DNA from: Owenia fusiformis
Lineage: Eukaryota; Annelida; Polychaeta; Sabellida; Oweniidae
Length of the DNA stretch: 64,000 nt
Reading direction: 5' to 3'
Assembly (NCBI GenBank): GCA_903813345.2
Contig: CAIIXF020000008.1
Coordinates: 31,150,867 to 31,214,866, forward strand
The notes under the pieces were generated by a model. It did no database searches, had not been told where the DNA came from, and saw only the letters and a program-made list of their open reading frames with translations. Position numbers and translations under genes: made by a program. Each line of letters starts with the position of its first letter. The first letter of the stretch is position 1. Shown here piece by piece: positions 1 through 64,000 of this stretch.

Positions 1-2565
1 GAATTCTAATATGGACAGATTAAAATATAAAATACGAGACACCCAGAAAGAATGACAATACCTGGTGTCATTCCAAGAAATACGAGGCTAATTGTATCTG
101 AGGAGATAAAAGGGGAATGAAAATTAATACTTCGAATGAGTTTTTGAGATTTTGTTACAATTAGCTCAATATGTATGTGACTGTCAATGCTTTCATTATG
201 AAAAGTTGACAAGTCACACACGCGTTCATTAATCTAAATTAATAATTATGTGTTTTCATTTGTTTATTATATCGCATTTATTCATTTTTTATTATCAGAT
301 ATGAAATTTAGCTCCAGCGTGTTGTATTGCAAACCTGAACTGATAAACAGATATCTTTATATGTTTTTGAATATTTTTTTTATTTTGTAATACTTTTATT
401 TACACATAAATAAATAATCTTTAATTAGTTTGACAAGATTCATTTTGTGACAATCTCCATGTACATAAACAATACTGTAAAGATAATACAATATGTACAT
501 AAACAATGATACATATAATACCTTTGTGCAATTCACAAATACAAATTAGTAAAAATCTTATTTTATCGTTCGCGTGCTCATGTACATATCGTGATGTACA
601 AAATTCACGAACGTATAACAGTTTGCGTAGTAACGCTGCTCAAATACAATCAGTGCACGGCCTATGTAAAAAACAAGGCGACACCACTTTCCCTAAAATC
701 ATAAATGGTGAGTTGCCTAATAAGAGCCTTCGCAAACGAATTATCATAGACTAACTTGTTTCAAAGTACATATTCTAATGAGTCGTCATTTAGTTTCATC
801 ATAGTAGAGACATATAATTATTTTGACTCTAGATCTGACCAAAGTTAAGACTTTATAATCTTATTCGGTTCACAAAGATGTCTATTATTAAAAATAAAGG
901 GTAACTTCATGAATTAAATCATAAAGTTCACATGAAGGCGCCAACAAAAGTCAAAATGCATCATCTGTGAGTATACATGTATACAAATTCGCTAAATTAC
1001 CCTCAATTTTCGAAAAATGCGAACCCTTATTTTGGTTCGTCACGCAAAATGCAGCGATAGTAAATTGGAAATATAAAAATAACAGAGATAATTGAATGTT
1101 TTTGTGCTGGGATGCTTATTACACGAAATATGAATTGATATAATGCTTAGAAATTCAATATTGTCATGAGTCTGACTGTCTCGTAAGGACAATTTCAAAT
1201 TTAACCTTTTTGATATTATTGTTGCTTCGAATTTATTGTTCTTTTCTAAAGGCCTACAGGTGTATTCGGTTTCGGTTGAATCAGTTAGGACTTTTCACAA
1301 CTCTGAACGGTAAGACAGCAATAAATTTTGTATCATGTATTTATAAGAAAATGGCTTGGTGATTGTATAATCCCTAGAGCAAATTAGCTTGAATATTTCC
1401 AAACAACAGAAATAACGGTCCCCAGAAAGTTCAGTGGTTGTTTTGTCATTGCATATCGATACAACCAATGGTGATTGAGGTAAGGGACTATAACCTCAAC
1501 AAAGGTCAATATGGTACCCATATGTACCTATGCCATATGTATTGACTAAGTTGAGTTAGACCCAAAGCACCGTCCTTCCGTTAGGTGTATTCATACCAGA
1601 GGTAACGAACATCGAGGCATCTTAAATATGAGGTCATTTTTAAAATGTAAAATTTAGAAAAGTCCATCAAGTCCAGCTGTTGACGAGATTGTACTCTGTG
1701 TGAGACCATTTTGAGTTTAATTTGGAATTATTGTTTTCCAATGGGCAGGTAACTTCGCTCTCTCACCCCCCCCCCTCCATTGTTGAATAGAGTGACCCAA
1801 ATACTACTTCATTGCTTATTAGTTTACAGAAACAGGGGCAATAAGGGCAATACATAAGGTGGAGCATAATTCCTTAGGAACGTTATTTCCATATTTTCTC
1901 TATTTGAAGTTCCGTTGGCGCACATGTGTTGAAGGTGAAGATGGCCGGAAAAGGTGACGGTGTTATGGAAATTAGATACGATTGAACTTCTGTATAGTTC
2001 AGATTACGGGCTCAAAATATATTGATATGACGTTGAAGGTGGTGTGATTGACAATGTGATTTTTCTCTTCCTTAACCCTAAAGCACCGATCTAGACTATT
2101 GCAGCACATGTTTCCTGCTAATTTCATAACATTATTTACTCATTATAAGATCATCTAGATATATTTCAGATACGCATAGAACAGATCTATCTGCTTGTTT
2201 GTGGATCGATCAAACATACCATTGTTAAAATAAAATTGAGATCAGTTTTATTTGAATACTGAACCCTGAGATGCGTGACTTCCTCCGATTTGATATTTTT
2301 ATATCTTGTATATTTGACTCTAAATAGAGTGATTTAAAGCGTCCCCATCCCCATCTTCGAATTCCAAGTGGTTATAACAGTTGGAGCAACTAAAACCTTG
2401 AGAATCAAGATGCCCCGTCCACGTAATGCCCTTTCAACAATCCAAAATAATTGCACGACGTGAAAGATTGTTGCATGACCAGCATCTATGTTATAAAAGC
2501 ATACTCTCGAACTGATTGGCTGGATTTACTTGGCGATTATTTGAAAAAACACTATAGTATACGCC
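1..2565. other. No supported gene; left flank
   Basis: The window opens on GAATTC. The stretch is AT-rich, with short C runs such as that near 1766-1776. Small open frames occur on both strands, at 506-754 and 2451-2786 on plus, but neither shows a recognisable domain, convincing splice sites or codon bias. I see no gene here apart from a possible 3' UTR end near 2566. Confidence 0.5.
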
Positions 2566-2571
2566 TTTATT
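2566..2571 (-). terminator. AATAAA poly(A) signal on minus strand
   Basis: The plus strand reads TTTATT, which is AATAAA on the minus strand. It lies about 320 bases downstream of the stop codon of the candidate terminal exon at 2895-3126, a reasonable 3' UTR length. It could equally be a chance hexamer in AT-rich DNA. Confidence 0.3.
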
Positions 2572-2894
2572 TTTTGAACTTTTATCATGAGTTAAAGAAC
2601 CTCTCTGTTCTGAGTGTTCTCTGTGCCCTAAGCCTATTCAACTTCACTCTAATGGTCCGGCAGAGTTGGACAAATGAGCGCTCTGGATCACCTTTAACTG
2701 GGGCGGTACTTCAATTTGATTTTTTACGCCAATGCACACATACATCCGCTTCAGTAGTAAATACGCAACTTCCGCTAGAAGTGTAACTTTAAGTTCTAAT
2801 ACTTGCGCTGGATGCACGTATTATTGGAAATACCTGCTCTATATTACACCTTTTGTTTCTAATACCTGTTATGCGGTATATGCACATTTTATAG

Positions 2895-3126
2895 TCACAT
2901 GCCCATGTGATGGTCCATGGTCCCACACATATAATGCTGCGCATGCGTATGCATCAGTCCTTCATTTTTCACCAAATTTAAAGACATATTGGTCTGTGCT
3001 TCTTCTAAGATCTTAGTAGATAAATTGTATTTTCTCGCTAGATCGTGTTCGTGGTCTTGTCTGTGTTGACTGTGGAGGCTACCATGTATATGATGTGACA
3101 TATTTTCTTCACCCATCAACATGTCG
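2895..3126 (-). CDS. Candidate terminal coding exon, perhaps of the Six4/5 gene
   Basis: On the minus strand a good acceptor (T-rich tract, then CTACTTCCAG) precedes an open frame that runs to a TGA at 2895-2897. The exon contributes 1 base plus 76 residues. They are rich in His and Met, with HSQHRQDHEHD near the start and an MDHHMGM end. It enters in the phase left by the Six4/5 first exon: AG plus C gives Ser. An AATAAA lies 3' of it. Against the assignment, I recognise no conserved Six4/5 tail, the intron would be 7.8 kb, and a phase match occurs one time in three by chance. Other exons may lie between. It could belong to an unrelated minus-strand gene or be spurious. Confidence 0.35.
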
Positions 3127-4017
3127 CTGGAAGTAGAAAAATAAATTTGTTAAGTATCGCTTTTAAAGATATACTGTTTTTAGGCTGAAAAGTTTGAACT
3201 GGAGAAACCTTATGAGAAAATAAGTTGAAATATCCCGCCCGGAAATTGTGGAAATGATCAGAATCAGTCTATGCGTCACAGAAACTACGTACATAGGAAA
3301 TATAGATAGATATATCAAGATGGATTTAAAACTTATGACCTTTTCATTCCTGGTACTTGTGACACCCCTCCATTTTTGCCAAAAACGTTAATTATCGTGA
3401 AATTTTTATATTCTAAAAATATTTGTGACACGCTCTTGACAATACTCACGAGACAACAAAAAACAATTACAACAATAAAAATACCATTAATTTAGGGTTA
3501 TTTTGGATGAAAATTACACGTAGCCCCTCAAAAAGCATATTACATCAACATATGTAAAGATGTCGAAAGACAAAATTTAGATAACCGTGTCCTCAGCTGA
3601 TTACTATAATTTATCGTTTGTCTATGATATTTGTTCTGCTTTTATTTAATTTCGATTTGAACACAAACGACAAACTTTTCAAAAATTAAATTTCATGTTT
3701 AAATCCCCACAAACGTGCTGCATTTCCACGCTTTGAGATGCTAAGATCACGAAATGTACGACTAACAAAATGGAATGTGGAACTTCAAAGATCCCGATAT
3801 TTGACAAACAGCACAATAAACAAATATTTTAAACGATTTAATATAAAATCGAAAACGGTTGAACTTGCATTTTGAAACGACAGCGAAATGACATTCTAGC
3901 CTTTCAAGTATTGATTTATCTTGCCAGGACATTTAACAAGATGAAAAATATTTTTTAATCTGTTGTCGATTTTGTAATCGACAACATTACGAAAAAAATA
4001 GCACCTATTGTTTTAGA

Positions 4018-4425
4018 TACACTTGAATGTTTGACACATCTTACACTTGAGTGTGTGACACATCGTGTATTTGAATACATGAAAAAAATAAACTTGAACA
4101 TGTGACACATCTTACACCTGGATTTATGACACGTCGTGTACTTGAATACGTGAAAAAATTTAAACTTGAATATGTGACACATCTTACACCTGGATGTGTG
4201 ACTCGACTCATCTAACCAATGAATGTGTGACACATATTTCATCTAACCAATGGATGTGTGACACAAATTATACTTGAATGTGTAACATCTTAGACGTGAA
4301 AATGCCTCACACTTGAATGTTTGATACATGTTCCACAAAAATGTGTGATACATTTTACATTTGAATATGTTTACACTTGAATGAGTGATACATTTTACAC
4401 TTTCGAATGTGTCACATATCTTAAT
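4018..4425. repeat. Minisatellite, about 24-26 bp unit
   Basis: Degenerate tandem copies of a unit resembling ACACTTGAATGTGTGACACATCTT run through this stretch. Longer variants carry a GTGAAAAAATTTAAACTTGA spacer. The open frame on the minus strand here is a product of the repeat. Confidence 0.8.
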
Positions 4426-7400
4426 TTAGACTCCATATACTAATCTACTAATTTTCTTGGCATTTCATCCCGTTTGTCTGTTTTTCACAGTTTGTCATCA
4501 TTTTTTTGATATTTTATTCCAGGGTTCAGTCAATACCATTCATTAAAGAGCGAAATCCGACACAGCAGCAATAAGTTTAGAATTTCATCTTAGGCACAAT
4601 TTCAGTTGATTATATTAATTTCATTATGCGTTATACCCTCTGAAATGCTGTAAATGCATTTGCACATCTTACCTGATAAACTGTAAACATTGCACCCTGT
4701 CAAATTTGAAATATCATTCCTTGGGGGCAAACACGTTTGACCATCACCTCGACACACGTTCGTATCAAATCAAATGCAATGCACTTAAAATGAGTGAGCA
4801 TTTCGAGGGGTGTGTGAATTTTGTAAGAGACTACCTGTTACGATGATAATAAATACGATAAAGAGACAAGTCATTTGTTATAGAACGTAATCTAATTAGC
4901 CAAATTGTCGTCTAAATAGATCCATCAAAATTCCATCAACTTTTTGTTATAATCAGCAACATTATATGAAGCAACAACTGCAACATCAAATATCAAATTA
5001 ACTGAATGAGCGGCGTATACAGATAGACGCGTACGTCATTTAAAAATGGATTATTTCAGAAGAGGCAACGTCAGGAAATACAGGTTAATTTTGTATTTGC
5101 AATAATTCGTGGCCACGGGTAGCATATCAAAAACACGTTAATTTTATATTTGCAATTATACATTACCATAAGTTAAAAAATAGAAGGGGTCGTGTTTTAA
5201 AATTTGTCAGATCGTCAAATAGGCCGAAATTAGGCAGTTATGACACAAGCATGAAGACAACACCTGAAATTGAAAATCTAGGCAGTTCGTTCAAATCAGA
5301 GAGGACACGGAAGAAACATAAGGGTGTTAGATTATACGTTTCCTTATAAACGTTTAACGACAGTCTCTTATAAAATTATATAAAATATGTGATTTCTAAA
5401 AGATTATGTTGCAATATTGTAAGATGCATTTCAAAAAGTATGAATCCTTCGAAATTACAGTACAAAAATAGGCCCCAAAAATATACGAAAACTGACCTGA
5501 ATACGTTTTGAAAATATACGAAACTAAACAACAACTTAGAAATATTAACTGCACTATCTATTGACAATTACTATCAAGATCATCAAGAAGCTATTGAATG
5601 GTAGCATGCAACAGTAATAATAAAATCATAATTCTCCCGTAGTCAATATTAATAAGATGTAATTTTCTTGTCAATTGAAAATAAAGGAAATTTCTCTTGT
5701 CATAAAGGAAATACCTATGTGTAAAATGAAATCCTGTGTCAATAGAAAATTATTGAGTTTTTTTCCAATTGTTCTGCGATGATGAAAATATGAAAACGTT
5801 TGCTTTTTTGTCGTAATAAACTCAAGATTGATCGGTCTGATCAAATATACTTAGTTTAAGGTAGATGCGCACTTCTACTGTTTATCTAACACTATTTTGG
5901 TCACGCTTTAGGTATCTATGGAATGATGTTCCTAAATCTAGCTGGCTTTTGATCCTGTAGGTTCGGATCCAGACTAATGCATTTCTAGTTTCTTTTCACG
6001 CTTTTGAGTATCTAGCTATTTTCAGCAGGCTTTTGGGCATATATCATAATCATATACAGTTTATAGTTTAAATTCTTAATGTGTTGTTTGTTCCTATCAT
6101 CTCCATAATAACCGAACCTTTCATACTAGACCTATACTATCTTTTCATATCGAGCCTTGCTCTCAGTGGATGAGCCTTTTGGCTTATCATTTTTCATTGG
6201 GGATATCTGAGGTTTGACTACGCAAATCCTGGCAGAGCAAATTACATGACAATTTTCATATTTTATGCGGTCTTCACTGCACGTTTAGTTGGATTTCCAT
6301 CCTTTGAAATCACTTAAATCACTTTCCAAATGTGCGATCGTAATTTGCCGCATTAAGTATGATTGGATTAATCAAATCTAATGTATCAAATGGCGATTAA
6401 GTGACAATGATGCGCCGCGTATTAATACAATCATAATCGATGATATGATACATCATCACAACGTCACATAAAACTAAATTGTCATCTAGAATTTCCTTTT
6501 AGCCCCGCTTAGTGATTTTCACGGTATAAGGCAACCCCGGGGTAAAAACTGAATATTGGCTTAAAAATGTTAAAGGCCCCAAGCAAAGTTTGAAAATATT
6601 GTTTAATCAATCAAAATACGATCGGATGTGCGCTATAAATTGGTGTAAATTATGCTTATCAAAGATAGATGCATGTGACAAAAATCACAATTTTTAACAA
6701 AAAGACCTCCTTCAAAAAGTTTCATATATTATAGCACATGTTAATAATATTGGGTAAGGCTCAAAATAAGGTAAAATTGTTTAAACTTTTCCCAGGCAAA
6801 AAGGCCTTTAGGAGTCATAAATAAATGAAGGAGTTGATACTTTAGTACAGGGAACACCATTTGAAGAAAACAAGCTGACACAAACTCCTAAAAACATATA
6901 AACCAGTTACATCAAAAATTCTAAAAAGCATGCCGAGCATTGTCTACCTCCCTCGTGTCTCGTGAACACACTTTTTAATTCGCCTTTAACGATTTGATAT
7001 GAGTTCACATACCCAGATAATGATGTGAAAATTTTCAAACTGAGATGTCATTGTAATTTTCTCAACAAGTGACGATGATTTATACAAGACCACAAAAATC
7101 GTTCTGGATGAGTCTGCCCATCTTCTGTTTATTGCCCGAACATAAAATTTAGTTTTGGTAATTCGTTAACTCCACACATATTTTCTTTATTTGATCTAAA
7201 AACCGGATTTTCTTGCACTTTTATACAATTCAAAACATATTCAAATTGCTTAGTTATTCATTAATTAACAATTCTCAGAACTCCTCTCTATTGTCTTCTT
7301 GGAATATCATAATTAAGATATTTCTCGTATGGGTGTACTTGAATCACTTGAAAATATGCCACTTGTAGTGTAGTTAGAGTAACATTTTCTAGAAATGTGA

Positions 7401-7496
7401 TCCTTGGTTGAAGTAGCCGTTTTAGACAGACATATCACAGGTATGTTTCTGTGTATCTGAAACGGGGGAGGATCCAAAAATTGACCAAGTACCCTT

Positions 7497-7735
7497 GTTT
7501 TTATTTATTCTTTACACTGACTTGAATTTTTCATACTACACTTTTAATCGTACATTCCTGTATCCAAGAAAATTGACATGGTACCATTTGCTTTTATTTA
7601 TTCTTTAAACTGACTTGACTTTTGCAAACTACACTTTTAATAGTACATTCTTGTATCCAAGAAAATTGACATGGTACCATTTGCTTTTATTTATTCTTTT
7701 AACTAACTTGACTTTTGCAAACTACATTCTTGATT
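7497..7735. repeat. 93 bp tandem repeat, about 2.6 copies
   Basis: The motif TTTTATTTATTCTTT recurs at about 7498, 7591 and 7684, each followed by an ACTGACTTGA segment. The first two full units also share a TTGACATGGTACC end. The 93 bp period is constant. Confidence 0.85.
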
Positions 7736-10718
7736 GAAATGACACTCTGACTATATACCTCTAACATCAACAATTCGAAATGAAAATTTGAGAGTGTGGT
7801 ACACACTTGTACATGATGTGGTTTGCGCATGTTGGCAAAATTAAATGATAACATTGTGATTCTTTCTTCCATTTTCTTAACAATACTTTTTTTCTTAACA
7901 ACACATTTCAGTAACAAAGTCAAGACAAGTGATGCACATTGACATTACGTGTAAAGAAGCTAGCAAATACACACCCAACGATCGTAGCACCCATACTCAG
8001 AAATCAGTAAAAATAACTAGAGTTGTAGCTTCAAATGAGGGGCATGTGCGATAGACGTAATGATGACTACCTCTCTAGTGAAAACAATTACTAAATATTG
8101 ATCATAAAACAGTGATATGATTAAATTAAAACAGAGTCAGATTTGAACTACTAAACTGAGCAGATTTTATTTTTTTAATTAATTAATATGAAATTACAAC
8201 TGAAATATAAATCAAAAATTGAGACATATTCAAACCACGTGGTTCCCCGCGTATGCGCATTGGGTGGGGGGCCAACAGGCCGGAAGTTCTTTTTGAAACA
8301 AATTAAAGGTAACCTTATATTTTTCTGTTCAACAACGATGCATTTTTGATGCATCTTCTACTTCCAAAGAAATATTCGAAACAGAGATGGGCCTAATTTG
8401 ACTGACTCAAGTTGCAAACATCACGAAAGTATCAAGTACTTTGAAAGAGTTCAATTTTTACCCAGAAATTTCCCGGAGTCGTCCCTGATTTATGAAAAAT
8501 CGACCAAGATAAGTTGAAAGGTTTTATTTCGCTCTGGTCAATCTTAGCTCTGTTTTTTCTTTACAAGCCGTGAGATAATGGATATTATTTTTCTGTGTAC
8601 ATTATGAAACTATTTCCAACATCTCGTGAATGGCAAGCATGGACCCGGGGGCAAAACGACAAAGGAGCTGATGATCTGATACACTAAATAAACGAACGAG
8701 GAAGAAACTAGGCACTGCAATAAAAACCTGTAACTTGTATTGTTTGTTATGTTACATAATCTTACAAATCGGCTCTTTAGAAAACACGTGATTTTACAGA
8801 AAATGTAAGTCAAAGAAAATTATAATCAAGAAATGATCTGATATTTTTCACGGAGACATTCGCGTTAATTTCGAAATAGGGGAGATGTCAGATCCAAACT
8901 TCTAGAATGACAAGAACGGCTTGAGGGATCGTGTAAACTAATATCCTAATTAATATGAGAATTGAAACCAATAGAATAATGAAAACACACACCTGATAGC
9001 AAAAGTAACTATTACAAGAAAATAACCACAAATACGAAATAACAAGAATTAAATATAAGACACCGTATAATTCTTGAGAGATTTAGACCACAGAAGTTGA
9101 AATATAGTTGATAAGCTGTTATCTTTTGAACGACTATTTAATGATTGTTAATTTCCTGGTATAAACAAAATCATTACACGAGTGTTGTGGTTTGTGATTA
9201 CCATGGCAATGTTTTTGTTCCAACGACGGGCGGGATAGATATATTGAATGCAATTTGAAGAATTTCAGGTTATATAAATTTACAAATAAAATGAGTTGTT
9301 AACTACGATCCACGACGTCAACAATCCATATCTATTTGTAGTATATCGTGTTAACACTGGTAGCATCTGCAATGGCAATTGACAAGAAACATCCTTTAAT
9401 TGACATAGCCAATGACAAACGTTGAATTTCGTTTGATGCCCATTCGATCAATTCCGTGATTTTATTAATCTTGTTGCATGCAAAAACAATAAAAATTGAA
9501 AATACAATAAAATAAAACTTGATAATTATTAAACAAATTGTATTAATAATTCATATTAGTTAAATAAGTGTTAAAAGATGTTCTCGAATTAATGAAAAAT
9601 CATTTCCATCTAATGTAATTGTAAATCAAATATCGTTTGAAAAAATCGCATATTTGATGGAGCAAATATTAGAGTACATGATGTTTGAGGTACTATTATT
9701 TCTTAGAATGAGTACGAAGAAACGGAAACGTGTTCTTTCACTGTTTCTAATCATCGAACGGCAAATGTAAATGTTTTGTGCAAATATTTAAATCTGTGGA
9801 GTACAAATTGGCGATCCTTACTCGAGCAAATGACATGTGTTTTTGTATCATAACATAAATTGAATGCTCCATACGCATAAATAGTCCTTCCCCTAAATCA
9901 CAAATTTAAGTATCAATATTTACTTACGGATTATAAGGAACTGTTTTGTGCTTTTCGCAGTCGAACATATTTTGTTTGATAACATAGGTGATGTTTTTAA
10001 TTGTTACCGTTAAACAAGGCCACAATAATTATAAATTGATTTGACTTGTTGTTTGGAAGGGTTACTTGAAAATGTTTAAATATTGGATGTTACAGACAAA
10101 TCACAAAACAAACATTTGGACACCAAACTATAAATAAAAACAAAAAATCTTCACATCTGTATTTGAGTTAAGAAACGTTTAGATAAATATAAAAATCCTC
10201 AGAAAAAATTCCTCGTTTTAAATATTTTGAACTTGATATTTTAATGTACCAAGAAACCTCTGGATTAAAGTCACCAGGATTATCAATAATCCCATGAGAT
10301 CATGTGGGTGAAAATTTTACACTCATGTGATTTCAAAGTAAATCGTTAAAACACCAATCAATTCAACTGATGTCAATTTTAAAGTTAACAATCGTTTTGA
10401 TTTATATATGTCAACAATATCTCACACTGCATTAAATTAGCCATGATTTTGCACCAAAATGACTTTTCGACAAAACGTTTCGAAAATGATTGACAGATGG
10501 TGACATACATGTATTCTGCAGTCAATATGAAGTCTTCTTGATTCAAAAAATAATATTTTGTATAAAACGGCAATATAAACACCTTTAAAAATATAATGTC
10601 TAACCATAGTATACTTTATATAGTTAAAATCTGGAGGCTAAAAATATGTCGACGCTTAAAAGATACTAGTAATGTGTGACTGTGAATATGTGGCAGAATA
10701 AAGTTTCGGGAATTTAAC

Positions 10719-10882
10719 CCGGTGTGAAAAAAGTTATGGTCCCCCGGGGATTATGGTCCCCCTTCTTAACGGCCCTTACTGGCCCTGATTGTGTATAAGA
10801 TAATAAGGGAAAGAGGTCACCATATAAATTAATGTAAAGTAGGACCATAAATTGATAGGACCTCCTACCCGTTTACACCGGG
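10719..10882 (-). mobile_element. MITE, copy 1 of the CCGGTGTAAA family
   Basis: The termini are inverted CCGGTGTGAAA and CCGGTGTAAAC. The body is closely similar to the copy at 23108-23273 along its whole length, in the same orientation as Six4/5. It begins 20 bases downstream of the Six4/5 splice donor. Translation read past that donor runs into the element, which explains the non-homeobox tail of the apparent open frame. No transposase is encoded. Confidence 0.85.
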
Positions 10883-10902
10883 TCCCTTTGGGTTCTACAT
10901 AC

Positions 10903-11669
10903 CTTCGACAATGCTGTTGGTGAGGTGTTCGGTCTCTCTGTCGTCTATTTTTGAACCAGTTGCTGACTTGTGTTAGAGTTAACCCCGTTTTCTTTGCCAA
11001 ATTCCGTTTTTCGTCCGGGGTGGGATATCTGTTTTGCTTGTAACAGTCTTTCAAAGCTTGTCTCGACTTTTCTTTGAAGCAATACACTGTTTCTTCTCCG
11101 TCCCAGATCGTTTTGGGCAGGGGATATTTCCTTCGGAGACGATATTTATCCACCGCACCTAAAGGTCGACCTCTGATTTTTTGAGCTTCTAAGTAATGAG
11201 CTTTGTACCACATTTGCTGTAGCATTGGGTGGTTTAAGGTATCAAAGTTATGACTTTCTAAAATTGCGTAAAGTTCTCTGAAGCTACCACGATGGAATGC
11301 GACTGTTGCTCGGGCCTTCAAGACGGCCTCGCTCCCGCGAAGGAGCTCACTGGGCGGGAGAGACCACAAGAATCTTGCTAAACGATCAATGTTAGCACTT
11401 TGTTGCAACGCCTCGCAAACACACGCAACTTGTTCCGGAGAAAATGTCAAATTTTTACCCGATAAGAGATCAGCGACATTTGGTGTCTGCATAACTTCAG
11501 TGTTTTTCGTTCCGTTCTCTGCCTTGTTCACGTTCTCTTTCGTGTTATCAAAAGCATTTCCGTCATCGCTGGAGTTCGAAGAATTATCATTCGGATTATC
11601 TAAATCAGTAATGCTGTTTAGACAGTTTATAGGGCTCCTATTTTCCTCATCGTCAGCTCGGCTCGCCAT
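10903..11669 (-). CDS. Six4/5: Six4/5-class homeobox transcription factor, exon 1
   Basis: This exon encodes 255 residues plus two bases. Residues 1-70 are a Ser/Asn/Asp-rich leader. The SIX protein-interaction domain is about 74-187, with [19 protein letters not shown] and [19 protein letters not shown]. The homeodomain is about 191-250 and includes [11 protein letters not shown] and [10 protein letters not shown] with Lys50. The [10 protein letters not shown] and KQNRYP wording fits the Six4/5 subfamily rather than Six1/2 or Six3/6. Family members are nuclear regulators acting with Eya cofactors in muscle, sensory and pharyngeal development. The start ATG has G at -3 and +4. The exon ends at a strong donor, CGAAG|GTATGT. 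The frame stays open to 10776, but those residues come from a MITE in the intron. Later exons are uncertain. Confidence 0.95.
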
Positions 11670-12060
11670 GGCTGTATTTAAAAGCCGTAGTGTCAGATTT
11701 GTTGTATGTTACCTGTGGATCCGATGAACACAATCACTAGGAAGCTTGTTCGTCGCCACAGGACCTACTTTGACATAAGATATCTTACATATGGAACGCA
11801 ATGTGCGTCTTTTGACATGTGCCCGAGAGCCAGCTTGGGGGAAAATAAATGTTTTACTCGATCTGGTAGCAATATACTCGGCGAAGTGCTCGAAGGTACT
11901 AGAGGCTTGAATCCTGATGCGCTGATTGGCTGGAGGAATGATATTACACTTGACAATGCCACCGCTTTGTTAATAGCTACTGATAATGTTTCCATTGGCT
12001 TGAATTCCAATCGGGTCCTTGTGTTAATCACACCTTTTCTGTTTAGAATTTGAATAAAGT
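11670..12060 (-). promoter_or_regulatory. Putative Six4/5 promoter region
   Basis: This is the 390 bases upstream of the Six4/5 start. It has more CG dinucleotides than its surroundings. Two inverted CCAAT boxes (ATTGG on plus) lie at 11925-11929 and 11994-11998. A TTTTAAATA sequence sits only about 6-14 bases before the ATG, too close to be a TATA box for this start. Open frames on both strands here (11706-12053 plus, 11765-12031 minus) show no known domain. Confidence 0.3.
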
Positions 12061-14637
12061 GTTTAAGTTTTTTGCATAACTATAAAAATGGGGGTTTGAA
12101 GTCAATAAAAATTCAGATTATTTCCTTTTATTTCGTCCATTTTCGTCCATTTTTCGAATTTTAGAACACGAATACGGGGAATTTCCTACGTTAGTTCCAG
12201 CCCGGCTCCACATGAGATCTTACACCTAATTAATTAGAGATAATTTCCGACGCGGCGTTCCCTGTCGATTGGTCATTGCTCGTTTTGTGATCAGCGTTCA
12301 AAAAATTACCAAAAGTATCTTTAATCAAGTGATGTATACATGAGAGAACTAATTAAAAAGATGATCAAAATTATGATTTGGATAAAACATGTGCCAGCCC
12401 TTACAGAAAATCATATTCCTTATTTCATCGCTGAGATATACGACTCGCCAAGTTCTAAGTGATGCTTAACTTAATAGTTTTGAACTACTTGGATTTCAAC
12501 GTCGTCCCTTTTTCTAGTCTTGATCTTTTTGGGTATGTTATATCTAGCCCCCGGCCCGGACCTAGCCCCCGGACCTAGCCCCAATCAATATAAAAGAAAA
12601 GAATGGATAAGTGGCACATCTGTGTGCCTCCTACCCTAACAAAATCATACACACGTGTAAAGTACCTGTTTTGAAAATGGGTTGTAAACATACATTATTG
12701 CCGAGCGTAATATTTCAACAATAGCAAATTTACCAATAGGAAAAAGAAAATATTTGCGTTAATGAATACATAAGAATACAATTATATTCATCAATTTGTC
12801 TCGGAGTGAAACATTTGAAAAATACAATTACAATACAAAAGTCTATGAACCATTTAAAATCTTGTCAAAACATACACACAAAGAAAAGAGAATGTTGTGT
12901 CAATAGCACCCCCGGGGGCTTGATATTTACAATTAGAATATATGAAACATATTTGTTATTAACTATAAGTACATACCATCTTGACTTGCGTTGAAGGTAT
13001 TTCATGAAAGAAAGCCAACGAGAAATGCAAATAATGAGAAAAAAGATTATATACCAAATCATTTTTTCAAATAAGCAATCCAAATAGCAAGGGGTAACGA
13101 AACAATTTTCCCTTTAAAGTTACCACATCGTGAGAAATCATAGCATATAAGTTCCTTTCGAGTTAAAAAACAGAAAGATGTGTAGCAGAATGAAAGTACG
13201 AAATAATTTCAGGTAGTTTCTATTGAAGGGCTTGTTGCTGTCATTATCGTCCAAAATTACCACAAAATAGTTTTAATTCATAATGATTCAAACATATGAC
13301 TTGCGAAATAAATATATTTTGACATATACCTTCTTTTCTAAATAGCGAATAGATGAATTGCCATTTAGTTTTGAAATCATCACCTGCTGACGAGGTGAGG
13401 ATTCTTTTAGAGCTCCGAATTATTTTCAGAAAGAAGGTCAGTACTAGTATTGATGGTGCAAGTTATGTCTCAGTCACATTTGCTGCATATTTCTCGATTT
13501 TGTGGAACTACGGCCGCCTTTCAATTACACATTGACATGAAAAAAACATCAAAATGTAGTTAAAGGGTTCGCTAAATTCTGGTTTACTAGAAAATATAAT
13601 AAAAATACATTTATACAGAGCCAACATACCAACGGTATCTTGAAAACATCATATAGGCTCTATGGCCAAGGCCTACAGCATCACAGAAGAAAGCATTGAT
13701 TGTTTTGCTTCAAGTTTCATAGATGTCGTCATTGACTATACTTTTGAGTTTGAGTGTATACTATTTAAGAGACATCTTTTAAAACCAAACATGTTTAAAT
13801 CCTTTTTTACATGGCAACTACCTGATTTGAATAGAATTCAACCATATTCTCAAAAAAACATGACGTCATTAATTGAAGACATTAAAAATAAAAGCTTTTG
13901 GCCTACATATTTCTTCTTTTTAAAGTGGTGGTAGTGGTAGTGGTAGCAGTATTTGTCAAGTGGTAGAGGTAGTAGTATTTGTTTAGTGGTAGTGGTAGTA
14001 GTATTTGTTTAAGTCCCACATATCTCTTTGGCACCAAGCCTTGTCGGCTTAGGTGAGACTATAAAGTTTAATACATTAAAATTCATTTTTAAAATGGTTT
14101 ATAAAATATAAGCAATTTATCAATATTAACCATTATGTTTCATTATATTAATCAATGTATTGGCTAATGTCCTATATAGGTTGGAGTTAGTGCAACAGGC
14201 CAAAAGACAACTCTAGTGAATTAGTTCAGGTAATCAAATTTTAAGATGGGAAGATCTGCAAACGTCTTTACCCTGATTGAGGGTATTCTCACTAGATATT
14301 AACACGGGCGTATTTGATATCATTGTGAGAACTCGTACCTCCTCAGACTTATATAACCTGACTTACCCTTAATGTTCGACAGAAAAGAGATGATTGAAAC
14401 TAAATCACAAAATGCAATTTATTTTTCAAACCCTTTCAAATATTACAAAGTAAATCCCAAAATATTAGAGACATAATATGTTGTCAAAAAATATATAAAT
14501 AACATTTTGTCAGAGAAAGTTTGCGTTGACATCTCGAAACATGTTTTAGTATCACTCAATAAGCCACTACTTTTATATGCTGCAATCCTAAATGAGTACA
14601 TGAAGTGGACCATGTCAAAACTGAAAGACTGAAAGGC
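12061..14637. other. Intergenic; no gene seen
   Basis: This lies between the divergent Six4/5 5' end and the FReD gene 3' end. It contains a short direct repeat of CCTAGCCCCCGG near 12545-12585 and a GTGGTAGTGGTAGTAGTATT repeat at 13925-14011. No open frame has recognisable content. Confidence 0.5.
13925..14011. repeat. Short minisatellite, GTGGTAG-based
   Basis: About two and a half copies of a 36 bp unit made of GTGGTAGTGGTAGTAG followed by TATTTGTTTA. Confidence 0.8.
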
Positions 14638-14848
14638 CAGGCCCATAGCCAGGGGGATCGATGGGTTCGAGCGACCCCCCCCCCCCCCAGGCCAAAAAAT
14701 CGTTCAAAATCATGCAGTTTTTCACCATTCTGAGCACTTTTTAAGTGAATTTGGCCATTTTTGGACCAAACTTGTCACAAGTGAACCCCCCTGGAATTTT
14801 TCAAAAAGTGCCCCCCCCCCCTCCCGGCAAATCCTGACTACGGGCCTG
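14638..14848. mobile_element. MITE of the CAGGCCCGTAGCCAGG family, copy 1
   Basis: The ends are inverted (CAGGCCCATAGCCAGG and, reversed, CAGGCCCGTAGTCAGG). The body matches the copy at 56151-56326, including a shared ATCATGCAGTTTTTCACCAT segment and poly-C tracts near both ends. It ends 12 bases beyond the stop codon of the FReD gene, so it lies in that gene's 3' UTR. Confidence 0.85.
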
Positions 14849-14860
14849 AAGGCTATATTT

Positions 14861-15022
14861 TTAAATAGGTCGAATTTTGATCTTTGCCTCTTTGAAAGAA
14901 TAGCGGTGATTGTAAGTAACTCCAGGAAGTTTTCCCTTCCACATTGCCCAAGTTATACAATTATACGGACAGGGAGTTTTCGAGTATCTGCCAAAGATGG
15001 ATCCTTGGAGACCGTTACATTC
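14861..15022 (-). pseudogene. FReD last-exon fragment, C-terminal 53 residues and stop
   Basis: Translation on minus from GAATGTAACGG gives ECNGLQG, then an ITWAMWKG segment, YSFKEAKIKIRP and TAA at 14861-14863. This is the standard end of a fibrinogen C-terminal domain, including its fourth cysteine. It is separated from the rest of the domain by the insertion at 15029-18824. Confidence 0.9.
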
Positions 15023-18000
15023 ATTATAGGGGGGGGGGGGGGTGTATAGAGATATTGTATATCGTATAAGAGGCTGAAAATTTATTGTATATTGTATAAG
15101 AGGGGGCAAAATTTATCGTATATGGTATAAGAGGTGTAAAAAATATGGTATATGATATTTTAGAAAATATGGTATATGGTATCTAGAATTAAAGAAGGCT
15201 AATTATGAAGAAATTGTACCCTAAAGTTCCCCCATTGTGCCAACTCTCTTACTGTAACCGTGTTGGAAAAACATGGAAAAGTTAGTCTCTATAATTGTTT
15301 TCAAATTCCAGGTCAATCGATACTGTTAGTTTAGAGAAAATCCCTCTCAAACTAAGAGTTTTGTGCCCTTTTCATTCAAATTTTCACAGGAGGTGTTAAA
15401 GAAGAATCACGCCCGGTGATCAGAAGAAATGAATGGAGGGGGGAGTAGATCTAGCTGATTTTCGGTAGAAAATTTAACAAATCTTGAAGATTTATTTTTT
15501 CAAGAGAAAGTTTACAATTGAATGGCTAAATGAATAGACGCAGTGGACGGGGGAATATGTTAGGTCTTTTTGATTTTTTTTAACTGTGGAGTTCTAAAAT
15601 AAAAGATCTATTAAAAAAGTGCAGCGTTGCCAACATGCAAATGCCAATGTTTTTGCTATAAATCAACCAACAGGGGTCTCCACGACCTGTAATAAATACT
15701 TGTAGGTGAAGTAATTATCACAAAACTATTGGGTTTTGTAAAACATGTTACCATACGTTATATAAAAAGTAATCGAAAATTATTAAAATTGAATGGAGGG
15801 GGGGAGTAATTTGTCTATAAGACATATGAAAACTTCCAATAAATCCATATGTCCCCATTTTTCACTTTTCAGAGTTGTAACATCAAGTAACTGAGTAAGT
15901 GACTTCATTTTTCAAGTACACGAATTTGTGGAAATTTCTTCCACCTTAAAGACATTTTACTCCCCCCCCCCCTCCGTTCACTCCCCCCCCCCTCCGTTCA
16001 ATTTTAATTATTTTAGATTATTTTTTATCCATCATTTGGAAAATTATTTTAAAAAACCGGCAATGAATTTTGTGATATAAAAATGTCGCTTATATATTTA
16101 TTACATGTCGTGCAGACCATTGTTGCTTGATTTATAGCAAAAACATTGGCATTTGCACGTTGGCGACGCTGCGCCTTTTTTAATAGACCTTTTATCTTAG
16201 AACTCCATCAGTTCAAAAAAAATCCAAGAAGACCTAACATAGCCATTCAATTGTAAACTTTTGCTTGAAAAAATAAATCTTCAACATTTGTTGAATTTAC
16301 CGAAAATCAGCTACTCCCCCTCCGTTCATTTCATCAGATCACCGGGCGTGAGACTGCCAAATGTCATTGACCATCTTAACTTTGATGAAAAATATGGTCA
16401 CTATGGCTACTCGTATTTCGGGGTATGTGGGATAAATCATGAAAATATTTGAGTATAAAGTGTCCATACAGCGCATGTTTTAATACAAGCATCACAATGC
16501 TAATATAGCATAATATAGCAAAAGGTGTTTATTTGGTCTTCAAACCGTCATGTGTTGGATTTCGGCTATTTATTGGGGATTTGAACAGGTGCATATGTTA
16601 GGCCAATGCATTAACTCCAGATCAAGCACTCATAGAGGTAATAAAATAATTTGAACCTTGAGACAGGGAAGGTTTTTCTGAAATGTTGTCCTTATTTTCA
16701 GCCCTTTCCACATATGTTTTTTCAATGTTTGATGCACCAATATGTTGCACTTTGAGACACAGTTACAGGCCTGTCAACTTGGAAACACCTAACATGAGTG
16801 ACTTGGAAATGTTGAACACCTCCCCTCAAAATGTGGACACCTTGGTCCAAATCTGAACACCTTGATCCAAATTTTGAACACCTTGGATTAAATTTTATTA
16901 CATCTTGCCAAATTTTGAACACCTCAAATTTTTCGCACTCGCTACGCTCGCGTTTATAACATCCGTCAAAGGGGGGGGGGGGGGTAGGTACGAAATATTT
17001 GGAACGGAATGCGTGACATATACGCAATTCGCGTGAAAAGTCCGAACGAAATGCGTACGTTTTTTTCCGGCGTTCGTATTTTTACTGTGTAGACGATCTT
17101 TTTTAAAAAAGTTTCGACAGAAATATTTTTGCTTGACAATTACCAGGTAAAATGCGTATTTGCGTGACATTTTCTGTCACGCAAAAATAACTGGCGTGAC
17201 TTCAAATTCTTCAGCAAATGCGTGACAAATACGCAAATTGCGGGACAGTTGACAGGCCTGCAGTTAACCTCTAAAATATAATTTATTTGGGATAAAGTGG
17301 AAAACAGTACATGTATTTCCCATGTTATTTTCCCATAGGGAAAACTCATGTGATCCAGCTTAATTTTGGTCATCCAAAATTGATATCTTTAAAACCCCTG
17401 CATGAATCATATTTTCATTTAAAGATCTTAACCATGTCTCAAAACGCAACAGAGTGATCGATGCAACAAACATTGAAAAACAGGTGTGGAAAGGGCTGGA
17501 AATCAGGACAACATTACAGAAAAACATGTTGATGGGGTGTTTGCACCTTCCCTGTCTTAAAGTCCAAATTATTTTATAATCTCTATGACTGCTTGTCCTG
17601 GAGTTAATGCATTGGCCTAACATATGCACCTGTTCAAATCCTCAGAAAATAGCCAAAATCCAATATATGACTGAAATCTGTTGCGATACCGTCCGTGGTC
17701 CTTTAAAAGAAAGTTATTTCTATTTACATAGAGTAGTTTTCATTCTCATCAATACATCTTTGCCTTGAAATCATTTGTGAAACATGTGGTTTGACCTTCA
17801 TAGAAATTTGCTTAATTTTGACACACCTTTGTTTAACTTATACTGTCTTTGAGGCTGCCTTATCTGAAACCCCGAAGTGTCTCATGTTTCAAATGTTTAA
17901 ACAATCAAGTCTCATCCTGCCTTTATTTCAAACTCTAGTTTCCAGACTCGAGTCCAATCAAAAATGAATTATCTACATGGAAGTTTGTGAAGTCCTTTAT

Positions 18001-21000
18001 TTCTGAAACTGTTTTAAATACTTAATATTTTCCAGGTAACTGCTTTACAAAATTATTGTGCATTGTGAATCTTCATTATCTAATTGATAAATATTTTCCT
18101 CAGCAAACTTTATTTTCATAGAACACATGATGAATCTTTTATTCAACATTCTCAATTTTGCATCAATTATGTTTCAAGAATTTTTATCCCTGGCTCACAA
18201 TGAAGGACATTTAAATAAGTCATGGGAAAGTAGGTCACAAGAAAGAGGAGCACTGGGTTCCACCCATTCCAATGATGCAGGTTTTGTGCTAATTTTGAAT
18301 ATCTTTATGGTACTTTTACAGGTAATGGGCTAATGGCTTTAGCAAATTGCAGCAATGTCATAGTTAGTTTTTTTGGTCAAAGTAGGTTGCTAAATCACTA
18401 AAGAGAAATCATGAATCTTATATCATAAATGTGTTTTAAATCAACTTGTTTACCTGAAAATAAAATGTGGTCACAGCTTTGTGGTCACAGCTTTTCTGAT
18501 GCTGATGTACCCGAATGGTGTCTAATTCATAATGTAATAAATGAAATCATTGTGGTATGTATGTGGAGTCTAGTTGCCTTATAATAATACATTTACTTTA
18601 GTACATGGATTCTCTCCTAATATAATATTATTTCCTTATAAATATCCAAACTTTAATCAAAAGCAGTTTCAAAATTATCGTATATTGTATTTCACCTATA
18701 ATATCGTATATGGTATAAGAGCTGTGAAAAATATTGTATATGGTGAAAAAATATTGTATATGGTATAAGAGAGCTGAAAAATATTGTATATGCATTTCCA
18801 AGACCCTCTATACACCCCCCCCCCATTATACCAATATGGCCCAGTATATGCTACCGCACAATTAACTCCAACATGATTATCATTATCAGAATCCTTCGTG
18901 GAAAATTGTTGACCGTTCGACCATTTCATAGAATGACCTGCTGTACCACTATAACTATCAATAGTTAATCTGTATTTGTCTGTCTCATCACTAATATTAA
19001 AGGTGTTGTATTCAGCATATCGTGTCTCATTCTCCCATGTTGTGAGTTCAAACCTGACCTTGTACCTCTTCTGTTGCAACACAGACACAATATTGTCCAG
19101 TCCAACGAAGTGTTCTTTCTTAACATCACCGAAGCCATGTTTATAAGCTGCCCACTCCAGGTTAAAGTCGACACTCCCATCATAGCGGTATGCAAGAATA
19201 AGCCAACCAGCTTCACACTTTGCAAGAAACCATCTACCGGTGCTGGTGGTAATGTTATGAACACCATCTGATTGTCCATTGCAATCGCCTGCTACAGGAA
19301 TCTCTTCGTTGTTAGGTTGTTCTAGAAATAGTAAAGAATGTACTTGATACAGTATATGCTGGAAAGGTTTGAAACAGGATTTGGTCTGTAAGAAGCTGGG
19401 ATAAGAATACTACTGTTGTACATTGCAAACTTCTACTGTAGGGATTTTATCAATCTGTTTTAGAAATAATGAAGAATGTGTCATAAGCTGGTCGGTTTGA
19501 AACAAAATTTGAACTCTTCTGTGCAATTATGTGAGACTTCATGGGTCTTTTTATGATACTATAGTAGAATTATACATGAACTTAATGGTTTATCTGTACC
19601 TTTATTTGTTTGATCATCTGGCCCTGTGCGGCATGTCTCTGCTAGCTAGTTTCTTCATTTCTTCTTTCATTTCATCAAGACCTCCTTTCAATGTTTCAAA
19701 AGACGTTGTGTTGCATTTTCCTGTTAGAAGGGACAACATTTTCAAAACATTAAGTGTTGCGGCTTATTTTATGGTTCATCTTACAGTTGAATAATTGCTA
19801 AATCATTATATTAATTAGACCATACATGTAATTAAATCAATCAAGCCGGAATGAAATAATTCATTTGAATGACGTCACACCCCTTCCCCTTTTCCAGTTC
19901 AACTTTTGCCAAATAACCTTCAAAATCGAATGATCACCCTATAATAAAGTTAAAACTTTAAATCGTCATAGAATGAGGAGTGTAAAATTGTTACAATTTA
20001 TAAAAATATCTTCACTTGTTTCTATTTTTCTAGTGGCTTCAAGTGAAAAATAAGCAAAAAACGTATTTAGAGGTAAAATACTATTAAGAAAAATACCTTG
20101 TGCAATAGCATCGTCAGTCGTTCCCAATTCATCATATTTGCAGCTCTTTAGTTGTTCTTTAATGACTTTAAACATCTCGGACGATTTATTACAAACTGTA
20201 AGTATAGTTACTTATATTATTGTACAATAATATGCAATAACTACTTTGTTTTACTCAAAACACTAATTACATTTACTTATTCATTTCAACGGGAACCTAG
20301 GCTACGACCGTATTATCCCACTGGCTGGTCAGGCCATATTTTTCTTTTAAATTGATTTGTAGTTTTCGCCATTTTAAAGCGAGTCATGGCTCATTTGAAA
20401 GGTCTCTTTGTGCTTTTTAAGAAAAACAAAAGATCAAAACATTGAAATAATCAGTGATAAGACCCATTTTCCTGTGGCCTGGTTCTTATATTGAAATCGA
20501 CATTTACGGTTGGCCATTCTAAAGAGAATGTAACGATAACGGCCGTCAACTCTTTCTGTTACTGACCAGCGAATAAGTAATGTAAATGAGCATTCCTTTG
20601 ATAAATGTACACGTGTCTTATAAGTGCATATGTCTGACAAGTTAATTTTTGTGTGAATAAGTATTTGCATGATAGCAATGAATGTCAGTAAGAATGTGAG
20701 TAGATGAATGATTAATTTAGGTAAGTATATTTACAATTACATAAAAACTCATTACATAATACAAAGCATAACACAACACCAAAGCCAAAAATATAGAAAC
20801 AGTCTTTGCAGCATGACATAACATAAGAAGGGTGTTCATCTTATATATTATCAGATCAATATTAGTCAAAACGAATAATGCATGTTATTAATTGTAAATG
20901 TAATTATCTAGGAATAGAAAAAGAAAATATATGTCTGACAAGATTCTTACCTTCAGAATCAACTGGAACGTAACTGTTATCTTGGTGGAAGCCTTTCAAT

Positions 21001-22117
21001 TGAACTTGGATTGCTTGGAACATCGCGGATGTCTTATTGCAGTCTGAAAATACAGTACAGAATCTTTATTCAAGTTATAATCTAACAAAAATATAATATG
21101 ATATGATATATTGACACATCAGAAATAAGTCATTAAAAAGGTTAAAACTTTACTGATTGGCGATTGTTTATGCCTGTCACTTGTGAGACTTGGATTGTTT
21201 GGGTAAGTGACCAATGCATTGCACATATTTCCAACATTTTATCCAGACAATCAATTAATTTTTATTCAACAATACAATGAGTAATGTAAGGATGTATCTT
21301 AATGCTGCAATAGACTGCCCATATCCATTCGTTTGACTTCGTTTTGAAAAATAGAGCTTCGTCTTCGTTACTTTTGAACTAATCTATGTACCAAGGGTAC
21401 AGAGCCTGCGATCAGGTTTTAGAAACATTATAACGGCGGACTATCTTGTGGACTTATTTATTGCCTTCATATTTTTTGATTCTATTGTCTTATAGTATGG
21501 CCGCCTTGATACCCTTTGCATCGTTAACAAGACTCTATACGCGCAGGGTACGGCTTTGTGTTACCGTTTTACGGAGTAAGCCTACTTAATTCGAAGTATC
21601 TATGATCGTGCCAATGTTACTGTATTAATAAATGAACAAAAATATTTTAAAAATACAATTTCGCTCTTTTTAATGTAGTAATATCAGATTAATTCAAATC
21701 ATTTAATCAAAGACTTTCTTGAAGCAATAGTTGGAATTTACCTTCTGAGCTAAGTGGTACATCAGCCTTAGTGGCAGCTTTTAAAGCGTTGTTGCTTGTA
21801 AGTTCATTCAGTTGTCTTTTCATTTCAATCATCGATTCCATCAATTCAAGAAGATTATCACGAATGTCTGCTTCACCTAGCCTTAGATTGGCCACCTCGT
21901 CTCTAATACTCGCCGAATCTTCTTTCAGATCAACTTTCAATTTTTCAATTGAGATTTGTATTGCATCTTCGAGGTTATCAATTTCAGCTGTCAGAGTGAC
22001 TCCTTGTCCGGTTCCTTGACCTCCACCGCTTGGTTTCTTCCATTTAGATTTAGTTTCCGCAACTAGGAAAAGGCAAAGACAACAAATTGCCCAACTGTAT
22101 ACGTTGCAACGCTGCAT
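14861..22117 (-). CDS. Secreted fibrinogen-domain (FReD) protein, insertion-split
   Basis: Exons on the minus strand are 21742-22117, 20951-21043, 20097-20195 and a last exon in two pieces, 18825-19321 and 14861-15022. All internal junctions are GT-AG and phase 1. The protein has a signal peptide (Cys/Leu-rich residues 1-20), a Gly-rich stretch, a coiled coil, two short CNK-start exons and a C-terminal fibrinogen domain. Domain landmarks are DGSVDFNLEW, the calcium-site motif DSDNDNH, NCA, ECNG and a C-terminal KIKIRP. All four domain cysteines are present. The family includes ficolin-like lectins and other secreted recognition proteins; the ligand here is unknown. A 3.8 kb element with a 6 bp target duplication separates TGGTATAAT from GAATGT. 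Without it, and with one duplication, the frame is continuous at 408 codons plus stop. As it stands the gene is probably broken, or is an insertion allele. Confidence 0.85.
15407..16351. mobile_element. Foldback element with arms of about 400 bp
   Basis: The left end TCACGCCCGGTGATC pairs with the right end GATCACCGGGCGTGA. The arms, about 15407-15811 and 15955-16351, remain complementary throughout. They include matching GAATGGAGGGGGG/CCCCCTCCGTTC blocks and ATTGGCATTTGCA. Only a short loop is left. It is nested in the FReD insertion and has no coding capacity. Confidence 0.85.
16543..17680. mobile_element. Inverted-repeat element interrupted by a nested MITE
   Basis: The left arm, about 16543-16750, includes GGTGCATATGTTAGGCCAA and GCATTAACTCCAG. 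It pairs with the right arm at about 17455-17680, which includes GGAGTTAATGCATTGGCC and ACATATGCACC. The loop holds a separate element at 16766-17260. The limits are approximate because the outermost termini are degenerate. Confidence 0.7.
16766..17260. mobile_element. MITE with CAGGCCTGTCAACT termini and 6 bp TSD
   Basis: It begins CAGGCCTGTCAACTT and ends AGTTGACAGGCCTG. It is flanked by CAGTTA at 16760-16765 and at 17261-17266. The interior has repeated TTTGAACACCTTGG-type segments and a G run near 16971-16984. No transposase is present. Confidence 0.85.
18825..19321 (-). pseudogene. FReD last-exon fragment, main part of the fibrinogen domain
   Basis: The acceptor TATTTCTAG precedes AACAACC. 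The reading frame gives DCNGQSDG, WFLAKCEAGW, DGSVDFNLEW, YKHGFGD, DSDNDNH and NCAVAYTGPYWYN. It then enters the transposon at the TATAAT duplication. Residues translated beyond that point, starting with a Gly run, come from the insertion. The N-terminal half is divergent: CEAGWLILAYR stands where most family members have CDMxxxGGGWTVxQRR. Confidence 0.9.
19601..19720 (-). CDS. Third coiled-coil exon of the FReD gene with in-frame stop
   Basis: After an acceptor (CTTCTAACAG) the phase-1 frame reads KCNTTSFETLKGG, then a Glu/Lys-rich coiled coil, and stops at TGA 19614-19616. It matches the start of the two confirmed exons (CNKTSAMF and CNKSSEMF). AATAAA occurs on minus at 19606-19601. It may be an alternative terminal exon giving a secreted coiled-coil protein without a fibrinogen domain, or a decayed exon that is skipped. 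Skipping keeps the main frame. Confidence 0.45.
20097..20195 (-). CDS. FReD gene exon 3, coiled-coil segment
   Basis: This exon is 99 bases, phase 1 to phase 1, bounded by CTTACAG and CAAG|GTATTT. After the split codon it begins CNKSSEMFKVIKEQLKSC. It resembles exon 2 (CNKTSAMFQAIQVQLKG), so the two arose by duplication of a symmetric exon. Confidence 0.8.
20951..21043 (-). CDS. FReD gene exon 2, coiled-coil segment
   Basis: This exon is 93 bases, phase 1 to phase 1, bounded by TATTTTCAG and GAAG|GTAAG. It encodes a CNKTSAMFQAIQVQLKG start and an Asp/Ser/Val-rich end. Confidence 0.8.
21742..22117 (-). CDS. FReD gene exon 1, signal peptide and coiled coil
   Basis: The first ATG at 22117 opens a frame with a hydrophobic, Cys-rich leader (CCLCLFLVA near residues 12-20) and then KSKWKK. 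A Gly-rich linker (SGGGQGTGQG) is followed by about 80 residues of heptad-like coiled coil. The exon ends GAAG|GTAAAT after 125 codons plus one base. The protein is therefore secreted and likely trimerises. Confidence 0.8.
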
Positions 22118-23107
22118 GTTTATGATGATTTTTTATTAAAGATTTTCGAAGTTTTTAACAATTATTCAATTACGCAGATAAAAACGTTTTAATGGAACAT
22201 AATAAACATTTGTTGTCATTACATACCGTAATGGACATTACGGAGAATATGAAAGTTGAAAGCTGTTGTTCCCAATGTCGACGTTATCTTTGTTTGAAAC
22301 AATGAAATTCATGTTATAGCGGATTTGAATTGATAATTTTTAGCAAATGGGGAAAATTAATGAATCTGACTTTTCTTAGTAAACAACCATCTTCGTATGC
22401 CCAAAAATCATTTTATATGCCTTCCCGTCTCTTGTACACCCTTGACATCCTTCTTATACCCCGAACGCCCTAAAAGTCTTCCAGATGGTGCCCCGAACGT
22501 CCTTAGGACTCCCTCTTAAGTTCTCCATATGCCCTCGGCCTGCATCCTCCAACTGCCCCATAGGCTTAGGAAGATGGAAATAAATTTTAAACAAAGATAT
22601 GGCATAGCCGATCTGTGCTATTTATAAAAAAGTTACGAGAAGAAGATAGGCTAATACCGGATTCTGTCGGGTGCTGCCATAAACCAAGCACAGAAAATGC
22701 ATAATATGGCAAGCACTGAGTCACTGACCACACTGGCGGATGGCAAGCCCCCCCCCCTCCCTCCTGAGATGAGCCAAGAAAAATGGGCTAAAATTGTTCG
22801 CCTCAATTAGTGGGCCTTATGGGCATTATTGGGCCTTTTCGCCTTATTTTTTAATTTTGGCCAAACTTCCGAAAAGGGGGTTACGATTTTTTAATTTGGC
22901 CGGAAAGATTTTTTCAGACTTGAAACCTGCCCCCATTTGTTAGTTTCCAGATCAGTCCCTATTTATCCAAAATGCACGAAATTTTGTCATTATCTGTCAA
23001 TTTCTTGCAATTGACATACAAGTATGATGGGTAAAGATAGAAAAGATGGACGAATGACTGACCTAAGAAATACATAGATAGGTCAGTCTATCATGACATC
23101 TGCATTC
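22118..23107. other. Intergenic region between divergent FReD and AMPK beta genes
   Basis: No gene is seen. There is a run of CCCC-rich phrases at about 22430-22560. A GGGCCTT-rich stretch with a C run lies at about 22740-22935 and looks like degraded mobile DNA. The two flanking genes are transcribed away from each other, so both promoters should lie between 22118 and 23674. Confidence 0.5.
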
Positions 23108-23273
23108 CCGGTGTAAAAGGGTAGGTGAAATTATGGTCCTACTCTCCATTGATTTATATGGTGACCTCAATACAACTCTTTCCCTCATTATCTTATACGC
23201 AATCAAGGTCAGTAAGGGCCGTTAAGAAAGGGGACCATAATCCCTGGGGGACCATCATTTCTTTCACACCGGT
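23108..23273 (+). mobile_element. MITE, copy 2 of the CCGGTGTAAA family
   Basis: It starts CCCGGTGTAAAAGGG and ends CTTTCACACCGG. It is similar throughout to the copy at 10719-10882, sharing TTTATATGGTGACCTC, AGTAAGGGCCGTTAAGAA and GGGGGACCAT. It lies about 400 bases upstream of the AMPK beta start codon. Confidence 0.85.
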
Positions 23274-23306
23274 CCGGCAATGGTTCTCAGGGAATGTAAA
23301 CAAAGC

Positions 23307-23342
23307 CACGTGTGTTTTCTAGCCTGTCTCAAGTGACCTTGA
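23307..23342. promoter_or_regulatory. E-box and ERR-like half-site upstream of AMPK beta
   Basis: CACGTG is at 23307-23312. TGACCTTGA at 23334-23342 reads TCAAGGTCA on minus, an extended nuclear-receptor half-site of the ERR/SF-1 type. They are 330-370 bases before the AMPK beta ATG. Short motifs like these occur by chance, so this is only suggestive. Confidence 0.25.
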
Positions 23343-23674
23343 GAAATCCGCGAAGCACAAAGATCCGCCATATTTGTTTACAAGAAGGCACATGAAAATA
23401 TAAAGTGTTTTTCTGCCGTTTTCTACTTCATCTGAGCTAAAATCGATGATGGTTTGATAAAAAATAACAACTAAAGGAACAAGTTATACTTTTCCCGCAA
23501 GGTTTGACCTTTTTCATTCAGTCAACTTCTCATAATTCTGTATTGAAAAATTATCAAGGACACTTGTTTTTTATTTTTTTCGGAATCAGTTGCAGTTGAG
23601 CTTAGTTTAGTGGCCAGGTACGAGAAATACATAACGAAACGGAACGAACATAGGTCCACCAAGTATAGGCAACG

Positions 23675-26600
23675 ATGGGGAATACACAAGGCGGCACACA
23701 AAAACGACATTCCTCTGGGGATGACACCGCACCGTCAATGTTGGGCATCGGAGGAGAGGATGATTCATTTACCCGGAGAAACCGCATAATTTACCAGCCT
23801 CCGTCACTTGATGATCAAGATACATTATCACCAGGAGTTCTTACGGTAAAAAACATTGTACCTCAATATTTTCTTGATTGGTGAAAAACTGTTCAGTGTC
23901 CTAGTTCTGTCTGATATAAAAATGCACAGCAAACCACAGTAACTTATATCTCATCTGAGTATCCTAGTTCAACGTCGGTTAAACTCAATAACGGCATTCT
24001 TTACCATTAGGAATTATCTTGGCCGTTATTGAGTTTAACCTCCTTACTATTCTTTCCTTAGTCGCAAGTTCTGTGTCCATCGAAACCACTTTTCCTCAAT
24101 AAAATGCAACTGATACTTGACAATAATATAAAAACACATAGCATCAAGCGATTTAACACAATATTGTGTTAAATGTTCATTTATACTTGTAAAATGTGGC
24201 TACACTTACCCCCGGGGGGATCACTGTATATAAAACTCGACGGGGGTCCTAGGCTGAAGCCTCAAATATCAATAAGTTCCCATACCAATCTGTCAAATTT
24301 CAATATGTTCCCATACCAACCAAAATAACGCCCAAAGGGCATACCAAATGTCCAAATATAGGACCAATGCCATACCAAATGCCCAATTATAGGACCAATG
24401 CCATACCAAATGTCAAAATGTAGGACCAATGCCATACCAAATGTCCAAATATGGGACCAATGGGATCACGAAAAATCTCGCGAAACTTCATCAAAGCCTA
24501 TGATTGGTCCTCATTTCCCGGGAAAAGGGATAAAATTCAAATGTTGAAGGCCCTGGAAAAGAAAATACTTCGGGAAACGATCCAAAACAACTTCACATTT
24601 GCAACTACTGGACCAATGCCATACCACGAAAGTTAGGTAACGTATCTACAGCGACCATTCTCATACCAGAAGAGCAAAAGTCCGACCATTGCCATACCTC
24701 AGAAGTCAGAAATTTCCGGGCATTCCCATACCAAATCCTAAAATATGGGTCCATTGCCATACCAAACGTTGAAAAAGGTACCCCACATGCGCCGAGGATC
24801 CCCGTCAAGGTTTATATATAGTGAGTCCCCCGGGCACTTACCATTTTCTAAAATGACATGTCCCTCATTGTGTCTGTTCGTCCCCGTTAAAATTAAACTA
24901 TAGTGAAAAGAAATTGTTGTCAAATAGATTGATAATTATTATTGCGCATACTAGGGATAATACAATCAATTTTGAGGATAACAGATATCTTTGATTGATT
25001 TATATTGCACTTGTATACACATAGAATAGTTATTTATTGCAAACATGGTGCAGTGCCGCAATGACGGTTAACTTCTGATAAGATTTGCAATTTCGATGTT
25101 ACCAGAACTGACCGAAATTTTCGTTAATTCCAAACCTGTCTCTAATTTTTTCGTAATTAGCATCAATAAGGTCTTAATAGTGGAGATACGGGATGGTGTG
25201 AATTTATTCATAAGGTCTGTATGTATGATTAGATTACTTCTTTATGTAATATTACCATGTTTTTAGGGTTTAATTAGTTCTGCTTGTCTTAACAAGCGGA
25301 ACTATTAACTTTACGCACTTATGCCAAAATGACATTGGAGGTAAGACCTAGCCGGGGCCACAAGACATGTCGATAAAAAACGAGGCCCTAGGCTAGGTCT
25401 AATGTTGTAGGACTACTGAGTATCCTTGATCTGGTAAAGGCACGTTGTGCCTTGGAGACATTGAAATGATTCAAAAATCCTTTTCTGCTTTTAGACATGA
25501 TTGGATGGTTTGAAACCTTCTCTGATGATTTTATTTTCGAGATATGCATGAAGGTCTGTTTAGACTGAGGATTGAAAGTTATTTACAATCATTTTCACCT
25601 TATCTTTATTTCTATGAGCTGGAAGTGAATTTTCTTGTTGAGAAAATGCTGATAATGTTATTTTTATGTAACAGGGAAGTCAGAATGTTTCTTATAGAAA
25701 TCAAAGTAATCATTTCAAGATTATTAAGAAGCGTTTAAAATCTTATCAAAAGAAGAATTGAAATAAGTAAATCAGTTATGTATTACTGGCACAGAACACA
25801 CATCTGGTTTAGATTTTATTTATCCAAAAATATGTTAATTATGTGCTCGATATCTGCTTAAAGGGATATTTGTTACAATCCCATTTCTCTCTTGATAAAG
25901 TAGCTAATCCATTTTATGTACTATCTATATACTCGCTAAATCTTGCTCGCTAAATATCCAATTTTTAAGAAAGAGTGTAATAATATACCTAGAAAAGAGT
26001 ATTGGGGATAGCATTGAATAAAATGCATGAAAATCAGAAGATTCATTGACCTAGTTTTTTTTTATTTTTTAATGCACGTAATTGCCAATAAAAATATTTT
26101 TTATTTCTATTTACATGTCATATTTTTAGTCACAATCAAAGTTCACCCTATTACTTTCATTTCTTTTACTGGAAATTGTTAAAATTTGTACAAAAATAGC
26201 ATTTCTAAAAGTTGACCTTTAAATAACCCAGATTTCAAGGTCAAAATGTCAAAAATCTCAGAAATCACATTTTTAGTTGTAAGTTATACTTCCGCTTCAA
26301 TTCCACACCCATTTGTGCTTGTTTTCTAGGGGGGCTTAAAGGAGCCCTCACTGCCACCTGTCATTTGTCTGACTGAAGGGTAATTGGCCCAGGTTCCGGG
26401 GTAAATCATGCAATTAACAAGCTGGCTTGACATTCATTTCATTCATCTCAGATATGTAAACATGTTTATTCCAGGTACGTTTTCATGTTGTTAAGGTAGT
26501 GCCTGCCATACATTCACAGAAAATATGGAAAATTTCATTTTTAAAGCCTCAGAATGATGTTGAAATTCAACTGTCAACAATTTGCCTTTGAAAATTTGTG

Positions 26601-29600
26601 TCCTTATAGAATAATCACCGAACTGGCAGAAAGTAATTGAATGTTCATGTATCATTAGATGACTTAAGTACACTGCAGGGTGGTCCAAAAAAAAGTGAAC
26701 CCTTACAGCAAGTTTTATCTCACTTATAACTTGCACTACGGGTTAATATTCTCACATGTTTTAGAGGGAGGTCTAAAGTTTTTGTGGGTACCATAAAGGT
26801 CTTGCAAAAGTTACATGGCATCCAGAGCTCTCCTTAAGGCAAAATTACTCACAGGACCAACAGACTGACAGGTTGGAAGAGTTCACCTGTCCAGACCAAA
26901 AGTAGCCAGTCCCTGAACTCACTAATTTGGACCACCCTGTATAATAAACTGATGTTAAAACATGCCGTCTCTGTTTTGCAATTCTATTATGTCCCCATAA
27001 TCACAATGTGATTGATAAAGATCGAAAGATAAAATGAGAAGTATATCAGTTTGAAAATTCATTTTTGACCTTGCCTTATTTTCCTGATATGTGAACTTTG
27101 GGCTGAAAAATCAAAAAGTCACATGTAGTTTGTACTTGTAGTTTGTATGCATCTATGTCTTCCAGGCTATGGAGATCAGCGATGCTGACTTTGAACCATT
27201 TGCCAGGCCCAGAGCAAGCACAATCACATCCCACGCTGATATTCAACCCACAAAGCTTCCCACAGTTTTCAAGTGGGAGGGAGGGGGCAAGGACGTTTAT
27301 CTCTCTGGAAGTTACGATGGCTGGAAAACTAAAATTCCGATGGTTAAGAGGTCAGTGTATTACACATAACATCATGTGGCGAGTTCAAGGATACTAATTT
27401 ACTGTGAACGAACCCAGCATTGTGGTATTTTTGAAGAGGATTAATTTATACTAAATATTTAAACATGCATACAATATATGTATATTTCAACTGAATATTT
27501 TGTCTCCCTGGTAGAGTCAAATATTGGTGTAGTATTTTTTCACATAATTAATTATGATTGGGGGTTGATTTCAACACTGATTGTGTTATATCTCACATTT
27601 ATTATGTGTTTCAGTCACGGGGATTTCTACCAGATTCTTGAACTGCCCGAAGGTGACCATCAGTACAAGTTCTATGTTGATGGCGCTTGGAAGCATGACA
27701 ACACAAGGGTATGTTTCAAAATTGAGCCTGTCTTATGTCAAATATAGCCTCTGTAAATTACATGTAGTTTGTCATGTCATGTATAACCTATCGTATATCT
27801 CTTACATCAGATATTTTGTAATTTTTTGGGCTGGATGTTATGTTCACCAAATACTACTCGTGATTAAAATTTTATTACTATTTCATTGTTATTTTTACAT
27901 GTACAATACTTATATGACATCAATCTCCTCAGCATTGAAGTAACTTCTTACCACATCTAGTTGGGGCAATTAATATCATTGAAATCGTAAACTTCAAGAA
28001 ATTAAGAATTTTGCACCAACTGGAGGAGAAATCCTGGCGAGATTGCTGTATAAGTACAGGGGTCTATAGGCAAAACAAATTATAACTGGAAAAATCTTTG
28101 GGAATTTTAACATTGAAAAAGTTGCTAAATTCCACGAACAAGAATAAATGTTGGTGAGCAAACCAGGAAAAATCACTCATTGCCTGCCGCTGATGAAACC
28201 CCTGTATAAACATTTTTCGTTGTTGGTTGTGGGATAACATTTTGTCGTATATGTATAATCTCTTTCAGCCATTAATTCCCAATAACCTTGGCAGCCATAA
28301 CAACCTTATAAACGTAAAGCAGTCAGATTTTGAAGTTTTCGAGGCTCTTGCAGTGGACAGTAGTGCAGCTGAAAAAAAGATGAGTAAGTTACACAATGAG
28401 ATACTTGCATATGCCATCGTTCGTAAATATTAATTTAGAGCACTGTGTTTTGGTTTAACGGAAGAGAATCTGGTATGATAGATTCACCTTATGAAGAGAA
28501 AATACAGACTTGCAAAAAAAAATTATAATGGAATTTTTTCGACATTTTCTTTTTTGCTACAACTTTCCTCTTTTTGTTGAAAATATTGGAGCAGAAATAA
28601 TTGAGATCAAAGATCTGGAGATTAAATAATAATCTGATGATGCAAAGAAACAAAACTTCAATGTGCTCTAGAATTGATATTTTCGAGACTCTTTGTGCTT
28701 TTTTGAGTGTGATTGTTTACATTTTGGTTTGTTTTGATTTGATGCAGCGGACAATTCCAAATGATCTTGGATCTACGAATAATATTGTAACGGTCACACC
28801 ATCAGATTTTGAGGTATTTGAAGCCTTAAATACTGACTGTGAGACAGTTAAAACAAGTAAGTTAGACATTAGGAAATGCATGTTCGTACAAAATTGAGGT
28901 TTTGGCATTTCTTGGGAGGACTTGGGCTTGAAATGCATCTTTGTTATGAATCACAACTTTTCGTGAGGCTTCTCATGGTGTGAAGAAATATAATTTAAAG
29001 GTAGATAAATGTTACAATAGCTATGGCATTGTGGGTAATATCATCCCTTGGAAATATGCAGAACTGTAGGTGCTAGGGTAATGTCATCCTTTGGTATGAA
29101 AGACCCCCACTAATCTTGAAGTTGAATTTAATGTGCTTTCAAATCTAAATATGGTGGAGATTTGTTGTTCGTAAATTTTCGCGGGTCCTAACTTCCTTTG
29201 TTGTTTGTTAGGGGATTGTGGGTATTTTTGAAGAATCGTTACATTTTGTCATCAACGTATTTCCCAAACACTTAAAATGTTCATGATCAGTATAAAAAAC
29301 GTTAAATATATTAGTATGATTTGAATCATCCTTAGGATTAAGAATATGAATCTTTTTGGGCACCCCGATCACCCAGTTAACTATGTGGACCATTCATCCA
29401 TAACATATACATATGTCTTTATGTGAAGAAAGATGTCCATAAACTGTGGCAATGTTTATAGGTATCAAATGATTAAATCATAAAGATTTACAACTTGCTA
29501 GATATGGCACATATCAAACCCTGATTTAAGTTTTATATCTAAATCCCTTTAGTTATTATGAAGAACTCCGATCATTTTCAAATGCATTTTCATTTAGTAG

Positions 29601-32600
29601 GACTTGTATAGATGGCAGTTCAATAGTTGTTGTTACTTCGCCATCTTTTGTCAGTCCTGATGTCAAAGAAGAAATAAAATATCCACAGTAAAGCTTCCAT
29701 TTTGAAATGATCTGAAAATCTATCTAGGTGTTTTATTATTATAATACATATATGTATTGTATTTAATGCTTGATGATTTATTTAATTATTTTATTTTCGT
29801 AGCATCATCTTCCCGAGAACGAGAGAGTAAGTATTCTGTTCACCAGGTGGCGCTTCACTTTCTCACTGATGCTACTATTCCCGAATTCCTTGTGTCGTCA
29901 TTGGTCATGTTAAAAATTATGAATGTAAAAATGCATGAAAAAAGCAGTGATTTCCCCAGGATTTTTTCTCAGGTGGGTGTAAAATTCTCATTTTCCAATT
30001 CAGACCAAAATTATGCCAATTTTTCATGATTTTTCTCATTTTCATGTGGGTGCAAATGGGTTTTCAGGTGGGTGCAAGCCTATTTTCAAAATCTAAGGTG
30101 GGTGCTGCGCCCACTTGCTTTAATGCTGGGGAGATCACTGAAGCAAGAACATTACAATTTCCAGATGTAAAGTAAATACAATATTTTATTCCATGATGGT
30201 GAAATTCCCTGCAATCTGATTGGTCCATGTGACTTAAATATATCCTGTATTTACACGCACCTTCCACTTAGCATTGGATACAGAGTGAAAATGACGTCAG
30301 CGTTGGGATACGGTCCAGTATCCCAAAGCCCCAGATTTCCATCCAGGATATGACTATTACTGAAAAAATCAATGGCGATCTGTTTATATTTGCTAATATT
30401 TGCATTTTGCTAGAAATATCTGATTTGAATATCAGGAAATGATACGGTGATCACCACAATTTATTATTTTAGGATAAAAAACACTCATCTGTAATTATAA
30501 AAAAATCAGTATGAAGCGTGCATATTGTTTTCATGAACTAGTAAAAATCCAATATGGCAGACGAAAGTCGAAAAAACGTTTCGTTACACTGTTCCAGCTG
30601 ATGAAATTGAAGAAAAATGTTGAAGAAAATCAAACGTATCGTATAATACAATAAATGCAAAACAACAAGGCTGAAAAGATTTTGAAGGAATATCGATGTA
30701 AAATATTTTTGAGGTGAGAAGGTTGATCTGTTTCTCCGGTCCCAAGCCAAGGAAATGGACTTGATTTAGGGGAGTTTTATCTGAGTAATCATGGAATAAA
30801 AACGTTATTCAATGATTTCTTGTGAAATACAGAAAATATTCTTCCCTTGAACGTCTGTATTTCACTCTGCTAGCGCATCGTGAAATACGACCTTCTCGGG
30901 AAGAATATTTTCTGTATTTCGCTTGAATCATTGAATAACTTATAATATTAAATATAAAACTACAATAAACCCAGTTTCATTGAAACATAACAGAGAAATT
31001 AAGTAAAACCAACATGACCTTGATGACCTTTCCTTGAGCTGCAACTATGCGCTTTAAAGTGGCACTGGCTCCTATACTGCAAATCATCATTGGAATACGT
31101 TGGATGTACATTATTACATGCCTTTAAGGTTTATACATTCTGTTATGAAGCCCATTTTCAGTGAATACTGCCAAAGTGATGGATTATCACTATGGAATTC
31201 AGTTCAGTTTAGAATAAATATCATTTCTACATCTTTGGTTGTAGGTGCAAAACTATTGAGAACTTTTTATAGATTTTGAGGAGTTGAATTTTTATATATT
31301 GTTTTCGTGGAACAAATGTTAACAGAATCACAACTTTTTTTGATTTTCATCATTTATTTTGGATGAAATGATAAAAGACAGTGCCCCTTTAAGTTATTAT
31401 TATTTTCTGTTAAGTTATTTAATGGCACATCACCCTTTAAAACATAGAAGTACAATAAAGTAATGCAAAATCTGTATGCATTATCATTTTCCCAAGAGTA
31501 GATAACAGGAAATATATGATTCTTATGCAATTTTTGAATGAGTATTGGTAAATATTTCATTTTAGTGCCAACTCGAGTGATATGAAATCAGTTGTGTATT
31601 TTTTAGCCAATCAGAATTCTTGAATTCAAGCTAGGGTATAATAATATTTTATGGCAGACAAAAATTCACAAATGAGGGAAAATATACTGCACAATAAATT
31701 TTAACAAGTTAAAGTTAACAATAATAATAATATCTATAAAATTAATAGGAGGCCCCCCGTTGGGGCCTCCTAATTAAGAGGAAGATAATGAAAAAATAGA
31801 TAAGGCTCATAGAAGATACGAAAGTTGGTCTTTGAGCCTCTTTTAGAGTATACACCTTCTATCTTTCATCTGAGTAATTTTCTGAAACTTCTTGGTCTTT
31901 CCTCTAAACTTTTCTAATAAAGTCCGATACAGTCTGATCTGCACTCTAAAATCCTGAAGTAAAGCATTGTATGATTGGTGATTGTGAAAGAAGATACAAA
32001 AGTTGGACTTTGAGCCTCTTAGATTATAGACCTATCTTTCATCTGAGTAATTTCTGAAACTTTTGGGTCTTTCCACCAAACTTTTCTAATTAAGTCCGAT
32101 ACAGTCTGATATGCACTCTAAAATCCTGAAGTAAAGCATTGTATAATTGGTGATGGTGAAAAAAGATAAGGCTCATAGAAAATACGCAAGTTGGACTTTG
32201 AACCATTTAGATTATAGACCTTCTATCTTTCATCTGAGTAATTTTCTGAAACTTCTGGGTCTTTCCACCAAACTTTATTAAGTCTGATACAACCTGATCT
32301 GCACTCTGAGATCATGGTACACTACCATTGGTTATTAAGTAACTTATGGTACCATTGCCAATAAAATAATGTATGGTAGCATTTGTGATAAAATATTGTA
32401 TGATACCATTGGTGATGGTGTGTCATATGGTACCATTGGTAAAGTGTTTATTGTACCATTGGTGATAATGTATTGTATGATACCATTGTTGATAAAGTAT
32501 TTTATGATACCATCCGTGATACTGTTTCTTGTGGTACCATTGATGATAATGTATTGTATTATTGTATGTATTGTATGGTAACATTGACAATAAAGTATTG

Positions 32601-34021
32601 TAGGGGTGCCATTCAAATTGCTTCATATCTGGCTAGCTCAATGCACATTCCTTTAAATTGATCATCCTTATAGCATTTTGCTTCCATGGTTGAAATGGCA
32701 ATCATGACCAAAGGAAGGATATCTTTAAGAAATATGATGAGCTATAATTCTGCAGTTATTCTTATTTTAGAGTGACAACATTTTATGTTATTTAACAAAT
32801 AATCTACTGATACAATTGTGACGAAGTTAGTGCAAGTCATTTTTCTAAAGCTATTTAATAGCTTTCTATGTGCAATCAACTACATACTTTAAGCTGTAAC
32901 TATTTATAAAAAGCCTTTATATATTTAGTCAAATTTCTCGAGCCTGCTTTGATCTGCATGAGCGATTCCTTTGAAGCGCAAAATTGCTTTTTACAATTCT
33001 CAAGATGGAATAAATCAGTGGAATCAGCAAGGAATAAAGTAAATATACATGTAGTTAAACTAAACTACACTCATCTACTGTTGTAAAAGGTCATTCACTA
33101 CACTAGCTTGAGTTATGAATATTTTAGCAGAGCTCAATACTTCACCATTACCTCCTACAGTTCATCTTGAATGTTTTCAGCTCTCTCTGGCTCGCCCCCT
33201 GGGGACTACAATCAGATTATACCTCAGAGAAGACCGGATCACAAGCACACAGGACCCCCTATTCTACCCCCTCATCTACTGCAAGTTATACTGAATAAGG
33301 ATACACCTGCTCATGTGAGTTTTTCTAACATCATATTTTTGATATTTAGTTAGACATACAGTCATTTTGCAGTAATCTCCCCAGCATTAAAGCAAGCAAG
33401 TGGGAGCAGCACCCAACTGAGATTTTGAAAATAGCCTTGCACTCACCTGTAAATCCATTTGCACCCACTCGAAAATGAGAAAAATCATGAAAGATTACCA
33501 TATTTTGACCAATTTTGGTCTGTATTTTGAAAATGAGAATTTTGCACCTACCTGAGAAAAAATCCTTTTCGATTACATTCACTTTAATTTTTAATATTTC
33601 CATTAAAAGAGCTCTATCTATACAATACACTTTTACAATCTCTTTTTCCAGTGTGAACCTACACTCTTACCAGAGCCAAACCACGTCATGTTAAACCATT
33701 TATATGCTCTGTCTATCAAGGTAAGTTCAGTTATTAAACTGATATCATGCCACATTTGTTATTGAAAGTCACTAGATTATCTCTTTACTTTATAATGTAA
33801 TTTTTTATGAGCATGATCAGTAGGTCGCAATATTTTGCATCTTTTGGCCAAAATTAGATTAGCCTATCCCATTATTTTCCTTTACTTGCTATGGATAACT
33901 TATTGTGTATGATGTATTGAACTCTTGATCATTTGTGTTATAGGATGGTGTTATGGTCCTTAGTGCCACCCATAGATACAGGAAGAAATATGTCACAACT
34001 CTGCTTTACAAGCCAATTTAA
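23675..34021 (+). CDS. PRKAB: AMP-activated protein kinase beta subunit, complete gene
   Basis: Exons are 23675-23845, 27166-27350, 27615-27708, then 28269-28383 or 28748-28856, 29803-29826, 33181-33314, 33652-33720 and 33944-34021. All junctions are GT-AG with matching phases. The product is 289 or 287 residues (human beta1 270, beta2 272). It scaffolds the alpha and gamma subunits of the AMPK energy sensor. The start MGNTQGG fits N-myristoylation. The carbohydrate-binding module (about 88-166) keeps its glycogen contacts W110, K137, W144, L157 and N161. The C-terminal domain is nearly identical to vertebrates: PPILPPHLLQVILNKDT, LLPEPNHVMLNHLYALSIK and YVTTLLYKPI. Lys111 stands where vertebrates have the Ser108 autophosphorylation site. 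Introns carry several MITEs and minisatellites. Confidence 0.97.
24211..24834. mobile_element. Inverted-repeat transposon with 8 bp TSD and internal minisatellite
   Basis: It begins CCCGGGGGGATCACTGTATATAA and, read from the other end, CCCGGGGGACTCACTATATATAA. The inverted repeats are about 45 bp. It is flanked by identical CACTTACC at 24203-24210 and 24835-24842. The interior, about 24260-24780, is a tandem array of GGACCAATGCCATACCAAA units. An 8 bp duplication is typical of hAT-like elements. It lies in AMPK beta intron 1. Confidence 0.9.
25345..25401. repeat. Imperfect hairpin
   Basis: AGACCTAGCCGGGGCC pairs with GGCCCTAGGCTAGGTCT across a 24-base loop. It is probably a remnant of a small foldback element, in AMPK beta intron 1. 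Confidence 0.6.
26676..26939. mobile_element. MITE with CAGGGTGGTCCAAA termini
   Basis: The left end CAGGGTGGTCCAAAAA and the right end TTTGGACCACCCTG are inverted. The termini resemble mariner-type ends (CAGGGTGG). A TA follows the right end, but no clear TA precedes the left end. A related fragment, AGGGTGGCCCAAAAA, occurs near 35247. It is in AMPK beta intron 1 and non-coding. Confidence 0.7.
28269..28383 (+). CDS. AMPK beta exon 4a, first of two alternative exons
   Basis: Length is 115 bases, phase 0 to phase 1, between CTCTTTCAG and ATGA|GTAAGT. It encodes LIPNNLGSHNNLINV and SDFEVFEALAVD. This is the end of the carbohydrate-binding module, with the Leu and Asn that contact glycogen, plus the helix (FEVFEAL) that in vertebrate structures packs on the kinase C-helix. 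Confidence 0.95.
28748..28856 (+). CDS. AMPK beta exon 4b, second of two alternative exons
   Basis: Length is 109 bases, phase 0 to phase 1, between TTTGATGCAG and ACAA|GTAAGT. It encodes TIPNDLGSTNNIVTV and SDFEVFEALNTD, matching exon 4a at 19 of the first 30 residues. Joined after exon 4a it would be read out of frame and stop within six codons. It must therefore replace 4a, not follow it. Confidence 0.93.
29803..29826 (+). CDS. AMPK beta exon 5, 24-base microexon
   Basis: It has a T-rich tract and TTCGTAG before it and GAGA|GTAAGT after it, phase 1 to phase 1. With the flanking bases it adds the eight residues TSSSRERE to the linker between the carbohydrate module and the C-terminal domain. 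Skipping it keeps the frame, so it may be a cassette exon. Confidence 0.7.
29945..30140 (+). mobile_element. MITE of the CAGTGATTTCCCCAG family, copy A
   Basis: The ends CAGTGATTTCCCCAG and CTGGGGAGATCACTG are inverted. The body has AGGTGGGTGCAA repeats. The copy at 33370-33577 is similar but in the opposite orientation. It lies in AMPK beta intron 5. Confidence 0.85.
30804..30939. mobile_element. Foldback MITE with GTTATTCAATGATT termini
   Basis: GTTATTCAATGATT at the left pairs with AATCATTGAATAAC at the right. Further in, GAAATACAGAAAATATTCTTCCC pairs with its complement at 30899-30925. The loop is short. It is in AMPK beta intron 5. The foldback at 48518-48659 has similar termini. Confidence 0.85.
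31743..31777. repeat. GC-rich hairpin
   Basis: TTAATAGGAGGCCCC pairs with GGGGCCTCCTAATTAA around a short loop. It resembles a strong stem in the AMPK beta pre-mRNA, intron 5; its function is unknown. Confidence 0.6.
31783..32330. repeat. Tandem repeat of about 180 bp, three copies
   Basis: Each copy contains AAGTTGG.CTTTGA, ATCTTTCATCTGAGTAA and AAGTC(C/T)GATAC segments. They start at about 31790, 31985 and 32156. The array runs directly into the next minisatellite. It lies in AMPK beta intron 5. Confidence 0.85.
32331..32605. repeat. Minisatellite of about 28-30 bp
   Basis: Degenerate copies of GTATGATACCATTGGTGATAA. Open frames on both strands here are repeat artefacts. Confidence 0.85.
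33370..33577 (-). mobile_element. MITE of the CAGTGATTTCCCCAG family, copy B
   Basis: It is an inverted copy of the element at 29945-30140. It starts CAGTAATCTCCCCAGC and contains AAAATGAGAAAAATCATG and TTTTGCACC. The far end is degenerate. It lies in AMPK beta intron 6, so the two copies flank exon 6 in opposite orientations. Confidence 0.8.
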
Positions 34022-34074
34022 TTGCAGTACAGAGGAAAGATCAGGTCAACACTAACTAAGCTATATAATAACGA

Positions 34075-34440
34075 TTACTAGCCATGAACTAGAAAGACTA
34101 AGGATAACAAGCAGAATACTAGGAATTAATATGAAAACTAGTGAATACTAGTAAAACTAGTAATTACTACACTAATTAGTACCAAAATTAGTTGATCAAT
34201 GAGTACATAAACTAGATTTAAGTTCCTAAACTAGTAATTACTAGAAATTGGTACCAAATCCAGTAATGAATAGTAAATACATGTAGTACCAAACTAAGTA
34301 TTACTAAGTATAAAATCTAGAAATTAGTACTGAAACTAGTTATTACTGTACCAGATTAATATGGAAACTAGTAATGAGTACCAATTAGTACTACAACTAG
34401 TTATTACTATGTATTATTAGTACCAAAACTAGTAATTATT
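34075..34440. repeat. Minisatellite based on ACTAGTAATTAGTACC
   Basis: Degenerate short units (AACTAGTAATTACTAGTACCA and variants) are repeated about 15 times. The array starts some 50 bases after the AMPK beta stop codon and may form part of its 3' UTR. Confidence 0.8.
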
Positions 34441-34939
34441 TTTGAAAAGCAGCAAATATGAACAGTCTGTTTTGCTATCTTTTTAGTTTAGTGAAAGGAC
34501 ACTATGTGCTAATATTTATTTGCCATAATTGTTAAAAGGAGCCCATTGATGAACTGCAACGGGACGAAGCATATCCATATATAAGTGTATCATCGTCATC
34601 CTCCGATCACAGGGCTTCAAAATCCAGAATATATTTTTTCTTTTTACCCCCTGCGATAAGCAGTTAGCATTTCCCCGATTAAGAACTCGCAATCTGATTG
34701 GCTGTCGCAACACTGCCACAGAAATCATGTATAAGTCATTGCGCATAATTAGATCACGTGATTCAGTTTAATCAGGCGCTTCCAAATTGGTTATAGCAGG
34801 GGGAAGAAGGAGGTACAGATTCTGGATACCTGCTTAGGAGGATGATCATCGTCTGAAATGATGTTTACAAAAGAAATTGGTGTGAAAGAACATAATTGGA
34901 TAAGAACTCTGAATATTATTATGTCACAACCAGAAGTGG

Positions 34940-35050
34940 TGACATACTTTATAGTCTCAAACTTTCTTATGGATGGTGTTTGGTGGGTGGCATTCAGCGT
35001 CTGTAACAAAGGGCAGGTGGTGACATTTGCATGTCGATGCTTTCATGAAT
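34940..35050 (+). repeat. Dispersed repeat, copy 1 of 3
   Basis: It shares GTGGTGACATA, TGGATGGTGTT and AGCGTCTGTAACAAA.GGCAGG with the copy at 37190-37365. A weaker copy lies at 63725-63800. The termini were not resolved. Confidence 0.6.
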
Positions 35051-36019
35051 GCAGGGAATGGTGGAACCATGGACCACTTCTTCGCCATCTATTGTACATA
35101 TAGAATTGTATGCTTGTGTGAGATATATATGGAAGTGATGGTCAAATGTATCCAAGAAGAACAGAAGTAAAAAAAATCAAAATCTTTTCAAAGCAACATG
35201 CAACAATACAACACAGGTTCACTTCTGATTTTTATGACAATGTATAGGGTGGCCCAAAAATGCCACTTTTCAAAGTACTACTGATTCATATTTGCTCTAG
35301 TTAACCAGGCTTTACAATGCTGTGCTTAGCCTATATGTATGAATTTTGGAAGATTTAAAGTAAAAAGTTAATAAGTTAATAAGAAACATAAGTCTGAGGT
35401 TATTGCAATTCTAGTTCTTTTGCCGGATGAAGACAAAGAAAGAATCTTTAAGACATGGTGCTCCATAAGAAAATATTAAGGCAATATTCATCAACATACT
35501 GTACTTCTGCTTAATTTGGATCAGCTTTAATTTGAAACAAACCAAATTAATTTTGTGCCAATCTTCAAATTTTTCCTGTGAATTTATTTTGAAATTTTCT
35601 AATTTTTTTGCCAAAAATTGCAGCAAAAACAAATTTTGCATTAGTGCCAAAATAAATAGAAGTACAGAATTTCTGCATGTTTGTTTTTTGCTAACTAAGA
35701 TATGAAAAATGGAAGGAAGATCAACAATTGCCAAAAGGTACAACACATTCTGTGCAGATGTTTAAATATTGTATTTTAAAATTATATCATACATGTAAAA
35801 TGTACACCAGATGTACAAATGTATTGTAATTGTTATGTAGATATAATGTAGATGTTATTGTACATAAAATGTACAGATTTAAAGAACTGAAGATTTGACA
35901 AGAAGTTTTGTTATTACACTATTATGAAGCTAGGTTGTTTAGAATTTAATCGAATGGGTCAAAACTGGTCAAGTTCAAATATTGAAGGGTGAACAAACAT
36001 TCTAATATAGCTATTATTA

Positions 36020-36490
36020 TATACCATGTGAAAGTTAACACAATAACACTATATACCCTTGTGAAAGTTAATGACAGACATGCAATATGGTTTCTGTTGG
36101 CAGTTTATCCTCTATACCATATGAATACAGGTGATGCAAGCAATTCTATATACCCATATGAAAGCTGTTGACAAATATGCCATGTGGCTACTGTTGAGGG
36201 TATATACTAAATACCATATGAAAGCAGTTGATAAAAACACTCAGCATATGAAAGCTTCTGTTAAGAGTGTGTATTAGATACATTGAGAAAACAGTTGATA
36301 CAAAAACACTATTTACATATATGATAGCTGTTGCTATATGGCTGCTTGCTGTATATACTATATACCATGTGAAAGCAGTTGATACAAATACACACTGTAT
36401 TCCCTTGTGAAAGCTGTTAACTGGTACTATAGTCTATACCATATCAGAGTTTTTCAGACATGAAATGTACCATATGAAAGCTATGTCTCA
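36020..36490. repeat. Minisatellite, about 50-60 bp units
   Basis: Copies of ATATACCATATGAAAGC followed by a TGTTGATACAAATAC segment recur with variable spacing. Confidence 0.75.
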
Positions 36491-37189
36491 AAATAGAATA
36501 TTTAAATATGTTTGTACTTAGGGTGATGGGAGAGAACATGTTATCCTAGGAGAATTATTAAATTCACCATGTTCGAAGAGGAATGTGAAAACAGTCAGGA
36601 ATAAGGGAATTTCAGTTAAGGTTCCTGTAGTTGTAGTTTTTTGGATCAATTTTGCAATATCGGGTCCTTAAATTTGGTGATTTTATGGTAAACAAAGAAT
36701 ACACCTTTCAATTTTTCAAATCCACCAAATTAAGAACAAATACAGTGAAAAATTTTAGATATTACATTAAGGTGATATTTCTGATGATACCATGATATAA
36801 CAAACCTTGGACTTGACCTTTATAAATGTGCATTATAAAACATGTAGAGTTAATCCAAGAAGTTCCAACTTTGCTTTGAATTTATTTCTATGATTTGTAG
36901 GGTTTGTAAATGTAAAATTGGGAAGTTAATTTGAGAAATTGTCATAAATTGATACACAATACACAAATCAAAACAATTTGAAAAAGATTGTTTGTTTTAA
37001 ATTCTATATGTAGTATTTCTTTATAGACTTTCCAATGAATTCTGACCACCCAATGAGAATAATTTGATAATTCCAATCATATAGTTGCCATAGCATTTCA
37101 ATTTGCAGTTTAATCGAAGAGGAAAAGAATGAGGAACCTTATTGCATACAGAATCAATTTTTAAATGTTGTAAGTTTTTGTGTAACAAC

Positions 37190-37365
37190 TAGAAGTGGTG
37201 ACATATTGTTCTAGCCTCCAACTTTTTTTGTGGATGGTGTTCAGCGGTTGGTGTTCAGCGGTTGGTGTTTGGTGGTTGGTGTGGTATGGCTGGCCATCTG
37301 GACCAATGTATCATTCGGCGTCTGTAACAAATGGCAGGTGGTGACATTTTGCATATTAATACCTT
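37190..37365 (+). repeat. Dispersed repeat, copy 2 of 3
   Basis: It matches 34940-35050 and has an internal expansion of GTTCAGCGGTTGGT. It accounts for the open frame starting at 37230. Confidence 0.6.
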
Positions 37366-40300
37366 GGGTTTCTGCTGTTGCCGATGTTGATGTTATTACT
37401 GTAATGTGTACTACCGGTTTGTCGGTAATGTTGTCAAACTTCCATCGCATCCACAAAGGTTATGGCAGCTGGAAGTGAAGTAGTGTTTACAAAATACATT
37501 ATTGTACAAAGACTCTACTTGAGCTCGAGAGTACATTCATATCAGAGGGACCTAGAGCAAGACGGTTATGATGTCACATCGATGGTCACAAACGGGCACA
37601 TTACATTATTTTATCCCCTACCATCACCAAATGCAGATGTTTCTGCGCAAACGTCCTACACTCGAGAGTCGGAATGATCGTTTTTCCTTTAATTTTATTT
37701 ATTATGATAAAACGTTTTTATAATACATAATTGCCTATAGATGATAACACAAGAAAGCCTATATGTTGCTGATAATGTTTTATTTGCACATCATAAGTGC
37801 AACAAGACGCTATACATAATTATGCATTGCAAGTTGGGTCTAAAACAACTGACTGGTGGAGGAGGGGAATGGGTTTTAATAATAGTAGTTCATAAACTTG
37901 TATTAAAACAGAAAATATATTTGAATTGTTCTTCTGCTGTGCGCGTCTCTGCTTTAAGAAATAAAGAATGTGATCCATTCACATCCCCAAGCTCCGCCCA
38001 CTAATTATAATAATGACTGTGATGATAGACGCTATGTACATAAAAATACTTATTTGGGATAAGTGAATATATTTACAACTGCGGCAGGACTAAAATTTAG
38101 TGTGATCCAAAAATATATATCTAAAATAAATTAACAAAGTGATTCAGTTTTGCAATATTTCAGTTTATTCTAATTTTATCTGTCATAATTATAGGAACAA
38201 TTTTCTGTTGCTTGAAAAAGAATACATCGCAATTAATTGCCAAACTAAATCATTTTGTTGTAACATAAAATCAACTACTTTTTAAAACAAATTAATATGC
38301 ATTTAACGTTTTAACGCTGTATACGTTTTTTGCGCCTTTTTCAATAACTGTATTGGATCAAAATTAACTTCTTTTCTTTTTTTTCACATATTCAGAAAAT
38401 ATATATACAATAACAATACATGATAATACTGACACTTTGCATATTTTTCTAAAAATTAGGCATATTTCTGAAATTGAAATCCAACCAATATAGGCTAGTA
38501 CGTATATTGATATGTTCTATATTGCTACTGAGTGTTTATGGTGCAAAATTCGCACACCCGGGAATCTGCCATCCCCCAACAGGTACAATCTTAAAATTGA
38601 TGATTTACATAGCTACTCATTACATAGTACCAGTAGCGTAGCCAGGAAAAAAAAGCGACGAGGAGAAAAATATTTCCAAATCAGTTAAAAAAGCGACGAG
38701 AAACATTCCTATCATTAAGATTCCAAAATCGACAAAGTTATACAATTAATTTACAACTTCATTGACAGAGGAACATTTCTCAAAGGTTGTTGAAAAGCCT
38801 CGTCTGCCTCATCCTGTTTAAGTGATGTAGCCGAAAAATTAGAAAAGGCTGTGGTTAAACACACAAAACAGACATTATTTTAAGAAACATTTTGCACAGA
38901 CAATATAATATTGAAAATGATATAAAAAAAATGTTTTCAGATTCAAAACAGTATTACAGCCTAGAGGAGGAGCAACGTTGAAGAAATGTGTTAATTAGAA
39001 TCAAAGCAAAAAGTTGTTATTTAAAATAAAGTCTGGAAGTCTGTATTGTATACTGTTATGCTAAATGAAATGTTAAATTATTATTATTAAAATTAATGTT
39101 ATTTAACAAAAACAGTTATATAAAATGTTTCTCAATAATTTTCGCATTAAATTGTTGTCAATCAGTCAACATTACATAAAATACCGTGTTTTTACTGAAT
39201 GTTTTCAATGATTGGTTTAAGAGAAAAACATTGCTGAATTCAGTTCTCCACATCGATACCTATCCTTTCAAAAATATTCATCACTTAGAGTAATTTCACG
39301 TTTGTCTCGGTACAACATTGGAACACTAGCATAGGTGTTGGTACTGACGTTTTTCTCTATGTCTAAATTAAGGTACCTGGGGGAACTATCAGATATTTAT
39401 GATATCAAAATCCTCTGTCGGATGACCTAATATCAAAATGTATCCCTTTATCACTCACCGAGTTTTATGTTTGTCTTGGTACATCTTTTTGGGACACCCT
39501 TAGAACTGATCATCAGTATGACGGGAGTGGAAATACGTTTTGCTTCATATAAGATGTGAAACCGAATGTTGTTGAATGACTTGCTAACTTTTATAATGAG
39601 TATCGACATGGAGCAATAGAGCTACAAAAGATGTTTTGCACAATATATAGACATTTATTTCTGGTGTACTCATATACACAGGGCGTTCAATAAGTATTGC
39701 TAAATTTGCTAAAACTTTTGTTCTCTTGCTTTTTTCTTCATGAAATATTTACAAAATAAGAATCATATATCTGATCTTATTCTAATAAGAGCCATAACAT
39801 TATAAATACATTTGTAATTCCATTTAATTATTAAGTAATATAACAAATTGAATATAATATGGCTGTTCCTCTTTACAATAATAAATATTGTTTACAATGT
39901 TGCTACAGAAAACAATAATATTTTACTAGATAATAATAAATATTATCTATAATGTTACTACAAAAAAACATTGTATTTTTACTAGATAATAATAAATCAA
40001 GGAGGATTGGCTCCCATTGTTCCAACTCGATATTCTGCCACATACGGAGATGTCGTTAGTAATTTACAAAATTCGAATTCAAACAGCCGCCATTTTGTTC
40101 ACTTCAGAATTTGAATCTCAAGTTTAAGTCTTATTTCCAAACAAAAAATGTCAAAACACACAGAACTGATCGAGATATTGGTTTGAATATGTCGGACGGT
40201 TGATTTTGAATTTATACTCAGTTATGATATCAAAACAACGACACAGGGGACATTTTCAATGTTATGACATCGATCAAGGTCGAATACTGTATCGAGTTGC

Positions 40301-40649
40301 GTCCCTGGGATACAACCCCAGATCAAATCATCCTTGATAATAAAATAATATTAAATACAGTGTGACAACATGAGGCTGTTTTTCTTTGGGGAACTATATA
40401 TAATACATTTCTATTCCATTGAACTAGACTCATGATAAACATTGGTTACAATGTCAAATGGATTTTCGAAAAATGATAAACAAATATTCTATTTCTAAAG
40501 AGAATACCTAGATGAAATCTCAATGAAGCCTCATTTTAATGAGATTTCAGAAGATCTGCATATTTAAGTTTTCTCGGGTTTATGAATCTGAAATCAGAAT
40601 TGACCATTTAAGCTTCTAGAACCTTGAAGATCAACTTGACGATATCCAT

Positions 40650-42270
40650 GTTGAAATGGACCATATATGGCCATGAAATGCAATGAAATACCATGGTAAT
40701 ACCATAGCCGATCATGATCGTTGGCACCATTGCATTTCATGGTTAACAGCGCGTTTTCAACATGGAGTTTTCCATTGAAAAAATACTGCCGTTTCGCAGT
40801 ATTTCATATATGATAATGCAATGATATCATGGTCAAGTTCTCGACCATGATATCATTGCATTTGATGGTTTCTTGACCATGATGTCATTGCATTTGATGG
40901 TTTCTGACCATGAAATACTGCGAAACGGCAGTATTTTTTCAATGGGAAACTCCATGTTAAAAAAGCGCTACTGACCATGAAATGCAATGGTGCCATTTAA
41001 CGATCATGATATACCATGGTATACCATGGTCAATTAACATGTAATTTTGTATCTAAAAAATACCACCGTTTCACATTATTTCATGGTCAAATACCACCAA
41101 ATGCAGTGATATCATGGTCTAGACATTCAACCATGATATGCAATGGAGCCATCCAATTATCATGATCTACCATGGTATACCATGGTCACTTTACTTAAAA
41201 TTTTGCATTTAAAAATACTGCTATTTTGCAGTATTTCATGGTTGGAAACCATCAAATGCAATGCAGTACAGTCAAAATGTTTAGTCGAAGACTGGAGGTT
41301 GGACTTACAAAATATTGAGTTGATCTCCTATTTTACCGACAACAGTCAAAAAAAGTTAAGCAAATTTGTTTAACAAAAAAAAATTGTTTCTAGGGTTATT
41401 AACTTAATTATTCATCATAGAAATTAATTTATTAAATAAAGGAACAAAAGTATATAAAGTTGTGATTTTGATGAATATCAGAATCACTAATTATAATAAT
41501 TTGGTTATCTAATTAACATTTATTAATAAAGATATTTCATGTAAAAATACTTTTTGAACATGGTCTTTCATTGTATTTTACTGCATTGCAAGAAAGACCA
41601 TTGCATTTCATTGCATATCATGATCAATCATTGTATTTCATTGCATTTCATGGTGAAACGTGGTATTTCATTGTATTTCATGATCCATTTCAACTCTGAC
41701 CAATTTTAGACTTCGACACTCTTCTAAGAGTTCTTTTGGCAATGAAATACCATGGTATAACCATGGTATTTGATGGTCAGGTTTGACAATGAAATGCTAT
41801 GAAATACAATCAACCACGAAATGCAATGATATGCCATGATAAATGATAGTTATGATTATGGCAATGAAATACCATGGTATGACCATAGTATTTGATGGTC
41901 AGGTTTGACAATAAAATGCCATGAAATACCACCAACCATGAAATGCAATGATAAAACCATGATAAATGAGAGTTATGATTTTGGCAATAAAATGACATGG
42001 TATGACCATGGTAATTGATTGTCACACGGTACAATGAAATGCCATGAAATGTCATCAACCATAATATACCATGGTAATACCATGGTAAATGATGGTCAGG
42101 TACATAACAATAAAATATCATGGTATGACCATGGCATTTGATTGTCACATTGTACAATGAAATACCATAAACCTTGATATACAATGGTAATAACATGGTA
42201 AATGATGGTCAGGAACATGGCAATGAAATACTATGATAATACCATGGTATTTGATGGTTAATTTAGGTAA
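40650..42270. repeat. CATGG-rich degenerate satellite with a large palindrome
   Basis: The stretch is built from variants of ATGAAATGCAATGAAATACC and ACCATGGTATTTGATGGTCA, on both strands. A palindrome of about 370 bp is centred near 40855: ACCATTGCATTTCATGG, ACATGGAG, and AAATACTGCCGTTTCGCAG all have complements on the other side. A non-repetitive AT-rich block, about 41320-41560, interrupts it. Confidence 0.85.
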
Positions 42271-42364
42271 TCGCAAGTATATAAATTAACCATCGAGAAA
42301 CCAAAGGTCAAGGTCATATTCTAGGTCAATTCAAGGCTAAGCTTGCATTCGCGAATTCAATTAA

Positions 42365-44868
42365 CACCCTTGGTATACGCAGCTAACGAAAATTGACCGG
42401 TACGGGTCAAAAGCTGGACCGGTACGGGTTAACGGTTTTATTTGAATTTAAAACAGCCATAACTTGCTCAATATTGACTTCCTCGTGTCTAATTTGAAAT
42501 ATATGATGCCTCCCGATGCTTTTAAGTACTCCAATTTTTTACAGATTTTTAAACGGACCCAAACTCTCTAAATGCGCATTTATGCTCTTTTCTCTCGAGA
42601 ACGACTGTCTCATTTTCACGATAACTTTTATTTAGTACTTCTAACATATAAGATCTATTTTTCCCCATCAAGGTATGATGTAAATGACATGCTATTTACA
42701 TCTTGTGAGTTTCAATGACGCGCGTTTGATTTTATAAAAAATGCCAAACTTTGTGACAAAGAATTTCATCCTGCTTGCACAGTGGCGTAGCCAGGATTTG
42801 GTGACCGGGGGTTCTATTTTTATGTTATTCACAAATCCCCCCCCCCCCCTTCATTAGGGCTCCTCAAATAAAAACATTTTTGTGCAATTTGTACAATTAC
42901 ACCCCCTCCAAAAGTTTGGCAATCCTAACTAACCCATTGGATTATGTATTAAAGCATCTTTAAGTTTGAATTCTTATATGCATAATTTGTAAAGAAAAAA
43001 CTATTTTGGGAGGGGAATATAATTCATTTTAATACCTTCATCAAGAAGACAATTGAATTTGAATTTTATTTAACAAAAATGATGTCTTTATTTACGTTAA
43101 GCAAAGTCTGAAAGTAATGGGCTTCATCAAGAAACCTCTCCCATTGAAATAACACAGGACGTAAAAGTGATTTTCAAAAATGACCTTGTATACAAGACTG
43201 TATATTGGGATGGATACATTCTTTGAGCAAGACTACCTTGTAACTTTAATGTTCACAAAGTAAAAAAACAGGCAACGTGCAAAAAAGTCAGACAACTTAT
43301 AATTAATTTTCTGCATCAAAATATTTTTTGGTGAATCTTTTACTGAATATATATCCTGAAATCTGTTTTGCCCCGGATCCACCATTATTTCGTCTGATTT
43401 CTGGAAGACCCTGGAGCATGATTTGTTACCAAGGAATATCAACAATTTATTGAAAATGGCGCAAACACCCTATACTCCGAAAGATCGTTCTTCCATGACA
43501 ACTTTTCACAACGTTTACACGAAGGCTTTTTAAACTATCCGGGATAGTCGTATTACTGATGAAAACATCTATTCTTAATACCATATGATTTTTCAATGTT
43601 TTTTATTATGTAATTTATTTGCTAAGCATAACATGACATTAACATGAAAATGGAGAGCAAGTAAACTGGAACGATAACAATTTGAATTCTATACAATCTC
43701 CAAGATGAGTGGAGTAAATCTGAAAAAAAAATCATTTTTTGCAATGATTGTTTTTTCTTTGAAAAAGTGATGGGTAATAAATACTGAACAAATGAAAGAA
43801 TGAATAAATTTGAACAAATGCTTGTGTTTATAAATGATGTACGCTTTTAAATAATTCATTTCACAACGTTTTTAATTATTTAACACAATTAGTTTCGGGG
43901 ACTTCCCAGCCCCAGGGACGTCCCAAGAAATATTTTAAATTTTTATTGAAATAAAACAAAACAGAGATGTACACATTTGAAAGAACATGTGTTTTATCAA
44001 TATTACGACGATTCCAGATATTTATTCGTCAATGTTGTAAAAATCATTCGGAGTATGGGACATCTGCATTGTTTTCAATAACTTTCAATAACTTTGTATT
44101 GGACCAGAACTGGCTTAAAAAAATTCCTACAAAGGACTGATTTAGCCATTGCCCACGATGGGTTATTTTGTCCGAGAAGAAGCAGCTTTTAAGTTAATTG
44201 TGCGAAATTATTGTTATTTCTAAATGTAAAATCTCATGCTCTGGGGTCTTCCGACAATTAAATCTCATCCCGTGCCTAAGGTTGCCAAACGTTTTGAGGG
44301 AAGTGTAACTTCATGATGACATGTTTTTAACAAAATAAGGCTCTCGTGTTCACCATAACAAATATCAATTCACTTACTGGTCATATATGTAGTTTTCAAA
44401 TAGCACAGTAATTTAATGTTTCTGGTTATGGGCATTTTTCCGCAGAATGATATTTTGGGAAATCCTGACCGGGGGTTCGTTCGAACCCACCGAACCCCCG
44501 CTGCCTACGGCTATGTTGCAGCGAGAAGACGGACCGGTTCTATTGCTTACATCATACCTTGATGGGGAAAAATAGATCTTATATGTTAGAAGTACTAAAT
44601 AAAAGTTATCGTGAAAATGAGACAGTCGTTCTCGAGAGAAAAGAGCATAAATGCGCATTTAGAGAGTTTTGGTCCGTTTAAAAATCTGTAAAAAATTGAG
44701 ACCTACTTAAAAGCATCGGGAGACATCATATATTTCAAATTAGACACGAGGAAGTCAATATTGAGCAAGTTATGGCTGTTTTAAATTCAAATAAAACCGT
44801 TAACCCGTACCGGTCTAGCTTTTGACCCGTACCGGTCAATTTTCGTTAGCTGCGTATACCAAGGGTGA
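42365..44868. mobile_element. 2.5 kb foldback element flanked by TTAA
   Basis: Arms of about 320 bp (42365-42683 and 44547-44868) are inverted and nearly identical. They start CACCCTTGGTATACGCAGC and include ACCGGTACGGGT. TTAA lies at 42361-42364 and 44869-44872. The middle has no transposase. It contains a C run and GTAGCCAGG-type sequence near 42783, and a related CGTAGGCAGCGGGGG end near 44500, probably another nested element. TTAA duplications are typical of piggyBac and Kolobok elements. Confidence 0.85.
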
Positions 44869-44869
44869 T

Positions 44870-45280
44870 TAACGCCTGTCGGCTATCGGATTAACCTACG
44901 ATTTCATGACCAACTCATTTAGATATGAACACCCCATGCAGACAGATCGCCTAAAATTACATTCGTATGATGTGAAACTCGACATTCACCAGGAAAGTAG
45001 AAACATTTTGTCACTCATGATGCAAATGAATTTTTTACTGCTTAATAAATGATGAATGACAGTCATATTAAGTTCTATGAGTATGAACATGCCATAGCAT
45101 ACCGTCTTGATATTTCAAGGTAACTCGTTCGAAAAATGATGACGGTGATTGAAATGACGATGTAAAGATCTCATATTGATTTTTTCAAAACAGAAAAAAC
45201 ATGTAAAAAATAGCAAGGCAGGTCCGATTCCTCCTGGTAGCAGGATAATAGCAGGTAAATCCGGTAGCCGACAGGCGTTA
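44870..45280. repeat. Stem of the older foldback around its original loop
   Basis: TAACGCCTGTCGGCTATCGGA at the left pairs with TCCGGTAGCCGACAGGCGTTA at the right. The roughly 355-base loop between them is unique AT-rich DNA. Confidence 0.8.
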
Positions 45281-45348
45281 GTTTCATTTGCGAATACAAG
45301 CTTAGAAATGTCAAGAATCCGATGTCTTAAATCTTCAATTTGACCCAG

Positions 45349-46785
45349 TCATATATGTTCTACAGATTGTGGAGGAACATACACGTTTCTTGTACTAGAT
45401 TCCTGAGAACTAACGCTTCTACATTTGAACATTTCGAAGAGACTACTTCTAAATTTGCTTCCAGCAAATACGTAAAGCCAGAAGTTGACGCTGTAGTTTA
45501 TGTACAACATCCACACAAATACTACCGCATACTTTTCTGCAAACATCTGGTTTTCAATGGTTTTATCCATGAATTCTACCCAGACATTAAAGACAGTGAC
45601 GGGCATTGTACTTATGCAAAGAACAGCGCTTACCGCTATAAGCATCAGTGCCATGGAGTTGGTGGTCCTCTTCTGAGCCGCTGTCAGTTCTCCTGTCATC
45701 ATGGACATACGCTTCCTCTGTTGTTTGAATACAACATTGATTATGATGATGTTACAGATGACGACTACGCTCAAGGGTATGAAGCTCAGCATGATTAAGT
45801 CCTGCCATACAAAATAAATACTCGCATAGTGGATGAAATCTGGGTTCCATGTGCAGTCGGTGAAATGGGCAGTATCTTCCGTGTAGGTAAATATCCAGCC
45901 AATTTGTAGATTCCAAGCGAGGAGAATCAGAAAGCTCAAGCTTAATGCTCCTACTACCTTTTGTTTGGTACACAATGACTGTGCTCTGTGGGGTAGTCCT
46001 ACTGCAATACAGCGCTCAATTGAAATCACGGCAACGATCCAGCTAGAGAAATCAGTCATAACATACATTACGGTCATCCCAATCTTGCATGGCCAGTATC
46101 CAAGGTCTGGCAACAAAACGTGGCTCAGACCAAACCCTATTTTCAAAGTCAACCCAAGACCAGAAATAAGCAAGTTGAATAAATCTGTCACTGCTAACAC
46201 TGTAAGTGCCAGGGCTGTTGGAGAGCTTCTCAAATGTTCTCCACGAAACACAAGTATGGATAAAATGTTACTTGGAACTCCCAATGCAATCAGGATTGTT
46301 CCACCATATTTCCAAAGTTCTACTTTCAACGATGTGTTGAGTTGTTGAGTTGTTGCGTCAATCGTTGTATCATTTAGTTTCTCTATCGCATTGCGTTCAT
46401 CATTGATTTTTCTGTCATATGAATCAGTCCCATCATTGAGTTCTTGAGTCACAAATGGCGCTGTGCTAGTTACAGCCAATGCTGTATCAGATGAAAAGGA
46501 TGCAGACCCTGTGTCAGTTATAGTCAACATTTCATCACTTGAAAGGGATGCAGACGCTTTTGTTACAGCCAATGCTGTATCAGTTGAAAAGGATGCAGAC
46601 GCTGTGTCAGTTACAGTCAACGCCGTATCAGTTGAAAAAGATGCACTGTCATCTCTAGATGCACTAAATATTGTTCCATTTATGTATTGTTGATTCACCG
46701 AGACGACCATGTCTAACACCACCCCAATGAGCAAGACAAACTGTAGCTGCATTTTCATTACGTTTTTCTCATAAAATGATATCAA
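45349..46785 (-). CDS. Rhodopsin-class (class A) GPCR with Ser/Thr-rich repeat stalk
   Basis: A single uninterrupted frame of 478 residues. The first ATG is used here, but Met10 or Met12 just before the hydrophobic leader QLQFVLLIGVVL may be the real start. Residues 45-107 are four degenerate repeats of SASFSTDTALAVT, followed by potential N-glycosylation sites. Seven membrane segments span about 160-445. Class A marks are N173 (1.50), D201 (2.50), the C233-C311 disulfide pair, E257-R258-C259 for DRY, P395 in TM6 and N434-F-W-L-Y438 for NPxxY. The overall wording suits peptide or orphan receptors expanded in invertebrates. The ligand cannot be named. The gene is intronless, like many such expansions, and sits between a nested transposon and a minisatellite. 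Confidence 0.93.
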   Translation of the reverse strand: MISFYEKNVMKMQLQFVLLIGVVLDMVVSVNQQYINGTIFSASRDDSASFSTDTALTVTDTASASFSTDTALAVTKASASLSSDEMLTITDTGSASFSSDTALAVTSTAPFVTQELNDGTDSYDRKINDERNAIEKLNDTTIDATTQQLNTSLKVELWKYGGTILIALGVPSNILSILVFRGEHLRSSPTALALTVLAVTDLFNLLISGLGLTLKIGFGLSHVLLPDLGYWPCKIGMTVMYVMTDFSSWIVAVISIERCIAVGLPHRAQSLCTKQKVVGALSLSFLILLAWNLQIGWIFTYTEDTAHFTDCTWNPDFIHYASIYFVWQDLIMLSFIPLSVVVICNIIIINVVFKQQRKRMSMMTGELTAAQKRTTNSMALMLIAVSAVLCISTMPVTVFNVWVEFMDKTIENQMFAEKYAVVFVWMLYINYSVNFWLYVFAGSKFRSSLFEMFKCRSVSSQESSTRNVYVPPQSVEHI

Positions 46786-47084
46786 TCAAAATTTTGACTC
46801 CGGTTCAGAAAAATTATTTGTTTTGAAAAATGTGATTATTCAGCTTCTTTATCTGCAAATTTGATTCGATAACAATCTGGAAAGTTTTCTCTCGTAGAAT
46901 ATGTATTTTATTCCAGCTGGTATTTCTTCAACTTGCTTTCTTTTAAAAAATAATGTAATGAATCCTAAAATGATAGGATAGAGTACACAACTTACCTGAT
47001 AATTAAAGGGTGTTAACTACGTTAATATGTCGTTATGTTGAAAATGTAATCATGAATAAACATACCGGGGTCGTCCCATTGGTC
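46786..47084 (-). promoter_or_regulatory. GPCR upstream region, no clear motif
   Basis: This AT-rich sequence should contain the 5' UTR or promoter of the GPCR. I see no convincing TATA box or other motif. Confidence 0.2.
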
Positions 47085-47720
47085 CGAATCCCACTGACCC
47101 GAAACCCAATCATCCGAATCCCAATAGTCCGCATACCAATGATTCGACTCTCAATGGTGTAGTTCCCATTGATCTGAATACCATTGGTCCGAAACCGAAT
47201 TGTTCGAGGTGTCACTACGGTAAATACCTACTTTAAAAACGAAGCCATGCCAACTTCAATGGTGTGTATAGTAGGTTTAAGTGTATGTACTGTGGCCATT
47301 TGAGGTATGTATGTAGAGCTGAGGACAAGTACTTTCTAAATGTGCCATTTTTAGTAAAAAATCGCAAGAATATAGTCCCGTAAACTGGAACTACTTTATT
47401 CGTTAATTTTCATCTGTGAAGAAGGGATTTTACCTAAAAATGAGTCCCTATGTTGGCGTAGTGATATTTAAAAATCGAGACGCAAACCCTATGTTAAATA
47501 TAGTGTCAAGATGAAGGTTATGTATAGGGGAACGCAGAAATATAGTCATTGTATGGGCTAATTCGTTCGAAAATGGCGATATGTACCCAAGCACTTGAAT
47601 TTTGTGATTTTTTCAATATTTTTCAATGCTTTACCGTAGTGACACCTCGAATCCCTATATAGTCAGCATCACAGTGATCCCAACCTCAATTGTCCGAATC
47701 CCAATACTCCTGTAATGTTG
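47085..47720. repeat. 15 bp minisatellite split by a MITE
   Basis: Units of about GTCCGAATCCCAATG occupy 47085-47202 and resume at 47652-47720. The block between them is the MITE at 47203-47651. Confidence 0.85.
47203..47651. mobile_element. MITE with perfect 22 bp inverted termini
   Basis: The ends are TTCGAGGTGTCACTACGGTA.. and its exact complement ..TACCGTAGTGACACCTCGAA. If the outer TCGA is the target duplication, the element starts GGTGTCACTACGG. It has no coding capacity. The repeat array on both sides dates the insertion after the array formed. Confidence 0.9.
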
Positions 47721-48517
47721 CGCTGACACTGGTAAGAGCATGTTCCGATGATGTATCGTAATTGTCCATGTTTGCCACTTCTATAACATATGCTTTAATT
47801 CATTGTTCAATTCTACATGTTCATTATTCATGAACGGTAGTGATTGAGATGCAGACTGGTGAGAATATGTGCTTTTGACAATATTGACGCATACAAATCC
47901 TATTCTTGGATGCTTCACCTGCAAGGTGTTTATCTATAAGCACTGCTGTATATTCAAAAAGAATACCAAGGCACGTGCTTTCAAAAAGAGGGAAGTTTTC
48001 TTTTTACACACCCCCGTTTCATATAAATGCCCATTATATGATCATGTTAGTGAGAAACTCTTTGTGACAAAATGTACCGATGAAGATGCACACTGGTGAG
48101 ATTATATAATTATGATACAAGCAGTTAGAAAATTTACCGATTGAGATGCACACTGGTGAAAATATGTGCTGATTGAACAAACTGTGAGAAAATCTGCTGA
48201 TTAAGATGCACACTGGTGAGATTATGTGCTTATGATACACACTTAAAGAAAATATACAGATTAAGATGCATGCAGGTCGGAATATATGCTGAAGATACAC
48301 ATTGTGAGAAATGTACTGATGAGGATGCGCAATGGTGAAAATATGACCTGATGATACATACACATTGTGGGAATGTACTGATGAAGATACACACTGGTGA
48401 GAATATGTACTTATGAGACAAACTGAGAAATGTACTGATGAAGATGCACACTAGTGAAAATATATACTTTAGTTACACACTTTGTGAAAATGTACTGATA
48501 AAGATACATACATAGAG

Positions 48518-48659
48518 GTTATTTAATGGGAGGTTTTTGATACAGGTTATATCTGAAGGAAATACAATATATCTACCCGAGGGACCGTAGGGACCGAGGG
48601 TTGATATATTGTATTTTCCGAGGGTTACACCCTGTATCAAAAATCGAGCATTCAATAAC
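48518..48659. mobile_element. Foldback MITE with GGTTATTTAATG termini
   Basis: GGTTATTTAATGGGAGGTTTTTGATACAGG pairs with CCTGTATCAAAAATCGAGCATTCAATAAC at the other end. AAATACAATATATC pairs with GATATATTGTATTTT. It interrupts the large minisatellite. The termini resemble those of the element at 30804-30939. Confidence 0.85.
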
Positions 48660-49359
48660 TGATTTATCCTTTACTTAGTAGATTATGAGAATTAAATGTA
48701 TGCATTGAATGTTAGGGAACCGTAATGTAGTAATTACAAACGATAATAACAATCAAAACATGAATATTTTATCTCAATTTGAAGTCCTCAACAATTTTTG
48801 TTTTTTTAAAGGCAGAATCTGATCTATAGGGGGTAACGAAATTACAAGCAACATGTATAATTGACCTACCAATCTATTCCTTACAATATCAAATACAATA
48901 TCTCCAAAAAGATTCACAATATATTATAAATTGGTGAAGTTATTAATGATTCAAAGTGCAAAATTGAGTGAAAAATAATAAGAATGGTAACCATTCTTAT
49001 AGGAAAATAAAATATTATTGCAAAAATGTTTAGTTTTCCTGGAATAAAGTATGCACTTTTGTGATTTTTAGAAAATGGACATGACAAGGAATGACATGAG
49101 ACAAAAATACTCTAAAATTGAAATAATTTTTTGTTTAGCCTGCTCTCTATATCTGATCCTCTCTTTAATATTTATCAAATAGAGCCAAAGTATATCCTGG
49201 GAATTCAAAAAAGCACCGAAAGAAATTCCTGGGGATTGCTGATGAGCGATCTCCCGTTCATCTCAGCGGGAGATATACTATATCACCCGCTCACCTCAGG
49301 TATCGATTATATACCCGCATGTTATTTACCTATAACACTACTAAGTATAGGATAATGTA
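48660..49359. other. Unique DNA between minisatellite blocks
   Basis: AT-rich with no gene recognised. A GATCTCCCG...CGGGAGATA hairpin lies near 49240-49276. Confidence 0.5.
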
Positions 49360-51107
49360 AGAATATGTACTGATAAAGATACACACTGGTGAGAATATAT
49401 GCTGATGATACATATTTCATGTATTGTGAGAAATGTACTGATGAAGCTAGATGCGCACTGGTGAGAATGTGTACTTATGAGACACACTGAGAAAATGTAC
49501 TGATGAAGATACACACTAGTAAAAATATGTACTTAAGAAAGACACTGGAGAGAATATGTACAAAAGAAAATAGACACTGGTGAGAATATGTACTGATGAA
49601 GATAGACACTGGAGAGAATATGTACTGATGAAGATAGACACTGGAGAGAATATGTACAAATAGAAATTGACACTGGAGAGAATATGTACAAATGAAAATA
49701 GACACTGGAGAGAATATGTACTGATGGAGATAGACACTTGTGAGAATATGTACTGATGAAGATAGACACTTGTGAGAATATGTACTGATCAAGATAGACA
49801 CAGGAGAGAATATGTACTGATGAAGAAAGACACTGGAGAGAATACCGGTATGTACAAATGGAAATTGACACAGGAGAGAATATGTACAAATGAAAATAGA
49901 CACAGGAGAGAATATGTACTGATGAAGATATACACTGGTGAGAATATGTAAAGATGAAGATAGACACTGGTGAGAATGTGTACTTATGAGACACACTTTG
50001 AGAAAATGTACTGATGAAGATACACACTAGTAAAAATATGTACTTAAGAAAGACACTGGAGAGAATATGTACAAAAGAAAATAGACACTGGTGAGAATAT
50101 GTACTGATGAAGATAGACACTGGAGAGAATATGTACTGATGAAGATAGACACTGGAGAGAATATGTACAAATAGAAATTGACACTGGAGAGAATATGTAC
50201 AAATGAAAATAGACACTGGAGAGAATATGTACTGATGGAGATAGACACTTGTGAGAATATGTACTGATGAAGATAGACACTTGTGAGAATATGTACTGAT
50301 CAAGATAGACACAGGAGAGAATATGTACTGATGAAGAAAGACACTGGAGAGAATACCGGTATGTACAAATGGAAATTGACACAGGAGAGAATATGTACAA
50401 ATGAAAATAGACACAGGAGAGAATATGTACTGATGAAGATATACACTGGTGAGAATATGTAAAGATGAAGATAGACACTGGAGATAATATGTACTGATGG
50501 AGATAGACACTGGAGAGAATATGTACTGATGAAGATAGACACTGGAGAGAATATGTACACTGATTAAGATATACACTGGTGAGAATATGTACAGATGAAG
50601 ATAGACACTGGAGAGAATATGAATTATGAATATATGTGATGCACACAGTGAGATATAGTAGGTGAGTATATATATTGATAACGATGCATACTGGTGAGAA
50701 AATGGACTGAAACTATCATTCCTATTCAAAATTAACATTTAGTTTGTCAAGTTTACACATTTTATATGGCACTCAAGATTGAAGCCAGTGATTTCAATAA
50801 ATATTGATAGAGTTGTGTCAAATGTGGAAGCACATGGGTGTTTATTAAATCATTTAAAACAACAACAAAAGAAATTCTGTAATACACATTATATTTCCTT
50901 AATTGGTACTACGAGCCTTAACTCATACCATAGATTGCCATAATGTTTGATGTGGTAAGGTGATCATTTGTCATCTCGAAAAATAATTATTTTTCAAAAA
51001 ATGAGCCCATCCAAATAAAATACATGATCACCCCTTTACTATTCAAAGCTAGGATTTACCCAATTAAAATGTCAGTTAGCCTAGAACTTGGTTTACATGT
51101 ACATGTA

Positions 51108-51615
51108 CTGTACTCCTGGTAATTTTCGCGTGCTACTATATTTCACGCTTTAAGCAAATTTTGGAACATTCACAAAATATAATAGCCGTGAAATTCAAAA
51201 AGTTCTACTTCGCAAAATAAAATAGTCACAAAATTCCCAAGAATTTATTTCACCCAATGTTGATGATAGTTTCTTCCAGTATTGGGCCATAAAAGGTTGG
51301 GAAGTTACTGTATTCTTACATTCGGATTTTTGAAGATCATAATTAATTCTCACAAAATTGCTCAAGATGAAGGGTAATCATGGCTGATATTGAAACAGAA
51401 AGAGTGGTATTGCATGACAAGTCACTAAAACTCTAAAAACGTCCATAAATTAATCACCAACCTAATAAAGAAGCAAGACACATTTTGAGAAGTCAACTAC
51501 CGCAAAAATTAATAGCCGCGAAATTTCAAAAAACTAAAAATTAGCCAAATATAATATCTGCAAAATTTCGAAATCACAAAATATAATAGCATCAAATATT
51601 AGTGGGAGTACAGAA
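51108..51615. mobile_element. Inverted-repeat element with TGTACTCC termini
   Basis: CTGTACTCCTGGTAATTTTCGCG at the left pairs with CGCATC-like sequence and GGGAGTACAG at the right. Both halves carry many AAAATATAATAGC phrases. It looks like a degraded MITE; the ends are approximate. Confidence 0.6.
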
Positions 51616-52078
51616 TGTTGGATAAATCCTAGCTATAAAACGTGAATTCACAATATGTACCACCTTCTTATGGACCATGGTTTAAAATGTATAAAGTATT
51701 CATGCCTTCAGTATGTGGTACTCATGCTCTCAATGTATTGTTATCATGCCATCAACATATGTTATTGGTATATATGGTATTCATAACCCATTTGATAATT
51801 ATTTAAACTACAGAATGTGACTTAAAATCCATTTCATAACCACCAAATAAATTTTGTCAGAGTCTAATGGACATGATCTTCCAGCATTGTATGATCTTCA
51901 TATTGAAAAATATCCCTTTGTCTCTGTCTTATGACTTGTAGGCCCTATTGTATCACTTCTTTTAATGATGTACAATTATATTGTAGACCATGTTATTGTT
52001 ACTTGTATACTTCATTTACTCATTCACTATAGATATATATAATATTGTGATTCATATGCCTTTCCTCTCGTATCACTA

Positions 52079-52560
52079 AATGCTATTGCAGTTGTTATGG
52101 GATTCTCCTTACTCCAATCGATACATGTACCCTTGCTATCCTTTGTATTAATCTGACTTTACTGTCACTAACGATTCTTTGGGTTTAGGGTAGACTCTGA
52201 TCTTTCAATTGTGATGTTTGCAATGTTATTTTCCCAAACCCTTTATGTATTTTAATTCATATCGTTTGCGTCTCAACGACAAAATGCTGAGGCAAATGTT
52301 ATGGGATTCTCCTTTGTCCAATCAAGACTTGCTATCCTTTGTATTAATTTGACTATACTTCACAGAGTCCTGAATCTCTAATCTAATTAAGACTTCTCTG
52401 TATTTTGACTTCACAATCTCAGGGTATCAACCAATTCAATGGGTTCAGGGTGAACCATTGTCTTGCAATCCTTTCTGAGACAGTTTTTGACCAGAAACAG
52501 GCTGCAATGATGCTCTGTACCTGGGAATATTATTCTTGAAATTTTCATTGGCAATATTTT
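52079..52560. repeat. Direct repeat of about 200 bp, two to three copies
   Basis: GTTATGGGATTCTCCTT and TTGCTATCCTTTGTATTAAT recur about 205 bases apart. GGGTTTAGGGT/GGGTTCAGGGT recurs further on. Confidence 0.7.
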
Positions 52561-52976
52561 TGGCACATGATATTGGAAGTTAATGTTCCATTTCACTCAT
52601 ATTTTACCCACAAGGTCCAAAGGGTAGGCTAGATAACCATTAAATATCTACCTTATGTCCATAAAAATATTTTTTCTTCATACTGCAATTTGGTTTCACA
52701 TATAAATTCATGTTTGAGGCAATGTCAGAAATCATATTTTAATTTGTAATCCAAGCTTTTTGAGCATCTCAAAATCTTGGTTTAGTCATGTCAAAATAAT
52801 TCCATATAGGCCTATTTCATCCTTCGAAGAAGTGTTTTAAAGAAGATGTAAATTGTAAAAAATACACCATCAATGTATACAATAAAGTATTTGGTAGACA
52901 TCATGATTTAACAATCTAATATCATATTATGTTCATGTAATGTACAGTATAAATATTTCCTAAGGTAAACTTTTCG

Positions 52977-54012
52977 TCAATTTCCCTTGTCTTGTTTCTT
53001 TAATTGTTCTAATCGTTTCTGTATGAGTTCATTTCTTCTAGCTTCTGCATTGTTGTGATGTTCAGGGGAACTGACGGGTCCTTTCTTTAACTTCTGAAAG
53101 CATATAATAGCGGCTTATTCAATGCATAGGAACCTGGGTTTTGAAAGCCTGTGATTGAAACATACAATGTGTAGTCTGTTGAACTGCTTCAAAGCAACCA
53201 AATAAACCCCAAAATAAGAAATCTAAAGACTATTGTGCAATAATATATAAAAAGACATATACATATTGCACACAAATGGCATTTGTATATCTTTGATTGC
53301 TACAAGTGAATTGGCACTAAAAACTAAATAATCTGGAATATAAAATAAATGTAATTTGTGTGCAGTATGAATATGTTTTTCCATATATTATTGAACAATG
53401 CATGTAGTCTTCAGATTTCATCAACTTGTTGCTTGGAAGCAGTGTAACAGACTGTACATTGGATAACTTGGATCTGGGCATTGTTCTTGGGTTCATTTTT
53501 CGTTTCAGATATTTCCCATGCTACAGCGCTATATCTGATACTAGAATAGCTACCGCCCAAGCTCTATCGTACATGTAATTGAAAACTCTGCCCTACACTA
53601 AATCCTCTAGTCTAATATTATTTGGGGTCGTCTGTTGGATACAGAGTAAGACTATGGCAGCCCTGTCGACATGTGAAAATTATAGATGATATGACTGACA
53701 AGCAGGAGAAAGCTGTGGTCTTTGACCTCTGAAAACAGCATTACTTCACTCATTTGTTATACATAAACTCTCTTTAGTAAGAATTACTGAAAAACCTTTG
53801 GTGAAGAAATCTGAAATTTTTGAAATTTTTTGAAAAAAGTAAAGTTTTCAAAAAGTCGAATTTGAGAACAATATGGCAATGAAATTACTTGAAATTTCTT
53901 CCATACATACATCTCTCATTTCTGCATCCGATGGTGTGAACAAATTAAGACAAACAACCCCCGCTCCGACGTAAAACACGAAAGCAGGGATCCACTTCCG
54001 GTAGACTGACAT
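52977..54012 (-). CDS. UQCC3: UQCC3-like mitochondrial complex III assembly protein
   Basis: Two minus-strand exons, 53911-54012 and 52977-53093, joined phase 0 at GAT|GTATGT and CTTTCAG, encode 72 residues. The product has one hydrophobic segment (WIPAFVFYVGAGVVCLNLF) followed by TPSDAEMRD. A charged, helical tail with AEARRNELIQKRLEQLKKQ comes next. The layout of a TM segment, a TP-x(4)-EM turn and a Glu/Arg-rich helix fits UQCC3/Cbp4-type inner-membrane assembly factors for cytochrome b. The human protein is longer at 93 residues. Identity is low and the call rests on layout. Another small mitochondrial membrane protein is possible. The ATG at 54012 has A at -3; an in-frame upstream ATG at 54129 would add an unlikely leader. 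A MITE lies in the intron. Confidence 0.65.
53183..53443. mobile_element. MITE, copy 1 of the ATTGTGCAATAATATAT family
   Basis: Termini around GAACTGCTTCAAAGCAAC and GTTGCTTGGAAGCAG are inverted. The inner block ATTGTGCAATAATATAT and CATTTGTATATCTTTGATTGC match the copy at 55209-55588. It lies in the intron of the UQCC3-like gene. Confidence 0.8.
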
Positions 54013-54628
54013 TTTAGTTTTACAACCTGTCCAATAGACGGCGCTGTGATCCAAAAACAAATCGCGGCCATATTGGATTTGCCAGCATTTGAAAAGTGGC
54101 TCTAAAACATTATCAACTTTTAATCGCAATTATCTGGATAAAACGTAAGTGATTTGTTCATATTCTTCATGTAACATGCTTATGAATATATCAACCACAG
54201 TTTTTTAGCTTATAGAGTATATTAACCGCTACTTTGATACAGTTTTCGAACCTTGAAAAAGTTTAATTGAAAATGGGCGGTCGAAAAAAGTTGTGAAAAT
54301 GGGGTGTGGTGTGTCACAGGTGACATTCAGGTATTTTCCTGATATGTGTGTTTTGTGCATTGATAGATGAAAGTAAATGTTTTCGGGAATTTGTAAATTT
54401 GAAAAACCTGTTTGATATAGTCTAAACTGCTCAGATAGTCGTCTCAAGCCTTTTTTGTCTTGCTCGAATACAGGTCCTCTTTCTCAATCTTACTCTTGCG
54501 AGCTGGCTTCTTATCTTTTAGGTGAGTTCAGTAACCTCGTTTTATTTTTTAAAAGCATCAAGTTATTACATTGAAGATACTTTTTATTTTTGATGTTTAG
54601 CTACACATTTGAAGCTATCGACATTTGC
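54013..54628. other. Upstream of the UQCC3-like gene; no other gene seen
   Basis: A GCGGCCATATTGGA sequence at about 54063-54076 gives an ATGGCCGC core on minus, some 55 bases upstream of the UQCC3-like start. This resembles a YY1-type promoter site. Otherwise nothing is recognised. Confidence 0.3.
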
Positions 54629-55200
54629 CTTTCCTTACTCCCGTCGAGAGCTACTTAGATTTTGAAAGTATAGCTCTCTATCGCTAGAATCAACAGCTTA
54701 AGAATCCTGACTTCAAAGAAAATTTCAGGGAATTCAGCTGACTCATGTTGCACATTATATACCTGAAAATGTTCCTACATCGCCATCTTTCATTCAGCTC
54801 AACTATAGAACGTCTCACTGTCCTATGTATCGATCAGGACTTCATTTTATTGGTCGTGTCAAAAGTTTTGGCCAGGTATATTCAATATGGCGGCTTGACG
54901 TTTCCCAAGTTGCGCATGCGTCGATAGTATTTCCGTTTAACCGCCATATTGGAAATGGGTATCGAACAATAAACGATTAGAACTCCTGATCGCCATAGAA
55001 GCACATCCGCGATCCTGCAAAACGGGGAAAGTAGACACATATGAGCCCATAATGTAGGCTACAGTTCGAGACAAACAGCAAGCCGTTGACTGGCGCTGAT
55101 CAAAATTAGATGTCACAATTCTTCAGCTGGGAGATCCTCACGATGGAGAGCTATACTTTCAAAATCTAACATGGTAGCTCTCGACGTGAGTAAGCCTTTC
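54629..55200. mobile_element. Inverted-repeat element with about 60 bp termini
   Basis: CTTTCCTTACTCCCGTCGAG and the following GAGCTAC...ATTTTGAAAGTATAGCTCTC pair with the complement at 55140-55200. The interior holds CAATATGGCGGC and its inverted CCGCCATATTGG around TTGCGCATGCGTC (54911-54923). A related short palindrome occurs at 59851-59907. Confidence 0.8.
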
Positions 55201-55208
55201 CCACTTAG

Positions 55209-55588
55209 AGTCCATTTCACTGCTTCACTTTGTCAGTAGAACGGCAAAAATAAGAAATTGGGAGACCATTGTGCAATAATATATGGAAAAGTATATTCAT
55301 AATGTACATGAATGACATTTGTATATCTTGGATTGCTTCTAGTTTGGCTTATAAAGTGTGTGGCCTCTTATATTTGGATGTTTCTCTGCCATGTTATTTT
55401 CAATAAGATTAACATGGCTGAAATTATTCAAATTACAAGGCTTATTGCACAAAAAACTAAAAAATCTGAAATATACAAATGTCATTCATGTACATTATGA
55501 ATATACTTTTCCATATATTATTGCACAATGGTCTCCCAATTTCTTATTTTTGCCGTTCTACTGACGAAATGAAGCAGTGAAATGGACT
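55209..55588. mobile_element. MITE, copy 2 of the ATTGTGCAATAATATAT family
   Basis: The arms (55209-55340 and 55460-55588) are nearly perfect inverted repeats: AGTCCATTTCACTGCTTC at one end and GAAGCAGTGAAATGGACT at the other. It abuts the element at 54629-55200. It has no coding capacity. Confidence 0.9.
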
Positions 55589-58500
55589 TTACATGCTTAC
55601 ATGTATATCAAATACTAATAATTATTTAAACAGAAAACTTCTTGGGAACAATTATCATTTTTTAGAAATTTATGTGCAGATGAATTATTTATTTTGGAGG
55701 GTAAGGATAGAATATGTTGTTTGAAGGATAAGTTAACGAAAAGTTGGAATAGCCAAAGGAATGGCCATGAGTGCAAGAAAATTATGAAAATATATACTTA
55801 TGTTCACTTATTGATTTTATATAGCTCTGATCTGAACTGAAGTGTAAAAACGAGCTCATTCTTTGAGTTATTGTATGTTAAGAGCGTGCGGAATGTTGAG
55901 CCAATGTTCAAAATTAATACTTATATAGCAATGAAATATTACTACACTGTGCATTAAAGAACGGGTTTAAAATATTTATAGAAGTAAAAGAATGTCGGTA
56001 TATCATACATGTAGCTAACTTCTACCAAACTACAGATAGACTTATTTAGATATTCTTCAGATAAACTAATTAAACCAATTAGCCAATTAGAAGTATCACT
56101 GGTATATAACAAGAATAGAAGGCTAGACAAACTAATTATATGTATTTTCAGGCCCGTAGCCAGGGGGGGGGGGGTTCGCAGGGTTCAAAATCATGCAGTT
56201 TTTCACCATTTTGAGCACTTCTCAAGTGATTTTAGCCATATTTGGGCCAAAATTGTAAAATGTGAACCCCCCTGGAAATTTTTGAAAAATGAACCCCCCC
56301 CCCTTGGCAAATCCTGGCTCGGGCCTGATTTTTAATTTTTAACTTTATATCTGTACAATCCTACACATTTTTTAAGGATGATTCACTATAAGTACTTACA
56401 AACTACTTCCCTTACTACTAATGTAAACATTGATACAATCAACTGCTAGTGCTACTGGAGCCCTTACAAATAATTTCATTCAAATTATGAATCAGTTTTA
56501 TGAACTTTGTTCATGGGATTTGATTGGTTTTCTATTTTGACTAAAATGCTACAATTATTTTATTTATTACTGTTCAATATATCAGGACTATTACTTTAGG
56601 TAGTTAGACATTAATGTTGCGGTTTTGTAAAATGTTGAAACCTGGACGCCAGGAGTTGGGGAAATGCTCATATTTATTATATCAGATTTCAGAATGTTCT
56701 TTCAGTATACAGTATTTCATTTTTAAATACATGAAATACCGTGATGAATTGGTATAGGAAGTAGTTGAAAAGGAGTGGACTGGGCCATATATATATTAAT
56801 GGAGTGTTTTGTAAAAAAAGACTACATGATAAAGATTTTAATCAGACATTTTCTTCATGAATTTTTTTTTATTTCTAATGTGTAATAATATTCTATTATT
56901 GAATTAACACTGACTGCAATAACAGTTACACATTTATATTACAACTCGTTCATTTTGACATTGTGTTTAATACAGTCTATTATATGCCAGATGTTTCAGC
57001 AATGATACTCAACTAGTTTATTCATGAAGTAACATATTAATCATTTAACAATGTTACATATTGAATTATTTATAAAAACATGATTGAATGATGTCAGTTT
57101 CCTTGGTTTGAGAGTATTGTCTATTATGATGTAGACTCCCCCTCCCTCTGTATCATTACAGCTTAGATGTAATAAAAATGTATCTGACACAGAAATTTGG
57201 GGTACTGTTCTGATTTGATCAGGTAACACACATATATCTTGATATGTAAATCATGGGATATCTGTCCATTGAGTGTTCTATCTGTAAATTATATGAAAAT
57301 AAATAAAATTAAATATGATTGATGACGTTTATACTCTAATTATGTAAGAGAGCAGAACTTTTGATATTCATGGGTTATTTTTGTTTACATTTTTTTTCAA
57401 CATGAAGGTGAGATGTTTTGCTGTATTTCTCTGAAATTCTTTGAAAATCGATGGGCTGCGATTTGAGAAATTCTAATTTCAATTTAACATGCATCTCAAT
57501 GGTACAAAAAGTAAGGAGAGTTCTACCATTACTGTCATTTGCAAAGAATAGCCCATTTGCATCTTAGACTTCCAAGGTCCAATGTGGTTAAAATACAATG
57601 AAGTTAGTGTTACAGAAACCTTGTGAATCAAGATGGGCCCTTTGCCCATGTATCACTATCTCCCAAGTTGTCTAAATGTTCACAAGTAGACCATTCCAAA
57701 AGTAAGCAATGTGGAGGGGGGGGGGGGGGAGGGCAAGTTAGAACAGATTGAACATATGTACAATTGTACATGAATGTTGATTATTATTATTTATTTGTAT
57801 AATTTTTTATTTTATTTTATGCCAATGTTGTTATTAATTTACCTATGGCATATTTATGTACATGTGTTAGCATTTACGAAATCTTGATTTGAAGTGAAAA
57901 AATCCCTTAAATCTAGTTCAGGGTTGGTTTAGAACTATAATGTAGGGGAGACAAGGGAGGAATTGATCCAAGACTAATTTGCAACTTTTGAAGGTGTAAC
58001 ATTCTGCATCAGGTATCGGGTATATGCTTGTATTCTCAGTAGGTATCACTTGTTGGTAGTTTCATATTCTGGACAGTGTCTAGCCTCGAGTAGTCTGGCT
58101 TAAAGCCCTGTTGTTGAAGTCTGGATAAGTGCGGTGCAGGGGCCTTGAATCAAGACTAATCCTAAAGAAATATGTCCTGTGGTATTCTGTATTCCGAATT
58201 ATGGAGAAATGCAAGAAAATGATGTGGTTCAATTTACCTACTTGGCAGAAAGAAAATGTATGAACTAGGAATGATCAGAGAAATTCTACATTCAGCTCAA
58301 CATAAACTATTCATGATTTCTTATGTGGAGGGCCTGGAATCATCCATATTCCCCACAAAATATATATAAAAACTAACGTTCTTTTAATCGAATTTAGTAT
58401 GTTTCTCTCCTACCTACAGTCTAAAACACTTGACATTAGATTTGATTTAAAGGAACAGGGGGGGGGGGGGGGTGTTGCGATGTCTAACACTTAACGGTTA

Positions 58501-59555
58501 TCAGTGATTATTACTGCGGATGACAGATTTACAGCATCTTCAACCAGGTTAAAGACTACTTGACAATATATTATATAGCATAGCAGTTCTGTTTTATAAT
58601 ACCCTGGAGCTTACAGGCTTGCAGGAATCACTACACTCTTACTAATCGAAGATAACTTTATAGTTTTGATGCTGATAAATCTAAATGACTCCAAAAGTAG
58701 CTGCCATGTCTTGTTATTATGGAAGTATGAATATATAAAGTAGATTGCAGTTGCTTATGAAAGTTGAAATATTGGAATTACTGCAGTTTTGATGAGGTTG
58801 CTGTTTTTTGATTGACTAATGGAGTAAACGTTCCACGAGAATCAATGACGTTTATAAAGCAATAAAATAACAAGTTCATTGGAGCAAGCTATTTTTCTAT
58901 GTGTGACTTAGCCACGATTGACCATCTACAGATCCATGAGTGATAATACCTCAATGAAATCATGTACTTTTGAATCCATTTTGATTATATAAGGCAAAAT
59001 CTAATGGGTTATCTCTACTCAAAAGAATTGTATATGAAACTCTCTTTTAAAGATGCAGAACTCAGCTCTTAAAAATAAAAATGGTAATTTCAAGAGACTG
59101 ATGTTAAATTGGTAGAATTGCTCTAAAAGCAATTGTCTTATTGGACAGATTATAGTTAATAAGTAAATCATAGATATCTGCATTGTTACATCCTTGTGGA
59201 ATGTTCACCTGGAGATAAAGCACAGGTATCTCGTTAAAGTGATATGGCCTTCGTTTAAGGCATTTTTAGCAAAATCTATTGAATATCATACGAAGAGCAT
59301 TGTCTTACCTTGCTACTAGGGTAACTTCAGCTCATATAACTCAAGGATAGCGGAGATTTCTCATATTGAAGTGGGTACATTGAATTTGATTTCACATCGT
59401 CCATTTCGAATTATGCGCACAAGTTGATGACGTCATCAACTCATGAGTTGGATAATCTACACTAGACGAAATAATTGTTGTTTATTCTGCCATTTTGTAT
59501 TTGGAATTTGTGAACGCTAAAAACACTCTTGAAATAATGAAATAAGTAGATAATT
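55589..59555. other. Intergenic; no supported gene
   Basis: Contains the MITE at 56151-56326 and G runs near 57716-57729 and 58459-58472. A short minus-strand frame at 57041-57229 has a GGGVYI phrase seen in retrotransposon endonucleases but is too short to call. The last 150 bases include GCCATTTTG, compatible with a YY1-type promoter site for the next gene. Confidence 0.45.
56151..56326. mobile_element. MITE of the CAGGCCCGTAGCCAGG family, copy 2
   Basis: It starts CAGGCCCGTAGCCAGG and ends CCTGGCTCGGGCCTG. It shares AAAATCATGCAGTTTTTCAC, GAACCCCCCTGGAA and GGCAAATCCTG with the copy at 14638-14848. Confidence 0.85.
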
Positions 59556-62500
59556 ATGCCACGGGGCGGCTCCAAAACCGGTAAGAAGGACGAGCCTGAA
59601 TCACTTCGTAAGGCTAAACAAATATTAAAAAAGCACAATCAAACTAAACGCGAGGAGACAAGAATTCACCTAGGGAAATCTCATGAGAAATGGATGACAT
59701 TGAAAAGGAAACTGAACATCAGACAAAATGATGAACTGGCCCTGTTCCTTATAGCTTAGTGAGTAAAAATAAAATTATATTCAAGTATTGTAAATATGGG
59801 TCTGCAAAACAGTGTGTTTGTAGACCTCACCACACTTTTATACAACCTAGCCTTACTCATATCACTTCGAGAGCCATGTTATGACATGTCTCTCAAAGTG
59901 AGTAACCCTAGAAAAATCAAACACACTCCATAATCTCCTTTGATAAGCGGAGTCTAATTCATTCTAAAACGATCACTCGATGATGTTCTCAGATGTTTTC
60001 TTCAACCTAGATCGGTTGCATTTATTTTCTTTATGTCATAGATCTGGAAATGTACAACATTTCATATTCAGGGAATACCTTATTGTACCAGACTAATTTT
60101 CTTACTATAAATGCCTGGCACAACCGTCAACATGTTATTAAGTTTCGCAAGGATCCTGCCATGACCGTGGTATTGTTATTGTGATTGGTATAACCGTGAC
60201 AATGCTATATTATATTGCATGGCCTGTCATGACCGTGGCAATGTTGAAGCCTGATATGACCGTGGCTTTAACATTACCACGGTCATGACAGGCCTTACAA
60301 CCATTGCCAAAGTCATATAAGGCTTTAACATTACCACAGAAATGACAGGCCTTGCACTATAATATAGCATTGTCACGGTTATACCAGGCTTTCACAATAA
60401 CAATACCACGGTCATGGCAGGATCCTTGCGAAACTTAAAAACACTTAATAACATGGCGACAGTTGTGATAGGCATAGGTCTTGCAATATATAGCATGTGA
60501 CCCTAATAGGTAGCTATTATCATATTTAACTAAAAAGTCAGTCTGATGCATATCTATGAGTGTCTATATTTCTACATATACATACATCATACATTATATA
60601 CAATATATGTTCAATATAGTATATCCACTTCCTTTTTAGCTACACTGACAACTCAGTTGAGAAAAAAGGTGATGAAACATTGCCATATGGGTCACCTGAA
60701 ATGCCGTCAACCAGTGTCCATCAAATGCACTCAACACCTCACACCACAAGAGGAGGCCATGTGACTAAACCACCTTCTGTTTCCTCACTCAGTAGTAGTT
60801 CTAGGTATGTCATGTAAATAACAAACAAATTCAAAGGCTCAATATGCCAATGATTTCTGACTTTCAAATATTACAGCACTGCAGCAGGTCTCATTTATTT
60901 TTTTAATATTTTTTTATTACACTTGTTTTGTCAATCATTTTTAAAAAAAGTAAAAGGATAATAATGTGGTACAGTCATATAATTCATTCTAACCATATCT
61001 TTCATTGTTGTCATTGTGTGGTACTTTTGCTTTCATAGTATACAATTACATGTACATTATGTGATGTTTGAAACACAGTGACATTCTTTATGAGAAAATA
61101 CAACTTAGAATATGCTTCTATTATTTCAGTAATGGAGTACAATCCTCAATTTCCGGTTTGGAAGATATACCTGAAGAAATAACTACTAGGGCAAAAAGGA
61201 AGCGCAAGTTAATTCCTGATTTCAAATTGTATGATACCAAGAAACGAAGGTTAGTTATACATGTTTTTTTTAATATGCATCATATATTAAAAGATTACCA
61301 ATAAGTCTAAAAAATGTTGGCAAGGTCACATGTACAGTCAGAATTATTTTCCATTCAGAATCCATTATTTCCCCAATACTCTTTTTAAAGCTTTTGTAAA
61401 TATTTTACAGGGTGAATACATCATTTGATTTTGGATCCAGCACAGATACAGAGTCTGATGACCAAATTGGAGATCCAGATTTTGATCCAGATTTGGAAAT
61501 GAAAATAGTGCTAGAGTAAGTTATTTTAAATTCCATTGATTGGTCATCAGAACTTGAACATAGTTTATTTGTATGCAGTATGAATGGCAATTAGAATGGT
61601 TAAAAGCAGTCATAAGAAATCATAATATTTCAACATTTCTATCAGTTTAGATACACAGGATTCTTTCACATAAGGCTACATTTCTTGTCAACCAGCCAAG
61701 GTATCATTTTATAGATTTTTTGATTTTAGAGTACCTGGATTTGAGTGACTTTATATGACTGTTTAATTATATTTTCGAGGATGGTGCCTTTGGCAATTGT
61801 ACTGAACTTTTATTTTTTCAATGAAATGATTTCTCTAATTTTTTTCATTTTTATAAAAATGATGTAATGTTTGATGACTAAAATACAGATGAATAGATTT
61901 GTTTTTCAAATGCAATTATAGATTGATGACTTATTTGTGGCATAGAACATGTCATTCAATTAAACCAATTGCTTCAATCTTGCCACCATTATAAGAAAGG
62001 ATTACATATAAGCTTTTATTACTCAACTACTTTGCAGAGAATGTGATGCGGAAGATGTCGATGACATTGAAACGGTTACAGAAGAGGACATCCATCTTAA
62101 AATAGAAGATTCTGAAGATCAGGATCAACCACGCATAGAGAGAAAGGGTACAATACTCCACGAGGTAAACATAAAGAGGGGTGAAAAAGATCCTGACCTC
62201 CCCCAAGCTGCAATAATTCACGAGTCTAGCCTTTTCTTGCTGGTGAATTGGCTTACAACATCATCACCAGGAAGATGTGTCAGAAAGGGTTGCCAAGAGC
62301 AAGTGAAACCTGTTATTTCTTCGAGGGGGAGTGCATTCGTGATCACTTGGGTAAGGTTGCAATATATTAGTTGATAAAAAATCTTTTTTCAACCAATCAT
62401 ATACCAATCTGAATTTTTTTACAAAATATAGGGTCAAAATATTGTACTTGTATACGTAATATTGTACTTTATTCTTAGATATTCATATTTTTATAATTTT

Positions 62501-62970
62501 ATTTAACTTATTTTTATTGAAACATTTCAGTATTCTTATGATATCAGTTATTTGGTGATTTTTGTGTTTTGATGAAATTAAACGGGGGGGGGGGGGATGC
62601 CTATTGTATTGTTTATCAAGCCCTGATAAGCTTGTCTTTGAATTAGTATATATGATAGATTATGTTTTATTAACTTGTATATTTTAGACTTGTGCTAATA
62701 ATCACGAAAATCATAGATGGACTTCCCAGCCGAAAATGCCCAATGGTGTGTTACTAGGTGACCTCACATTAGCATCGGCATCTCTACTGTCAGGAAACAA
62801 CTTTACTAAAATTAAGATGTTGGCTACTAATATGAAGCTTAATTGTATTTCTCAACGCACATACAGCAAATACCAAGCAAACATCCTTCTACCTACTATA
62901 GACACCTACTACAAGAAGATTGAAAGGGAGCAAGTCGAAAAGATGAAAGGAAAAGCAGTTATACTTGGTG
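59556..62970 (+). CDS. Transposase-like (Kolobok-like) multi-exon gene, 5' part
   Basis: Exons are 59556-59758, 60640-60804, 61130-61249, 61411-61515, 62038-62350 and 62688-62970. The first four junctions are phase 2, the fifth phase 0, and the sixth exon ends in phase 1 at GTAAGT. That gives 396 residues before the edge. The N-terminus is basic (MPRGGSKTGKKDE), followed by KWMTLKRKLNIRQNDELALF. A Ser/Thr-rich linker, a basic RAKRKRK signal and an acidic region come next. A Cys/His cluster (GRCVRKGCQE, then TCANNHENHRW) and TSQPKMP with a GDLTLASASLLSGNNF motif follow. This layout occurs in a large invertebrate and fish family I associate with Kolobok-type transposases; in it a DGR.DSPG motif usually follows at the point where this exon stops. 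The clean splicing suggests either a domesticated gene or an intron-bearing transposon. The family name is from memory and provisional. Confidence 0.75.
59851..59907. repeat. Short palindrome related to the 54629 element
   Basis: GCCTTACTCATATCACTTCGAGAG pairs with CTCTCAAAGTGAGTAA across a CATGTTATGACATG core. It lies in intron 1 of the transposase-like gene. Confidence 0.65.
60111..60475. mobile_element. 365 bp foldback built from ATGACCGTGG units
   Basis: The left half (ATGCCTGGCACAACCGTC, TTTCGCAAGGATCCTGCCATG, GACCGTGGTATTGTTATTGTG) pairs with the right half (CACAATAACAATACCACGGTC, CATGGCAGGATCCTTGCGAA, GGCGACAGTTGTGATAGGCAT). Inner repeats of ATGACCGTGGCAATGTT are inverted around the centre near 60280. 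It lies in intron 1 of the transposase-like gene, so the pre-mRNA would form a long hairpin. Confidence 0.9.
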
Positions 62971-64000
62971 GTAAGTCTTCATTTTATATTTTCTTATAAC
63001 GATAAAGCCTTATATGCCCAAATGAGTCAGAAAAATCATATTACATGTGTTATACATGTCAAGTGTGAGTCTTTTCTGTAATCAAGAGTGAAATTGAAGA
63101 CATAACTAATATTTTAAGGGCGAAGGTTAGGAAATGACCAAGGTGAGATATGATTCTTATAATACATTATGAGGCTGGATATGTGATATTATCTATGGAA
63201 ACAGCTATGCCTATTTGTATTGCCAAAGTTGAGGCTTAAACAATTGAAAATTAAAAAGGTGAGGCTATGATTCATTTTATGATATCTTTGTTGAGGCTTG
63301 AGATTGGCTTTTAGCTATGGTAAGGTTATGCCTGTTTGTATTGCCAAAGGTGAGGCTGTAAGTATAAAGATGAAGAATGACAAAGGTGAGGCTATGGTTC
63401 TTTTCATAACCTGGTGAGGCTGGAAATGTGATATAACATAGGGAAAGATTAATTGTATTGCAAAAGGCGAGGCTATAAAGATTCATAATGACAAAGATGA
63501 GTCTATGATTCTTCTTATATGGTGAGACTTGAGATGGACTATTATCTATGGAAATTTTATGTCTGTTTGTATTGCCAAAGGTGAGGTTCTAAAAATGGGA
63601 AATGACTAGGGTTGGGCTTGTGAGGCGATGGTTATTTGTACTTTCATGGGTGAGCTTTTAAAAATGTGACCGTAACGAAGGTGATCTATATTATTTGTAT
63701 TATCATTATTGACCCTTTAATGTTTTTGTGACAGCGATTCATGTCCGGCATTTGACATTCAGCATCTTTAATAAATGGCAAATTGTGACATTTTTCATGC
63801 TTATGCCTTGTTATTTAAATGGAAATGGTTATTTATATATTTGAAAACCAGGAAAGTGAAATATGAGTAAATTCATTCCAGGGTTACTATAGATCTGTCA
63901 TATTAGGAAGGTGAATGCATAAGTCAGAGTAAATTATGATTTTTATTATATTTATATTTATTTTATGAAGGTGATGGAAGAATGGATTCCCCAGGATTTT
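62971..64000. other. Intron of the transposase-like gene, to the window end
   Basis: No further exon was recognised. A degenerate repeat occupies about 63180-63720, and a third copy of the dispersed CAGC.TCT.TAA.AAA.GGCA repeat lies at 63725-63800. The last 17 bases, GATTCCCCAGGATTTT-like, match the start of the MITE family at 29945. Confidence 0.5.
63180..63720. repeat. Degenerate minisatellite, GGTGAGGCT-based
   Basis: Units of roughly 45-100 bases contain GCCTGTTTGTATTGCCAAAG, GTGAGGCTATGATTCTT and TTATCTATGGAAA, in varying order. Confidence 0.75.

Follow-up and report, generated by a model that had tools for sequence, protein, structure and literature searches.

Pairs of mutually exclusive exons are well known, and are described as exons that are adjacent, alike in sequence and length, and in the same reading frame (PMC5740500). 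Four routes to exclusivity have been described in mammals, namely steric hindrance, U2/U12 incompatibility, the action of regulators and mRNA surveillance (PMC3585155). Among the closest described systems, the C. elegans genes unc-32 (exons 7a/7b) and egl-15 (exons 5A/5B) use one of two exons under RBFOX control via UGCAUG; in unc-32 the element is located after the second exon and is needed for the choice of the first, and in egl-15 it is located upstream and represses 5B (PMC3585155). Human OGDH, a core energy-metabolism gene, carries the tandem alternative exons 4a and 4b, which change the regulation of its complex, and exclusivity is reached there via branch points located 25-41 nt past the 4a donor (PMC7969005).

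The window analysed here, which is the whole 64 kb stretch of DNA, was found to contain a complete gene for the beta subunit of the energy sensor AMPK, with two exons that probably form such a pair and are also named 4a and 4b. They are adjacent, similar to each other and in the same frame, as set out for mutually exclusive pairs (PMC5740500). Like the exons of unc-32 and egl-15 they would form a one-of-two choice, and like those of OGDH they stand in tandem in a core energy-metabolism gene. We consider it likely that the exon for the last CBM strand and the alpha-C-interacting helix was duplicated in tandem long ago in the sole beta gene found in this genome, and that the copies are alternatively spliced to give two beta subunits, beta-4a and beta-4b. 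A swap between them leaves the residues that contact glycogen and the kinase in place but alters the hinge, the final CBM strand and the tail of the helix, and would most likely tune the coupling of the CBM to the kinase N-lobe, or the phosphosites of the linker.

The features of the gene are listed in Table 1. The putative first exon, predicted from its open frame, reads MGNTQGG..., an N-myristoylation-type start, and ends in phase 0; its candidate donor (ACG/gtaaaa at 23846) is weak, falling in the best 8% of the GTs of the window. The first codon of exon 6 is split with exon 4a, exon 4b or the candidate microexon.

Table 1. Coordinates of the AMPK beta gene, its exons and associated sequence elements in the window
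Feature	Position	Strand	Description and basis
AMPK beta gene, complete	23675-34021	+	Exon limits set by splice sites and frame
Exon 1, coding part	23675..23845	+	Predicted: ATG-started open frame, joins exon 2 in frame
Exon 2	27166..27350	+	Splice sites, frame
Exon 3	27615..27708	+	CBM up to W133-K-H-D-N-T-R139 (human beta-1 numbering)
Exon 4a, 115 nt, PLIPNNLGSHNNLINVKQSDFEVFEALAVDSSAAEKKM	28269..28383	+	Last CBM strand and alpha-C-interacting helix
4a-4b intron, 364 nt	28384..28747	+	Exon coordinates
Exon 4b, 109 nt, RTIPNDLGSTNNIVTVTPSDFEVFEALNTDCETVKT	28748..28856	+	Alternative to 4a
UGCAUG (RBFOX-type element)	28877..28882	+	21 nt past the end of exon 4b; sequence match
Candidate microexon, 24 nt	29803..29826	+	Phase 1-1; splice-site scoring
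UGCAUG	29932..29937	+	106 nt past the candidate microexon
Exon 6	33181..33314	+	Linker (TLSGSPPG) and start of the alpha-gamma binding domain
Exon 7	33652..33720	+	C-terminal domain (AMPKBI)
Exon 8, coding part	33944..34021	+	Ends ...TTLLYKPI; stop at 34019-34021

A 172-nt tandem repeat of 2.8 copies is located in the large intron of the gene (31811-32307), with shorter repeats continuing to 32559. Several features were also found elsewhere in the window. On the minus strand, positions 10779-11708 hold an uninterrupted frame with a SIX domain and a homeodomain (PF16878, 1.1e-48; PF00046, 1.2e-14), the homeodomain being presumably of SIX4/5 type, and positions 18699-19409 hold a fibrinogen-related C-terminal domain (PF00147, 5.7e-37). 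A rhodopsin-family GPCR is encoded by one long frame at 45352-46785 of the same strand (PF00001, 7.9e-19), with an imperfect tandem repeat of 48/93-nt period at 46459-46645, ahead of the 7TM domain. Further on, a tandem array of about 39 copies of a 32-nt unit at 49360-50621 has long open frames on the minus strand.

Both isoform proteins, compared without exon 1 and without the candidate microexon, were found to match the AMPK beta-1/beta-2 chains of PDB, with best E values of 3.5e-86 (4a) and 4e-82 (4b). The Pfam domains AMPK1_CBM (PF16561; 5.4e-32 for the 4a isoform and 1.6e-31 for the 4b isoform) and AMPKBI (PF04739; 1.2e-29 and 1.3e-29) both scored over the cut-off, and the gene thus has the CBM and AMPKBI domains of an AMPK beta member. 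Whole-genome searches gave two matches to AMPK1_CBM, two to AMPKBI and seven to the full 4b protein, all of which were exons of this gene, and no second beta gene was found in the genome with these queries. The gene looks like the sole beta gene of the genome; the sensitivity of these searches was limited, as the 4b-protein query missed exon 4a and the AMPKBI query missed exon 6, and since the gene's own exons were missed, a diverged second beta gene could still exist. Animal AMPK beta was not found in the viral contig set (0 loci from 414 stretches), and the genome contig set gave 0 loci from 36 stretches with one protein and 17 from 143 with an alignment, all of the latter in contigs titled as bacterial MAGs and set aside.

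The two adjacent exons had been reported in the initial annotation, and their positions and lengths were reproduced here. As it had described, both join exon 3 between codons and end in phase 1, and both carry GTAAGT donors. Its description of the acceptors as good was generous: with simple weight matrices and all AGs of the window as background, the 4a acceptor falls in the best 5.9% and the 4b acceptor in the best 9.2%, and both score like those of the constitutive exons 3 (9.9%) and 6 (9.2%). With all GTs of the window as background, the 4b donor (best 0.6%) outscores the 4a donor (TGA/gtaagt; best 5.0%).

The first 30 residues of 4a and 4b are identical at 19 positions, SDFEVFEAL included, which agrees with the original count. 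Their alignment scores 93, whereas 5000 shuffles averaged 9.6 (sd 4.5) and never exceeded 33. Within the window each exon significantly matches one other place, the partner exon (E 9e-10 and 3e-8); the hits ranked next have E values of 0.74 and 0.36. No third copy was found in the window, and a genome search with the 4a peptide matched 4a and 4b alone (E <= 10; two candidates, both scored). Two haplotypes placed side by side, or a misjoin in the assembly, would also give a tandem arrangement, which is the one feature that fits such an artefact. Haplotypes, however, would be nearly identical, whereas 52 of the 90 aligned bases of 4a and 4b match, and their flanking stretches (the shared intron aside) have common pieces of 15-27 nt with E values of 0.04-0.5. 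The divergence of the exons and of their flanks points to an old duplication, and the chance of an assembly artefact is in our estimate negligible.

Conservation of the two exons differs by codon position, with identical bases in 21, 21 and 10 of the 30 codons at positions 1, 2 and 3, respectively; the NG86 method gave a dN of 0.36 and an undefined dS. In neutral simulations starting from 4a, with 4000 runs per distance d, none kept 19 or more of the 30 residues at d = 1, 1.5, 2 or 3. At d values of 1.5 and 2, which bracket the third-position identity observed between 4a and 4b, the simulated peptides kept on average 3.2 and 2.4 of the 30 residues, and a stop appeared in 69% and 74% of the runs. 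At d = 0.5, at least 19 of 30 residues were kept in 14 of 4000 runs, with third positions still alike at 19 of 30. In the pairwise test, and with the human proteins as outgroup, both exons were found to be under coding constraint. Near-saturated third positions together with a kept protein indicate an old duplication, and comparison of the sequences confirms 4a and 4b as an old tandem pair of which both copies are held by protein constraint.

Residues in common with human beta-1 and beta-2 number 17 and 18 of 30 for exon 4a, and 14 and 14 for exon 4b. At 16 of the 30 positions 4a and both human proteins have the same residue; 13 of these 16 are kept in 4b, and the three that are changed are 140 (P to R), 153 (I to V) and 156 (K to T). 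Conversely, all 13 positions common to 4b and both human betas also match 4a. With beta-1 as outgroup, one change is unique to 4a and four are unique to 4b (140, 153, 156 and 168), and with beta-2 as outgroup the numbers are none and four. Judged by this comparison, 4a is the conservative, vertebrate-like copy and 4b the divergent variant.

Taken alone, the pairwise comparison would be compatible with a recent decay of 4b, given its more numerous unique changes. Exon 4b might then be an old duplicate that was once used and is now silent in this species, its four departures, against one or none in 4a, being the trace of this decay. However, 4b has kept an open frame, intact GT/AG sites, a donor scoring above that of 4a, the same phases and the 13 shared positions, and we think it very unlikely that the exon is decaying.

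The two exons are tied to the reading frame of the gene. Exon 3 ends at a codon boundary and exon 6 starts in phase 1, and either 115 nt or 109 nt bridges the two. According to the initial annotation, joining both exons puts 4b out of frame with an early stop, and skipping both also shifts the frame; each of these statements held. When 4a is joined to 4b, the reading continues as T D N S K and the sixth codon is a stop, located 295 nt upstream of the last junction; as this stop sits inside 4b, no downstream exon is able to rescue the frame. Splicing exon 3 straight to exon 6 shifts the frame as well, and the resulting stop lies in exon 6, with 89 nt left to the last junction. Under the 50-nt rule commonly applied to NMD, the 4a-4b and 3-6 products are both predicted targets. 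A tandem duplication of which one exon would be usable per full-length protein is thus a well-supported reading, based on phase, frame, coding constraint and the finding of no second beta gene.

The early stop in the 4a-4b product, with its distance of 295 nt to the last junction, would suit unproductive splicing. In that case 4b, or the form that includes both exons, would mainly yield transcripts sensitive to NMD and so regulate how much beta subunit is made. Such a poison exon would not require its peptide to be kept, yet 4b retains 13 of the 16 shared positions while its third positions are saturated, and such a role is distinctly unlikely.

How exclusivity might be enforced was considered from the introns and splice sites. 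A distant branch point near the 4a donor is unsupported: exon 4b is preceded by an AG-exclusion zone of 38 nt, in an intron of 364 nt, which makes a branch point some 50 nt or less from the 4a donor unlikely and does not fit the arrangement of OGDH. As judged from the donors, U2/U12 incompatibility is unsupported too, none of the eight donors (gtaaaa, gtcagt, gtatgt, gtgagt, and gtaagt in 4a, 4b, the microexon and exon 7) being the U12 donor motif as generally known. In a search for competing RNA pairing, the strongest duplexes between introns did not exceed chance, with z values of -0.3, -0.4 and -1.2 against 40 dinucleotide shuffles each, in a test of whole-intron duplexes which a short specific pair could escape. 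With branch point, U12 donors and intron pairing all unsupported, trans-acting regulation and surveillance are left. Exclusivity would then come from a regulated choice of exon together with NMD of the double-inclusion and skipping products, and not from steric or U12 effects.

An RBFOX-type element, UGCAUG, was found just after exon 4b (Table 1). Others are located past the candidate microexon and 226 nt upstream of exon 6, and the 300 nt that follow each of exons 2, 3, 4a, 6, 7 and 8 contain none. There are 19 copies of TGCATG in the 64 kb, and one starts within the next 50 nt for 1.5% of sampled positions. The scan covered ten motif patterns, UGCAUG among them, and the other patterns matched too; the UGCAUG after 4b should be regarded as a lead and not as a result. 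In the genome, candidate RBFOX-like RRM pieces were found in order on one strand of C9. They top the 31 RRM matches, with 78%, 58% and 78% identity, and the best piece is 85% identical over 33 aa. Pfam Fox-1_C had no match in the genome, in a search whose controls matched nothing either. The UGCAUG 21 nt after 4b and the RBFOX-like exons in the genome together suggest RBFOX control of the choice between 4a and 4b, plus NMD, and RBFOX proteins would act via this element. A downstream UGCAUG commonly promotes the preceding exon, which would favour 4b here. The closest precedent, unc-32, speaks against so simple a rule: it is another gene, with the element likewise after the second exon but needed there for the first. 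Compared with egl-15, where 5B is repressed from an upstream element, the element of the AMPK beta gene lies after 4b and is a sequence match alone.

A second possible switch is the frame-neutral candidate microexon, which would add TSSSRERE to the linker of either isoform, beside SGSPPG (the region of human Ser182), and which could combine with 4a or 4b. Its acceptor ranks in the best 0.5% of the AGs and its GTAAGT donor in the best 2.8% of the GTs, the donor being weaker than those of exons 2, 3, 6 and 7 and better than that of 4a. On the plus strand of the window no other stretch of 6-60 nt has sites at least as strong, a length divisible by 3 and a frame open in phase, with the thresholds taken from the candidate itself.

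As to the function of the swap, exon 4 starts at residue 140 in human beta-1 numbering and does contain, as had been claimed, both the 146-150 sugar loop and the alpha-C-interacting helix. We take L146 and N150 to be the sugar contacts of the glycogen loop. The residue beta-T148 sits in the carbohydrate pocket (PMC7866021), and the alpha-C-interacting helix touches the kinase via Val162, Phe163 and Leu166, L166E giving less activation by compound 991 with AMP activation unaffected (PMC3905731). Exons 4a and 4b are the same at L146, Ser148 (Thr in human), N150, V162, F163 and L166, and the equivalents of W100 and W133 are located in the constant exons 2 and 3. The two copies differ in the last CBM strand, with H versus T at 149 and LIN versus IVT at 152-154, and in the hinge before the helix, which is K156-Q157 in 4a versus T156-P157 in 4b. 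Position 170 is Ser in 4a and Cys in 4b. Exon 4b is thus characterised by Pro157 beside the helix cap and by having neither Lys156 nor Ser170; in human beta-1, Ser170 is phosphorylated by ULK1 in vitro (PMC7866021). The mean helix cost of the tail is 0.33 for 4a and 0.59 for 4b, compared with 0.51 for human beta-1 and 0.41 for beta-2. As the beta-1 value is close to that of 4b, the 4a tail would be unusually helical rather than the 4b tail unusually poor, and the argument from the helix tail is weak.

The initial annotation had proposed that splicing toggles how AMPK senses glycogen or couples to the kinase, and the two halves of this proposal fared differently. If glycogen sensing itself were switched, 4a and 4b would differ in glycogen binding via the sugar-contact loop; the presence of this loop in exon 4, with beta-T148 in the carbohydrate pocket (PMC7866021), and the differences at residue 149 and strand 152-154 would be in keeping with it. 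However, since 4a and 4b do not differ at the contact residues 146, 148 and 150, and the W100 and W133 equivalents are constant, a glycogen switch is unsupported at the contacts and is on the whole rather unlikely. The coupling half may hold, as coupling could differ via the hinge at 156-157 and the tail from 167 onward. Most likely, the swap would affect how strongly the CBM is coupled to the kinase or how this coupling is regulated, or else the phosphorylation of the linker, and such effects are likelier than a glycogen switch.

The reading of an old duplication with two alternatively spliced copies can be extended, more tentatively, to an old exon switch for the hinge and the alpha-C-interacting helix that is controlled by RBFOX and lets tissues tune the clamp of the CBM on the kinase. 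The switch would be an exon-level counterpart of the vertebrate beta-1/beta-2 gene pair, with the linker microexon as a second switch and up to four isoforms. We hold this extended version to be possible, with the odds somewhat against it.

No AMPK beta exon pair was found to be described among the matches listed from the open-access literature, and the AMPK beta example would be new among pairs of this kind. Vertebrate PRKAB1 and PRKAB2 are not known to carry such an exon pair. Neither PRKAB nor AMPK occurs in the main text of PMC5740500. Drosophila SNF4A-gamma (loechrig) is likewise an invertebrate AMPK subunit with isoforms, of which one is neuronal (PMC3435293), but it is a gamma subunit, and no tandem homologous exon is seen in the part of that source consulted. 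Vertebrates have two beta proteins, beta-1 and beta-2 (PRKAB1 and PRKAB2), which differ in activator affinity, and the alpha-C-interacting helix is an element through which activators of the CBM-kinase interface act (PMC3905731). There, diversity comes from two genes and concerns the whole protein, whereas here it would come from one exon of one gene, and the animal can probably make two kinds of sensor from that gene. If this is true, an exon pair with constant contacts but a different hinge and tail would provide a natural experiment on the link between CBM docking and kinase activity. Beta diversity could then arise by splicing where one gene exists, with exon duplication doing the job of the vertebrate gene duplication.
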